DNA from: Tridacna crocea
Lineage: Eukaryota > Mollusca > Bivalvia > Cardiida > Cardiidae
NCBI GenBank assembly: GCA_943736015.1
Contig: OX031072.1
Location: forward strand, 6,475,501 to 6,539,500
DNA length: 64,000 bases
Direction of reading: 5' to 3'
This document shows, piece by piece, positions 1-64,000 of the stretch. Each line of letters starts with the position of its first letter. Within the stretch, counting starts at the first letter, position 1. The position numbers were made by a program, and so were the translations under genes. Under the pieces are notes generated by a model. The model had not been told where the DNA came from, searched no databases, and was given only the letters and a program-made list of their open reading frames with translations.

Positions 1-45
1 TACCTCAGGGTCGTCAAGAGTTGTCATTGTGTAGTAAAGGGTTAA
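1..45 (+). mobile_element. T1 element, right end only
   Basis: The B arm (cctcagggtcgtcaa) and terminal GGGTTAA of a copy cut by the window edge. It shares its TTAA with the next copy. Confidence 0.8.
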
Positions 46-270
46 CCCATTACCACACAATCCCTACTTTTGACGCCCCTGAGAAAGAAGCCTTTAGAAA
101 ATATTGTGGGAAAAGGAGAAAATGCTGGTAACCAGCATTTTCTCCTTTTCCCTCAGTGTTTTCTACCCTTCCCAGAACAAATTTCAAATTTTCAGTCACC
201 TTTATTTTGTCGTCTGCAGGTGCTTTCAATTTGAACCAGTCTAAAATTTTGTCGAGTTGGAAAGAGTTAA
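42..270 (-). mobile_element. T1 element, complete (reference description)
   Basis: 229 bp. T1 elements end in TTAA plus CYCWTTACCA inverted repeats. One arm (A) carries GACTTGTCCAAATTGAAAGC and the other (B) carries CAGGGTCGTTAAAA. Between them lies a ~60-bp palindrome built on TGTGGGAAAAGGAG and AAAATGCTGG mirrored around GTAAC or GTTAC. No protein is encoded. The ends and TTAA resemble piggyBac-type non-autonomous elements. In this copy arm B comes first, which I call minus orientation. Confidence 0.9.
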
Positions 271-1000
271 TGCTTTACCAAATCACAGAATTAAAGTATT
301 CAAAAATGAAACAATTTCTGGAAAATACATTAAATGTAGCTCACATGATGCATTTTTTTTTTTTGAAGTGGTAGAAAACATTTTGAGACAAGAAGAAAAT
401 GTTGGTTTGCAGCATTTTCTCCTTTTCCCACAATGTTTTCAAAAGCATTCTTCCTGTAGGTTGATAAAAAAGTCTGGATTCTGTGGTAAAGGGTTGAGGA
501 CATTAAGGAAATTGTTTCTAAAGGTTTGCAGCCCTGTCCTATAGTCACAATGTTTTGCTCTATCTTTAGACAGCCCTGTAGTACTTTTTGTGTACATTTT
601 TACCACATAGGCCCTTTGTTCATCACCCGGTGGCGTGCTTTGGGAAACATTGTTGGAAAAAGATTTCCAATTTTGTATCTTTAGCTACTAAGTAAGCATA
701 AAATGGGTTTCTGACGGCAGTGCAGACCAAGATCAGACTGTGCAGAACATGCGATCCGATTCTGTATCTACACTGACCTAGTGCAACTTGTCCAGCAAAA
801 GTCAGGTTGAAATCTTGACATTTGGTTATTTAACTATCAAGAGGAAATTTTTATTTGTTTTGCAGTTTCAGGTTTTTTCCCATCAAGGCACACATAAGCC
901 ATCTTTGTCCATTATAGAATTGTTAGAGTTGACAAAAATCCAGTTGCAAGTCATTATGTATAAATAAACAAGGTTCTGTGCAAGGGAATTAGAAGCATGC

Positions 1001-1227
1001 TTAACCCTTTACTAAACAACAAAATTGTGGACTTGTCCAAATTGAAAGCATTTGCAGATGACAAATGAAACGTAAATCAAAAATTGAAATTTGTTTCCAG
1101 CAGTGTAGAAAAAATTGTGGGAAAAGGAGAAAATGCTGCTTACCAGCATTTTCTCCTTTTCCCACAATGTTTACAGAAGGTGTCTATCTCAGGGTCGTAA
1201 AAAACAGATTATTTGGGAAAGGGTCAA
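1001..1227 (+). mobile_element. T1 element, complete
   Basis: Left TTAACCCTTTACTAAAC intact. Right terminus decayed to GGGTCAA. The palindrome is centred on GCTTACC, with one arm base changed. Confidence 0.88.
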
Positions 1228-1313
1228 ATTTGTGAGTAACTTAGTGAAAGACAGAGTTAAAGCAAGTTCTAATTTAATAAGATCATTAGAATTATTTTAT
1301 GATAATTAATTTA

Positions 1314-1397
1314 TTAACCCTTTACCACACAATGACAACTTTTGACGACCCCGAGGTAGACCTTTTGAAAACATTGTGGGAAAAGAAGAAAATGCTG
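1314..1397 (-). mobile_element. T1 half element fused to another repeat
   Basis: Arm B and half of the palindrome stop at atgctgg. The sequence then continues into a GATC-rich repeat (1398-1480), so the right half was replaced. Confidence 0.75.
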
Positions 1398-1486
1398 GCC
1401 TGTGCTGCTAGTGCAGATCAAGATCAGGCTGCAAAAAATGTGAATCTTGATCTTTTTATCTGCATTGTCACCTTGCTGAAAAACAG

Positions 1487-1716
1487 TTAACTTTTTACCA
1501 CACAACAAAATTTTTGGACTTGTCCAAATTGAAAGCATTTGCAGACGACAAAATAAATGTTAATCAAAAATTGAAAATTGATTTGGAAAGGGTAGAAAAC
1601 ATTGTGGGAAAAGGAGAAAATGCTGATTACCAGCATTTTCTCCTTTTCCCACAATGTTTTCAAAGGCTTTCTTTCTCGGGGTCGTTAAAAGTCGGGATTG
1701 TGTGGTAAAGAATTAA
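1487..1716 (+). mobile_element. T1 element, complete
   Basis: 230 bp, both TTAA termini present. Palindrome centred on GATTACC (one mismatch at the tip). Confidence 0.9.
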
Positions 1717-1932
1717 AAGAGATAAAAGTTTGGGTAGTGATTTACAGTATTGGCTGTAAATTGTTTTAGAAGTAATGGGTCAGGTCAGTATGCAGTTGTG
1801 CTTGTAAATTTGTCTTTTAGAATGGAAGATCTCTAAGAGGCCTCTTCCTCTTTTTGTCTTCTTCATTTATCATGTAAATGTTTGTATTATGTTTTTATTA
1901 ATGTTTGTAGGCTGGTTTTGCCTTGAAAGATC

Positions 1933-2160
1933 TTAACCCTTTACCACACGAGAAAATTTTAGACTTGTCCAAATTGAAAGCATCTGCAGATGACAAAATA
2001 AAGGTGAATGAAAAATTGAAAATTGTTCTGGGAAGGGTAGAAAACACTGTGGGAAAAGGAGAAAATGCTGGTTACCAGCATTTTCTCCTTCTCCCACAGT
2101 GTTTCAAAAGGCTTCTTTCTCAGGGGCGTCAAAAGTAGGGATTGTGTGGTAATGGGTTAA
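1933..2160 (+). mobile_element. T1 element, complete
   Basis: 228 bp. It belongs to the subtype with ACTGTGGG at the stem base on both arms (aacactgtggg ... cccacagtgtt), a paired change relative to ATTGTGGG. Confidence 0.9.
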
Positions 2161-2194
2161 GAGGCCTGTCTTGTGCTTGTTTCTTAGTGCAAAT

Positions 2195-2249
2195 TTTCCC
2201 CACACAGCAAAACTTAAGACTTGTTCAAATTGAAAGCATTTGCAGACAA
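2195..2249 (+). mobile_element. T1 arm A fragment
   Basis: cacagcaaaacttaagactt to tgcagacaa, cut off exactly where the next element begins with TTAA. Confidence 0.7.
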
Positions 2250-2482
2250 TTAACCCTTTACCAAGTAATTCCTGGTTTTTATGATCCAGAGGAAGAAGTC
2301 TTCTGAAAACATTGGGGAAAAGGAGAAAATGCTGGTAACCAGCATTTCTCCTTTTCCCACATTTTTTTTCTACTCCTCTAAAGTAAATTTTAAATTTTTT
2401 GGAACATAGATTTTGCCATCTGCAAATACTAGTACTTTTAATTTGGACAAGTCCAAGATTTTGTTGTTTGGTGAAGAGTTAA
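2250..2482 (-). mobile_element. T1 element, complete
   Basis: Inserted at the end of the preceding arm A fragment. It shares its right TTAA with the following element. Confidence 0.88.
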
Positions 2483-2707
2483 CCCTTGACCAAACGACAG
2501 AATTTTAGACTAGTTCAAATTGAAAACACTTGCAGACAACAAAATGAAAGTAACACAAAAATTGAAATTTGTTTCTAGCAAGGTAGAAAACATTGTGGGA
2601 AAAGGAGAAGATGCTGGCTACCAGCATCTTCTCCTTTTCCCACAACGTTTTCAAAAGGCTTCAATCTCATTGCCGTAAAAACTAGGGATTGTTTGGTAAA
2701 GGGTTAA
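2479..2707 (+). mobile_element. T1 element with paired arm substitution
   Basis: The stem reads GAGAAGATGCTGG on one side and CCAGCATCTTCTC on the other. An A to G change is matched by T to C on the opposite arm within this single copy. Confidence 0.9.
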
Positions 2708-2734
2708 AGGGAGACTCAAATGGAGGTGTCTTTG

Positions 2735-2862
2735 AATGGTAAGAAAACTTTCTGGGAAAAAGAAGAAAATGCTGGTGACCAGCATTTTCTTCTTCTCATA
2801 TAGTGTTGTCAAAAGCCTTTCCCGGGATAATTTGTACTTGAGATTGTGTGTTTAAAGTTTAA
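2735..2862 (+). mobile_element. T1 element, 5'-truncated
   Basis: Palindrome with AAGAAGAAAAT and ATTTTCTTCTT, again a symmetric substitution. The right end ttaaagtttaa is degenerate. Confidence 0.7.
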
Positions 2863-2879
2863 GACATAAAATTATAGGG

Positions 2880-3025
2880 TCTGACATGAGTTGGCTTTTG
2901 AGATAAGATTTTTATTAAACGAGTCTAGGGAAATGTTATTAAGCAAGCCTGTGGCAAGCTTAATTAATAACATTTTCCTTGACAAGCTTAATAAAATCTT
3001 ATCTCATACGCCCACGAATGTCAGA
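2880..3025. repeat. Foldback element
   Basis: TCTGACAT (2880) pairs with ATGTCAGA (3018), and TGAGATAAGATTTTTATTAA (2899) pairs with the region ending 3006. Inner arms around AAATGTTATTAA also pair. Not related to T1-T3. Confidence 0.7.
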
Positions 3026-3417
3026 TTCTTTTTATCACATAACAATATTTCACAAAATACAGATCAGATGATGCAAAAACATAAATAAATACATGTGCGG
3101 TATTTTCCATGAGACCCATTCACTGGTATGAAATGCGTACAAAATGACGTTAAAAATGACATCACACAATGTGATATCAAACAAGTTTAAGGTAAGAAGA
3201 TTCATGTTGGTATATTACACTGAAAACAAAGGAGGTTATGTGATAAATGCATAATTGTGTGATTTAGTAGAAAATTTTGTAAAGTTGTCTCTTGCAGAAA
3301 AACATCTGTAAGAGGCCTCTCTCTTTCTTCAAAAGCTTTTTCCCTGTCACAGTTGTTTGGTAAATGGTTATGTTAACACATTACTTCCTGCAAGAAAGTT
3401 TACCAGTAGCATATCTG

Positions 3418-3638
3418 TTAACTCTTTACTGCACAATCCTGATTTTAAATGACTCATAGAAAGAAGACCTTTGAAAACATCGTGGGAAAAAGAGAAAATG
3501 CTGGTAACCAGCATTTTCTCCTTTTCCCACAAGGTTTTCTACCTTATTGAAGACATGTTCCATTTCAACCACATTTGAATTGTCAGTGAATGCTTTCAAT
3601 TTGGACATGTCCCAAATTTCATTGTGTGGTAGAGTTAA
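3418..3638 (-). mobile_element. T1 element, complete
   Basis: Both ends recognisable (TTAACTCTTTACTGC, agagttaacc). It shares the right TTAA with its neighbour. Confidence 0.88.
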
Positions 3639-3853
3639 CCCATTACCATACAGTGAAGACCCTATGGTAGGAGCCTTTTAAAAACATTGAGGGAAAAGGA
3701 GAAAATGCTGGTAACCAGCATTTTCTCCTTCTCCCACAATGTTTTCTACCCTCCCCAAGTCAAATTTTGATTTTTTAATCACTTTTATTTTGTCGTCTAC
3801 AAATGTTTTCACTTTGGACCACTCTATAAATTTGTCATTTAGTAAAGAGTTAA
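3635..3853 (-). mobile_element. T1 element, complete
   Basis: Second of a same-orientation pair sharing TTAA 3635-3638. Palindrome base decayed to attgaggg on one arm. Confidence 0.87.
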
Positions 3854-4197
3854 TTTATCTGAATTGAAATGTCATATATTTGAAAAGCATTCAGGCAAAA
3901 GGGGAAACTGCCTCTTTCAAAAGAGGTACTCTGTGGATGAGGTAATGTTTATTTTGAATAAATACACATATATATATATAGCCATGAATTCCTGCTATAC
4001 CCTTTTGGGCAAGAGATGAAAGCTTTTCAAGTGTCTGTCTATGAGTCTGTCTGATTGTTCATGGCATGAAATTTTGTTTCCATGTAAAGCTTGAATTTAC
4101 TCCCTTATAACCATAGTATGGGTTAAGAATGAACAACATTTAGGTATATTCGATTTTAAACTTGTTTTATAATGCATACAGTTCATACCTTGTATTA

Positions 4198-4400
4198 TGG
4201 GAGACCACTCCTTCATCCATGGCTTTGTCCCGATTTAAATACAATACCTAACTACTGCGTTTGGAAGATATCTCTTTGGCTCAGTGGCTAAGGTATTGGC
4301 CTTTTGTCCGGGAACTCTGGGGTTCGAATCCCGCCCGGTCCCTTACTTCTGCCATGCATTTATTCATTTGTTTCTCTGTTACAGACTTTGTTCATAAGAC
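4198..4400 (+). mobile_element. tRNA-derived SINE (S1), copy 1
   Basis: A-box-like TGGCTCAGTGGC (4277) and a perfect B box GGTTCGAATCC (4321-4331), 44 nt apart. The flanks (gaccactccttcat upstream; ctgccatgcattt downstream) recur at 48.6 kb and 49.3 kb. No true tRNA fold with matching anticodon arm is evident. Confidence 0.7.
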
Positions 4401-4412
4401 TTGTTTTTAAGG

Positions 4413-4735
4413 GCTCAACTCATAACCACACAATCCCGTTTTAACTCTTTACCAGATGAGTCTGCAGAAATTGAAAGAATTTGTAGATGACAAAATAAGA
4501 GTGGCTAAAAGGGTAGTATTTTTATCTGTAAGCAAAGAAAACACTGCAAAATAGAGAAAATGCTCATGAACATTTTTCTCCTTTTTCGGTAGTGTTTTCA
4601 AATGTCTTTACCTCGCAGCTGTAAAAAACCAGGCTTGATCCGGGAAAGGGTTAACTAACCCTGAGGAAAGAAAACATTAGGGTAGGAGGAGAAAAAAGCT
4701 GATCACTAGCATGTTTTCCTTTTCTACCCTTCAAA
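4413..4735 (-). mobile_element. T1 element split by another T1
   Basis: Arm B up to cacaatcccgtt (4440) resumes after the inserted copy as TTAACTAACCCTGAGG (4651 on). The internal TTAA of the host was the target. Confidence 0.75.
4441..4654 (+). mobile_element. T1 element nested in a T1
   Basis: Full-length though degenerate copy flanked by TTAA on both sides within host arm B. Direct evidence for a TTAA target. Confidence 0.82.
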
Positions 4736-4809
4736 GATGCATGCCATTTGGTAAACTTTACATGTATTCCCCTGTGTATTCTGCAATTTGTGAACAAGGT
4801 ATGACTGTA

Positions 4810-5013
4810 TTAACCCTTTACTCCATAGATACTCATATGGAAAACATTGTGGCAAAAGGTGAAATTGCTCGTGACGAGCAATTTCACCTTTTGCCACAAT
4901 GTTTTCTATACTATCAAAAGGTGTCATATACACATAAGAAACGGCTTCATCCTTGCTGTTATTTAGGGTCAGTTAGAGATACCATAGAAATGCCTTATGG
5001 GGTAAGGGGTTAA
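4810..5013 (+). mobile_element. T2 element, complete
   Basis: T2 ends TTAACCCTTTACTCCATAG and CCTTATGGGGTAAGGGGTTAA-like. The palindrome is built on GTGGCAAAAGGTGAAATTGC around TCGTGACGA. Here the stem is perfect over about 58 nt. The left arm is shortened relative to other T2 copies (it lacks the gcattgcttgtagg segment). Confidence 0.88.
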
Positions 5014-5250
5014 TGTAAGAATTTGTTTCTATTTGTTTTGAAACTTACTCTTTGAATGCCATTCAGAATGTAGCTGTTTTTTTTCCCCCAGTGTAGATTT
5101 AGATCAGAATGTATAGTATGTACAATCTTACCTTTCCCAGAGCTTTCAATGATACTTAGTCCAAAACAGCCTGAAAGGTTGAGTACCTAGACTGAATTTT
5201 ATTTCATTTATATGGCACTCATAGAATTCAGAACTGAAATAGATCTACAG

Positions 5251-5468
5251 TTAACTCTTTTACCAAACAAAAATGTTAGACTTCTTTATAATATCAAAAG
5301 TGCACAGCACAAAAGTACCTCATGCAATAAGATTAGTCTTAGAAAACATTGTGGGTATAGGAGAAAATGCTAGTAACCAGCATTTTCTCCTTTTCCCACT
5401 GTTTTTTCTAAAATTTCTATATAATGGTTTGCAAGACACATGTACATGGTTGTCTAGTAAAGAGTTAA
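5251..5468 (+). mobile_element. T1 element, complete
   Basis: Both TTAA ends intact. Flanks of the palindrome are diverged (gtgggtatagg). Confidence 0.85.
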
Positions 5469-5644
5469 CAATCAGCTTGTTGATCAAGGCCATTCAAAAT
5501 TTTTCAAGCATCGTAGATAGCAATACATGTATAATACGATCAATCCAAAAAGTTTTGAACCTAAAATTTTGATTCATAATTTTCAAAGTTTTCTGAACTT
5601 TATGATAAAATTATTATGCATATCACATCAATTTATGAACCAGG

Positions 5645-5845
5645 GTACGTATTCACCAACTATTCTTAAGAATATTCTTGGTCTTATTCTCCAAGATCGT
5701 CCAAATTTGTAAGTAATACAACTTCTGATTGGCTAAATCATTTGAATGGTTTAGCCAATCAAGAGTTGTGTTACTTTAAAATGTAGAATATCCTGAAGAA
5801 TAAGACGAAGAACGTTCTTAAGAATGGTTAATGAATATAAGCCCA
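5645..5845. mobile_element. Foldback MITE family F, copy 1
   Basis: About 200 bp that is one long imperfect inverted repeat: TATTCTTAAGAATATTCTT at the left mirrors GAACGTTCTTAAGAATGG at the right, centred on TGGCTAAATCATTTGAATGG. Homologous to 14941-15128. Confidence 0.75.
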
Positions 5846-5988
5846 TATTTTGACATACCAGTAATGTTTCTGTTGCATATTTTACAAACAGCAATAATTT
5901 TCTAACAAAGCTTATACCACCTCAAATTTTCACCATAGAAGAAGATTTTGGAATAGTTCAGGCTGAAAGCAGTTACAGACAACATTAA

Positions 5989-6218
5989 TTAGCCCTTTAC
6001 CAAACGACAAAATTTAAGACACGTCCAAATTGAAAGCACTTGCAGATGACAAAACTGATGTTTTTAAAAAAATGAAATTTTTGTCCAGCAGGGTAGAAAA
6101 CATTGTGGGAAAAGGAAGAAATACTGGTTACCAGCATTTTCTCCTTTTCCCACAATGCTTTCTACAGGCTTTTTTCCTCAGGGTCATAAAAACCAGGGAT
6201 TGTTTGGTAAAGGGTTAA
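5989..6218 (+). mobile_element. T1 element, complete
   Basis: Left end decayed to TTAGCCCTTTACC, right end GGGTTAA. An arm A fragment of another copy abuts it at 5946-5984. Confidence 0.87.
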
Positions 6219-6238
6219 GGCTGAAATAGTGAAATAGG

Positions 6239-6374
6239 ATTATGAAAGAATAGAAAACATTGTAGGAAGAGAAGAAAATGCTGGTAACCGGCATTTTCTC
6301 CTTTTCCCACATTGTTTTCTAGAGTCTTTTTCTGTAGTGTCATTATTAAAAGACAAGATGGTAAATGGTAAAAT
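6239..6374 (+). mobile_element. T1 element, 5'-truncated
   Basis: Starts at the palindrome (aaagaatagaaaacattg) and keeps a diverged B arm. Confidence 0.7.
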
Positions 6375-6508
6375 GGAATACAGGGGTTTTTTTTTATACG
6401 AGATGTTTCATGAACTGGCCAAAATTCAAAAAATGCTTGGATCATCAAGATGGGACTGTATTTTATTTGTATTTACTTTTATGTTCTTTTGTACCTTTGA
6501 GATTTTTT

Positions 6509-6737
6509 TTAACCCATTACTACACAATCCCTACTTTTGATGACCATGAGAAAGAAGCCTTTAGAAAGCATTGTGGGAAAAGGAGAAAATGCTGGTTACC
6601 AGCATTTTCTCCTTTTCCCACAAAGTTTTCTTCCCTTCAGAAAAGAAATTTCAGATTTTCAGTCACTTTTACTTTGTCGTGTAGATATGTTTTTGATTTG
6701 GACAAGCCAAATATTTTGTCGTTTGGTAATGAGTTAA
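6509..6737 (-). mobile_element. T1 element, complete
   Basis: 229 bp with a perfect central palindrome (GGTTACC centre). Ends TTAACCCATTACTAC and taatgagttaa. Confidence 0.9.
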
Positions 6738-6992
6738 TTCAGTCAAAGATGGGTTAGTATTGTGTTTTATTTATATATTTGTAAATATTAGAGATAGCAA
6801 TGAGTTTCAGTTCAAATGTCAAAGTTAGAACATAGAATATGGTTTCAATATGGTTTGGTGAAGTTTTAGAACTATTCTTGAAACATCAAAAATTCATTTT
6901 CTAAAAGGAAAAAAAAAAATATTTCTGTGAAAACTATGGCCGGCATTTACTAATCAAAAGATGGTTTTATTTATGGCTGACAAAGCAAGTCC

Positions 6993-7213
6993 TTATTCTT
7001 TACCAAACAACAAAATTTGGACTTTTCCAAACTGAAAGCAATTGCATATGATAAAGGTGGCAAAAATGACACTTTTTTCCTTTGTAGAGCAAAAAAACAT
7101 TGTGGGAAAAGGAGAAAATGCTGGTTACCATTATTTTCTCCATTCCTCACAATGTTTTCAAAAGGTATCTTCATCTAGTAGTTAAAAGTTGGAACAGTGT
7201 GGTGAAGAGTTAA
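6993..7213 (+). mobile_element. T1 element, degenerate left end
   Basis: Left end ttattctttacc. One palindrome arm diverged (ttattttctccattcc). Shares right TTAA with the next copy. Confidence 0.82.
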
Positions 7214-7436
7214 CCCTTTATAACAAAATCCCGACTTTCAATGACCCTAAGAAAGAAGCTTTTTGAAAATATTGTAGGAAAAGGAGAAAATGCAGGTTAC
7301 CAGCATTTTCTCCTTTTCCCACAATGTTTTCTATTCTTCAATAAACAATTTTCAATTTTTGAGCAATATTTATTTTCGCCTGCAAATGCTTTTAATTTGG
7401 ACTGATCTGAAATTTTTTTGTTTGGTAAAGAGTTAA
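7210..7436 (-). mobile_element. T1 element, complete
   Basis: Convergent partner of the preceding copy, joined through one TTAA. A degenerate hairpin fragment follows at 7445-7500. Confidence 0.87.
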
Positions 7437-7579
7437 AGAATATAGCTGGAACAGATAAAAATGCTATTAATAAGCATTTCTCCTTTCCACACTATTTCCT
7501 AATTATTGATAGACAAATCCAAACATGAGAGCCTCGTATGGCATCTGAAAGGGCCTTAAATTCTGTCATCTATTAGAGA

Positions 7580-7786
7580 GGTAACCCTTTACCACATAAT
7601 CCCAAGTTTTAACTATCCTCAGGAAGGAAGCTTTCATAAACAATTGAGAAAAGGAGAAAAGTGCTGGTAACAAGCATTTTCATCTTTCACCACAATGTTG
7701 TATATGGTTTAGGAAACGCATATTGTCAAATTGTTTTCAAACTGGACATGTCTTAAGTTTTTTTCAGTTATCTTGTAAAGAGTCAA
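7580..7786 (-). mobile_element. T1 element, degenerate
   Basis: gTAACCCTTTACC to AAAGAGTCAA. Palindrome weakened at several positions. Confidence 0.78.
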
Positions 7787-8007
7787 CTCTGTACCAATTG
7801 ACAAAATTTTATACTAGTCCAAATTAATAGCATATTTGCCAACAAAATATAAAACTCAAAAAATGAAATTTATTATAGGAGAGGTAGAAACCATTTTGGG
7901 AAAGGAGAAAATGATGATTACCAGCATTTTCTCCTTTTCCCGCAAAGTTTTCTAAATGCCTCTTCCTCAGGGTAGTTGAAATATGGAATTGCCTAGTTGA
8001 GAGTTAA
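7783..8007 (+). mobile_element. T1 element, complete
   Basis: Joined to the previous copy through TCAA (mutated TTAA). Ends gagttaa. Confidence 0.83.
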
Positions 8008-8146
8008 TTTAATTTTAAATCTTTTTGGAAAAATATCCAACAGTTTGCATCCTGAAAGTGCAAACATTGCCATAAGACTGAAAACTTATTGCTGTCTCTA
8101 TTATAATCATGTGGTTAGTTTAGTCTTGTCACAAATTTTTCTGTCA

Positions 8147-8302
8147 AAACAAAAGGGTCATGTGACCGAGTGCCAATGCCAAGGGAGGTAATTCCCAGCC
8201 TGGGTGAGACTCTGGTGAGTTATTCCCCTTTTTGACAGGTTTTCTGATTGAATTTGTGCATGGAAACTGGTTTTATGATAGCAGTGATATTTTTGTGTAC
8301 AC
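8147..8302 (+). repeat. Interspersed repeat R1, copy 1
   Basis: About 155 bp including gtgccaatgccaagggaggt, found again in inverted orientation at 12759-12905. No terminal structure was identified. Confidence 0.6.
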
Positions 8303-9160
8303 ATTGGTGTCTACTTTCTTTGTAAATTTTCAGCAAGGTTTTAACTGTTTGGATTGTGATAGGTACACAGTCAAAAAAATGTCTATAAAAGGTTTTGAAT
8401 GTAAAGTACATTTATACGATCTGATTTGGGAACACCCACATGCAGTATTTTGAATTTGGGTTTACAATGTACTTATTTCCTTTTACAAAGTAACTCTTGT
8501 TCATGTTATCTTAGAGTGTGTGTATGTAATGACAAACAGTGCTGATGACCGCCATTTGCTACTTTTTACTTAATCTCTTACAGTAGCTACTTCTGTTATA
8601 CAGCACTCTGTGTTTATGTGACATTGGATACCTGATGCAAACTGGATAGGGATAAATCTTTTGGACTTTTTCATTTATGAAAATATGGTAACTTTTATGA
8701 AAATATGGTAACTTCTGAAACTACATGTATAAGGCCTTTTGGTATATGAAAATATAGTAATGTTTAAACAAAGAATATTTAGAACAGGATTATGTACTTT
8801 GTTTTGATTAAGGAGATACCTGACAGTGCCAATTTTATGTCAATGTTAAATAAATGGAATAAAGAATATCCCTAAAATGTTTAAAAAAGAACAAGTCAGG
8901 GTTAGAAATGAAGGGTAATGCATGGTAAGAGATCATTTGACATAAAACAGTATTGTTCAATATAAATAAATAAATAAGGAAAAAATGTAATTTATATGCA
9001 AATAATATATAGGCACCAGACCTTCAGATAAGAGGGAGTGATGTTAATCTAAATCCATTACTTCTCTTCCAATCTTGGTTGATATTCTACAGTATCAAAT
9101 CCTATGTTGTGGGTATCATTAGAATCGTCTGGGGTTGAACTTAAATTTGCCCAAAGCTTC

Positions 9161-9346
9161 AGAGCAGAGTTAATTTGAAATTGTATGAAGGTCGACTCTT
9201 TAACAGGGGACAAAAGTTTATCTCTGTCCAAATTGAAAGCATTTGCAGACCACAGAGCAGAGTTAATTTGAAATTGTACGAAGGTCGACTCTTTATCAGG
9301 CGACAAAAGTTTATTCCTGTCCAAATTTAGAGCATATGCAGACCAC
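9161..9346 (+). repeat. 93-bp tandem duplication including T1 arm A
   Basis: 9161-9253 and 9254-9346 are near-identical (agagcagagttaatttg to gcagaccac). Each contains T1 arm A with its CTCTTTA terminus. Confidence 0.85.
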
Positions 9347-9510
9347 ATTTTCATTGTGGCTCAAATGGTGCAATAGTTTATTAATAGGGTAGAAAACATT
9401 GTGGAAAAATGAGAAAATACTGGTCATCAGCATTTTCTCCTTTTCCCACGTTTTCAAAAGGTTTCTTTCTCAGGGTCATTTAAAGTCATCATGGTGTGAT
9501 AAAGAGTTAA
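9190..9510 (+). mobile_element. T1 element with duplicated A arm
   Basis: The second arm A copy leads into a palindrome (9390-9460) and B arm ending gagttaa at 9507-9510. Confidence 0.75.
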
Positions 9511-9707
9511 TGGGTTACTATAAGATGTGACAGTGAGAAGACAATATATCGCCATATAATGCATTGTATAGAGGGATTGATGGGCTGAATCTAGTAAAAT
9601 ATCAGTTACTGCAGTTTTGACTTATAAGGTCTGGGGAATATTTACCAACCAATATAAAGCTTTGTTGATCAAATGTTTCACTGGTAATGTCACCATTTCA
9701 TCATCTG

Positions 9708-9933
9708 CATCTTTACCAAACGACAAAATTTTAGACTGGTCCAAGTTGAAAGCACTTGCAGACAACAAAATAAACGTAACTCAAAAGATGAAATTTGTTT
9801 CAAGTAGGGTACAAAACATTGTGGGAAAAGGAGAAAATGCTGGTAACCAGCATTTTCTCCTTTTCCCGCAATGTTTTCAAAAGGCTTCTATCTGAGGGTT
9901 ATAAAAACCAGGGATTGTTTGGTATAGGGTTAA
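9708..9933 (+). mobile_element. T1 element, complete
   Basis: Left TTAA lost (gcatctttaccaaacgac). Right end ggtatagggttaa. Confidence 0.86.
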
Positions 9934-10360
9934 AGTAACAAATCAAACCTAAATGACTTTGAAGATTCAATGTGAAATCTAGGGAACTTGCAAAGTTTTA
10001 CATGTATGAGGAAATACCAGATGTTAAAATTTATACAAGTTAACCCTTTTCAAAGATCAAATGTGCAGTCTGATCTTAGTCTGTGCTGGCTCAAAGACTA
10101 CTATAATGTATGAAGTACCGAAAGGGTTTGAAAGTTAAAAAAAAAAATCATAAATCTTTAATGTAGTTAATGCTGAATTGGCTTTGTCAGGTATCTCCTA
10201 GACATACTTTCTTCTTGAGAAATCGGACATCATTACATGTATTTCGGTCGGGGCATCTTATATTTTCAAAAATTATTTGGAAAATGGATCAAATAACATT
10301 TTATGCTAGAAACCGTAACACTGGTATAGTTGAACAATATTCTGACAGATTATTCAATAC

Positions 10361-10470
10361 TTTGGGAAAAAGGTAAAGGATCAAAATGTAATAGAAAAGA
10401 AGTAGGTTATTCTTTGGGAAAAAGTTTAAGGATCAAAATGTAATGGATAAGAAGAAAGTAGGTTATGTTT
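10361..10470 (+). repeat. Short tandem duplication
   Basis: ctttgggaaaaaggtaaagg and the following aggatcaaaatgtaat occur twice, about 50 bp apart. Confidence 0.6.
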
Positions 10471-10650
10471 AGAGAATACAATGCAGTATAACTTACCTCC
10501 ACCTCCCCCTTTCTCTTTGAGCAATGAGCAGTTTCCTCTTAGTTCAAAATGTTCAGAAAAGATGTCTGCCACAAGTCTGTTCAAAGCCTTCTCTTGCCCT
10601 TATTTCAACCTATAACTTTCATGTCCTTTCCTTGTCAGTTCCTCTGCAGC

Positions 10651-10945
10651 CTAATCTTGGTTGATATTCTCAGGTACCAAATTAATCATTTGTTGAAGTT
10701 TTACCCATTTAAAGTCCCAAGTGGATCATAACATTTTTGGCTTCTTTGGATTATTTAGTACAGTGGCTCAGTTGGTTTACCCAGCATGCAATTGCAGTCC
10801 AATCTTGGTTGATATTCTACAGTACCAAACCATTTGTGGAAGATTTACCTATTTAAAGATGCAAGTGGATCATAACAGTTTTGGCGTCTTTGGGTTATTT
10901 AGTACAGTGGCTGAGTTGGTTTTCCCATCATACAATATGGAGTTG
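10651..10945 (+). repeat. ~147-bp tandem duplication
   Basis: taatcttggttgatattct through to acagtggctcagttggttt is repeated from 10799. The phrase atcttggttgatattct also occurs at 9073 and so is part of an interspersed repeat. Confidence 0.75.
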
Positions 10946-10949
10946 TTGC

Positions 10950-11105
10950 AACACCAGGGAAGATGGCTTTTGAAAACATTTTGGGGAAAGAAGAAAATGC
11001 TGGTAACCATCATTTTCTCCTTTTCCCACAATGTTTTCTACTTCAAGATCTATAGCTCATTTGTACCAGTTTTGAAAAAGTCATCTGTAGTCACTTTCAC
11101 TTTGG
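10950..11105 (-). mobile_element. T1 element, truncated
   Basis: Palindrome from aaaacattttggggaaag, then a diverged A arm that runs straight into a SINE tail at 11105. Confidence 0.65.
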
Positions 11106-11315
11106 TAAGGTTCGATACCCGGTTGAGGCGAACTTTCTTTCCGGCATATTTTCGCCTCTCACCTCTGCTGAAGCATGTGAGAAAAGTAGTCGGTGGCTTT
11201 TGAAAGAAAGTTGTGTTAGTACTGGTGTGAGAAAGCCAGGAAACACATGTTCGTCACCGACTGCCACGATATGACCTTAGCTGTTAAAGCATTAAACCCC
11301 AATACAACCAACCAG
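11105..11315 (+). mobile_element. 5'-truncated tRNA-derived SINE
   Basis: B-box-like GGTTCGATACCC (11108) and a 3' segment ending gttaaagcattaaacccc, a tail type I recognise from bivalve SINEs. The A-box half is missing. Confidence 0.5.
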
Positions 11316-12690
11316 TTTGGTAAGATTGAGTGTTTTGCCTCAATGACTTTATCCGAAAGGTTGTGTGTTTGAACCTTGGTTCAGTCATTATTCAATCTTT
11401 GGTCAGACAACAATCCTTCTGTGCTAAAAAGGATTAAATAATGGAAAAGCAGCCAATAAATTCTGGATTTGTTTCTTGAACATGGTCCAAGTTTCTGATT
11501 TGTGTGGAAAAAGCAGCCAATAAATGCTGGTTATGTTTCTTAAGAGTTTTTCAACATGGGTTGGGGTTTAGAATGTAGCTTCTCTTTGGCCCTTGTTCAT
11601 ACCAGAAATGTGTGTTTGAGTCTTAAATTGGCAATGGCTTTGGCTGCAATAGGAGGAAGTGAAAGGTGTCAATGTTGTCAATGGGTTAATGTTTCAGTGT
11701 ATGTGGTCTGTTTTACAAACAAGTTGAGGTCATCCTAAGAAAACAATTTATATGTACAAACTTGTTGTGACATTGGATCTTTTCAAGCATGAATCTTTGG
11801 AAAAAAGTGAGACATTGTACAATGTATATTGTCTCTGACCTTGGGATAACAATGTGATGGGTGGAAAATTTACTAACTATTGTCATGGTCTTATAAAAAT
11901 CAACTTAGCTCAATTTTCTGGAGTTTTCATTGCCTTCTGCCATGATTTTTCTACATTTTACCTTTGGTTGAAAGAGAACTTGGCTTTCTTGCACTACTTT
12001 GTTATTGTATTGCTGGTCTCTCTCTTCTGTGCTAAAACACACTGAACCTGTTCCGGTCATGGTTGAAATCAAACAAGTCTTTAGCTCCTGCTCTCTTTCA
12101 TTCATCATTTGTTGTTACTGCATTGCATTCTAATAACAAAGTAAACAGTCTACATAATCCTCCATAACCGAAAATCTAATAGACTAAAAAGGTAAATCAT
12201 GAAAGTCCCTTCGTTAAGCAACAGAAACATTAAAGGAATTTAAAATTAGGATGTTTTGCATCAGGTGTTCATAACATAGACCAGAGACCCGAGTCCAATT
12301 CCTGCAAGCATGCATCAATAAGCTAACAGTTGTTGGCACCCAGAAACATGAATGGCTGAACTGTGTGTCTGTGGTTTGTCTAAAATTCTTGAAAAAGTAG
12401 CAGAAGTAGTTTTGTAGGAGAAAGGGGAGTAAGAAGTATATAAATAACTGGTATTACCACTGTTTAAAGCTGCCAAAAGAAATGCAAAGGAATACAATCT
12501 TGTAAATATCTCTTTAAATTAAAAAACATGATAGCATGATTCTGAGAGTTATGGAGAAAAGTAAATAAGATCATTTTGAATCTGAATTTGAATCAATGTT
12601 GTGTGTGGTTGTATCTGGGTTAGATTGTGTCTTTGTACTGAGTTCAAAATCTGACAATTTTTTCACTCTGTATCTATTTTTGGCCCCGCC
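11316..12690. other. No recognisable gene or full repeat
   Basis: AT-rich sequence. Open frames are short and unlike known proteins. 12514-12579 is duplicated at 37209-37274. Confidence 0.5.
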
Positions 12691-12758
12691 TCACAAATCA
12701 AACAGTTGAAATCTTGCTGGAGTTCTTTTGAAGTAGATATTGTTGTGTACAAGAAAAC

Positions 12759-12905
12759 AGCACTGCATAAACCAGATTTTCCATGGGCAAATTTAATTGG
12801 AGAATTCTGTCAAAAAAGGGAATATTCACTAGAGTTCTTGCCTAGGCTGGGATTACCTCCCTTGGCATTGGCACTTGGTCACATGACCCTTTTGTTGAAT
12901 AATAT
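12759..12905 (-). repeat. Interspersed repeat R1, copy 2 (inverted)
   Basis: Reverse complement of 8147-8302, matching over nearly the whole length (cttggcattggcac, gtcacatgaccctttt). Confidence 0.6.
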
Positions 12906-13130
12906 TTTTTTTGTGTACAAATTCTTTAAATAAAAAAGAATAAAATCCCCTCCTGATATTCCAGTTACTTTGTTAACAATCCCCTTACAATCCTTAGTTG
13001 AATATAATTCCCTCTTCTACTATAATTCCCTCATCTACATAGATCTGGGTTTCCAACCAAATCATCAAACCTATATCAGCCTTATACTAAACAATCCAAG
13101 CAGTTTTTTTTTTTACCAGTATTCCTTCTT

Positions 13131-13215
13131 TGACCAGTACCTGGATTTGAACCAGGTTTCCTTGCATCATAGTCCACCTACTTAACCATTAGGCTATTCA
13201 GACAACTGAAGATTG
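13131..13215 (-). mobile_element. tRNA-like SINE head
   Basis: On the minus strand TAGCCTAATGGTTAAG (A-box-like) and GGTTCAAATCCAGG (B box) are spaced as in tRNA. A poly-T stretch lies on the plus strand at 13107-13115. The anticodon arm is not a convincing tRNA. Confidence 0.5.
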
Positions 13216-13339
13216 TAGGTACAAATATAATATTTGTACACTGCATTCTGAAAAAACAACAACAACAAAACTTAAATATGTAAATTTCCAAAGGTCAACA
13301 AGTTCAAACTAGTCATTGTACTTTTTTTTCCATCCAACA

Positions 13340-13695
13340 ATAGAAGTTCTTCCAATTTGGACCAGCCTATAATCCTTTCGTCTGGTGAAGAGTTTAAAGG
13401 AAAGACAAAGGACACAGAAAACATGGGAAAAGGAGTTATTGCTTGCTTTTTCAACAATGTTTGCAAGTCTTCTGTGGAGGACAATACAAGTTGTACATGA
13501 TCTTGACTTTACTATTGAAATAGCGATTGAAATAGAAGCTTTTTGAAAACATTGTGGGAAAAGGAGAAAATACTGGTAAGCAGCATTTTCTCCTTTTCCT
13601 ACAATGTTTTCTACCCTACTGAAAACAAATTTAAGTTTTTGAATTCTGTTTATTTTGTCATCTTCAAGTGCTTTCAATTGGGACCGACATTAACT
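13340..13695 (-). mobile_element. T1 remnants
   Basis: An A arm with end (13340-13395) and a separate palindrome plus A arm (13515-13695). The second is nearly full length with a near-perfect stem. Confidence 0.72.
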
Positions 13696-13940
13696 ACTCC
13701 ACCACAAAGTGTAAGACTTGTCCAAATAGAAATGGTATCTACATAGTATATTCATCTTCATCCTCAATTTCTTTAAACCTCTGGCACATTTTCACCTAAG
13801 AAATACGACCCATTTCATGTTTGTTGACAGTAATGCAGCAAAGCAAAAAGTAGAGATCCAAAATCAGGCTGCACTTTTCTTGCAGTGTAATCTTGATCTT
13901 CACTGGTTACAACGGTAACTATAGTCATGTAAAAGGTGCT

Positions 13941-14168
13941 TTAACACTTTACCAAACAACATTAATTTTAGTCTAGCCCAAATTGGAAGCATTTTCAGAC
14001 AACAAAATTAATGCAACTAAAATATTGAAAATTTGCTTTGGGAAAGTGAGAAAACATTGTGGGGAAAAGGAGAAAATGCTGGTTACCAGCATTTTCTCCC
14101 TTTCCCACAATGTTTTCAGAAGGTGTCTCAGGGACATGAGAACCAGGTGTTGTTTGGTAAAGGGATTA
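13941..14168 (+). mobile_element. T1 element, complete
   Basis: TTAACACTTTACCAAAC left. Right end tggtaaagggatta. A further 5'-truncated copy follows at 14180-14323. Confidence 0.86.
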
Positions 14169-14179
14169 CAGTTATATAG

Positions 14180-14850
14180 AAGAATACGTCTTGGAAAGAA
14201 TAAGAAACATTGTTGGAAAAGGAGAAAATAATGGTTTTCAGCATTTTCTCCTTTTCTAACAATGTTTATAAAAGTATTTTTTCTCTGGGCTATAACAGTG
14301 CTGGATTTTATGGTAAAGTTTTACGGCGAGATCTTTGGTCACTCGATCACAACAAAATGTTATACATAATTCTCAATTTCACATAAACATCTGGCAATAA
14401 ATTCAATGCACATCTAAAAAATCATTTAACAAACCTTTATTTTCTTTTTTTCATATTTCATTTTGTAGCTAAAAAACTAGAAATGTGATAGATACTTGCA
14501 AATAATAATCTTGAATTTTTTTTCTCATGATTGTTTCAGCTATTTGTCTCTATAGCATACATGTTAAAGCTACCCTTAGAAGTGTTCATTTAAATACCTT
14601 GTCCCAAAATGAAAAAATGCCAGTACTCAGACTTTTGTCCTTTTCCCACAATATTTTCTAGCCTATAACAGACATCTTTTATCATTTGAGTAGCACTGAG
14701 TAGTATACAGATTGATTTCAGTATAAAATTTTGTTTTGTTGTGCAGAAACGTCCTTTACCATGCAATCCTGAATTGACAGTTCAACAACTAATAAAGAAA
14801 ACATTTGAAAATATTGTGAGAAATGGAGAAAATAGTGGTTACCAGCATAA
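14180..14850. mobile_element. T1 fragments
   Basis: Palindrome pieces at 14195-14275, 14600-14670 and 14800-14850 (the last with an arm B start at 14753). Between them is plain AT-rich sequence. Confidence 0.6.
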
Positions 14851-14940
14851 TCTGGTTTCTGAAAGTTCTTCTATTCAAACAGTCATGCAGTTGCTCATTT
14901 TTGTGTGCCACATGTATAATGGTTGACATGTGTTACACCA

Positions 14941-15128
14941 GGTTCCGTAATCACCAACAGAACGTTCTTTGTCTTATTCTTCAAGATTTTCTGACTCTGA
15001 AAGTAACAGAACATCTGATTGGCTAAACCATAATGGTTTAGCCAATCAGATGTTCTGTTACTTTCACATTGACAAAATTCTGAAGAATATGACTTAGAAT
15101 GTTCTTAAGAACGGTTGGTGAATACAGA
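14941..15128. mobile_element. Foldback MITE family F, copy 2
   Basis: A nearly perfect inverted repeat of about 188 bp centred on GGCTAAACCATAATGGTTTA. A single-sided remnant of the same family lies at 33252-33348. Confidence 0.8.
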
Positions 15129-15364
15129 TCCAAGACTACACTTGGATGAGCCTATGAAGCGTCCAACCTAAAGATCTTACTCCTTCATCATATAAAACAA
15201 AAATCAGGTAACCAATCAAACAATATATTCTTTTTATAAAGATATACATGTATGTCCTCAAGAACAATCCATACACAAGGAGAGATAATAAGTCCAGACC
15301 ACCACACAGGTTATTACAGAAACATAATGCCAAAATTGCATCAGAGGAGAAACAATGACGGTGT

Positions 15365-15541
15365 TTAAACCTTTACCAATTAATCCCTGGTTTTTACAAC
15401 ACAAAGATGGAAGCCTTTTAAAAACACTGTGGGAAGAGGAGAAAATGATGGATACCAGCATTTTCTTCTTTTCCCCCAATGTTTTCAAAAGGCTTCTTCC
15501 TCATTATTGTGAAAACCAGGGATTGTTTGGTAAAGGATTAA
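15365..15541. mobile_element. Fully palindromic T1 derivative (two B arms)
   Basis: 177 bp between TTAA ends. Both arms are B-type (AATCCCTGGTTTTTACAA on the left, its mirror on the right), so the A arm has been replaced and the whole element is an inverted repeat. Confidence 0.82.
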
Positions 15542-15957
15542 AGGAATTTGTTACCACTTGTAATGTAGAATTAACATCATTGAAAACAGATGCAATTTTA
15601 TGTAACAAACACTTGATCCCTTTTATTGCAATAGTTTTTCAAAAGCTGTTTACAAAGCTGCATACAAAAAAAAAACCCCAATGTGTATGGTCAAAATTTG
15701 ATTCTCTCTCCCATGTAATTTAGTAAATAATTATATACAGACTTTCCATTCTTTCAGTGCCTACTGTATAAATTCAATATCTCTCAATGGCGGAAAATAC
15801 AACTGACCGAAACTCATGAAGTCTTTGTCTCATAGGCATGTCGAAACAAGCAGATGGCGTAGATCTACAATCAAGCTGCACATTCTGTGCGATCTGATCT
15901 CTATCTATGTAATCAAGCCCCACCCCCCTCAACCTTACCTATGGCACTGAATGGGAT

Positions 15958-16012
15958 AACATGATTGGGTTAACTTAACATGATTGGGTTAACTTAACAT
16001 GATTGGGTTAAC
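15958..16012 (+). repeat. 19-bp tandem repeat, three units
   Basis: AACATGATTGGGTTAACTT repeated three times. Confidence 0.9.
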
Positions 16013-16044
16013 AGTATATAACACTTGCTCTTAGACATACAAGT

Positions 16045-16228
16045 CTATGTTTTAACGACCATAGAAAGAAACCTTTTGAAAACATTGTGGGAAAAGAGAA
16101 AATGCTGGTAACCAGTATTTTGTCCTTTTCCCACAATGTTTTCCATCCTTCATGGACAGATTCCTAGACTTGAGTAACAGTTATACTGTTGTCTGCAAAT
16201 TCTTTCAATTTGAACATGTCAAACATTT
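16045..16228 (-). mobile_element. T1 element, end replaced by minisatellite
   Basis: Palindrome and A arm intact to caatttgaacatgtcaaac, then the 24-bp minisatellite begins where the terminal repeat should be. Confidence 0.7.
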
Positions 16229-16610
16229 TTTCCCAAATGCAGCACTTGAGTATTTCCCAAATACAGCACTTGTTTATCAAATACAGCACTTGTTTATTTC
16301 CCAAATGCAGCACTCAAGTATTTCCCAAATGCAGCACTCGAATATTTCCCAAATGCAGCACTCGAGTATTTCCCAAATGCAGCACTTGAGTAGTTCCAAA
16401 ATGCAGCACTTGAGTACTTCTAAAAAGCAGCACTCGAGCATTTCCCAAATGCAGCACTTGAGTATTTCCCGAATGCAGCACTTCAGTAGTTCCAAAATGC
16501 AGCACTCGAGTATTTCTCAAAAGAAGCACTTGAGCATTTCCCAAACGCAGCACTTGAGTATTTCCTGAATGCAGCACTTGAGTATTTCCCGCATGCAGCT
16601 CTTGAATTTT
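16229..16610 (+). repeat. 24-bp minisatellite, about 16 units
   Basis: Unit CCCAAATGCAGCACTTGAGT plus ATTT, with variants (cccaaatacagcac, ttccaaaatgcagcac). Period 24 keeps frames open on both strands, producing repetitive ORFs that I do not regard as genes. Confidence 0.92.
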
Positions 16611-16659
16611 AACTATTTGCTGGATTGTATCATTTTATGTACCAGTATTTGTCCCTACT

Positions 16660-16820
16660 ACCACACAATTGAAAGCATTTGCAGATGACAAATTAAATTT
16701 GACTCAAATATGGATATGTATTTGAAAGGGTTGAAAATATTGCCGGAAAAAGAGAAAATGCTAGTTACCAGCAATACCTTTCTTTTCCTAAAATATCTTC
16801 AAAAGCCTTTTTACAAAAGT
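16660..16820 (+). mobile_element. T1 element, degenerate
   Basis: A arm (attgaaagcatttgcagatg) and a decayed palindrome with a diverged centre (agttaccagcaatacc). Confidence 0.6.
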
Positions 16821-16919
16821 TGCATTATGTATTCTGATCCATAACATACACTGTCTAGATATTTTTATATATGTACTGAATGAAATGCCCTAAAAATTGC
16901 CGTAATCAACTTTCACCTA

Positions 16920-17143
16920 TTAACCCTTTACTCCATAGATACTCATTTCTACGCATTGCTTGTAGCAGCCTTTGGAAAACATTGTGGCAAAAGGTGAAAT
17001 TGCTTGGGATGAGCAATTTCACCTTTCGTCACAATCTTTTCTATGCTATCAAAAGGTGTCATATACACATAAGAAACAACTTCATCCTTGCTGTTATTTA
17101 GGGTTAGAGATACCATAGAAAAGCCTTATGGGTAAAGGGTTAA
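16920..17143 (+). mobile_element. T2 element, complete
   Basis: 224 bp, TTAACCCTTTACTCCATAG to gggtaaagggttaa. Palindrome has two unpaired sites (ttgggatgagcaa, tttcgtcac). Confidence 0.88.
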
Positions 17144-17417
17144 TTGAAAAAAGACAAGCATGTTTAGTTTATTTGATTCTTTTAACAACATGATTTTTAA
17201 CTTGATCCAAATTTAAAGTCAATACAATGATCAAATCAACAATCTTGTCAGGTATGAATAAACAGTCTCACAATTAAAAACATTATGCTATGCACCTTTT
17301 ACCACCTTAGGTACAAAATTATATTGCATTTTAGGGACAAGTTTACATCTCTAAAAATGTTATTTTTACATGCTACATTGTGCAACATAAATAACTCAAA
17401 TTGTTACAAAAAGTATT

Positions 17418-17484
17418 TTAACTCTTTACCAGACATCAAAACTTTTGGACCGGTCCAAATTGAAAGCATTTGCAGATGACGAAT
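17418..17484 (+). mobile_element. T1 arm A fragment
   Basis: TTAACTCTTTACCAGAC to tttgcagatgacg. The rest is lost. Confidence 0.7.
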
Positions 17485-17514
17485 GACATGTAGCTTTAAT
17501 TTCAGTATTTGTTG

Positions 17515-17738
17515 TTAAACCCTTTCCCACACAATGACGACTTTGAACAACCATGATAAATATGCCTTTTGGCATTGTAGGAAAAGGAGAAAATGCTGGT
17601 TACCAGCATTTTCTCCTTTTTCTGCGATGTTTTCTACCCTTCCAAGAACAAATTACCATTTTATAGTCGCAATTATTTTACTATCTGCAAATGCCTTCAT
17701 TTTGGACTTGTCTAAAATTTTGTCATCTGGTAATGGAT
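17515..17738 (-). mobile_element. T1 element, complete but diverged
   Basis: ttaaaccctttcccacac to ggtaatgga. Stem base shortened (ggcattgtagg). Confidence 0.8.
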
Positions 17739-17744
17739 GATGAG

Positions 17745-18250
17745 TAGAAAACATTGTTGTAAAAGGAGAACATGCTGGTTTCCAGAATTTTCTCCTTCTC
17801 CATTAATGTTTTCAAAAGACTTCTTTCTCAACACTAAATTATTCTGGAAAGGATTACCTGCATTTTCTACTTTCCTCATAATGTTTTCAAAAGGATTTGT
17901 TGCTGTTAGAGAAAAGATAGTGGTAACCAGCATTTTCTCCAATTCCCACAATGTTTTCAAAAGGCTTCCTCTCAAGGTTGGTACAACAGTGAATTATACT
18001 GGAAAGTGTTATTTTCCTTGTTAAAGTTGAGTACACAGATGCTCAAATATAGTTTGTTTAAATACAAAACAACATCTCAATTAACTTTTTATCAAATGAC
18101 AAAAGTGCAGACTTGTCCACAGTCAAAATGCCAAACAAGATATCAAAATGTAGATCAAACAATGGAGTTCCTCTTTTAGAGGGATAAAAAAACATCTAAG
18201 AAAAAGTGAAAAGCTGATAACCAGCATTTTCGACTTTTTCCAGAATGTTA
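17745..18250. mobile_element. Degenerate T1 cluster
   Basis: Three palindrome remnants between 17745 and 17985 and an A arm plus stem at 18080-18250. None has a recognisable TTAA at both ends. Confidence 0.6.
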
Positions 18251-18333
18251 CTGTATTAATAGATATATTATGCATGTCAAAAAATGTGCAAATTACTGAT
18301 TACATTTTACATACAGAAATGTTTGCAAATTCA

Positions 18334-18339
18334 TTTATT
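18334..18339 (-). promoter_or_regulatory. Possible polyadenylation signal of SLC25A11
   Basis: AATAAA on the coding strand about 280 nt after the stop. Part of a T1 arm lies between the stop and this site, so the 3' UTR would contain transposon sequence. Other A-rich sites nearby could serve instead. Confidence 0.3.
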
Positions 18340-18469
18340 TGCTGGCATTCTTGTGGTAAAATAGGCAAACAGAAAAGTTTGTGAATTTCTCAAATTAGTG
18401 AAATCGCAAACATTTCCATGTTGCAAAAATTTCCACTTATACAGTACTACTTTCAGAAACAAAGTACAT

Positions 18470-18555
18470 CATTTGAGCCACATGCACTGTTGTCTACATA
18501 TGCTTTCAATTTGAACGAGTCTAACATTTTGTCATCTTTTAAAAAGATAATAACC
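18470..18555 (-). mobile_element. T1 arm A within the SLC25A11 3' UTR
   Basis: gctttcaatttgaacgagtc with the terminal segment tcatctttt. It lies 63-148 nt after the stop on the transcript strand. Confidence 0.65.
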
Positions 18556-18617
18556 TAAAATATCTGTACAAAAAGTCAAAAATATATATGCACAACAAAA
18601 CTAGATCATGGCCATAA

Positions 18618-18800
18618 TTATAAACCGCCACCTCCTGAAGTGCCTGTGTCACCTAACACAATTTTCTTGTAGAATTTATTCATCTGCTCCAAAAAGATGA
18701 AGGTCAGTACAGTGTGGGGACCCAGTCTAGCGAAATATGGCGTGAAACCCTTCCATAAACTAAACACACCTTCCTTTGATGTGACCTTCATAAGGACATC
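18618..18800 (-). CDS. SLC25A11: SLC25A11 exon 10 (stop codon)
   Basis: Encodes residues 259-318 with LWKGFTPYFARLGPHTVL, helix 6, then a short Gly-rich tail (SGGGGL) and TAA. The tail is a little longer than the human one. Acceptor CTGCAG. Confidence 0.95.
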   Translation of the reverse strand, partial: DVLMKVTSKEGVFSLWKGFTPYFARLGPHTVLTFIFLEQMNKFYKKIVLGDTGTSGGGGL

Positions 18801-21800
18801 CTGCAGAATGGACAAATAAAAAATTGTTTCTGTAAAGATATTCTGACATTTTGATATAAGGGGAAAAAAATATTGCTAGATTTTTAGTGAAAATTTTGAG
18901 TCAAATAAGGGGCATCACTGTGTTAAAAACACTGATGGTTAATCTAGCCCTTTTGTATAGATTTACCTTTTAAGTATCACTGACCTATCGAAGTTTAACC
19001 CTTTACCAGATGACAAAATTTTAGCTTTGTCCAAACTGAATGCATTTACAGATAATAATTTCAATGGGGCTTCAATGCTACAAGTTTTCTTTGATAGGGT
19101 AGAAATCATTGTGGGAAAGGGAGAAAATGCTGGTTACCAGCATTTTCTTCTTTTCCCTCAATGTTTTTAAACGGCTTGTTTCCCAGGGTCATTTAAAAAG
19201 CGGCATTGTACAAAGAAGGATTAAAGTAAATATCTCCAGTAATAACACTTAACAGAGATATTGTAAAAATGTCAAACTTTTCATAAAGCTAAAACAAGAC
19301 CAGGGCTTTGACAACAGCTCCTCATTTTCCTTTAAAACAGCCGAGCTGACAAAGTAACAACTTTTCCATCCTAATTTAGAAATGTGTGAAAAATACTGAC
19401 GACTAACTCTGGGTGCAATCTCGCAGGTAAAACAGTTGACATAGTTCTTGTCTTATATATCAGGTTACAGAAGACCAGTCTGTCAAACTCAAAACGCCAC
19501 TGTATATAAGGTATGACTACAAAATCCCAACTTATAACGACCCTAAGAAAGGTTTTTGAAAACATTATTGGAAAAGGAGAAAATGCTGGTAACCAGCATT
19601 TTCTTCTTTTCCAACAATGTTTTCTGCCCTGTCAAGAACAAACTTCATCCTAATGGCTACCTTTAGTTTGTCGTCAGCAGATATTTTCAATTTGGACAAG
19701 TCTAAATTTTTTTCCTTTGGTAAAGTGTTAGTGAAGGAATATATAAGGATTTTTTTTTTTAAACTTCAGAAATGGTATGGGGAGAAAAAGCTTTGAACTG
19801 CAATGGCCAGAAAAGCAATGAAGGAAACTTACAAGGGCCCCTTTATACTCTGGTTTTCCGTCTATAATTTTCATGTTCTGTATCCTGAAAGTTACAGAAT
19901 AAAAGAACTTTGTCAATTTCATTTTGATGTTTTACAATATTTTTTCATACTATATTTCATATTCTAACATGACTTGAATTTGGCTCAACGTAATTGTGGT
20001 TAAACCTAAATCATTCTATATAGAGTGACACCATTCTATATAAGAAATATATCATTCTTTCTTAAATAAGAAAGCAAGTTATTGAGTTGAATATAATTTT
20101 CATCCATGTTTTTACAGTAAAGGCTTGGTCAGACCAGCTAATGGACATGCAGAATTTGATTATCTGTTTAGCGTTTACAAAATTCATCTTCGCAGCTCCA
20201 GGCTCATGCGATCGGTATGTCAGCAAATAAGACACATAGTGACTGAACGAGTACCACAAATATAACGCACATTTACCTGATGTAAACCAGATGAAAAACA
20301 GTCTATTAACAGGTATCACCATATGAGCAAGAGACTTGTACCAGATAAAACTGAAGTGCAAGGCATGAGAACCGAGCAAAACATATGATTAACAGCAATT
20401 TAACCAACACCAATGTACAAGGAACGTAGCAGTCACATGACATGCCAAGGGAACAAATTGTTAGATGTATCCAAAGTCTATCATTTGCATGTCTCTGACC
20501 ATTTTGTTTGGGTAAATTTTTTAACATGCCCAAAACTTCCCACCAGACGGAATGGACATCGCCGGACAAAGACGGACAGGTAGTGGATTCATGGATAATA
20601 AACGGACATGAAAGGTTAAAAGTAATTTTAACTGTAACACATACATTAGCTTGGTGTGACCAAGGCTTAAGTAAGAAGTTGTTTTCCTTTCAACATGAGT
20701 TGGTACCAGCATTTTCTCAATGTTTTCTACTCTACCATAAACATAATTCAATTCTTAAGCCAGCACTCTTTTAATGCTTTCAAATTGGGCAAGTCTAAAA
20801 TTTTTTTGTTTTGGTAAAAGTTTATTCCCTGTTTAAGATCTGCAAAAGACTATTCCAGATTTCCTTCAAATATTCAACTTTGCCTTTAAGTATTTTAAAT
20901 ACGCTAAGTAAAAATAATAAGCATTAAGAAAACAACTTACCTCGTTTTAGCTATATCTACAGGCATAGAGAAAAACGTTGTGACAAATCCACTGATCATA
21001 CTTGCAACAAAATGTAAAAATAGCCCTTCACTAAAATAGCCTGCAATAAGAAACAAAAAGTCTTGTAAAGGGAAAGATATTACAGTATAACCTGTGTAAG
21101 AAACCACCTGCCTCAACTCTATACTAAACACTACAATTTTTAGATTCTTCCAAATCATAACAAATGCAGACAACAGGAAAAAATGTCCCCTAAACAATGG
21201 GACCCTTCTCTGAAAGGGTGCAAAATGTGCTTGTTATCAACATTTTCTCCTCCCACATTTTCAATGGCTTTCTTCTATGGCATACTATATATCATAGTAT
21301 CATTTGGTAAACGGACAAAGATGGATCTTGTGGGTAACAGGGATAAAATGGTAGAAGCAGGCCTCTCACATCAATGTTTACATGTGCCAGTCCCAAAATG
21401 GGCGCAGTCAATCTTTGGGAGCATCAATTTTAATGTATTGGTTAAGACCTTAATATACAATGTAGAATTTGTTTCAAAAAGTTTCAAAGTTCACTTTCTT
21501 CGGGCCATTACAAAGCAGTATTGTGTAGTATATGGTTAACCCATTACCAAACAATCCCTACTTTTGACACTCCTGAGAAAGAAGCCTTTAGAAAACATTG
21601 TGGGAAAAGGAAAAAATGCTGGTAACCTGCATTTTCTCCTTTTCCCACAATGTTTTCTACCCTTCACATAACAATTTTCAAATATTCAGTCACTTTTATT
21701 TTGTAGTCTGCATGTGCTTTCAAACTGGACCAGTTCAAAATATTGCTGTTTGGTAATGGTTAAGGCAAAACTAGCAAACATGGTAACCAGCATTTTCTCC

Positions 21801-24800
21801 TTTTCCCACAATGTTTTCTACCCTTCACGAAACAAATTTCAAATATTCAGTCACTTTTATTTTGTAGTCTGCATGTGCTTTCAAACTGGACCAGTTCAAA
21901 ATATTGCTGTTTGGAATGGATAAGGCAAAACTAGCAAACATTCCTCAGTCACATACCTGTGTTTTTCAAAGCCTCTTTAGCCTGTGAGTATGATGCTAGT
22001 TGAGCTGCATTTACAACCATGGCTCTGATCACAGTTGGACCACAACCCTGTAGTATGATAGAAATATGTTTATAACCCTTTACTCCCTAGATACTCATTT
22101 ATACGCATTGCTTGTAGGAGCCTATGGAAAACATTGTGGCAAAAGGTGAAATTGCTCGTGACGAGCAATTTCACGTTTTGCCACAATGTTTCCTATGCTA
22201 TCAAAAGGTGTTACATACACATAATAAACTGCTTCATCCTTGCTGTTATTTTGGGTAAATTAGAGATACCATAGAAATGCCTTATAGGGTAAAGGGTAAA
22301 GGGTTGAGATAGAATGAAGCATCATTATGGTGGAGAAAATAGGAACTTGAATTGTCAAAGACTGACATATCATTCTCTCCTCATCCCCCACAGTGTGTTG
22401 GCCATTTGGTCACTAGACTTGCAAAAGTTTGAAAGGGCAGTGTCTCCTATCATCCTTATTTCTTTGTTACACAGGAAATTTTTAGACTTGTCCAAATTGA
22501 AAGCATTTGCACAGAACAAATTTACTGTGGCTTACAGACATTTTTTTTTCTCTGAAAGCATGGAAAGGACTGCAGGAAAATGCTGTGATTGAATTATTTT
22601 GGAAGTTACTGACATGTCTCTATTTAGGAGATTCTAATAACAGCAAATCTTCGAAAGTCTTAAAAACACAAGAATGGGACCAAAAGTATTAACTCTTTAT
22701 CAAACGACTAAATCTTAGACTTGTCCAAACTGAAGGCATTTGCCCAGGGCAAATTCAATGTTGCCCAAAATTTTACCACACGATGATGACTTTTAACAAC
22801 CCTGGGAAAGAAGCTTTATGGGAATAAGAGAAAATGCTGGTTACCACCATTTTCTCCTTTTCCGTAAATATTTTCTAGCCTTTCAAAGAAAAATTGCACC
22901 ATTTGAGCCACAATAAATATTGTAGTCTTCAAATGCTTTCACTTTAGACAAGGCTAAAAAATTTTCATCTTGTAAAATGGTTAAATGGTCAGATTTGTCT
23001 TTGAAAGATTTGAAAAAAATGGTGGAAAAAGGAGAAAATGATGGTAACCAGCACTTTCTCTTTCATCCACATTTTCAGAAGCTTTCTTGCATTAAAACTC
23101 AGGTTGTGGGACAAAGGACAAAGACAAATTTGTGAAGCTTTTGATTGATTGATTGATTGATTGCTGAATTGATTGACAGATTGAATGAATGATGTTTTAT
23201 GCTGCATTCAACATTATTTTAGTCATATCACTGCGATAACTCAGATTTATGTATTTCTGGGATTTTAGCAGTACTAGGCTGTGGCTTTGATGTGTCTTGC
23301 CCAAAGACACTCCTACAAGAAACCAAGACATATTGAAGCTCAAAACAGTGGCCTCCACACAGGATCCCACAAATTAGAGAAGCAACCTTTCAAACAAACT
23401 AGACAACAACAAAAACAGATCAAATAACAACAGTTACCCTCCACAATGTAGCAATCCCTTCCTCTTTTGTGATGCGTACAAGAGCATTAAATACACCTGA
23501 ATAATTTCTTCTCTGCTCTGGTGGTAGTCTGTAACATAAACACAGATCATTAGCCCCTACTTTGAGGTCTACAGTCCCTAACTCAATGGTAAACACTGAA
23601 GCTTTCATAAGGGCTATTTGGCCAATCTTGGTACCTGCTGCCTTTTAAGCCTTTCCCAAACGACAAATTTTAGACTCTTCCAAATTCAAAGAGATTGCAG
23701 ACGACAATTTCAAATTTGATAAAAATGGCAGAAAGTTCTCCAAATGGGTAGAAAACAGTGCAGGAAAGGGAGAAATTGCTCTTTCGAACAATTTCTCCTT
23801 TTCCCAGTGTTTTCAAAAGACTTGTACTGCAGACACGTAAAAACAAGGGCTTGTTTGGGAAAGGATTTATATCAGAGATGGGGGTCCGTTGACTCACTAA
23901 CTTATCAGTAAATAATATGTAACGCTGATGTTTTAGTACAGACTATTCGGACAATCTGGGCAGCTTCCATCTTTTAATGTGAGAGTTAGGTAGACCTTTC
24001 TAGGGTAACTGACTGATTAACTGTATGGTTTTTAACCATTACTACAAAATACTGACTTTTAATGGCCCTCAGGAGGAACCCTTTGAAAACATTGTGGGAA
24101 AAGGAGAAAATGCTGGTAACCAGCATTTTCTCCTTTTCCCCACAATGTTTTCAAAGGCTTTCTTTCTAAGGGTTGTCAAAAGTCAGGATTGCTTGATAAA
24201 GGGTTAAACGAAGACAGGACAAAATGCTGATAGCCTTTTCTTTTTCCACAATTTTATATTCTGTCTTTATGACACAATGCCAAGCTTTAACGACCTTGAA
24301 AAAGTAAATTAGAAAGCTTTTGAAAACATTGTAAGCAGCATTTTCTCCTTTTCCCAAAAGGTTTTCTATCCTCTCAGAGACAAATTTCATAAATCGATAC
24401 ACCTTTAATTTGTCGTCTGCAAAAGCTTTCAATATGGACCAGTCTAACATTTTGTTGTTTGGTAAATAGTTAAGACTGGTCCAAATTGTAGGCATTTGCA
24501 GATAATAAAATAAATGCCACCCTTTTCCCATAGTGTTTTTGAAAGGCTTCTTTTACAGGGCCATTCAAAGTCAGGACTGTGTGGTATAGGTGTAACCGGA
24601 CTATATATACCGGGTTTTATCATTCTGTTTTCTTAAGTACATGTATTACATTTTGCGCGGGTTCGTGTCATGTGACTGTCTTTGTTTGTCGTTTGTTTGA
24701 AACAGAAGTCCACATCGCATGAGTTGCGAAGTTATTTATTTTATGGTGGAAATCTTGATTTGGTTTGTAGCAGCGTTCGTACATTCCTTTTAGTGTGTTG

Positions 24801-27800
24801 AAAATGTCTGTATGTCGTTTTCGCGAAGATCCATTGAATTTAAAGAAGTTTGACACCGTTTTGTGAAATGTAGTCGGTTTCCGCGGCCTTAGCTTACCCG
24901 CCCGTCACTGCCTGAACCTAACATTTTGTTTGCATGTTTTTAATTAATTTGCATTGTTTTACAGGTAACACTACGCACGGAGAGATTGGCCTTTTGTGTA
25001 GATCTACAGTCAGTTCCTAAAATTGGTAAGATGCACTAGATTTTGTAAATGCTGTTTTATCGATTGATTGACTTGTTTTATTGAAATACTGCGTAGAAGG
25101 ACTGTGCTAAGGTCTGTTGTATTATTTTATTTTCAGATTGTAAAAAAAAAACATAGATGTTACATGGAGAAATACACTCTTGAGATCTGACGTACATGTA
25201 TTAAGTTCATCATTTCCCCCATTTCCCCAAATTCCGGACCAAACACCCAACACCCTTTAACCTTCCATACCGGGTCAAAATTGCAGAAGGGTACAAATGG
25301 CGCCCACCGTGTTGTGAATTTGGACAGTCAACATAGAAATTGGTGGAAAACAGCTATTTTCATCCAAACAGAAGTGACTGTGATTAGTTGTGTGATTTGT
25401 GATCAAAGTGATTTGTGATTATTGTGATATGATAGTGTTTAAAATAAGGATTTAGGATTGATATGTAGTATACTGGTCTATCCCATAGATAGATGTAAAG
25501 GTATAATGTAGTCGGGTACAGGTATTTGGTGATATATCGTGCGGCCTTATCGACATGTGGTTCGGTAGCTCAGTTGGTTAGAGTGCATGAACGGTATTCC
25601 TGAGGCCCTGGGTTCGAATCCCGGTCGAGCCGCGATATATTTTTCACCACCTGTTACATTTGGCGCCCAACGTAAATAACCCACTTATTAAGAGAGATAG
25701 GGTAGTAGTGATTTAGAGATTCGTGGACGAATCTTCATGTTGTGGGGAAGTATGTAGTATACTGGTCTATCCCATAGATAGATGTAAAGGTATAATGTAG
25801 TCGGGTACAGGTATTTGGTGATATATCGTGCGGCTGTATCGACATGTGGTTCAGTAGCTCAGTTGGTTAGAGTGCAGGAACGGTATTCCTGAGGCCCTGG
25901 GTTCGAATCCCGGTCGAGCCGCGATATATTTTTCACCACCTGTTACATAGGATTAAATAAAACTTAACAGCAACACATCAAAGACTCTACCTTCCGTCAG
26001 AGGTCATGCGGATTAATGAGATTTCAGCAGGTGTTCCAACAAAGGCTGCTATACCTCCAGCCGTCAATCCAAGGGCAAGCTTTGTGACAAACGTTGGGTT
26101 TTTACCATCTCTACAAAACATATCATAATTATCTTCTAAGCAACAGGAAAGTAAAATCCATATTTGTAGATGGTAATCTACCAAATCCATATATATTTTA
26201 AAATCCATATTAATAAAGCACACTGAATCCAAGACAAAACTTCGGTTACAGAGCTCCAGATGGAGTGATTTTAATTTCAAAGTTGAAAATATGAATTATT
26301 CTTAACTAAACCCTATGTTGTGGGTACTCATTAGAATCATCTCATCACGAAGATTCTGATGAGTACACACAACATAGGGTTTGGAGGAGAAATAATGGAT
26401 TAAGAATGCCTGACTCTCTCTTATCTGGACCTCTGTGGTTACCTAATTAACTAATTAAAAATTTTCAGCCTGCACAGTAAATAACTGTGTAAAACTCTTT
26501 CCATAACAAAGACAACACCAGAAGCTTTAGTGGACAATGTAGATCAAGATCAGACTACACAAAATGTGCAGTCTTATCTCTGATCTACCATGTTCAATGC
26601 TACATTCTAGATTATGATCGAACGTACCAATGAAATGTATATCTAGCTTTCAGGAAAATGCAATTTATTTATTCAGTAGTGGAAGAGCTAATGCTATTGA
26701 TCAGAATGTCCTTGCATAGCAGGCACTGTAGATAAAAGATCAGACTGCATACTTTATGCAATCTGATTTTGATCTACATTGAGTGCAGTGTTCTGAAGAA
26801 TGCATTGTTCTAGAAAACAGATAAGCATCTTTCCAACAAAAGCATTCAGTTTAAACTTGTGGACACTAAAATCATCCCTAGATCTCCTTGGCTGCCTTTT
26901 GCTTAAATCTTCACCACACAACAATTTACTAAACTTGTCCAAATTGAAAGCACTTGCAGACAACAAAATAAACCTAATTCAAATCCTGAAATTTGTTCAC
27001 AGGAAGGTAAAAAAATGTTGTGGAAAAATGAAAAAATACTAGTTACCAGCATTTTCTCCTTTTCCCATAAAAGGGTTTAACCCTTTACCACAAAATTACA
27101 GGTTTTAACAACTCTGGGAGAAGGGCTTTTGAAAATATTTTTGGGACAGGAGAAAATGCTGGTAACCATTTTATGCTTTTTCCTCAAAGTTTTCTACTCT
27201 GCCATGTAAAAGTCATGTCCTTTGTGTCACATTTTTTTTGCTTTTAACTTGGACTATTCGAACTTTTCTTGTTTGGTTAGGAGTTAAGTCTTTTATTACG
27301 TTGTTTAATACCATTCCCATATTATTTTAACTATATCTTGGTGGCAAAATGAAGAAATAATGAAAAATATCAAAGATATACTAACTTTGAAACATATTCA
27401 AACAGTGATGTGTATATTCCTAGACGAGTTGTAGTATATGTGGCCTGTCGTAGTAAACCAGCACTCAAGCTGAAAATAAACATATAAAATAATCAATGCG
27501 ACATACTACATAATGAAACTAAGAGCTGTCACTGAATGTGACTTAACACCCCTGCAAGTGCTTTGACAGAAACAGGGAATTGCTAGTATTTTGTACACAG
27601 ACAGAGACATGGGCAGACACACAACAATGGATGCACAGAGAGGCTGATTCCAGTATACCCCTGAAAACATTCATTTTGCGGGGGATATAAAAAGGCAAAC
27701 ATTTCTTTTTCAAGATTTGATGAGATGTTTTCTTTTAATATCCCAACATCATAGTTTCAGATAAGAGGGAGTGATGGTATTCTAAATCCATTATATCTCT

Positions 27801-30800
27801 TTGAAACCTTATGTAGTGGGTAATCATTATAATCATCTCAATGAGACGATTCCAAGAAGTTCCCACAACATAGTGTAGAATAATCAACACTTTACCCCAT
27901 AAGGCATTTCTATGGTATCTCTAATTGATAATAAATAACAGCAAGGATGAAGCTGTTTCTTATGTGTATATGACGCCTTTTGATAGCATAGAAAACATTG
28001 TGGCAAAAGGTGAAATTGCTCCCCCGAGCAATTTCACCTTTTGCCACAATGTTTTCCAAAGGCTCCTACAAGCAATGTGTAGAAATGAGTATCCATAGAG
28101 TAAAGGGTTAATATTTTTAAGTTTGAAATCAAATTCACTCCCTCTATCTTGAGCCCTACCAACATGTTTTCAGTGTGGTCTGGAGGGGATGGGAGCTTTT
28201 TATGATGCATCAATTTATTTAGGCAATCATGACACGCAATGCGAAGACACATGAACAGTACGCTTTACAGAATACTAATGTTAATTTTAGAATAGTAGAC
28301 AAGGAGAATGCAGAGACAACAGGATGAAAGTATGTGCAACGGCTGCTCTAGGATCGTCCTTTCTTCAAATGCATTAAACCTCCTTTTCACAGAACATGGT
28401 TCTGATTTGAACAGGTTATCTTACCCTGTATAAAGAGCAAAAAGTCCTTCCTCCTGAACAACAGATCTTAGTGCATGAAAACTTGTTTTATGTGCTCTCT
28501 GACCTCCACCCACACCTGAAATGAAAAATACAACAGTATTTGAGTACCTTATATTACCAAATAAATACATGTACATTTTGACAATGGAATGACTCAACCT
28601 CTTACAGATCATCACATTTTTATGACCTGAAGGGGGATGAACAGAAATTTTCAGAAAATATAGGAAAAGAAGGGAATGCTTGTTACCAGTCTTTCCTCCT
28701 TTTTCCAGCATTTTCTATCCATTCGAAGACAAATACTACCGGTATCACTTGAGCCACATGATGCGAATTATGTTTTGATGAACCTATGATCCTGCCTACC
28801 AATTCAATCTGATAAAGAATTTTAAGACATTCAATTTAATTCAAATCTATTTCTTTAACTCTTTACCAAACGACACAATTACAGACTGGACTAAATTGAA
28901 AGCATTTGCAGATGACAAAATTAATATGACTGAAAAATTGAAATCTGGTTTTTGAAAGGTAGAAAACATTGTGGGAAAAGGAGAAAATGTTGGTTATTAG
29001 CATTTTCTCCTTTTCCCACATTGTTTTCTATAGGCTTCTTTTTCAGGGGCATCAAAAGTAGAGATTATGTGGTAACGGGTTAACTCATTATCACACAATC
29101 CTGAGTCCAGAAAGTTATAAGAGATTTTTACAAGTATAAAAGTAAAGGATTAAATGTTAATATACACTGATTGTAAGAATAAAACTTTGACAACAAACCA
29201 CTCATCTGCATTCTGTTCTTGACCAAATCCAATGGCTGAACAAACAGGGTTGCTGCCATCCTGTAAATGAAAATGTGATCAGGTTCATCACTCAATTATT
29301 TAACCCTTTACTCCATAGATCAGGGGTGTGGAATTCCTACGTCCGACTCGGGTAAATTTGACGTCGGACAAGTGGCTTTTTGCAATCTACTTGTCCGCGG
29401 ACAAGTAGAAAACGAGAGGTAATTTGGAAGAAAAGATCATTATTAAATAACATTATCCTTGTGAAACAGATATGTTCTTTCTACAAGAACAAGAACATTT
29501 TTTAAATTGAATTCTGATAAACTGTTCCCTGATATCTGGAATCAGAAAAAGCCCCAATATTTGGCTGACTCTGACTTTATCTCCTACGCAGGCTTTTTTT
29601 ACTGCGCTGCAGTGCGGCCGAAATGTTGTGGTTTCTTGGCTCCATTTGGTTTGTTTAATGGAGGCAACAATAACCGAATCGAGTTAGTCTATTTTTTTTT
29701 TGCACATGATTACACCGCACATAGACTAGATGCGGTTGTCATTCAATCTCAATCATTCAAAATTAAATTCTTCTTTGTCGTTTGCAAGAACTTACAGCTG
29801 ACAAAAGAGAAGTTGTCTAAATTTAACACTGTGGAACACATTCTTACTCGGTCGCAGTATTTGAAAGAAAACCAAACAAGCTGTATCCATGTAAAACATG
29901 TCAAGAACCGGGAAACATTACAAACAGTTTGTTAAAAGGGCTGTAGATGATAAAAGCCAGTGCAACCGTTTTTCTTTCGGCGTGAAATTCTTTGCAGATC
30001 GATCTGCAGGTAATCAACCATCCGCTTTCTGAGTCTCAATCTGAAGTGTTGGACATCGCCGATCTCCCGTTGTCTGAAAACTAGACCGTTATTATTACTG
30101 CGCATCATGCAAACTCTACATCTCCAGACACAATAACAATAGTGTAATTGTTGAATCTTTCTCAATTATTAAATTCCTGCACCTTTCTATTTACTGTACC
30201 TACTGTACAGTGCCATTATTTGTTAAATTGATGTACCTTGAAAGTCAGTCTGATTTTTCATAATCATCATTAAAAAGCCAAACAAAGCAAATTCAAATAG
30301 TGAAGAGATAATAATTATCTACAAACTACATTCAATTAGGTCTTTGAATGCTATATAAAATTGTTTTGTTTTGGACAAGTAAGCTTCTCTGACGGACAAG
30401 TAGATTTTTTAGATTTACTTGTCCATGGACAAGTAGAAAATTTGAATATTTCCACACCCCTGTAGATACTCATTTTGACGCATCAACAACAGGCAGCTTT
30501 TGAAAACATGGTGGGAAAAGGAGAAATTGCTCGTAACGAGCAATTTCTCCTTTTCCCACAATGTTTTCCACTCAAACAGATATTTGTATCCTCATTTGTC
30601 CATATTTTTGACATCATATCTTTATCTGCTGCTGAAATGGAAGAGTCTCAAATTGGCATAACAGGTAAAGGGTTAATGCCCAGTTTTCCCTAACCCCAAA
30701 ATTTTGTAAATGACGCCCCCCCTCCCCCAAAAGAAAAAAAAAAGTATATATATACGGGTACTTACTTTTATAGATTTGAGGAGGGGTTCATGTAGGTAAG

Positions 30801-31711
30801 AGGCTTAACTGTTTATCAGATGACAAAATTTTTACTAGTCCAAATTGAAAGCATTTGCAGACGACAAATTAAACGTAACTCAGAAATTGAAATTTGTTTC
30901 AGCAGGGTCGAAAACATTTTGGGAAAAGGAGAAAATGCTGGTTACTAGCATTTAGAAAACATAAGGAACTGAGAAAATGCTGATTACCAATATTTTCTCC
31001 TTTACCCACTGTTTCCCATTTTGTTTTCCCCACTGTTTCAAAGGCAAATCCTATAATTTAAGCCTCATGACTTCATCCCCTAGTTTTCCAAAAAAGACAA
31101 GTTAGTAAGTTTGTCTATTATTGTCCCTTAATAGCAGAAACTGAAAAGTGCTATGGCCATGTCAATCCACATAAGTCATGGTTACTCATCTTTACTTTGA
31201 CATATTTATCCATCAGGTCAGAACAACTCCGGCTGAAACAACTCTGGGCTAAAATGGTAAGGATTTCATGGCAGTCAGCCAGGTAAATGTCTGTCTGACA
31301 TTGATCTACTGATCACTACCTTAGGAAGTGACAACTGACCCCCCTCCAAATTCCAAATATCTTTACATTTGTATTTTCTATTGAGGCAAAATATAAACAA
31401 CATTTAATCTGGCAACGTTCGGGTATCAAATTCCTTTACGAAAAAAAGCCTGACAAACCTTCGCTCTTTCAACAGAAAATGCTTGATGATAGATAATCTG
31501 TCATGTGGGTGGGGTACAAGGTTATGTCAGAATTCAACCTTTATTTGCATGCATACAAAATTAGATTCAGATGGTGTGAATAATGTCCTCGTACTTCTTA
31601 TTCAATTAAATATACATTTCTCTTTTACCCTGCTGAGCCACCGAAAATAAAGCGCACTCCCTTCGGAATCGTCACTGGTTTCGAATCTCCCGATTTCGTG
31701 GGGGCAGCCAT
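18618..31711 (-). CDS. SLC25A11: Mitochondrial 2-oxoglutarate/malate carrier, 10 exons, complete
   Basis: Inner mitochondrial membrane antiporter exchanging 2-oxoglutarate for malate, part of the malate-aspartate shuttle. Joined in order, the exons are 31711-31629, 29260-29199, 28515-28425, 27469-27386, 26110-25991, 23528-23438, 22047-21957, 21040-20941, 19884-19833 and 18800-18618. They total 957 nt, giving 318 residues plus a TAA stop, with every intron GT-AG and all phases consistent. The three mitochondrial-carrier repeats carry the signatures PLDLVKNR (37-44), PAEISLIR (134-141) and PVDIAKTR (234-241). The PAE form in the second repeat is typical of SLC25A11. RQATYTTTR (86-94), RAMVVNAAQ (185-193) and ARLGPHT (282-288) match the family's conserved central-cavity segments. 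Human SLC25A11 is 314 residues, so the length is normal. The start has a strong context (A at -3, G at +4). No frame breaks were seen. The gene spans 13.1 kb only because its introns are full of transposons. Confidence 0.96.
18995..19224 (+). mobile_element. T1 element in SLC25A11 intron 9
   Basis: 230 bp with both TTAA ends. Antisense to the gene in my orientation convention. Confidence 0.88.
19510..19732 (-). mobile_element. T1 element in SLC25A11 intron 9
   Basis: Palindrome has a paired substitution at the stem base (ATTGGAAAAGG with CCTTTT-like CTTTTCCAACAAT on the other arm). Ends decayed (gtaaagtgtta). Confidence 0.8.
19833..19884 (-). CDS. SLC25A11: SLC25A11 exon 9
   Basis: Encodes residues 241-258, IQNMKIIDGKPEYKGAL, the loop after the third signature. 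Acceptor CTTTCAG, donor CTT|GTAAGT. Confidence 0.93.
20121..20667. mobile_element. ~550-bp inverted-repeat transposon in SLC25A11 intron 8
   Basis: AGGCTTGGTCAGACCAGC at the left is matched in reverse by GCTTGGTGTGACCAAGGC at the right, with similarity continuing inward for over 20 bp. The interior holds no recognisable coding sequence. The target duplication could not be fixed. Confidence 0.55.
20690..20825 (-). mobile_element. T1 element, truncated
   Basis: Half palindrome (ggtaccagcattttctc) and A arm with end ttggtaaaagtt. Confidence 0.65.
20941..21040 (-). CDS. SLC25A11: SLC25A11 exon 8
   Basis: Encodes residues 208-241, helix 5 and the third signature PVDIAKTR. Acceptor TTATTGCAG, donor AG|GTAAGT. 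Confidence 0.94.
21114..21313 (+). mobile_element. T1 element, degenerate
   Basis: tcaactctatactaaac start and atttggtaaacgg end. The palindrome is largely lost. Confidence 0.6.
21536..21763 (-). mobile_element. T1 element in SLC25A11 intron 7
   Basis: Complete, 228 bp, TTAA at both ends. Confidence 0.87.
21621..21942 (+). repeat. ~160-bp tandem duplication of a T1 tail plus flank
   Basis: ggtaaccTgcattttctcc to aaggcaaaactagcaaac is followed by a second copy ending about 15 bp from the exon 7 donor. The unit includes half a palindrome and the whole A arm. Confidence 0.8.
21957..22047 (-). CDS. SLC25A11: SLC25A11 exon 7
   Basis: Encodes residues 178-208 with RAMVVNAAQLASYSQAK, helix 4. Acceptor CTACAG, donor G|GTATGT. 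A T1 transposon tail duplicated in tandem ends about 15 bp downstream of the donor. Confidence 0.93.
22069..22306 (+). mobile_element. T2 element in SLC25A11 intron 6
   Basis: tATAACCCTTTACTCCC start. The end has a duplicated ggtaaagggtaaagggttg. Palindrome centre TCGTGACGA. Confidence 0.85.
22689..22984. mobile_element. T1 arm A fragment followed by a T1 element
   Basis: 22689-22768 is a plus-orientation A arm. 22770-22984 is a minus-orientation copy with a shortened stem, ending ggttaa. Confidence 0.75.
22990..23120 (+). mobile_element. T1 element, 5'-truncated
   Basis: Stem gtggaaaaaggagaaaatg with a diverged second arm and B arm tail. Confidence 0.6.
23143..23185 (+). repeat. (TTGA)n simple repeat
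   Basis: About six uninterrupted ttga units followed by imperfect ones. Confidence 0.85.
23438..23528 (-). CDS. SLC25A11: SLC25A11 exon 6
   Basis: Encodes residues 147-177 (PPEQRRNYSGVFNALVRI to TLWR), the second matrix helix. Acceptor TGTTACAG, donor AGG|GTAACT. Confidence 0.94.
23645..23869 (+). mobile_element. T3 element, complete
   Basis: T3 has the T1 stem base with a T2-like tip (GGAGAAATTGCTCG) and its own arms (agactcttccaaa; gacttgtactgcagacacg). This copy's tip is decayed (ctctttcgaac). Close relative at 47834. Confidence 0.82.
24032..24207. mobile_element. Fully palindromic T1 derivative (two B arms)
   Basis: 176 bp between TTAA ends. Left arm AATACTGACTTTTAATGG mirrors the right B arm. 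Second example of the form seen at 15365. Confidence 0.8.
24264..24473 (-). mobile_element. T1 element, internally deleted
   Basis: One palindrome arm shortened (aaacattgtaagcagcatt). The A arm end ttggtaaatagttaa is intact. Confidence 0.75.
24470..24590 (+). mobile_element. T1 element interrupted by the LTR insertion
   Basis: TTAA plus A arm, a deleted palindrome, B arm to gtggtatagg. Its last bases attaa reappear at 25952-25956 after the insertion. Confidence 0.72.
24591..25295 (+). mobile_element. Solitary 5' LTR (705 bp) of a larger retroelement
   Basis: Begins TGTAACC, ends GGGTACA, has a TATA-like actatatata near its left edge, and is followed by AA and a primer-binding site. Some 165 bp of leader follow before the TRIM starts. 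No gag-pol and no matching 3' LTR are present in the window. Confidence 0.5.
25298..25311 (+). other. Primer-binding site (Lys tRNA type)
   Basis: TGGCGCCCACCGTG matches the complement of the 3' end of animal tRNA-Lys(CUU) at 13 of 14 positions and lies 2 nt after the LTR end. Confidence 0.6.
25464..25658 (+). repeat. TRIM 5' LTR
   Basis: 195 bp, TGTAGTATAC to CACCTGTTACA. It carries the tRNA-like segment in its right half. It is directly preceded by ggattgata, which does not match the sequence after the 3' LTR as a simple 4-6 bp duplication. Confidence 0.85.
25558..25632 (+). ncRNA. tRNA-like cassette in TRIM 5' LTR
   Basis: Seventy-five nt fold as a cloverleaf: acceptor TGGTTCG with CGAGCCG, a perfect A box TAGCTCAGTTGG (25566-25577), and a perfect B box GGTTCGAATCC (25611-25621) in a good T arm. 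One mismatch lies in the anticodon stem. The anticodon position reads GGT with C instead of U before it, so it is not a normal tRNA. TTTTT at 25640-25644 could end a pol III transcript. Confidence 0.75.
25661..25673 (+). other. TRIM primer-binding site (tRNA-Lys CUU)
   Basis: TGGCGCCCAACGT is the exact complement of the last 13 nt of animal tRNA-Lys(CUU) including CCA. Confidence 0.75.
25742..25750 (+). other. TRIM polypurine tract
   Basis: GTGGGGAAG immediately upstream of the right LTR, the usual place for the plus-strand primer. Confidence 0.6.
25753..25947 (+). repeat. TRIM 3' LTR
   Basis: 195 bp, about 98% identical to the 5' LTR. Its final CA abuts TAGGATTAA, the resumed end of the interrupted T1 element. 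Confidence 0.85.
25847..25921 (+). ncRNA. tRNA-like cassette in TRIM 3' LTR
   Basis: Same cassette with a fully paired anticodon stem (CAGGA with TCCTG) and intact A box (25855-25866) and B box (25900-25910), but one acceptor-stem mismatch. TTTTT follows at 25929-25933. Confidence 0.75.
25991..26110 (-). CDS. SLC25A11: SLC25A11 exon 5
   Basis: Encodes residues 107-147, helix 3 and the second signature PAEISLIR. Acceptor TTTTGTAG, donor AG|GTAGAG. The compound LTR insertion in intron 5 ends 43 bp from this exon's donor side. Confidence 0.94.
26308..26383. repeat. Hairpin repeat
   Basis: AACCCTATGTTGTGGGTACT and its reverse complement surround a short loop. Related single arms occur at 27812-27880 and 9098-9130. 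Confidence 0.75.
26525..26790. repeat. GATC-rich palindromic repeat, two copies
   Basis: gtagatcaagatcagactgc and its mirror gcagtcttatctctgatcta (26539-26590), and a second at 26730-26780. The same family occurs near 718-780, 1405-1465, 13826-13910, 15860-15905, 49940-50000 and 61803. Confidence 0.65.
26903..27080 (+). mobile_element. T1 element, 3'-truncated
   Basis: A arm and palindrome present. The B arm is reduced to aaagggtttaa. Shares TTAA 27077-27080 with the next copy. Confidence 0.75.
27077..27287 (-). mobile_element. T1 element
   Basis: TTAACCCTTTACCAC to taggagttaa. The palindrome is shortened on one arm (ggtaaccattttatgc). It ends about 100 bp from exon 4. Confidence 0.78.
27386..27469 (-). 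CDS. SLC25A11: SLC25A11 exon 4
   Basis: Encodes residues 79-107 with LSAGLLRQATYTTTRLG, the second transmembrane helix. Acceptor TTTTCAG, donor AA|GTTAGT, chosen because it alone keeps the phase of exon 5. Confidence 0.9.
27884..28111 (-). mobile_element. T2 element, complete
   Basis: Left end decayed (TCAACACTTTACCCC), right TTAA intact. Stem tip reads CTCCCCCGAG, so the loop has diverged while both arms stay paired. Confidence 0.87.
28425..28515 (-). CDS. SLC25A11: SLC25A11 exon 3
   Basis: Encodes residues 49-79 (VGGGQRAHKTSFHALRSV to LYTG), the matrix loop and amphipathic helix of the first repeat. Acceptor TTTCAG, donor GG|GTAAGA. Confidence 0.93.
28595..28745 (-). mobile_element. T1 element, heavily decayed
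   Basis: gaaggggga-type B arm and a weak palindrome. No termini. Confidence 0.5.
28855..29083 (+). mobile_element. T1 element, complete
   Basis: Ends TTAACTCTTTACCAAAC and taacgggttaa. Palindrome centre altered to GGTTATTAGC. The right TTAA is shared with a B-arm fragment (29080-29155). Confidence 0.87.
29199..29260 (-). CDS. SLC25A11: SLC25A11 exon 2
   Basis: Encodes Gly28 to Gly49 (split codons at both ends) including PLDLVKNRMQMSG, the first carrier signature. Acceptor TTTACAG, donor G|GTTTGT. Confidence 0.92.
29321..30462. mobile_element. hAT-like non-autonomous DNA transposon
   Basis: 1142 bp, starting CAGGGGTGTGGAAT and ending ATTTCCACACCCCTG, flanked by a 5-bp duplication TAGAT (29316-29320, 30463-30467). 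Subterminal motifs ACTTGTCCGCGGACAAGT and ACTTGTCCATGGACAAGT are palindromic and occur near both ends, as expected for transposase binding sites. The ends resemble hAT elements, though classical hATs make 8-bp duplications. It interrupts a T2/T3 element and lies in SLC25A11 intron 1. Confidence 0.75.
29507..29935 (+). other. Unassigned open frame inside the hAT-like element
   Basis: A 142-codon open frame (MNSDKLFPDIW...) occupies the left half of the element. I see no zinc finger, DDE residues or hAT dimerisation motif. It could be a remnant, captured sequence or chance. Confidence 0.2.
30804..31045 (+). mobile_element. T1 element with a second partial palindrome
   Basis: TTAACTGTTTATCAGAT start. 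The first stem breaks after ttactagcattt, and a second stem (tgagaaaatgctgattac) follows. The B arm is lost. Confidence 0.7.
31629..31711 (-). CDS. SLC25A11: SLC25A11 exon 1 (start codon)
   Basis: Encodes residues 1-27 plus two bases of Gly28, starting MAAPTKSG and ending in FIFGGSA, the start of the first carrier helix. The donor is GG|GTAAAAG. It is followed in the transcript by a 2.4-kb intron that holds a hAT-like insertion. Confidence 0.93.
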
Positions 31712-31723
31712 CTTGATAGTCTC

Positions 31724-31738
31724 CGACCTTGACCTTAA
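31724..31738 (-). promoter_or_regulatory. Overlapping ERR-type half-sites upstream of SLC25A11
   Basis: Reading towards the gene, TTAAGGTCA is followed, with an overlap, by TCAAGGTCG, 13-27 bp before the ATG. TNAAGGTCA is the half-site bound by estrogen-related and related orphan nuclear receptors. These regulate mitochondrial energy genes in other animals. Whether it lies in the promoter or 5' UTR is not visible. Confidence 0.4.
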
Positions 31739-31749
31739 ACAGCTAAGTT

Positions 31750-32740
31750 TGTTTTGCACGTTTTGTGTAAATGCACATTTCGTCCGTAGCCTTAATCTAT
31801 ATCAACGACTCAGGTTTCCTTTCCCGATTTTCGTAAACTGCAAAGAAAAAATATCATATGTCGCTTAAAGTTATTTTCAAACCTTTATTTTTGCTAGCGA
31901 CCTACGGTATTCTATTTTCAAAGAAGCCCGTTATGAGTGAATAAATTGTAAAAGATAATTCAGCTGAACATTTCATGATCTGAATTTTAAATGACACTCT
32001 TTATCAATGCAGATTGCAGATTTTGTAACTTTCTGATTGTTCGAAATTGAAAGTAGATGGTCAAAACCGAAAGTAGGACAGTAGGGTTATGTCTAAACCA
32101 CAACTTAACCGCATTACGACCTGTAAACGTTGCCTTTGTCCAAAAGCAGACGACATAATTATTGTTTGAACGATCTTTTTTTCAAAATTATTCTTCAGGG
32201 TATTTTTGAACGGGCTGTTCACATCAAACTTCAAAAATTATTTATCACCGAGTTCAATAAAGCAATAATTCACATATATATTATGAAGACAAAATATTTT
32301 TTCTCCATTAAGAAAAAAAGAAATCCCACATGGCGTTTCAACTGGGTTGGGGTGATGTTGTAAAATGTCCCAAAGTGCCTTGAGATCGCAGGAAAAATCA
32401 GATAATTCCCCCCCCCCCCCAAAGATGGAGATGTCACGACATTCTCACCACTACCAACATGTTGCAACGGAGGTCCTATGGCATGTTTTTGTGTTCCTAG
32501 GGAGTTCGTCTTGGCAATTCTCTGCAGTTAGTGCTTCCACTGCATGCGCTGCACCTTCACGGTGCTCGAAGTGCGTGCACTGGGCACCTTCTGTGCACTC
32601 TGATCTGAATCTACCCTATCCAAAAAAGGTCAATGAGTCATACTTAAAAGCCTGAGATTTTTTTTTTAATTTCTGTGGTGAAACAAATGTGCCATGCTCC
32701 AGCAAAAGTGGGCTTCAATTTATCTGTTTTCCATGATATT
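31750..32740. other. Upstream of SLC25A11, no gene recognised
   Basis: Contains the putative promoter near the gene, then AT-rich sequence, a poly-C run (32409-32420) and a GC-richer stretch 32490-32600 without a recognisable product. Confidence 0.5.
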
Positions 32741-32747
32741 TGCCCAA

Positions 32748-32967
32748 ATCCCCATAACGCATTTCTATGGTATCTCTAATTGACCCTATATAACAGCAAG
32801 GTTAGAGCCATTTCTTATGTGTATGTGACACCTTTTGATAGCGTAGAAAACATTGTGGCAAAAGGTGAAATTGCTCGTCACGAGCAATTTCACCTTTTGC
32901 CAAAATGTTTTCCAAAGGCTCCTACAAGCAATGTGTAGAAATGAGTATCTATGGAGTAAAGGGTTAA
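32748..32967 (-). mobile_element. T2 element, complete
   Basis: Left terminus decayed (aaatccccataacgc). Right end gagtaaagggttaa. Stem tip CTCGTCACGAG, paired. Confidence 0.86.
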
Positions 32968-33110
32968 TCATGAGGTAGTCTGGTCCTTTGACAAGAAGAA
33001 AATTGACCAATAGAAAAAAGATTTGGTCCAGGTCAGCCTGTGTGGACTGTGAAGGCTGACCTGGGTAGATACTTTACACAGATGCATTAAGCCTGCTTTT
33101 CACAGTTTTT
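32968..33110. repeat. Repeat R3 with hairpin
   Basis: aggtcagcctgtgtggac and its mirror gaaggctgacct form a short hairpin. Related sequence (aaggtcagcctttgtggacc) occurs at 37739, 42579, 54370 and 57353. Confidence 0.55.
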
Positions 33111-33399
33111 TTATAATGAAAATGAGAAGCATTGGAAAAAGAATTTCTTAAAAATGATTGTAGGCTGCTGCTAGATTTGGTGCCAGAATTTTTTCTACAC
33201 TGTGGCAGATTGTCAAATATCTATTACATGGATCTTACACATTTCTATAAGATCTGTATTCACTAACCATTCTAAAGAACATTCTTAGGTTTATTCTTCA
33301 GAATTTTGTCAATGTGAAAGTAACAGGAGTTCTGAATGGCTAAAGGGTTTTATTTAAGATCTATTTCAAAAATCAAAATTGGTTATGGAACAGTTACTG

Positions 33400-33530
33400 T
33401 ATAAAAAAATGTGGGAAAAGAAGAAAATGCTGGTAACTAGCATTTTCTCCTTTTCCCACAATGTTCTCACATGTCTTCTGAACGAGGTGCACTAAAACTT
33501 GAAATTGACTTTGGAAAAAGGGTTTTAGTT
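33400..33530 (+). mobile_element. T1 element, 5'-truncated
   Basis: Palindrome intact apart from the tip (ggtaactagc). B arm diverged. Confidence 0.65.
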
Positions 33531-33583
33531 AGTTTCTCCCCCTCTTCTCCCATTGTACATGTGTAATCTGTCCTAATTTACAG

Positions 33584-33819
33584 TTAACTCATAACCACAC
33601 AATCCCTACTTTTGACGACCCTGAGAAAAAAGCCTTTTGAAAACATTGTGGGAAAAGGATAAAATGCTGGTAACCAGCATTTTCTCCTTTTCCCACAATA
33701 TTTTCTACCCTTTAGGCCTTTACAAAGAAAATTTCAAATTTTCAGTCATATTTAATTTGTCGTCTGCAATGCTTTCGATTTGGACAGACCTAAAATTTTG
33801 TCGTTCGGTAATGAATTAA
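33584..33819 (-). mobile_element. T1 element, complete
   Basis: 236 bp, slightly long through a small insertion (aggcctttac) after the palindrome. TTAA at both ends. Confidence 0.87.
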
Positions 33820-33837
33820 ATATGCCCCCAAATAATG

Positions 33838-33978
33838 GACCAGCATTTTCTCCTTTACTCACAATATTTTCTCTCCTCTTCGATACAAATTTCAAATTTT
33901 TAGTCACTTTAATTTTGACATCTGCAAATGCTTTCAATTTGGGACAAGTCTAAAATTTTTTCGTTTGGTAAAGTGTAG
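33838..33978 (-). mobile_element. T1 element, 5'-truncated
   Basis: Starts at ccagcattttctcc (half palindrome). The A arm ends gtttggtaaagtg. Confidence 0.7.
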
Positions 33979-34058
33979 CACACCGTCCAGAGTTTTAGTA
34001 ACCCGAGGAAAAAAGCTTTTGAAAACACTGTTAGAAAACGATTGAAAAATTGTAAGGT

Positions 34059-34545
34059 GTTCAACATTATTTCAGTTATGTTGTGGTGGCCAGTGTACCT
34101 ATCCATGTTTTCCTGGAGTCTCTTTAACTCATTACCACATGAGACAATTTTGGACTGGTCCAAATTGAAAGCATTTGCAGACAACAAAATAAAGGTGACT
34201 GAAAAATAGAAATTTGTTCTGGAAAGGGTAGAAAACACTGTGGGAAAAGGAGAAAATGCTGGTTACCAGCATTTTCTCCTTTTCCCACAGTGTTTTCAAA
34301 AGGCTTCTTTCTCAGGGGCGTCAAAAGTAGGGATTGAGTGGTAATGGGTTAACCAGTACTCTGCACAATTTTCTTTCCAAGCCACTGGCTGCTTTCCTGC
34401 ATAGTCATCATCATAACAATGGCCAGCTGTGGGAGAGGAATCCTGTCGCAGTGACTATCGTCAATCTTTGGAAAGAAATTGGCCGAGCGGGAGATCAGAT
34501 TTGTGACCCCCTGTCCTCAAGTCCTCTATGCTACCAACCAAGATA
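34059..34545 (-). mobile_element. SINE S2 copy split by a T1 element
   Basis: attatttcagttatg to cctggagtctct (34123), resuming ccagtactctgcac at 34353. Uninterrupted copies lie at 34780, 38408 and 43922. Confidence 0.75.
34124..34352 (+). mobile_element. T1 element nested in SINE S2
   Basis: 229 bp, perfect palindrome of the ACTGTGGG subtype, TTAA on both sides within the SINE. Confidence 0.92.
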
Positions 34546-34650
34546 GAAGTCTTTTGAAATTATTGTGGGGAAAAGGAAAAAAATGCTGGTTTTTAATAGC
34601 ATTCTTTGTCTGGGTTGTTAAACTTCGGACTGTGTGGTAAAAAGATAAAA
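34545..34650 (+). mobile_element. T1 fragment
   Basis: Half palindrome tgtggggaaaaggaaaaaaa and B arm ending gtgtggtaaaaagataa. Confidence 0.6.
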
Positions 34651-34779
34651 GGAAAAAGGGACTTAAAATGTGTTTAATACGATTAGGGAACTACCATAGT
34701 TATATGTTTGCATCCTTTTTATGATATCTGACTCCTAGCCCGTGTTTGAAGGTTTGTTGATTTTACAGTGTATAAGTTA

Positions 34780-35105
34780 ACACCATTTTCAGCATTATTT
34801 CAGTTATATCATGGTGACCAGAGCACCTATTTATGTTTTCCAGGAGTGTCTTTTACCAGTACACTGCACAATTTTCTTTCCAAGCCACTGACTGCCTTCC
34901 CACATAACTATCATCATCAAGACGATGTTCAGCAGAGGGACAGAAAAGAATCCTGTCACATTGACTATCATCAATCCTCAGAAAGAAATTGGCTGAGCCG
35001 GGGATCAAACTCACGAACCCCTGTTCTCAAGTCCTGTACGCTACCGACTGAGCTACTGGCGCTTGGCAGTTTGAGGGTAACAGTTGTAGTAATGACAGAA
35101 ATATT
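34780..35105 (-). mobile_element. tRNA-derived SINE S2 (unit 1)
   Basis: On the minus strand a perfect A box TAGCTCAGTCGG (35044-35055) is followed by GAGTTTGATCCC (35001-35012) as B box, then a body running to lower coordinates. One of the best preserved heads in the window. Confidence 0.75.
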
Positions 35106-35174
35106 GAAAATGTTAAAATGTAAGCAAAACTGGAGCAAATTATTACCTCGTTGTTTCAAAAACAACCAACTTGA

Positions 35175-35395
35175 TCCTTTCCCAAACAATTCTGACATTT
35201 GACAACCCTGTGAAAGAAGCCTTTTGAAAACATTATGGGAAAAGGACAAAAAGCTTCATTATCAGCATTTTCTCCTTTTTCCACAATCTTTTCAAACCTT
35301 TCCAAGGCTAATTTCAATTTTTCAGTCACCTTTGTTTTGCCTCTTGCAAATGCTTTCAATTTGGATGAGTCTAAAATTTTAGCGTTTGAGTTAAA
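35175..35395 (-). mobile_element. T1-like element, unit 1
   Basis: tttcccaaacaattctgac start and gtttgagttaa end. Its orthologues recur in every unit (38815, 44318, 51185, 55085), so it predates the duplication. Confidence 0.75.
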
Positions 35396-35657
35396 ATCAC
35401 AATAAAAAACAAACCAAATAAAAAGATATCCTTTTATTCAAGTTAATGTTGCACATTTGAGTAGTAAAACAGTTACTTATGTAAATGAATTTTTGTACAT
35501 GATGATAAAAAAAAGTTTTTATGAAGTTTAATACACAAATTAATTATCCCTTATTTTAAGTAAAAGTTATTCAATAAGAGTGATAAACAAAACTTAATTC
35601 TATAAATCAACTGATTCGACAGATGACCCCTCCCTCCACCCGGCGAGCATATTTATT

Positions 35658-36168
35658 GGTCTAAGGGAGAAAACTCTTACAGTCTTAATTTATTTTACTG
35701 TATGATTAAGCTCCCTTTTAAGCTCTCGCCTGCCATAAAGCAAAACGAGTGAAGTGCAATGTCGTAAAGTGACAATAAGTTTGCAATCGCTGGATAAATG
35801 AAGTTTAAATGTTTAGACAGTTGACTGTTGTCCCAAAATTACCTGAATAAATCTTTATCTGACAGCATCGGCTTCGATCTGTTTAAGTAGAGGATATATC
35901 TTCAATAAACTCAAATATCGGCATGTGTGAACCTTCAATGAATCAGGTTTAGTCTTGGGACATCAAAACCCTACAGGGCTTATATTTTCGCCAGAAGCTA
36001 AATCTCTTATCTACTGTGATCTTGAATGCTTTTGTTTTTACTTATCAAGGAATCATCGACCGTTGAAGTGTATTTACGACATTCGTTTGCTTTTTGGCGG
36101 GGGGGTGCAAGGGAGATTACTCGTATAGGAATAAAATTTAAGACAGTAGGAGTTTTCTCCCTTAGACC
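35658..36168. mobile_element. TIR element K, unit 1
   Basis: 511 bp bounded by GGTCTAAGGGAGAAAACTCT and its reverse complement, with inverted similarity extending about 40 bp (TACAGTCTTAATT with its mirror). No open frame of note. Confidence 0.72.
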
Positions 36169-36693
36169 ATGAAAATGTTTCAGGTGGGGGGACTAAATAT
36201 TTTTACGGGCGGAAATGAATTTAATTAAATGATTTATATTTCTTCATATTAATTCACGACGAGTTTGTTTTGCGTTTCAAGACTTATTATGTGTTTCTTA
36301 ATCAATCTATACCTGATATGAGTCAATATTTAGATGAAAGGCTCGATATGACACATTGCAAAAAGGCAATATAATATAGACAAATTGTTGACGATCACTA
36401 GAGGGGACGAAAAGTGGAATATTGGGAGATAAACATGATTAAAAAGTTGATACCCGTTTCATAGTTAAATATTTAGCAAAAAGAGTCTGGTACTTACAGA
36501 TTTCCGTCCGTTAAAACCCGGGGTACTGGGTCAAACGAAATCCCCATGTTCACAGTGTTATATCCATGACAGAGAAATAATTATAAGAATATATGAAGTC
36601 ACACATTTTCTGTAATGTTTCTTCTGATCGTGACTTTTCACAAAGAACAGCTTTTGTAATTTCTAATACAGGAGAGTATGTGAAATTCAGTCA

Positions 36694-36753
36694 TAAGGGA
36701 GAAAACTTACATGCAATAGTTCAGTTTTCGTTAAGATTACTCTCCCTTAGACC
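36694..36753. repeat. Short palindrome sharing the K terminus
   Basis: TAAGGGAGAAAACTTACATG and TTACTCTCCCTTAGACC face each other 60 bp overall. Repeated in units 2-4 (41530, 47430, 53580). Confidence 0.65.
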
Positions 36754-36986
36754 ACAAATTTTGCAGTTCAATATACAACCACCATGACCCTTCTTAACCT
36801 TTACCAACAAATTTCTAGATTGTTCAAATCTAGGGCAGACAACAACTTTAAGATGGTCCAAATTAAAATAAATCTTTCCTTTAAAGACCTGTAAAATTGT
36901 GAAAAAAGGATAGAAAACGATGGTAATCAGTTCTTTCTCCTTTTCCACAATGTTTTAATTCAAAACCACTTTTTTCTCAGGGCCTT

Positions 36987-37212
36987 TTAACTCATTACCA
37001 CATGGCAAAATTTTACACTGGTTCAAATTAAAAGCATTTGCAGACGACAAAATAAAGGTGACTAAAAAATTGAAATTTGTTCGAAGGGGAGAAAACACTG
37101 TGGGAAAAGGAGAAAATGTTGATTACCAGCATTTTCTCCTTTTCCCACAGTGTTTTCAAAAGGCTTCTTTCTCAGGGGCGTCAAAAGTAGGGATTGTGTG
37201 GTAATGGGTTAA
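36987..37212 (+). mobile_element. Young T1 element with perfect ACTGTGGG stem
   Basis: 226 bp. Left TTAA lies in the host B arm. The right TTAA is followed not by host sequence but by 62 bp copied from elsewhere. Confidence 0.88.
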
Positions 37213-37274
37213 ATTAAAAAACATGATAGCACGATTCTGAGAGTTATGGACAAAAGTAAATAAGATTATTTTGA
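37209..37274 (+). repeat. 66-bp copy of 12514-12579
   Basis: TTAAATTAAAAAACATGATA onwards is nearly identical at both sites (cgattctgagagttatgg). Confidence 0.88.
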
Positions 37275-37287
37275 TAAAGGGTTAAAA

Positions 37288-37502
37288 ATTAACCAGATGA
37301 TAAACATTTAGACTTGTCTGGCAAATGATAGCCTTTGCAGACGGTAATCTAAATATGGCTTAACTGATAGTATGTCATAGAAAACACTGTTTGTAAAACA
37401 AAAATGGCAGTTATCAGCATTTTTTCTCCTTGTTATAGTACCTTGTTTTCAAAACCTTTCTATATCTGGCTTGATGAAGGGTCATGGTTTGGTAACTGGT
37501 AA
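37288..37502 (+). mobile_element. Decayed T1-like element, unit 1
   Basis: Weak stem (tttgtaaaac...atggcagttatcagc) ending atggtttggtaactgg. Orthologue at 41866-42060. Confidence 0.55.
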
Positions 37503-37589
37503 CCTCTGACCCTGGGGCATGGGTAAACTCTCCACCACACAATCCTGACTTTTAACAAACCTGAGAAAACAAACCTTTGGAAATATTGT

Positions 37590-37690
37590 TGGTGGTGTCC
37601 GTGAGGTACAGCATCGGCCTCATAACCATACTGAGTTCAATACCCAGGAGCAGGTGTCAACTCTGGGATTTTTCATTGGCCCACACATTT
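37590..37690 (+). mobile_element. tRNA-like SINE remnant S5, unit 1
   Basis: gtgaggtacagcatcggcc and gagttcaatacccagg resemble decayed A and B boxes. Better preserved at 42137-42250 (gtgaggtagagcgtccgcc). Confidence 0.45.
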
Positions 37691-37946
37691 AGCTAATGAC
37701 TGGTTCTTTGACATGCAGAAAAATTTACCAAAAGCGAAATGTGTTTACCAAGGTCAGCCTTTGTGGACCTTCTGAGACTTTTCACAGATGTATTGATGCC
37801 CTTTTGCCAAGAGCAGAACTTAGATATATGTGGGTGGCATACTGGATTCCAAGAAAAAGTACTTCTTAACTCTTTATCAAACAACAAAGTTTTGACTGGA
37901 CTCAATTGAGAGTACATGTAATTACAGGGAAGAAATTTAATATCCC

Positions 37947-38175
37947 TTAACTCTTTAACACACAATCCCGACTTTTAATGACCCTGAGAAAGAAGCCTTT
38001 TGAAAACATTGTGGGAAAAGGAGAAAATGCTGGTCACCAGCATTTTCTCCTTTTCCCTCATTGTTTTCTACCCTTCCCAAACAAAATTTTAATTTTTCAG
38101 TCGCATTTATTTTGTCGTCTGCAAATGCTTTTATTTAGGAGAGGTCTATAATTCTGTTGCTTGGCAAAGAATTAA
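37947..38175 (-). mobile_element. T1 element, complete
   Basis: TTAACTCTTTAACACAC to caaagaattaa. Near-perfect palindrome with CACC centre. Confidence 0.87.
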
Positions 38176-38407
38176 ATTATGATTTCTGCCTTTTATAGAG
38201 TAGAAGATATTGTAGGAAAAAGAAAGAAAATGCTGGTTACCTGCATTTCCTCCATTTTCCTATGATGTTTTCATTAGGATTCTTTTCCCAAAGTCTTTTC
38301 TTCCCTTTCCAAAGAAATTTTCATTTTTTCAGTCATTTTTATTTTGTCATCTGCAAATGCTGTCAATTTGGACCAGTCTAAAATTTTGTCGTCCAGTAAA
38401 GAGTTAA
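38172..38407 (-). mobile_element. T1 element, diverged
   Basis: Shares TTAA with the previous copy. B arm replaced by attatgatttctgcc, as also at 43001. A arm intact to taaagagttaa. Confidence 0.75.
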
Positions 38408-38745
38408 CACCATTTTCAACATTATTTCAGTTTTATCATGGTGGCAAGCAAACCTATCCATGTTTTCCTGGAGTCTCTTTTACCAGTACTCTGCACAATT
38501 TTCTTTCCAAGCCACTGGCTGCCTTCCCACATAACCATTACCAAGACCATGGTCAGCAGAGGGGGAGAAATGAATTCTGCCGCATTGACTATCATCAATC
38601 CTCAGAAAGAAATTGGCTGAACCGGGGATCAAACTAATGACCCCCTGTTCTTAAGTCCTGTACACTACAGACTGAGCTACTAGGGCTTGGCAGTGTGAGG
38701 GTAATAGCTGTAGTAATGACAGAAATATTGAAAATGTTAAAAATT
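38408..38745 (-). mobile_element. tRNA-derived SINE S2 (unit 2)
   Basis: A box complement cagactgagcta at 38668 and B box complement gggatcaaact at 38625. Confidence 0.72.
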
Positions 38746-38814
38746 AAGCATGACAACACAGGTCAGTGGAGCAAATTATTACCTCGTTGTTTCAAAAATA
38801 ACCAACTTGATCCT

Positions 38815-39213
38815 TTCCCAAACAATTATGACTTTTGACAATCCTGTGAAAGAAGCCTTTTGAAAACATTATGGGAAAAGGAGAAAATGCTGGTAATCAG
38901 CATTTTCTCCTTTTTCCACAATCTTTTCAAGCCTTTCCGAGGCTAATTTCAATTTTTCAGTCACCTTTGTTGCAAATGCTTTCAATTTGAATGGGTCTAA
39001 AATTTTGGCGTTTGAGTTACCACACAATCCCTACTTTTGACAACCCTGAGAAAGAAGCCTATAGAAACATTGTGGGAAAAGGAGAAAATGTTGGTAAACA
39101 GCATTTTCTCCTTTTTCACAAAACACATGTCAATCTTTCAGTCACCTTTGTGTTGTCGTCTGCCCATGTTTTCAATTTGGACCAGTCTAAAATTCTGTTG
39201 TTTGGTAAAGATT
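38815..39213 (-). mobile_element. Two T1 elements, the second joined to the first's end
   Basis: 38815-39018 is the unit-2 counterpart of 35175. At gtttgagttacc a second copy begins (cacacaatccctac) and runs to ttggtaaagatt, then unit sequence resumes (tcaaatcacaataaaa). Confidence 0.75.
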
Positions 39214-39349
39214 TCAAATCACAATAAAAAACAAAACAAACATAAAATATGTACTTTTATTCAAGTTATTGCACATTTGAGTAGTTGAAAAGTTACTTAT
39301 GTAAATTAATTTTTGTACATGATGATAAGGTTATTACGAAGTTTGATGT

Positions 39350-39680
39350 TGCAATCCCTTTAACAAACAAATCACATGACCCTGACTAAAACAAAATTGT
39401 TGATTAAGGAGAAAATGCCTGTTACCAAAAATTTCTCTTTTTCCCTCAATATTTTCTGCCCTTTCAAAAATTTATGTAATTGGCTAGAAAACATTGTGGG
39501 AAAAGGAGAAAATGCTGCATTTTCTAGCATTTACCTTTTTTGTACAAAGTTTTCAGATATTTTGTTCCACACTTGATTCCTCAAAACACAAGATTTTTAT
39601 GTACCCTATAGCCCTTTACTAAACAATCTCTGATTTTTAAGTCCCAGAGGAAGAAGCCTTCTGAAAACATTGTGGGTAGC
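39350..39680. mobile_element. Decayed T1 sequences, unit 2
   Basis: Two hairpin remnants (39405-39460, 39485-39550) and a B-arm start (39608-39680) cut at acattgtgggtagc. Repeated in units 3-5. Confidence 0.6.
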
Positions 39681-40460
39681 TAGTGACCCTGTTGACTTGA
39701 ATTTTGAGGATGTCAATAAAACATAAGTCATGAATGGCAAACCAAAGAGCAGCTTGATTCTTACAAACAGTATCAGGGAGAAAAAAAGTTTGATAAAGAT
39801 TATTTTTCTGTAAATCTGAAATTCATAATAAACTTTTCTGTGAAGTAGTAATTTTGCTCTATTTACAAACAATTCTAAATTCATGTACATGTATCATTTA
39901 TCATGTATATAAAGAGTATATAAGATCCCTGATTATAATTAAAATAAAATTAAACAAAAGGATAGTTGATTAGTCTGTCTTTCCACTAATTCCACATATT
40001 TAAAGCAGTCCATGGGTCAAGATCTATGTTTCAAATTATATTCAGAAGGTAATAAAACTTATCTTAACCTATCAGGGATAACTCACAATGATGTATTTTT
40101 TAAGAAAAAAAAAGGCTAAATTGTTTTGCTGTTTCTTTGTTTGAGTAGAGTGTAGGAGAAATCAACCATACAATAATTAATAGACTCAAAGATAGGACGA
40201 GCTTTCTCTATTTTACCAGGGATATAAAATACACAAATAGAAAAATCCCTAATTTTACGTAACAGTTCTTCAGTATTAAGAGTGATAAACACTATTTGAT
40301 TTATAAATAAACTCTATTTTTACCAGGGACCATAAATATACAAATAAAAAATTCCTAATTTTACGTAAAAGTTCTTCAGTAAGAGTGATAAACAGTATTA
40401 AATTTATAAATAAACTGATTCAACAAATGACAACCCCCCCCCATGGCGAGGATATTTATT

Positions 40461-40975
40461 GGTCTAAGGGAGAAAACTCTTACAGTCTTAATTTATTTTA
40501 CTGTACGATTAAGCTCCCTTGTTAGCTCTCACCTGCCATAAAGCAAAACAAGTGAAGTGCAATGTCGTAAAAGCAACAATGAGTTTGCGATCGCTAGATA
40601 TTAAAAGATGAAATGTTTAGACAGTTGACTGCTGTCCCAAAAGTACCTGAATAAATCTTTTACTGACAGCATCTGCTTCGTTCTGTTTAAGTACAGGATA
40701 TATCTTTAGTATACTTAAATATCGGCGTGTCTGAACATTCAGTGAAACATGGTAAGACTTGGGTCATTAAAACCCTACAGGGCTTATATTTTCGCTAGAA
40801 GCTAAATCACTTATCCCCTATGATCTTGATTGATCTTGTCTTTACTTATCAAGGAATCATCGATAGTTGATGTATATTTACGACATTTGTTTGCTTTTTG
40901 GCGGGGGAGGGTTGCAAGGGAGATTACTCGTATAAGAATAAAATTAAAGACAGTATGAGTTTTCTCCCTTAGACC
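40461..40975. mobile_element. TIR element K, unit 2
   Basis: 515 bp, GGTCTAAGGGAGAAAAC ends facing inward, followed by a poly-G run (40989-41001). Confidence 0.72.
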
Positions 40976-41627
40976 ATGAAAATGTTTCGGTGGGGGGGGG
41001 GGGCGGACCAAGTATTTTTTATGGGCGGAAATACATTTAATCATTTCTTTTTCTTCATATTCATATTCTTCATATTAATTCACCAAGAGTTTGTTTTGCA
41101 TTTCAAGGCTTATAATGTGTTTTTCAATCAATCTATAGCTGATCTGAGTCAATATTTAGATTTAAGGCTCGATATGACAGCTTGCAACAAGGCAATATAT
41201 ACAACATACATAAATTCTTTGACGGTCACTAAAGTAGAGGGGACGAAAGGTGGAATGATGGATAAGCATGATTAAAACGTTGATAACAGTTTCATAGTTA
41301 AATATTTAGCAAAAAGAGTCTGATACTTACAGATTTCCGTCCATCGAAACCAGGGGTACCTACTGGGTCAAACGAAATCCCCATGTTCAAAGTGTTATAT
41401 CCATGTACAATAAATAACTTTAAAAGATATGAAATCACACATGTTCTGTTTTGATTCTTCTGATCGTGACTTTTCACAAAACATCTTTTGTAATTTCCAA
41501 TACAGAAGAGTATATGAAATTCAATCATAAGGGAGAAAACTTATATGCAATAGTTCAGTTTTCGTTAAGATTACTCTCCCTTAGACCACAGATTTTACAG
41601 TTCAATATACAACCACCATGACCCTTC

Positions 41628-41862
41628 TTAATTATTTACCAACAAATTTCTAGATTGTTCAAAATTAGGGCAGACAACAACTTTAAGATGGTCCAAATTA
41701 AAATAAATCTGTCCTTTTTAAGAGCTGTAAACATTGTGAAAAATGATAGAAAATGCTGGTAATCACTTCTTTCTCCTTTTCCACAATGTTTTAATTCAAG
41801 CTGTTTTTTTTTTTTTTCTTCTCAGGGCCTTTTAAACTCGGAATTGTGTGATAAAGGGTTAA
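41628..41862 (+). mobile_element. Old T1 element, unit 2 (uninterrupted)
   Basis: 235 bp, TTAATTATTTACCAAC to ataaagggttaa. It serves as the empty-site reference for the insertions at 36987, 47581 and 47834. Confidence 0.78.
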
Positions 41863-42136
41863 ACATTAACTAGATGATAAACCTTGAGACCTGTCTGTTT
41901 TGATAGCATTTACAGACGGCAATCTAAATATGTCATTGAAAACACTGTTTGTAAAGGCAAAAAATGGCAGTTACCAGCATTTTTTGTCCTTGTTATAGTA
42001 CCTTGTTTTCAAAACCTTTCTATATCTGGCTTGATGAAGGGTCATGGTTTGGTAATTGGTACCTTTGACCCTGGGGCATGGGTTAACTCTTCACCACACA
42101 ATCCTGACTTTTAACAAACCTGAGAAAACAAGCATT

Positions 42137-42250
42137 GTTGGTGATATCTGTGGTCGTGAGGTAGAGCGTCCGCCTCATAACCTAAAGGTCCTGAGTTCAA
42201 GTAACCCAGGAGCGGGTGTCAACTTTGGGATTTTTCATTGTCCCACACAT
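42137..42250 (+). mobile_element. tRNA-like SINE remnant S5, unit 2
   Basis: gtgaggtagagcgtccgcct ... cctgagttcaagtaaccc. It is fused to a T1 arm B fragment starting TTAACTCTTCACCAC (42083). Confidence 0.5.
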
Positions 42251-42775
42251 TTGACGCAAGTACTGGTGAAGTTTCCAGGAAGCAGAATCAAGAGGGATTA
42301 GTATAAGTTGTAAGAATTTGTTTCTAAATCGATGTAAAATAAATATGTTTTGACTAAACTAAAAGGAGGAAATGCTGATAACCAGTATTTTCTCCTTTTC
42401 CTACAAATATGTTCTACCCCATTAAGGTCAGAAATAACCATATTAACAAGATTTAATTTACCGTAAACAAGATGAATTATGGATCCATAAAATTCATTTC
42501 CACTAACAACTGACAGAATCATGAGGTAGACTGATCCTTCGACATGCAGAAAATTTACCAAAAGCAAAGTGTGTTAATTAAGGCCAGCCTTTGTGGACCT
42601 CCCGAGACTTTTCACAGATGTATTGATGCCCTTTCACCAAGAGCAGAGCTTAGATACATGTGGGTGACATATTGGATTCCATGGAGAAGTGCTTCTTATT
42701 AACTCTTTACCATACAACAAAGTTTTGACTGGACTCAACTGAGAGTAAATACAGGGGAGAAATTCAGTATTTCTT

Positions 42776-43002
42776 AACCCTTTACTCCATAGATACTCAT
42801 TTCTACGCATTGCTTGTAGTAGCCTTTGGAAAACATTGTGGCAAAAGGTGAAATTGCTCATCACGAGCAATTTCACCTTTTGTCACAATGTTTTCTATGC
42901 TATCAAAAGGTGTTATATACACATAAGAAATGGCTTCATCCTTGGTGTTATTAAGGGTCAATAAGAGATACCATAAAAATTCCTTATGGGGTAAAGGGTT
43001 AA
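42776..43002 (+). mobile_element. T2 element, complete
   Basis: 227 bp, TTAA ends. Stem tip TGCTCATCACGAGCA with one mismatch. Shares right TTAA with the next element. Confidence 0.88.
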
Positions 43003-43600
43003 ATTATGATTTCTGCCTTTGATAGAGTAGAAAATATAGTAGAAAACAAGAGCGGCAAATTGTCACAAGATACGCCTATCTTACTCCAAGTTGTAAAGCT
43101 GGGGCATGCACCAGACAAAATTCAAGTAACTCAAAAATTAAGCAAGCAAGAGTTATGATTCCTGCCTGTGCAATGCACTCCCCCTCGGTGAGATCTATCC
43201 ACCCATGAAATTTCATAACCCTAGCTAGTACAGTTTTGGCGATATGCTCCGGACAAAATTCAAGTATGAAAAACGACAAAGGGCAATAAGTCAAAAATTT
43301 AGCAAGCAAGAGTTATGATTCCTGTGCACTGCACTCCCCCTTGATGAGATCTATCCACCTATGAAATTTCATAACCCTAGCTAGTATAGTTTTGGAGATA
43401 TGCTCCAGACAAAGAACTGGACGCTGCCTGCCCGCCCGGACTCCGGCCCGCCATGGGTGATCCCATAATATGTACCGTCTTCAACGGGCATATAAAAAGA
43501 AAATGCTGGTTACCGGTCAAACCTCTTTTTTCATATGATGTTTTCAGTAGCATTCTTTTTCAGGGCTGTTAAAAGTTGGGACTGTGTGGTAAAGAGTTAA
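42999..43600 (+). mobile_element. T1 element split by repeat R2
   Basis: attatgatttctgcc arm and part of the stem (gtagaaaa, 43046) resume after R2 as gaaaatgctggttacc (43499). Right end taaagagttaa. Confidence 0.72.
43047..43498 (+). mobile_element. Repeat R2 inserted in a T1 stem
   Basis: About 450 bp with two internal copies of a ~139-bp unit (gacaaaattcaag at 43113 and 43252) and a GC-rich right part ending cttcaacgggcatataaaa. I recognise this as a repeat type common in bivalve genomes. No transposase. Confidence 0.65.
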
Positions 43601-43799
43601 CACAATCCTTACTTTTAACGACCCTGAAAACATTGTGGGAAAAGGAGAAAATGCTGGTTACCAGCATTTTCTCCTTTTCCTACAATGTTTTCTACCCTTC
43701 CCAGGACAAATTTTAATTTTTGAGCCATACTTAGGTTGTCGTCTGCAAATGCTTTCAATTTGGACTGGTCTACAATTTTGTCGTTTGGTAATGAGTTAA
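43597..43799 (-). mobile_element. T1 element, B arm shortened
   Basis: TTAACACAATCCTTAC start. Perfect stem. A arm to taatgagttaa. Confidence 0.86.
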
Positions 43800-43921
43800 A
43801 ATGAAATAAAGACAAAGATGTGTTTGATATGATTAGAGGATTACCTGAGCTATATGTTTGCATCCTTTTTATGAAAGTTGAAACCTAGCTCGAGTTTGAA
43901 AATTTGTTGATTTTATGGTGT

Positions 43922-44262
43922 TTAACATAATTTTCAACATTATTTCAGTTATATTTTTGTGGCCAGCACACCTATCCATGTTTTCCTGGAGTCTCTTTTA
44001 CCAATACTCTGCACAATTTTCTTTCCAAGCCACTGGCTGCCTTCCCTCATAACCATCATCAAGACCATGGTCAGTTGAGGGACAGAAATAATCCTGTCAC
44101 ATTGACTATCATCATTCCTCAGAAAGAAATTGGCTGAGCCGGGGATCAAACTCATGACCCCCACTTCTCAAGTCCTGTATGCCACCAACTGAGCTACCGG
44201 GGCTCGGCAGTGTGAAGGTAATAGCTGCAGTAATGACAGAGATATGGAAAATGTTAAAATGT
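43922..44262 (-). mobile_element. tRNA-derived SINE S2 (unit 3)
   Basis: caacattatttcagttatat to gacagagatatgg, with complement boxes gggatcaaactc and caactgagctacc. Confidence 0.72.
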
Positions 44263-44317
44263 AAGTATGCACAGGCCACTAGAGTGCTATGAAAATATCT
44301 CTCATTGTTTCAAAAAC

Positions 44318-44494
44318 AATCCTTTCCCAAATGATCCCGACTTTTAACAACCCTGTGAAAGAAGCCCTTTGAAAATATTAAGGGAAAAGGAGAAAATGCT
44401 GGTAATCATCATTTCCTGCTTTTTCCACAGTCTTTTCAACCCTTTCCAAAGCTAATTTCAGTTTTTCAGTCACCTTTTTTTGCCAAGGGTTAAA
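44318..44494 (-). mobile_element. T1-like element, unit 3
   Basis: Counterpart of 35175 with a deletion in the A arm (cctttttttgccaagggttaa). Confidence 0.7.
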
Positions 44495-45046
44495 ATCACA
44501 AAAACAAAACAAATAAAAAATCTATACTTTTATTCTTGTTAATGTTTCACATTTGAGTAGTCAGTAAGTTATTGATGTAAATGAATTTTTGTACATAATG
44601 ATTAAGTTATTATGAAGTTTGATGTTGCAATCCTTTTAACAAACAAATCACAAAATTGTTGATAAAGGATAAAATGGCTGCTACCAACAATTTCTCCTTT
44701 TCCCTCAATATTTCTACCATTTCAAAGAGTAATGCTTTCATGTAATTTCATTTATTGTTCTACAAACGTTTCTAAAACATTCAGTTGTATATTCCTTACA
44801 AAAAGAACAAAGCTAGATAACTTGTATGTTAATGGAATGTTGATTGAATTTGGCTGGAAAACATTGTGGGAACAGGAGAATGTGTAGCAATTTCTAGCAT
44901 TTACACTTTTTCTTACAGTTTTCAGATATTTTGTTCTACTAGATTCCTCAAAACACAAGATTTTTATGTAATAGCCCTTTACCAAACAATCCCTGGTTTT
45001 TAAAGTTCAGAATTTAGATTTTTCAAATCTCACCGAATTAAAACCA

Positions 45047-45348
45047 AGGGCGGATCCAGAGGGGGGACTGGGGGTCCGGACCCCCCCAGGAATTTTGGCA
45101 AAAATGTGGTTATCGGATTCATGAAATGGTACTGGTTTGATATTGCACAGCATTTATATAAAATACAGTCATGAATTTAAAAAAAAAAGGTTCTAAATAT
45201 GGAGACCTCCTCATGGTTAGAACTGGAAACTTTGACTTTTCTTGTAAACAGCTTACATCAACTGAAATCCGGAAACCAAAGTATCATATAATAAGACGAG
45301 TGCGTTTTCGGTGGGACCCCCCCTGAGAAAGATATCTGGATCCAGGCA
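45047..45348. mobile_element. Possible short TIR element
   Basis: GGGCGGATCCAGAGG at the left and CTGGATCCAGGC at the right in inverted orientation, with poly-C/G tracts just inside each end. Absent from the other units. Confidence 0.4.
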
Positions 45349-45456
45349 TGTAAAACATATATTTATATCACTGAAATTTATATGAAAAAAACAATACAAA
45401 TCATTAATAATCAAGAATCATATAACTTCAAAAAAAATTTTTTTGATGGCGTTCCC

Positions 45457-45685
45457 TTAACCCTTTCCAAAACAATCCCTGGTTTTTACAGGTCTAGAAT
45501 AGTAGCCTTTTGAAAACATTGTGGGAAAAAGAGAAAATGCTGGTAACCAGCATTTTCTCTTTTTCCAACAATGTTTTCTACCCTATCATAGACAGAAATC
45601 ATCTTTTCAGCAAGAGTTGAATTGTCATCTGCAAATGCTTTCAATTTGGTCGAGTCCAAAAGTTTGTTGTTTGGTAAAGAGTTAA
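45457..45685 (-). mobile_element. T1 element with paired arm substitution
   Basis: Stem AAAAAGAGAAAATGC with GCATTTTCTCTTTTT: a G to A change matched by C to T on the other arm. TTAA at both ends. Confidence 0.88.
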
Positions 45686-46371
45686 ATGGATATGTGGCCT
45701 ACTAAGATTTTTATGTAATAGCCCTTTATCAAACAATCCCTGATTTTTAAGTCCCAAAGGAAGAAGCCTTCTGAAAACATTGTTGGTGACTGGTAACCCT
45801 ATTGACAGGAATTTTGAGGATGCCAATAAAACATAAGTCATGAATGGCAATTATATTATCAAACCAAAGAGCAGCTAAATTTTTACAAACAGTACCAGAG
45901 AGGACAAAGTTTGATAATGATTATTTTTCTGTAAACCTGAAATTGATAATCAACTTTTCTATATAATTTAGTTCTATTTACCAACAATTCTAAATCCATG
46001 TACAGTACATGTATCATTTATCATATACATATAGAATATGTACGATCCCTGTTAGAATTAAAATAAAATTTAGGTAAATGATAGATCATAAATTTTTATT
46101 TCCACAATTGCACCTAAAGCAGACCATGAGTCAAGATCTATGCATTGTGTTTGCCCTATATCAAATCTTGAAATGATGTATCTTATAAAAGAAAAGAATT
46201 CTTTATTGTCTAGGACTAGCTATCTTCATCTTATCAGGGATCATTAATACACAGATAAACAATCCCAAGTTTTACGTAAATGTTATTCAGTAAGAATGAT
46301 AAACAATATTTAATTTGATAAATTAACTATGACGACAAATGACCCCCCCCCCCACAGCCAGCACATCTATT

Positions 46372-46878
46372 GGTCTAAGGGAGAAAACTCTTACAGTCTT
46401 AATTTATTTTAATGTATGAGTAAGCTCCCTTATTAGTTCTCATCTGCCATAAAGCAAAACGAGTGAAGTGCAATGTCGTAAAATGACAATAAGTTTGCAA
46501 TCGCTGGGTAAATAAAGTTGAAATGTTTAGATAGTTGACTGATGTCCCAAAATTACCTGAATAAATCTTTATCTGACAGCATCTGCTTCAGTTTGTTTAA
46601 AGTTATGGATCTTCCATAAACTCAAACATTGGTGTGTCTGAACATTCAATGAAACAGGGTAAGTCTTGGGACATCAAACTCTTACAGGGCTTATATTTTC
46701 GCTAGAAGTTAAATCTCTTATCCACTGTGATCTTGATTGCTCTTGTCTTTACTTATCAAGGAATCATCGACCATTGAAGTATATTTACGACATGTATTTG
46801 CTTTTTGGCAGGGGGTGCAAGGGAGAATACTCGTATAAGAATAAAATTTAAGATAGTAGGAGTTTTCTCCCTTAGACC
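46372..46878. mobile_element. TIR element K, unit 3
   Basis: 507 bp. Preceded by a 12-nt poly-C run (46345). Confidence 0.72.
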
Positions 46879-47580
46879 ATGAAAATGTTTCAGGTGGGGA
46901 GGGTGGACTAAATATTCTTTATGGGCGGAAATGAATTTCATTAAATGATTTATAGTTCTCCATATTAATTCAAGAAGAGTATATTTAGCATTTTAAGTCT
47001 TATTTCATGTTTCTTCATCAATAATATCCGATCTGAGTTAATATTCAGATGAAAGGCTCGATATCACAACTTGCAACAAAGCAATATATACAACCTAGAT
47101 GAAAAATCATTGACTGTCACTAAAGCATAGGGGACGAAATGTGGAATGGTGGATAAACATTATTAAATAGTTGATATCGGTTTCATAGTTAAATATGTCC
47201 TACAAGGATAAAAAAAAAAAGACTGGTACTTACAGATTTCTGTGCGTCAAAACCTGGGGCACTGGGTCAAAAGAAATCCTTAAATTCACATTCTTATATC
47301 TATGAAAGATAAATAACTAAATGAAGATATGATGTCACATTTTCTGTTTTGATTCTTCAAGTTATGACACTTCACAAAGAGTATCTTTTGTAATTTCTAA
47401 CACAGAAGAGTGTGTGAAATTCAATAATAAGGGAGAAAACTTATATGCAATAGTTTATGTTGTTAAGATTACTCTCCCTTAGACCAGAAATTCCACAGTT
47501 CAATATACAACTAAGATGATCCTTTTCAACCATTTACCCAAAAAATTCTGGATTGTTCAAAAGCCGGGCAGACGACAAAT

Positions 47581-47805
47581 TTAACTCTTTAATACCAAAC
47601 GACAAAATTTTAGACTCTACCAAACTGGAAGCATTTGCAGGCGACAAAATGAGCGTGACTCAAGAAAATGAAATTTGACTTTGGAAGAGTAGAAAACATT
47701 GTGGGAAAAGGAGAAAACGCTGGTTACCAGCATTTTCTCCTTTTTCCACAATGTATTCAGAAGGCTTCTTCCTCTGAGTCGTTAAACCAGGGACTGTTTG
47801 GTTAA
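47581..47805 (+). mobile_element. T1 element at a verified empty site
   Basis: Inserted in the unit-3 copy of gcagacaacaactttaagat. Flanks here are cagacgacaaatTTAA and TTAAgatggtcc. Units 1 and 2 (36850, 41685) have the uninterrupted site. Confidence 0.88.
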
Positions 47806-47833
47806 GATGGTCCAAATCAAGACATCTGGCCTT

Positions 47834-48057
47834 TTAACCCTTTCTCAAACAAAAAATTTTAGACTCTTCCAAACTGAAAGAGTTGCAGACAATTTTAACT
47901 TTCATAACAATGGCAGAAAATTATCCAAATGGGCAGAAAACACTATGGGAAAAGGAGAAATTGCTCGTTATGAGCAGTTTCTCCTTTTCCCACAGTGTTT
48001 TCAAAAGACTTGTACTGCAGACACGTAAAAACAAGGGCTTGTTTGGAAAAGGGTTAA
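47834..48057 (+). mobile_element. T3 element at a verified empty site
   Basis: 224 bp. Inserted at ctggccttTTAA. Unit 2 reads ctgtcctttttaagagctg. Stem GGAGAAATTGCTCG with one mismatch at the tip. Confidence 0.87.
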
Positions 48058-48283
48058 CTCTTTACCAAACAACAAAATTTTAGACTTGTCCCAATTGAAA
48101 GCAATTGCAGACAAAACAATAAACATGACTCAAAAATTGAAACTTGACTTAAGAAGAGTAGTAAACATTGTAAGAAAAGGAGAAAAAAAAGCTGGTTTCC
48201 AGCATTCTCTCCTTTCCCACAATGTTTTCAAAAGCTTCTATCTCAAAATTGTAAAACACCAAGGATTGTTGGTAAATGATTAA
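48054..48283 (+). mobile_element. T1 element, complete
   Basis: Second of three head-to-tail elements joined by single TTAAs. Stem widened by an A run (ggagaaaaaaaagctgg). Confidence 0.87.
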
Positions 48284-48508
48284 CTCATTACCACATGAGA
48301 CAATTTTGGACTGGTCCAAATTGAAAGCATTTGCAGACGACAAAATGAAGGTGACTGAAAAATAGAAATTTGTTCTGGAAAGGGTGGAAAACACTGTGGG
48401 AAAAGGAGAAAATGCTGGTTACCAGCATTTTCTCCTTTTCCCACAGTGTTTTCAAAAGTCTTCTTTCTTGGGGGCGTCAAAAGTAGGGATTGAGTGCTAA
48501 TGGGTTAA
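48280..48508 (+). mobile_element. T1 element, complete
   Basis: 229 bp, perfect ACTGTGGG stem. Very similar to 34124-34352, including acatgagacaattttggac, so probably a recent relative. Confidence 0.9.
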
Positions 48509-48587
48509 ACCAACATGTCCCCTCAGGAGAGCTGAAAACAGTGGAAAAATGTTAAAATCTTAAAATGTTTTTGATCACTGTGTTACA

Positions 48588-48795
48588 GGTGACCACTCCT
48601 TCATGCATTGCTTTGTCTCGATATATATATAATACAATACCTAACAACTGTGTCAGGGAGATATCTCTTTGGCTCAGTGGTTAAGGTATTAGCCTTTCAT
48701 CAGGGCGTTCTAGGGTTTAAATCCTGCCAGTCGCTGTATTTCTGCCATGCATTTGTTTAATTGTTTGGAAATTTGTTCATAAGATGGGGACTTGT
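48588..48795 (+). mobile_element. tRNA-derived SINE (S1), copy 2
   Basis: tggctcagtggttaaggtatt and a decayed B box ggtttaaatcctgcc. Flanks as at 4198. Confidence 0.68.
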
Positions 48796-48809
48796 CTAGG
48801 ATTGAGCTA

Positions 48810-49040
48810 TTGACCCTTTACCCCATAAGGCATTTCGATGGCATCTCTAATTGACTCTAAATAACAGCAAGGATGAAGACATTTCGTATGTGCATATGAC
48901 ACCTTTTGATAGCATAGAAAAAATTGTGGCAAAAGGTGAAATTGCTCGTCATGAGTTGAATTTCACCTTTTACCACAATGTTTTCCAAAGGCTCCTACAA
49001 GCAATGCGTAGAAATGAGCATCTATGGAGTAAAGGGTTAA
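48810..49040 (-). mobile_element. T2 element, complete
   Basis: TTGACCCTTTACCCCATAAG to gagtaaagggttaa. Stem tip damaged (cgtcatgagttgaattt). Confidence 0.86.
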
Positions 49041-49106
49041 TCCAATTTGTTGTACAAAACGGACTTTCTTCCATAAAAGGCTTTGAGTCATCAATAAATG
49101 ATAACT

Positions 49107-49335
49107 TTAACCTATTACCACACAATCCCTACTTTTGACGCCTCCGAGAAAGCAGTCTTTAGAAAGCATTGTGGGAAAAGGAGAAAATGCTGGTAACCAG
49201 CATTTTCTCCTTTTCCCACAGTGTTTTCTACCCTTCACATAACAAATTTCAAAATTTCAGTCACTTTTATTTTGTCGTCTGCAAATGCTTTGAATTTGGA
49301 CCAGTCTAAAATATTGTTGTTTGGTATAGGATTAA
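49107..49335 (-). mobile_element. T1 element, complete
   Basis: 229 bp. Right end ggtataggattaa, the same terminus that the LTR insertion split at 24590. Confidence 0.88.
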
Positions 49336-49344
49336 GAGGGGGTG

Positions 49345-49800
49345 TGTTACAGGAGACCACTCCTTCATGTATGGTTTCGTCCACATTTAAATACAGCTGC
49401 GTTTGGGAGATGTCTCTTTAACTCTTTACCACACGGCAACATTTTAGACTGGTCCAAGTTGAAAGTACTTGCAGACAACAAAATAAATTTACTTCAAAAA
49501 TTGAAGTTTGTTTCCAGCAGGGTGCAAAACATTGTGGGAAAGGGAGAAAATGCTGGTTACAAGCATTTTGTCCTTTTTCCAAAATGTTTTCGAAAGTTTT
49601 TTCTACCTCAGGGTCATAAAAACCATAGATTGTGTGGTAAATGGTTAAGTGGTTTTTTCAACCTCAGGGTCATAAAAACCAGAAATTGTGTGGTAAATGG
49701 TTAAATATTGGCCTTTTGTCCAGGCATACTAAGGCTTTGAAGCCTGCCCTGTTGCTGGATTTCTGCCATGTATTTGTTCATTTGTTTATTTGTTGTGAAC
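49345..49800 (+). mobile_element. SINE S1 copy 3 split by a T1 element
   Basis: gaccactccttcatg to gagatgtctct (49417) and tattggccttttgtccagg onwards (49706). About 10 bp of the SINE (the A box) is missing at the junction. Confidence 0.68.
49418..49704 (+). mobile_element. T1 element with duplicated B arm end
   Basis: After TTAA at 49645-49648 a second copy of the last ~50 bp (acctcagggtcataaaaacc to aatggttaa) follows, ending 49704. Confidence 0.82.
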
Positions 49801-50059
49801 TTATTCGTAGAACTGATAGTAACCAGCATCTTATCCTATTCCCACCATGTTTTATTACATCTAGACACAAGCCCATTATGTGAAACAGTCCTTTAATTAA
49901 CCCTTAAAATGCTGGAACCAACTTAACTTGTTTTTGTGGACAGTGTAGATCAAGATCAGACTGCACAGGATGATCTTGGATCTACACTGTCCACTATTTT
50001 GTTACATATTCTGGCCTAAAAATACATCGGTACAGCAATAATTCAGGTATTTTTCCTAT

Positions 50060-50289
50060 TTAACCCATTACCACACAATCCCTACTTTTGACGCCCCTGA
50101 GAAAGACGCCTTTTGAAAACACTGTGGGAAAAGGAGAAAATGCTGGTAACCAGCATTTTCTCCTTTTCCAACAGTGTTTTCCACTCTTCCCAGAACAAAT
50201 TTCTTTTTTTTCAGTCACCTCTATTTTGTCGTCTGCAAATGCTTTCAATTTGGACCAGTCCAAAATTTTCTCGTGTGGTAATGAGTTAA
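50060..50289 (-). mobile_element. T1 element, complete
   Basis: 230 bp, ACTGTGGG subtype. A arm ends gtgtggtaatgagttaa. Confidence 0.9.
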
Positions 50290-50394
50290 AAATGTCTCTT
50301 GTATTAATTCAGCACTTCAAGGGTTAAGACAAAAAATGCCTTCACTTTGGGCAAGTCTAAGATTTTGCTGCTGTTTTCTGTCAATTTCCCACAA

Positions 50395-50545
50395 CAGTTG
50401 CCACACAGTCCTTACTTTTTGGCGACCCTGAGAAAGAAACCTATAGAAAATCTTGTGGGAAAAGGAGAAAATACTGGTAACCAGCATTTTCTCCTTTTCC
50501 CACAATATTTTCTAGCCTATCAATCAGAAATTTAATTTGTTGTGT
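50395..50545 (-). mobile_element. T1 element, truncated
   Basis: gccacacagtccttac B arm and palindrome. A arm lost. Confidence 0.7.
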
Positions 50546-50573
50546 CATATTTGACTCCAAGGAAAAGTGCTTC

Positions 50574-50801
50574 TTAACTCTTTACCAGACAATGATTACT
50601 TTTAATGACCTTGAGGAAGAAGCCTTTTGAAAACATTGTGGGAAAAGATAAAATGCTGGTAACCAGCATTTTATCTTTTTTCCACAAAGTTTTCTACCGT
50701 ATTAAAACAAAAATGCACCATTTAAGCCACTTTGAAATTGTTGTCTGCAGACGTTTTCAATTTGGATTGGTCTAAAAGTTTGGGGTGTGGTTACAGGTTA
50801 A
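50574..50801 (-). mobile_element. T1 element with paired arm substitution
   Basis: Stem AAAAGATAAAATGC with GCATTTTATCTTTTT, changed symmetrically. Counterpart in unit 4 at 54480-54672, where only one arm has the change. Confidence 0.85.
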
Positions 50802-50955
50802 AACTTTACCAGACAATAAAATTTTAGATGTGTCTAAAAATAAAATGTTGGCAGACAACAAAAAACATGTGACTCAAAAGTTAAAACTTGTTTTGGAATG
50901 GGAACATAACATTGCGGCAAAAGGAGAAAATGCTGGTAACCACAATGTTTTCACA
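50798..50955 (+). mobile_element. T1 element fused to SINE S2
   Basis: TTAAAACTTTACCAGAC A arm and half stem, then acaatgttttcacaatcc runs into the SINE body. The identical junction occurs at 54667-54850, so it predates that duplication step. Confidence 0.75.
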
Positions 50956-51125
50956 ATCCTGTCGCATTGACTATCATCATTCCTCAGAAAGAAATCGTCC
51001 AAGCCGGGGATCAAACTCATGACCCCATGTTCTCAAGTCCTCTACGCTACCAACTGAGATGCTGGGGCTGGGCAGTTTGAAGGTAATTGCAGTAGTGATG
51101 ACAGAGATATTGAAAATATTAAAAT
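50953..51125 (-). mobile_element. SINE S2, head half (unit 4)
   Basis: gcattgactatcatcattcc to gacagagatattg. The tRNA-like head is on the minus strand. Confidence 0.68.
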
Positions 51126-51184
51126 TTAAGTATGACAACACAGGCCACTAGAGTGCTATCTCTCATTGTTTCAAAAACAATCCT

Positions 51185-51395
51185 TTCCCCAATGATCCTG
51201 ACTTTTAACAACCCTTTGAAAGAAGCATTTTGAAAGCATTATGGGAAGAGGAGACAGTGCTGGTAATCAACATTTTTTCCTTTTTCCACAATCCTTTCAA
51301 TGCTTTCCAAGGCTAATTTCAAATTTTCAGTCACCTTTGGTTTGCCTTTTGCAAATGCTTTCAATTTGGATGGGTCTAAAATTTTGGGGTTTGAG
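51185..51395 (-). mobile_element. T1-like element, unit 4
   Basis: Counterpart of 35175. Stem aagaggagacagtgc is weak. Confidence 0.68.
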
Positions 51396-52514
51396 TTAAA
51401 ATCACAATAAAAAACAAAACAAATATGAAATACATGTATGTACTTTTATTCAAGTTAATGTTGCACATTTGAGTAGTTAAAAAGTTACTTTTGTAAAGGA
51501 TTTTTTGTACATGATGATTAAGTTATTATGAAGTTTGATGTTGCAATCCCTTTAACAAACAAATCACATGACCCTGATTAAGACAAAATTGTTCATAAAG
51601 GAGAAAATGCCTGTTACCAACAATTTCCCTTTTACCCTCAATATTTTCTGCCCTTTCAAAGATTAAGGCAATTGTCTAGAAAACAATGGGGGAAAAAGAG
51701 AATGTGCTGCATTTTCCAGCATTTACCCTTTTTCCTATAAAGGTTTCAGATATTTTGTTCAACTTGAAACACAAGATTTAAATGTACCATATTGACCTAT
51801 ACCAAACAATCCCTGACTTTTAAATCCCAGAGGAAGAAACCGTCTGAAAACTGTGTACATGTAGCTAGTAACCCTGTTGACTTGAATTTTGAGGATGTCA
51901 ATAAAACATAAGTCATGAATGGCAAACCAAAGAGCAGCTTGATTCTTACAAACAGTATCAGGGAGAAAAAAAGTTTGATAATGATTATTTTTCTGTAAAT
52001 CTGAAATTCATAAAAAACTTTTCTATGAAGTAATAATTAATTTTGCTCTATTTACAAACAATTCTAAATCCACGTACATGTATCATTTATTATATAAAGA
52101 GTATATACAATCCCTGGTGAGAATTGAAATAAAATTAAACAAAAGGATAGTTGATAAGTCTGTCTTTCCACCAATTCCACATGGGTCAAGATCTATGTTT
52201 CAAATTTTATTCAGAAGTTAATAAAACATATCTTAACCTATCCGGAATAACTTGCAATGATGTATTTTTTAAGGAAAAAAAAAAGGCTAAATCGTTTTGC
52301 TTTTTCTTTGTCTGAGTAGAAATCAACCATACAATAATTAATAGACTCAAAGATAGGACGAGCTTTCTCTATTTTACCAGGATTCATAAATACAGAAATA
52401 AAAAAATCTCTAATTTTAAATAAAAGTTCGTCAGTAAGAGTAATAAACTCTATTTAATTTATAAATAAACTGATTCGACAAATGACCCCCCCGCCTCCGG
52501 TGAGAATATTTATT

Positions 52515-53033
52515 GGTCTAAGGGAGAAAACTCTTACAGTCTTAATTTATTTTACTGTACGATTAAGCTCCCTTATTAGCTCTCACCTGCCACAAAGCAA
52601 AATGGATGAAGTGCAATGTCGTAAAAGCAACAATAAGTTTGCGATCGCTAGATAAATAAAGATGAAGGTTAAGACAGTTAACTGCTGTCCCAAAATTACC
52701 TGAATAAATCTTTATCTGACAGCATCTGCTTCGATCTGTTTAAGTAGAGGACATATCTTCAATAAACTCAAATATCGGGGTGTCTGAACATTCAATGAAC
52801 CATGGTTAGACTTGGGTCATCAAAACCCTACAGGGCTTATATTTTCGCTAGAAGCTAAATCTCTTATCCTCTGTGATCTTGATTGATTTTGTCTTTACTT
52901 ATCAAGGAATCATCGACAGTTGATGTATATTTACGACATTTGTTTGCTTTTTGGCGGGGTGGGGGGAGGGTTCAAGGGAGATTACTCGTATAAGAATAGA
53001 ATTAAAGACAGTAGGAGTTTTCTCCCGTAGACC
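52515..53033. mobile_element. TIR element K, unit 4
   Basis: 519 bp. Right terminus changed to TCTCCCGTAGACC. Confidence 0.72.
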
Positions 53034-53679
53034 ATGAAAATGTTTCGGGGGAGGGGAGCTAAATACTTTTTTGCAGGCAGAAATGAATTTCATTAAATGA
53101 TTTCTATTTCTTCATATTAATTCACCAAGAGTTTGTTTTGCATTTCAAGACTTATTATGTGTTTCTTAATCGAAGTATACCTGATCTGAGTCAATATTTG
53201 GATGAAATGCTCGACATGACACCTTGCAACAAGGCAATATATACAATATACATAAATTGTTTGACGATCACTAGAGGGGACGAAAGGTGGAATGGTGGAT
53301 AAACATGATTAAAAAGTTGATACCCGTTTCATAGTTAAATATGTAGCAAAAAAGAATCTGGTACTTACAGATTTTCGTCCGTCAAAACCAGGGGTACTGG
53401 GTCACACGAAATCCCTATGTTCATAGTGTTATATCCATAAATCATAAATAACTATAAGAATATAAAAAAAAAAAAAATATGAAGTCACACATTTTCTGTT
53501 TTATTTCTTTTGATCGTGACTTTTCAAAAAGAACATCTTTTGTAATTTCTTATACAGGAGAGTATGTGAAATTCAATCATAAGGGAGAAAACTGATATGT
53601 AATAGTTTGGTTTTTTCTTCAGATTACTCTCCCTTACACCACAAATTTTAAAGTTCAATATACAACCCCCATGACCCTT

Positions 53680-53905
53680 CTTTACCTTTACCAACTATTT
53701 TCTAGATTGTTCAAAATCTGGGCAGACAACAAATTTAAGGTCCAAATCAAGAAATCTGTCCTTTTAAGAGCTGTTACCATTGTGAAAAAAGGAGAGAAAA
53801 TGCTGGTAATCAGTTCTTTCTCCTTTTCCACAATGTTTTAATTCGAAACTGCTTTTTTCCCCAGGTCTCAAAAACTTGGGATTGTGTGATAAATGGTTAA
53901 CAATT
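53680..53905 (+). mobile_element. Old T1 element, unit 4
   Basis: Counterpart of 41628. Ends gtgtgataaatggttaa. Confidence 0.68.
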
Positions 53906-54479
53906 AACCAGATGATAAACATGTCTGTTTTGATAGCATTTGCAGTAACCAGCATTTTATCCTTTTCCCACAATATTTTCTACCCAATCAGTCAGAAATC
54001 ATCCTATTAACAAGACTTAATTTGCTGTCTGCTGATGCTTTGAATTTAATTAGTCCAGTCCAAAAATTCATTCTTTGATGAAGAGTTAAAACCCCTTCTT
54101 CTTCAGGGTTATATTGGTAGTGGAAAATTCAAGTGAAAGAAAAAATAATCACATATAAATATCAAACCCCACCTGCTAAAGCTTTCAGAAATAACCCATG
54201 CTCTGGCAAAAGGAACTTAAAGGTATCTACACTATGCATTATACCAAGCAAGTTGTCTTATAATCATGGATCCATTAAAATTTATTTTGTCTAACAACTA
54301 ATTGAATCATGAGGTAGACTGGTCCTTTGACATCCAGAAAAATTTATCAAAAGCAAAATGTGTTTACCAAGGTCAGCCTTTGTGGACCTCCCTACACATT
54401 TTGCAGCTGTATTGATGCCCTTTTGCCAATAAAAGGGTCTAGATATATGTGGCATATTTGATTCCAAGGAAAGTAAAGT

Positions 54480-54850
54480 CTTGAGGAAGAAGCCTTTTGA
54501 AAACATTGTGGGAAAAAGATAAAATGCTGGTAACCAGCATTTTCTCTTTTTTCCACAAAGTTTTCTACCCTATCCAAACAATAATGCACAATTTAAGCCA
54601 CTTTGAAATTGTTGTCTGCAAACGTTTTCAATTTAGATAAGTCTAAAATCTTGGGGTGTGGTAACAGGTTAAAGCTTTACTAGACAACAAAATTTTAGAT
54701 GTGTCTAAAAAGAAAATGTTGGCAGGACCACATGATAAATGTGACTCAAAAGTTAAAACTTGTTTTGGAAAGGGAACATAACATTGCGGAAAAAGGAGAA
54801 AATGCTGGTAACCAGTCTTTTCTCTTATTCCCACAATGTTTTCACAATCC
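54480..54850. mobile_element. Adjacent T1 pair, unit 4
   Basis: 54480-54672 (minus) and 54667-54850 (plus), copies of the pair at 50574-50955 with matching truncated junction to SINE S2. Confidence 0.75.
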
Positions 54851-55015
54851 TGTCACATTGACTATCATCATTCCTCGGAAAGAAATTTGCTGAGCTGAGG
54901 ATCAAACTCACGATCCCCTGTTCTCAAGTCCTGTACGCTACCGACTGAGATCCTGGGGCTCGGCAGTTCGAAGGTAATAGCTGAAGTAATGAGAGATATT
55001 GAAAATATTAAAATT
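54850..55015 (-). mobile_element. SINE S2, head half (unit 5)
   Basis: Complement boxes ggatcaaactca and accgactgagatcc. The A box is decayed. Confidence 0.65.
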
Positions 55016-55084
55016 TAAGCATGACAACACAGGCCACCGAAGCGCTATGAAAATATCTCATTGTTTCAAAACCAGCAATCTTAC

Positions 55085-55300
55085 TCCTTTCCCAAACAAT
55101 CCCGACTTTTAACAACCCTTTGAAAGAAGCATTTTGAAAGCATTATGGGAAAAGGAGACAATGCTGGTAATCAGCATTTTTCCTTTTTCCATAATCCTTT
55201 CAATGCTTTCCAAGGCTAATTTCAATTTTTCAGTCACCTTTGTTTTGCCTCTTGCAAATGCTTTCAATTTGGATGGGTCAAAAATTTTGGCCTTTGAGTT
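55085..55300 (-). mobile_element. T1-like element, unit 5
   Basis: Counterpart of 35175 and 51185. Ends cctttgagttaa. Confidence 0.68.
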
Positions 55301-56188
55301 AAAATCACAATAAAAACAAAAATATACAATATGTACTTTTATTCAGTTAATGTTGCACATTTGAGTAGTTAAAAAGTTACCTTTGTAAAGGATTTTTTGT
55401 ACATGATGATTAAGTTATTATAAAGTTTGATATTGCAATCCCTTTAACAAACAAATCACATGACCCTGATTAAGACAAAATTGTTGATAAAGGAGAAAAT
55501 GACTGTTACCAACAATTTCTCTTTTTCCCTCAATATTTTCTGCCCTTTCAAAGATTAATGCAATTGTCTAGAAAACATTGTGGGAAAAGGAGAATATGCT
55601 GCATTTTCTAGCATTTACCTTTTTTGTACAAAGTTTTCAGATATATGTATTTTGTTCCAGTTGATTCCTCAAAACACAAGATTTTTATGTACCATATAGC
55701 CCTTTACCAAACAATCCCTGATTTTTAAGTCCCAAAGGAAGAAGCCATCCGAAAACTTTGTGGGTAACTGGTAATAAAACTAAACAAAAGGATAGTTGAT
55801 TAGTCTGTCTTTCCACCAATTCCACTTATTTAAATGGGTCAAGATCTATGTTTCAAATTTTATTCAGAAGTTTATAAAACTTAACTTTACCTATCAGGGA
55901 TAACTCGCCATGATGTAATTTTTAAGAAAAAAAAAAAGTCTAAATCGTTTTGCTTTTTCTTTGTCTGAGTAGATCTCGAGTGTAGGAGAAATCAACCATA
56001 CAATAATTAATAGACTCAAAGATAGGACGAGCTTTCTCTATTTTCCCAGGGATCATAAATACACAAATAAAAAATCCCTAATTTTACGTAAAAGTTCTTC
56101 AGTAAGAGTGATAAACACTTTTTATTTTATAAATAAACTGATTCGGCAAATGACACCCCCCTCCCCCAAATCCGCGAGGATATTTATT

Positions 56189-56706
56189 GGTCTAAGGGAG
56201 AAAACTCTTACAGTCTTAATTTATTTTACTGTATGATTAAGCTCCCTTATTAGCTCTCACCTGCCATAAAGCAAAACAAGTAAAGTGCAATGTCGTAAAA
56301 GCAACAATAAGTTTGCTATCGCTAGATAAATAAAGATGAAATGTTTAGACAGTTGACTGCTGTCCCAGAATTACCTGAATAAATCTTTATCTGACAGCAT
56401 CGGCTTCGATCTGTTTAAGTAGAGGTTATATCTTCAATAAACTGAAATATCGGCGTATCTGAAAATTCAGTGAAACATGGTTAGACTTGGGACATCAAAA
56501 CCCTGCGGGACTTATATTTTCGCTTCAAGCTAAATCTCTTATCCACTGTGATCTTGATTGCTCTTGTCTTTATTTATCAAAGAATCATCGACAGTTGATG
56601 TATATTTACAACATTTGTCTGCTTTTTGGCTGGAGGGGGGGGTTGCAAGGGAGATTACTCGTATAAGAATAAAATCTAAGACAGTAGGAGTTTTCTCCCT
56701 TAGACC
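56189..56706. mobile_element. TIR element K, unit 5
   Basis: 518 bp. Both termini well kept. Confidence 0.72.
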
Positions 56707-57463
56707 ATGAAAATGTTTCAGGTGGGGGGGGAACTAAATACTTTTTTTAACAGGTGGAAATGAATTTAATTATATGATTTCTATTTCTTCATTTTAATTC
56801 ACCAAGAGTTTGTTTAGTGATTCAAGACTCATTATGTGTTTCTTAATCAATCTATTCCTGATCTGAGTCAATATTTAGATTAAAGGCTCGATATGACACC
56901 TTGCAGCAAGGCAATATACACAACATACACAAATTGTTTGACTATCACTAAAGTACAGGGGACGAAAGGTGGAATGGGGGATAAACATGATTAAAAAATT
57001 GATAACGGTTTCATAGTTAAATATTTAGCAAAAAGAGTCTGGGACTTACAGATTTCCGTCCGTCAAAACCAGGGGTGCTTGGTCAAACAAAATCCCTATG
57101 TTCATAGTGTTATATCCATGAAAGAGAAATAGTTATAAGAATATATGAAGTCACACATTTTCTGTTTTGTTTCTTTTGATCGTGACATTTCACTTAAGGA
57201 ATGAGATAATTTTTTTTTTTTCATGGAGGTATGAAAAAAAAAAACCTAATCACACTGTATGAAACCATTTCGTCTAACAACTGGTTGAATCATGAGGCAG
57301 ACTGGTCCTTTGACATGTATAATTATTCAACAAAAGCAAAATGTGTTTACCAAGGTCAGCCTTTGTGGACCTCCCTAGACTTTTCACAGATTTATTAAAG
57401 CCTTTTCGTCATGAGCTGAGCTTAGATATATGTGGCCTATTGGATTCCAAGGTAAAGTGCTTC

Positions 57464-57580
57464 TTAACTCTTTACCACACAATTATGACTTTTAACAACC
57501 CTGAGGAAGAAGCCTTTTGAAAACTTTGTGGGGAAAAGATAAGGAGAAAATGCTGGTAACTAGCAGTTTCACAACAGGAT
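57464..57580 (-). mobile_element. T1 element, truncated
   Basis: TTAACTCTTTACCACAC and half a palindrome (ggagaaaatgctggtaac). The rest is unrelated. Confidence 0.65.
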
Positions 57581-57599
57581 CCCTCATTAGTCAAGAAAA

Positions 57600-57940
57600 C
57601 TGTTGCACTCTGGATAACCTGACCTAGGTCTGTCTTTTGGTAATTGGGCCTAGTTGTCACATCATCTGGGGAAATTTTTCATCTTAATATATGTAGATGG
57701 TGTCCTCTTGTACCCTTTTGTCTTGTGTCACCTTATTGTTTCTGTGAATTGTGTCGACATCGACCAGCCTATTTGTCTGTGCAGTCTGATCTTAGTCTGT
57801 GTGTGCTGTATGTGCTGTTAGCTACCATATAAGATACTTATGCGTTTGATTTATCATGCGTAAATTTTTCTACGTAAAGTCTAAAAACTGATTTCAGAGC
57901 AAAGGTAAATAATTTATTCTTTTTCATACAGCAGGGTATA
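57600..57940. other. No feature recognised
   Basis: Unique-looking AT-rich sequence. A short GATC-type phrase (gtgcagtctgatcttagtct) at 57779 is the only repeat seen. Confidence 0.5.
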
Positions 57941-57942
57941 GG

Positions 57943-58172
57943 TTAACCCTTATCAAACAATCTCTGGTTTTTACGACCCTGAAATACAAGCTGGTTTGAA
58001 AAAAATTGTGGGAAAAGGAGGAAATGCTGGTAACCAGCATTTTCTCCTTTTCCCACAATTTTTTCTACCCTGCTGGACACAAATTTCATTTTTTGAGTTA
58101 AGTTTATTTTGTCGTCTGCAAGTGCTTTCAATTTGGACCTGTCTAGAATTTTGTCATTTGGTAAAGAGTTAA
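57943..58172 (-). mobile_element. T1 element, complete
   Basis: TTAACCCTTATCAAAC to gtaaagagttaa. Near-perfect palindrome. Confidence 0.88.
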
Positions 58173-58194
58173 TTCAACACCATGGGCAGACGTC

Positions 58195-58400
58195 TTTTTC
58201 CATTTGCAGCACACAGACACATATTCCGACAACCCGGAGGAAGATGACTTTAAATATGATTACTAGAACAAACACTGAGGAAAAAGGAGAAAATGGTCTC
58301 CTTATCCTACAGTGTTTTCTACTCTTTCAAAGACAAATCCCATCAACTGAGTAATATTTAATTAGGCGTCTGCAATTACTCTCAAAATGGATGAGTCTTA
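58195..58400 (-). mobile_element. T1 element, degenerate
   Basis: Stem reduced to ggagaaaatggtctcc. A arm runs into the TTAA of the next copy. Confidence 0.65.
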
Positions 58401-58627
58401 ACTCTTTACCAAATAACAAGTTTAGACTAGTACGAATTGGAAGCATTTGCAGACGAAAAAACTAATGTGATTCAAAATTTGAAATTTCTTTTCGGAAGCC
58501 TTCTAAAAACATTGTGGGTAAAGGAGAAGATGCTGGTAACCAGCATTTTCTCCTTTTCCCTCTATGTTTTCAGAAGGCTTCCTTTTCAGGGTCACAAAAA
58601 CTAGGGGTTGTTTGGGAAAGGGTTTAA
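58398..58627 (+). mobile_element. T1 element, complete
   Basis: TTAACTCTTTACCAAAT to gggaaagggtttaa. Confidence 0.86.
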
Positions 58628-58646
58628 CATTCATCATCTAATACAG

Positions 58647-58842
58647 TTAACTCTTTACCAAAAGGACTAAATTTTAGACTTGTCCAAATTAAAAGCATCA
58701 ATTTTTACAGATGACAAATTAAGTTTGTCTTACATGACTTCTCTTTTGTAGGGTAGAAAATATTGTGGGAAAAGGAGCAACTGCTGGTTACGATAATTTT
58801 CCTTTTTTTCCCAGTGTGTTTTCAAGGGCCTTCCACCCTATG
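58647..58842 (+). mobile_element. T1 element, 3'-truncated
   Basis: A arm has a small insertion (atcaatttttacagatg). The B arm ends early where the next copy starts. Confidence 0.75.
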
Positions 58843-59071
58843 ATAACTCTTTACCAAACAACAAAAGTTTCGACTTATCCAAGTTGAAAGCAATTGCAGA
58901 CAACAAATTAAATGTGACTCAAAAATTTAAACTTGACATTAGAAGAGTAGAAGACATTGTAGGAAAAGGAGAAATTGCTGGTTACCAGCAATGTCTCCCT
59001 TTCCCACAATGTCTTCAGAAGGCTACATCCTCTGGGTTGGGAAAAGCAGAGATTGTTTGATAAAGGGTTGA
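58842..59071 (+). mobile_element. T1-family element with a variant stem
   Basis: Stem AGGAGAAATTGCTGG with CCAGCAATGTCTCC, intermediate between T1 and T3 tips. Ends ataactctttacc and aaagggttga. Confidence 0.82.
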
Positions 59072-59085
59072 ATTGTAATTCATAT

Positions 59086-59301
59086 GATAACCCTTCATCA
59101 AACAATTCGTTTTTAACAACCCTGATGAAGGCTTTTGAAAACAATGTGGGAAAAGAAGAATGCAAATAAGCAGCAATTTTTTTTCTTTTCCTACATGTTC
59201 TAATATTTTAGGACAATTTCTATCAATTGAGACACAATTAGTGTCTGTAAATATTTTGAATTTGGCCCAGTCAAAAATTTGGTCACCTGGTAAAGAGTTA
59301 A
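59086..59301 (-). mobile_element. T1 element, degenerate
   Basis: ataacccttcatcaaac to gtaaagagttaa. Stem weak. Confidence 0.72.
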
Positions 59302-59351
59302 AAAAAAAAGCTGCATTTGTAATGAATTGAGCTTTTTGCAACCACACTATC

Positions 59352-59581
59352 ATAAACCCTTTGCAAAATCATCCCAGGCTTTCATGACCCTGAGAAAGAA
59401 GCCTTTGGAAAACATTGTAAGAAAAGGAGAAAATGCTGGTAACCAGCATTTTCTCTTTTTCCCCACAATGTTTTCTTGCATTTGGTAGAAAATTTAGTTA
59501 TCAAACAAGATCTAATTTGTCTTCTGCAAAATGCTTTCAATTTGGATAACTCACAGATTTCGTTGATTGGTATCGGGTTCA
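59352..59581 (-). mobile_element. T1 element
   Basis: ataaaccctttgcaaaatc to atcgggttca. Stem good. Shares its decayed end with the next copy. Confidence 0.8.
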
Positions 59582-59810
59582 AAGTCTTTACCACACAATC
59601 CCTAGTTTTAACGACCCCGAGGAAATAGCTTTTAGAAAATCTTGTTGGGAAAAGGAGAAAATGCTAGATACCAGCCTTTTATCCTTTTCCCCACAAGATT
59701 TACTACACTTTTGTAGATATTTACTATCATTTCAGCAACACTTTATATGTTGTCTGCAAATGTTTTCAAATTCAATTAATCCAAAATTTTCTGGTGCAGT
59801 AAAGGGTCAA
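59578..59810 (-). mobile_element. T1 element
   Basis: ttcaaagtctttaccacac to taaagggtcaa. Stem tip atgctagataccagc. Confidence 0.8.
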
Positions 59811-60093
59811 CAACAAATATTTTGGGCTTGACAACATAAGGAGAGATTTTACCATGTTACGCAGTGCGGTAAGAAAACAGCCATATTTACATTCTTTGAA
59901 ATTCTTGTAATTAATTCTTTGTAAATTTTACATAGTTTTTATTTTTCTCATTGTTTAATTAACCCATTATGGCTTAATGATGACTTTTTTTTGGTGGAAA
60001 AGTCAGCTTTTTAAACTATTTGTGGAAAATGGGCCATGTCACGTGTGCATTCTGCTTTATAATTCTAGGAAACCTGTTTCCTGACTCTATACT

Positions 60094-60319
60094 TCAACCT
60101 TTACCAAACAACAAAAAGTTGGACTGGTCCAAATTGAAAGTACTTGCAGGCGACAAAATAAACAGAATTCAAAAACTGAAAATTGTTTACAGCAGGGTAG
60201 AAAACATTGTGGGAAAAGGAGAAAATGCTGGTTACCAGCATTTTCTCCTTTTGCCACTATGTTTTCAAAGTTTTTATCTCAGGGTTGTAAAATCCAGGGA
60301 TTGTTTGGTAAAGGGTTAA
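60094..60319 (+). mobile_element. T1 element, complete
   Basis: tcaacctttaccaaacaac to ggtaaagggttaa. Perfect inner stem. Confidence 0.87.
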
Positions 60320-60355
60320 TTAAAACTAATTCATACTGAAAGTTTTTCTTATAAC

Positions 60356-60552
60356 TAAACCCTTTACCACACAATTCCTACTTTTAACGACCCTGAGAAA
60401 ATGGCCTTTTGAAAACATTGTGGGGAAAGGAGAAAATACTGGTAATCAGCATTTTCTCCTTTTCCCATTTATTAAAAAACTTGTAAATTGTCCAGTCTGT
60501 GGATTCCACCAATGAAGTCCAGTTTGAAATTCTGCTGTGTGGCAAAGGGTCC
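60356..60552 (-). mobile_element. T1 element, degenerate right half
   Basis: taaaccctttaccacac and stem. The A arm is barely recognisable (ctgctgtgtggcaaagggt). Confidence 0.7.
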
Positions 60553-60712
60553 AAATTCAAAGCAATTTGCAGATGCCAAAATAAATGTGACTGAATTATT
60601 AAAACATGTTGTTAGAAGGGTAGAAAACTGGTTTAGCATTTTCTCCTTTTCTCCACAATGTTTTCAGAGAGCTTCTTTCTCAGGGTCAACAAAAAAAGGG
60701 ATGATGGGTTAA
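60549..60712 (+). mobile_element. T1 element, internally deleted
   Basis: A arm gtccaaattcaaagcaat, half stem only, B arm ending gatgggttaa. Abuts a T2 element. Confidence 0.72.
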
Positions 60713-60934
60713 TTAACCTTTACTCCATAAGGCATTCCTATGGTATCTCTAATTGACCCTAAATAACAACAAGGATGAAGCTGTTTATGTGTAAATGACA
60801 CCTTTTGATAGCATAGAAAACATTGCGACAAAAGGTGAAATTGCTCGTCACGAGCAATTTCACCTTTTGCCACAATGTTTTCCAAAGGCTCCTACAAGCA
60901 ATGTGTAGAAATGAGTATCTATGGAGTAAAGTTA
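60713..60934 (-). mobile_element. T2 element, complete
   Basis: TTAACCTTTACTCCATAAG to atggagtaaagtta. Stem tip CTCGTCACGAG, paired. Confidence 0.87.
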
Positions 60935-61101
60935 TCATCCAAAGTTAAAGCATTTGTGAATGACAAATGAAGTATCGAACCTCAATTTCTGTAAGAAAAA
61001 TTAATGCTGCTACCAACATTTGCTCCTTTTTCCAAGTTTTCAAAAACCTGCTTCGATAAAGGAGTTGATAAACCATGGAATAGTTTGGTAAAAGATTAAT
61101 C
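60935..61101 (+). mobile_element. T1 element, degenerate
   Basis: A arm remnant (aaagttaaagcatttgtg) to ggtaaaagattaa. Confidence 0.6.
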
Positions 61102-61196
61102 AGAATTGTAGGATTAATGAAAAAGATTCCAAAAGAGGAAATCAGTATGTTCACAAAAGACATAAAATAGTAAAGTCACCAGCAGAAGATAACAAA

Positions 61197-61436
61197 TTAA
61201 TATTTTGCTTTGATGGTACAGTCCAAAAGACAGGGCCATGATGTCACATCTGCAGACGCTCCTGTTCTTACCAAGATCACAAGGTGTGATGGTACCCAGT
61301 CTATATTTAGTACAACTTTGTCTGGCTCCCCAGTGCTCCCTGTTGCTATGGAGGTCAATGGTTCTAAACAGCAGGATGAGTTTGAAGGCAAGCGAAAATG
61401 CATCAAATTTCATCAAATAATTGTAAAACTTTTTTC
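61197..61436. other. Unexplained GC-richer open stretch
   Basis: Open frames overlap here on both strands. The minus frame ends CLLDCTIKAKY and stop, and an acceptor-like TGCTGTTTAG precedes codons for EPLTSIATGSTGEP. I recognise no protein family. It could be a terminal exon, a pseudogene piece or chance. Confidence 0.2.
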
Positions 61437-61663
61437 TTAACTCTTTACCAAACAACAAAATTTCACACTAGTCCAAATTGAAAGCATTTGCAGACGACAA
61501 AATAAATGTCACAGAAAAATGGAAATTTGTTTGGGGAAGGGCAGAAAACATTTTAGGAAAGGGGGAAAAAGGGGGATAGTAGCATTTTCTCCTTTTCCCA
61601 CAATATTTTCGGTAGGCTTCTTTTACCGGATCCTTAAATCCAGCATTTTGTTGAAATGGATAA
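61437..61663 (+). mobile_element. T1 element, decayed stem
   Basis: TTAACTCTTTACCAAAC start. Left stem arm overgrown with G (ggaaagggggaaaaaggggg). Confidence 0.75.
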
Positions 61664-61802
61664 AAAAAATCTTGAGGTAAAAGGCTTTTGGTGAGGTCCA
61701 ATATTTTCTCCTGTACAGGCATAATATGAAGATCTGGATCAAGGCCCATGTTCTTTAAAACATTGTGGGAAAAGAAAAAAAAATAAACTGTTACCATGGA
61801 TA

Positions 61803-62380
61803 ATGTACATCAAGATCAGACATGAAAAGCACCGAGCCCTTGTTCACCAACCACTTTTAATATTATCATCAAGTACACTGTTCCATGAGATACTCTGGCA
61901 TAGAAATAGACATGAAGTAGAGAGTTCTATGTCTTTATGAAACAGTGAAGTGGTCCATTTACTTACATCTTTGCTGACGATTCACTATGCTACTCTACCC
62001 TTGGCGGATCAAGCTTGATTTTTACATTTCCCCCATACGCTTTTTCATTGGATGCTGCCAGCTCTAACTGCAATGAATAAAATCGCTCGTAGCATTTCAT
62101 CTTTGATAAAAATAGAACAAGGTCGCTACATTTCGAATAGAAGGTAAACATGGAAACCCACGTGGATGTCTGCTTATCGCTTCATGTATATTCATAAGCG
62201 GTTTGTAAAACGATATTACACTGGCTTTTAGAAATATGATGTAAGGGGGTAATAACCAGCATCCAAGAGAGGGCGCATCGCAGGAATTTCGAAATCGGGC
62301 TCAATCAGCCAAGGTAAGATCCACGTAGTGATCGTAAACTTGGCTCGCAAAGATGATTTACTTAGTACTGCTTGGATACA
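61803..62380. other. No gene recognised
   Basis: Mixed sequence with a GATC-type fragment at 61803. 61970-62340 is somewhat GC-richer and not repeated in the window. Confidence 0.5.
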
Positions 62381-62383
62381 TTC

Positions 62384-62612
62384 TTCACCCTTTACCTCAC
62401 AATGATGACTTTTAGCGACCATGGGAAACAAGCCTTTAGAAAACATGGTGAGAAAAGGAGAAAATGCTGGTCACCAGCATTTTCTCCTTTTCCCACAAAG
62501 TTTTCAACCCTATTAAAGAAAGGTTGCATCATTTGAGCTGCTATGAAATTGTCGTCTGCAGATGCTTTCAATTTGGAAAGGTCTAAAATTGTACAATGTG
62601 GTTAAGGGTTAA
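62384..62612 (-). mobile_element. T1 element, complete
   Basis: ttcaccctttacctcac to gttaagggttaa. Perfect inner stem with CACC centre. Confidence 0.86.
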
Positions 62613-62856
62613 TCAAATGACCTCCAAGTTTAAACAACTTTCAGAAATAAGACTTTTGAGATCCTACAATAAAGCAAGCCTAGAAAAGAACAACAAGCTC
62701 TTTACCAATCAAGTAATAGATTAGGCCTGTACAAACTGAAAAGAATTGATTGCAGACAATTCTGTATGGCTAAAATGATGAATCAGCAACTCTGTTACAT
62801 CCAAGTCATGATCTAGAATGATTTGAGATTGATCTAATTAATGAATGATTGATTGT

Positions 62857-63110
62857 ATTGTGTCAAACGCCATTTTTAACATTATTTCTATTATATTGCG
62901 GTAGCCAGTGCAACTATCCATGCTTTCCTGGAGTCTCTGTAACTCTTTGCAATAAAATCCAACCTTTTAGGCACACTTGCTTTGCCGTCTGCAAATGCTT
63001 TCAATTTGGATATGTGTCAGTGTTGTTTGTTAAAGACATCAGTTTGTTATCTGCAAGTACTTTCAATACAGAAGAGTCTAAACTTCTGTCATCTGTTGAA
63101 GGGTTAAAAC
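62857..63110. mobile_element. SINE S2 tail fused to T1 A arms
   Basis: attatttctattatattg to tttcctggagtctctg (SINE), then gtaactctttgc and two successive A arm remnants (62985-63040, 63050-63108). Confidence 0.6.
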
Positions 63111-63397
63111 ACAAAATTTTACATACCAAAAATGTCTATCTGTTCTAAAGTTACGTTACAAAAAAAATATAAATTTTTCAGATCCTGACACGCCCTTGAC
63201 CTTGTGTGAGAAGGTGAAGGTCACATCTCTCATCATCTTCTTGTATGGAATGTTTGTGATTGCTGCAATTTTGGCCAGCGTATACAACTGAACTTTCATC
63301 ACGACGTCTTCCATTGGACGTTATAAACCCTCACAGTGCCTTTCACAACTTAAGTTTCACAACTTAAGTTTCTTTTGCGGCCTTTGTAGATCAAGAT

Positions 63398-63570
63398 GAG
63401 ACTTTTAACAACCCTAAGAGAGAAAGCTTTGGAAAGCATTGAGAGAAAAAAAAGAAAATGCTGGAGACCAGCATTTTCATCTTTTCCCACAATGTTTTCT
63501 ACCCAACCCAAAACAAAATGTCAGTTCTTGAATTACTTTTATTTTGTTGTCTGTAAATGCTTTCAATGAC
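63398..63570 (-). mobile_element. T1 element, truncated
   Basis: acttttaacaaccctaag B arm, stem with gagacc centre, start of A arm. A second A arm piece lies at 63585-63620. Confidence 0.68.
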
Positions 63571-63934
63571 TTTTTTTCTGTTTTCTGCAAAATGCTTTCA
63601 ATTTGAAATAGTCTGAGATGTTAAAAAACATTTAATTACACATAATTGGGTCTTTTTTCTAAACTACAAACGCCAGTCTGTGAATGTAATATTGGTATTC
63701 TGTAGATCAGCAAATTTTTATAAACTAGATATTTTTATGAACATTTTAATGAAAATTTTTATAAAATCATATATATAATGGCAGTTTGTACAGAAATTTC
63801 TTAACACATAAAAGCCAATCTTGGTTGAAAATATTGTTACATTAGGAGATAGATTACATTCCATTGCTTGTAAAACAAGAAAACTGCATATGGGAGCCAA
63901 TACTCTGCTGCAGCTCTTGGGTTCATCTTTGAAG

Positions 63935-64000
63935 GAGTAGAAAACATGGAGGGAAATGAAGAAAATACTGTTCACCAGTGTTTTTTCAAGGCCTCAGGGT
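63935..64000 (+). mobile_element. T1 element cut by the window edge
   Basis: Degenerate stem gaagaaaatactgttcacc followed by cctcagggt of the B arm. Confidence 0.5.

Follow-up and report, generated by a model that had tools for sequence, protein, structure and literature searches.

The window, by which we mean the whole stretch of 64,000 nucleotides that was analysed (C17:6475501–6539500), carries exons of SLC25A11 on its minus strand (read by eye). Antisense to this gene lies a short retroelement, preceded directly by a part of a much larger one, and the downstream end of the two is found ~40–43 bp from the apparent donor site of an SLC25A11 exon. The two best database rows for the joined SLC25A11 protein are from Mactra and Mya, with Dreissena fifth and Mercenaria sixth; the third is a beetle sequence. 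A 22-row tree, for which 21 rows were hand-picked from 120 listed, places the window protein with these four heterodonts at 100/96, a level reached by only 3 of its 19 inner branches; the protein is not nested among the four, and its branch is long. This grouping agrees with the bivalve host proposed in the original prediction, which had been made from the letters of the window.

The short element occupies 484 bp (25464–25947, forward strand) and is a TRIM. It consists of two LTRs of 195 bp each, at 25464–25658 and 25753–25947, around an inner part of 94 bp. Both LTRs run from TGTAG to TTACA and differ from each other at 4 of 195 positions; taken as direct repeats they cover 198 nt (25462–25659 and 25751–25948) with an identity of 98%. 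The inner part contains, on the same strand, a Lys primer-binding site (PBS), TGGCGCCCAACGT, at 25661–25673, a hairpin with a predicted stem, GAGATTCGTGGACGAATCT, at 25716–25734, and the polypurine tract (PPT) GGGGAAG at 25744–25750. The 3′ end of a host tRNA-Lys(CTT), one of five pattern matches read, matches the PBS over 13 nt. The longest stop-free frame is 56 amino acids, leaving the element without coding capacity.

Each LTR holds a tRNA-Thr(GGT)-like cassette, taken here as 25559–25632 in the 5′ LTR and 25848–25921 in the 3′ LTR; the ARAGORN calls run one base further, to 25633 and 25922. Rfam (RF00005) scores the two at 46.7 and 49.2 bits, where the gathering score is 29, and both alignments cover the whole of the tRNA model. 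In the 5′ LTR, the A box lies at 25566–25577 and the B box at 25611–25621, and the cassette is followed by a run of five T resembling a pol III terminator (25640–25644); the corresponding run in the 3′ LTR is at 25929–25933. These two are the only runs of four or more T on the forward strand of the element, a weak depletion found to the same degree in 4.1% of 655 stretches of the window. The cassettes taken alone fold no better than shuffled sequences (z = −0.3 and −0.5), so that their assignment as tRNA-like is based on the family model and ARAGORN and not on folding energy. No 5S rRNA-derived sequence was found; tRNA is the sole Rfam family that reaches its gathering score in the window. The anatomy thus bears out the original prediction, which described a gene-less TRIM with a tRNA-like cassette and an oligo-T stop in each LTR, a Lys PBS, a polypurine tract and LTRs about 98% alike.

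Searching the genome (1.05 Gb, 31 contigs) gave at least 42 matches to the window copy (40 of 1168 first-look candidates scored), so the element is neither a chance arrangement nor a local duplication, as it would have been had the repeats occurred only here. We fetched 41 copies and dropped two, L022, which is in the array of L020, and L021, whose flanks are those of L018; the sole matched row left unfetched sits in the array of L025. This gave 39 sites with 80 LTRs. A target duplication is found at most of them, exact and of 4 bp at 34 and of 5 bp at two, against a chance background of 17 matches in 1482 cross-site pairs, as expected of the mobile multi-copy family that had been proposed. 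The three sites lacking one are the window copy, L038 (TGTG and TCTG) and L043. ARAGORN identifies a tRNA in 78 of the 80 LTRs, 68 of them as Thr(GGT), and the cassette is therefore not peculiar to the LTRs of the window. The paired LTRs at the 37 two-LTR sites are identical in six cases and diverge by a median of 1.6% and a maximum of 9.3%; two of the 39 sites have three LTRs, and at 17 of 39 the first LTR is closer to an LTR of another site. Among 41 internal regions, the Lys PBS is exact in 32, the PPT GGGGAAG is exact in 33 and the dinucleotide TA stands between PPT and LTR in 40; the hairpin is present in 26 of 30, in one with an altered loop. Genome-wide pattern counts, for each of which the reversed control gave 0, found 818 cassettes (46-mer, ≤ 3 mismatches), 271 PBSs (23-mer, ≤ 2 mismatches) and 295 LTR–PBS junctions (30-mer, ≤ 3 mismatches). 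If each junction represents one two-LTR element, about 228 cassettes would correspond to solo LTRs, a rough figure because the stringencies of the patterns differ. No match to the LTR was found in a 90-kb sample of the genome (nine pieces of 10 kb), and none to a U3 pattern or an LTR–PBS pattern in the viral collection that was scanned.

Elements of this kind have been described as Helenus, or TRIMp3 (Kojima 2024, PMC10886601), and include bivalve families. The 51 bivalve families described there are all from Pteriomorphia and include seven able to encode tRNA-Thr; tRNA-Lys is among the primers, and the animal families have target site duplications (TSDs) of 4 bp (PMC10886601). The window element is likewise short and gene-less with two LTRs (195 + 94 + 195 bp), has a tRNA-like LTR sequence in which both box A (TRGCY...YGG) and box B (GGTTC) are found, and shares the PBS to a tRNA 3′ end, the PPT, the 4-bp TSD and the solo LTRs. 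By the defining features of anatomy and target duplication it is Helenus, the assignment being made on features as described in that paper. It differs in its host. The molluscs in Table 1 of that paper are all Pteriomorphia, with no heterodont, and the host here is a heterodont bivalve; as far as the one paper shows, the host group is new. We found no further papers on Helenus or TRIMp3 in a literature search, which does not cover Repbase, and no clam genome papers treating pol III promoters.

Two other TRIM systems are related by description. Cassandra (PMC7215508) also has a pol III promoter inside its LTRs and forms tandem LTR arrays, comparable to the three-LTR sites seen here; it differs in that its promoter is of the 5S rRNA type and its hosts are plants, whereas here the type is tRNA and the host an animal. 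The parallel with Cassandra drawn in the original prediction, as an invention in an animal, is not new, having been published in 2024 as Helenus (PMC10886601). The bivalve element biv-TRIM (Satovic 2019, PMC6934838) is similar in size, with terminal repeats of 202–218 bp and an inner part of 77–80 bp. It is set apart by the lack of a clear PBS, that for Lys being clear here, and by a conserved motif, TGATCCCAAAGGAC, present in all its species but one; this motif is absent within the window element at ≤ 3 mismatches.

In the proposed life cycle pol III would start just upstream of the A box, would on some occasions at least pass the first T5, and would stop at the second one, in the 3′ LTR. The RNA would be ~0.38 kb long with the whole cassette as its terminal repeat R, and tRNA-Lys(CTT) would prime its reverse transcription. 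Early termination of pol III is to be expected at the T5 behind the 5′ cassette, and a full-length RNA therefore requires either read-through or another promoter; with pol III acting from the A and B boxes, most transcripts would end at the first T5 and be ~95 nt long. An alternative is that pol II transcribes the genomic RNA from U3, the cassette being a passenger or decoy, or the source of the ~95-nt RNAs only. We regard this as unlikely, although the evidence is divided. A run of at least four T, which would end a pol III transcript, is kept in 78 of 80 LTRs, a TATAAA-like motif is found in the U3 of many copies, and the B box, GGTTCGAATCC, present without change in 70 of 80 LTRs, comes only 78th among 185 windows in conservation, which puts it on a level with much of the LTR. 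On the other hand the TATA-like motif is polymorphic, with GATATAAA in 39 of 80 LTRs, as against an A box, TAGCTCAGTTGG, that is exact in 75 and ranks 2nd of 184 windows. The absence of AATAAA and ATTAAA from 58 LTRs and 30 internal regions also speaks against pol II, if mildly, given that 639 of 982 195-nt stretches of the window likewise lack both, and a run of at least four T is absent from 40 of 41 internal regions. Over the 80 LTRs, mean column conservation is 0.978 for cassette positions, against 0.963 for those upstream and 0.954 for those downstream; all these conservation figures are overstated, as the copies were chosen by similarity to the window copy. An A box and a T run that are kept, beside a TATA-like motif that varies, favour pol III, to which the middling B box adds nothing.

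The sequence directly upstream of the window copy of Helenus belongs to a different family. A query from this region, 25080–25440, has 32 genome matches, itself included, and the alignments identify it as the 5′ part of a Ty3/Gypsy-like element of ~10 kb in forward orientation. Its 5′ LTR of 705 bp (TGTAAC...TACA, with boundaries taken from the alignments) lies at 24591–25295, its PBS, TGGCGCCCACCGTG, which is complementary to the 3′ end of a Lys-like tRNA, at 25298–25311 and its leader at 25312–25461. The edges of the similarity are sharp: of 22 other rows, 20 begin to match at 24590/24591 and the remaining two at 24584 and 24592, and the similarity stops at 25461, position 762 of the query, in eight of the nine other alignments that reach there (at 763 in the ninth). 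Two gypsy copies read at this point go on as ACAGTGAG, where the window has TATGTAG instead. The first TA of this sequence (25462–25463) is the dinucleotide found between the PPT and LTR of Helenus. On either side of the composite is the tetranucleotide TAGG, at 24587–24590, directly before the start of the gypsy similarity, and at 25948–25951; the probability that two such flanks match by chance is between 0.6% (random 4-mer) and 1.1% (cross-site). The coordinates 25464–25947 therefore hold for the mini-element but not for the integrated unit, which appears to be larger, at 24591–25947. The fusion was missed in the original prediction. A seven-mer, TAGGATT, found on either side of Helenus was considered as a displaced target duplication and rejected; its upstream copy is gypsy leader. 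Matches that span the gypsy–Helenus join were found nowhere else in the genome, and a join within a joint TSD is accordingly known from this one locus only.

At five loci (C9, C16, C5, C18 and C6) a second LTR is found ~9.4–9.5 kb away, and at all five the 4-bp flanks of the LTR pair match by eye (ATAT, GTTG, GAAA, GAAG and AGAA). The window gypsy LTR differs from the 3′ LTR of the C9 copy at 2 of 705 positions. An inner piece of this copy (2.8 kb) encodes a Gag with two zinc knuckles (zf-CCHC) and a PNMA match, followed by RVT_1, with two protease models below cut-off; the best solved match of the reverse transcriptase is that of Ty3 (E = 3e-56). An exact pattern found a single Lys-like gene in the genome that matches the gypsy PBS; the gene was read in part and is not called by ARAGORN.

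The ends of Helenus and the gypsy element are alike. The LTRs of both start with TGTA. Helenus and four of the five gypsy copies end in GTTACA, the fifth copy and the window gypsy LTR in GGTACA. TGGCGCCCA is common to the two PBSs, and the gypsy PPT in the one copy read, AGAGGGGAAG, contains GGGGAAG as in Helenus. Outside the ends a sensitive comparison of Helenus with the gypsy LTR and leader found no common stretches longer than 13 nt. TG...CA ends and Lys PBSs are common among elements. The pattern GTTACA-NN-TGGCGCCCAMCG is found at 181 places in the genome (224 with CA only), and GTTACA-AA-TGGCGCCCA occurs in 17 of the 100 rows listed of the 181, more than the gypsy family accounts for. 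Other elements thus share this combination, and similar ends are not confined to Helenus and this gypsy. The GTTACA end was also considered as a telling sign of the helper and set aside, most of the listed rows being Helenus itself with the spacer TT.

The joint TAGG, the gypsy boundaries and the TA at the join are best explained by a chimeric cDNA that a single integrase inserted in one event. We put the probability at roughly 70% that the element is a Helenus-type TRIM with a pol III-type promoter and a Gypsy helper, of which the window copy is a pre-integration chimeric cDNA inserted once. In such a scheme the Ty3/Gypsy helper would supply particle, reverse transcriptase and integrase to Helenus, giving the 4-bp duplications. 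A linear Helenus cDNA and an unfinished gypsy DNA strand, which stopped in the leader, would have been joined end to end before integration, either by a jump of reverse transcriptase between template ends or by host end joining. The resulting molecule, gypsy LTR, PBS and leader followed by a complete Helenus, would then have entered the SLC25A11 intron in a single insertion, using the 5′ LTR end from gypsy and the 3′ LTR end from Helenus. This would require both cDNAs to be in one place and an integrase able to act on the U3 end of gypsy paired with the U5 end of Helenus. As the window Helenus is the 3′ part of the chimera and the TAGG copies surround the chimera, Helenus here has no target duplication of its own. 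At Helenus sites that have a duplication the TA is replaced by it; the TA at the join, together with the TA in 40 of 41 PPT–LTR junctions, indicates that the join kept the end of a linear Helenus cDNA before trimming by integrase.

Two observations complicate the scheme. The outer LTRs of the composite are of two families, which ordinary strand transfer does not give, and this counts against a chimeric cDNA. The Helenus LTR pair differs at 4 of 195 positions, and the gypsy LTR differs from that of the C9 copy at 2 of 705 (one-sided Fisher test, 0.022); the Helenus part therefore probably did not come from one textbook cycle of reverse transcription, and may derive from two molecules or from a more complex joining. 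In our literature search there was one close precedent, the complex LTR insertions of Triticeae (Sabot and Schulman 2007, PMC1950507), in which two elements are likewise fused within one TSD and the fusion is read as pre-integration; their outer LTRs, however, are highly alike, whereas here one is gypsy and one Helenus.

The two parts may instead have been united after integration, a deletion or a recombination event having linked two separate insertions. According to the Triticeae study, complex LTR elements often arise when neighbouring elements recombine, and the Helenus LTR pair does look older than the gypsy LTR. The complexes that arise in this way, however, are without flanking TSDs in the same account (PMC1950507), and a joint TAGG at the gypsy 5′ and Helenus 3′ ends would be unexpected. 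A Helenus inserted between TAGG sites would have GG and not TA before its TG, and had Helenus landed in a gypsy copy the gypsy sequence should resume behind it; instead the SLC25A11 exon follows after ~40 bp. We therefore judge joining after integration to be distinctly improbable. The join may also be an error of assembly.

It is very improbable that Helenus, in the form of its cassette, is spreading a functional tRNA-Thr gene. The regularity with which ARAGORN calls a tRNA in the 80 LTRs, mostly Thr(GGT), is what speaks for it. Working elongator tRNAs carry U at position 33, and the anticodon loop ACGGTAT in 58 of 80 LTRs places a C there; one stem pair is broken in each window LTR, at 25588 in the anticodon stem of the first and at 25853 in the acceptor stem of the second, and Thr-GGT is itself unusual in eukaryotes. 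A local duplication of a tRNA-derived SINE, with no retroelement involved, would fit the two copies within the window but can be discarded in view of the paired LTRs, exact 4-bp TSDs and cassettes at the other sites.

A search of the genome for further joins gave four places. At C2:2344085 (minus strand) the inner part of a Helenus and its cassette-bearing LTR are followed, with nothing in between, by the PBS and leader of a different gypsy-like element. This leader is 97% identical over 191 bp to a copy 5.1 kb upstream and, further in, 99.8% identical over 852 bp. No coding part was recognised in the sequence read, and the partner is described as gypsy-like from the layout of LTR end, PBS and leader. 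At C9:28599681 and C2:25690664 a Helenus LTR is followed by a leader that differs from that at C2:2344085 and is, by eye, common to both, and C6:38343415 holds a tandem array of a Helenus subfamily. Only C2:2344085 is therefore called a gypsy join. We consider it slightly the better bet that the composite arose by a single integration in which gypsy integrase acted on one gypsy and one Helenus LTR end, and so provides a record of what mobilises Helenus; taken with the join at C2, it would suggest an exchange of LTRs between Helenus and gypsy cDNAs.

The kind of element in the window is thus ordinary, being Helenus, and what is unusual is its fusion with a likely helper. For animals the helper of Helenus has so far been argued from the likeness of the PBS and the length of the TSD, with Gypsy as the candidate (PMC10886601). 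The chimera goes beyond that argument, in that a join within a joint TSD would point to this particular gypsy lineage as the helper and names a lineage that can be tested. The T5 kept in the 5′ LTR sharpens a question that concerns TRIMp3 in general, namely how a full-length RNA passes beyond the first terminator. Annotation of tRNA genes in this genome calls for caution, given the number of such cassettes in the pattern count. If no heterodont families are known outside PMC10886601, the heterodont host would imply an origin of these elements older than Pteriomorphia or a transfer between bivalve lineages. Finally, if LTRs are indeed exchanged, elements of gypsy size could gain a tRNA-type pol III cassette in their LTRs.

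Two kinds of primer-binding site, CCCAACG and CCCACCG, are found within the Helenus family according to genome-wide pattern counts. Three Helenus sites among the matches listed have a spacing of 274 between the tRNA-like cassettes of their LTRs, as against the usual 287–289, and all three carry the CCCACCG site, which is also present in Helenus sites of the usual spacing. A shorter subfamily forms a tandem array with a spacing of ~ 238 bp in a stretch of another contig (C6:38343115–38343815); its inner part differs and its polypurine tract reads GGAGGGGG.

At C15:20511450–20511540 lies a Lys(TTT)-like tRNA that carries additional sequence 3′ of the anticodon and has the 3′ end CACGGTGGGCG. The piece analysed lacks the 5′ end of this tRNA-like sequence, and ARAGORN gave no tRNA call here. 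Elsewhere in the source genome, inspection by eye of the 29-kb contig C31 revealed an ND4-like frame under code 5, and on account of this frame we take the contig to be, probably, a large mitochondrial genome.

Other repeats are present in the window. A palindromic repeat around AAACATTGTGGGAAAAGGAGAAAATGCTGG occurs more than once (for example, at 24080–24160 and 47935–48468), and a genome search with positions 23900–24760, which include one copy of it, returned 13,799 first-look candidates. A 24-bp tandem repeat of ~ 16 copies (83% matches) lies at 16229–16605.

The exons of SLC25A11, the mitochondrial 2-oxoglutarate/malate carrier, span ~ 13 kb on the minus strand (18621–31801), and the composite of gypsy 5′ LTR, primer-binding site and leader joined to a complete Helenus (24591–25947) is located in an intron of this gene, ~ 43 bp from a donor site.
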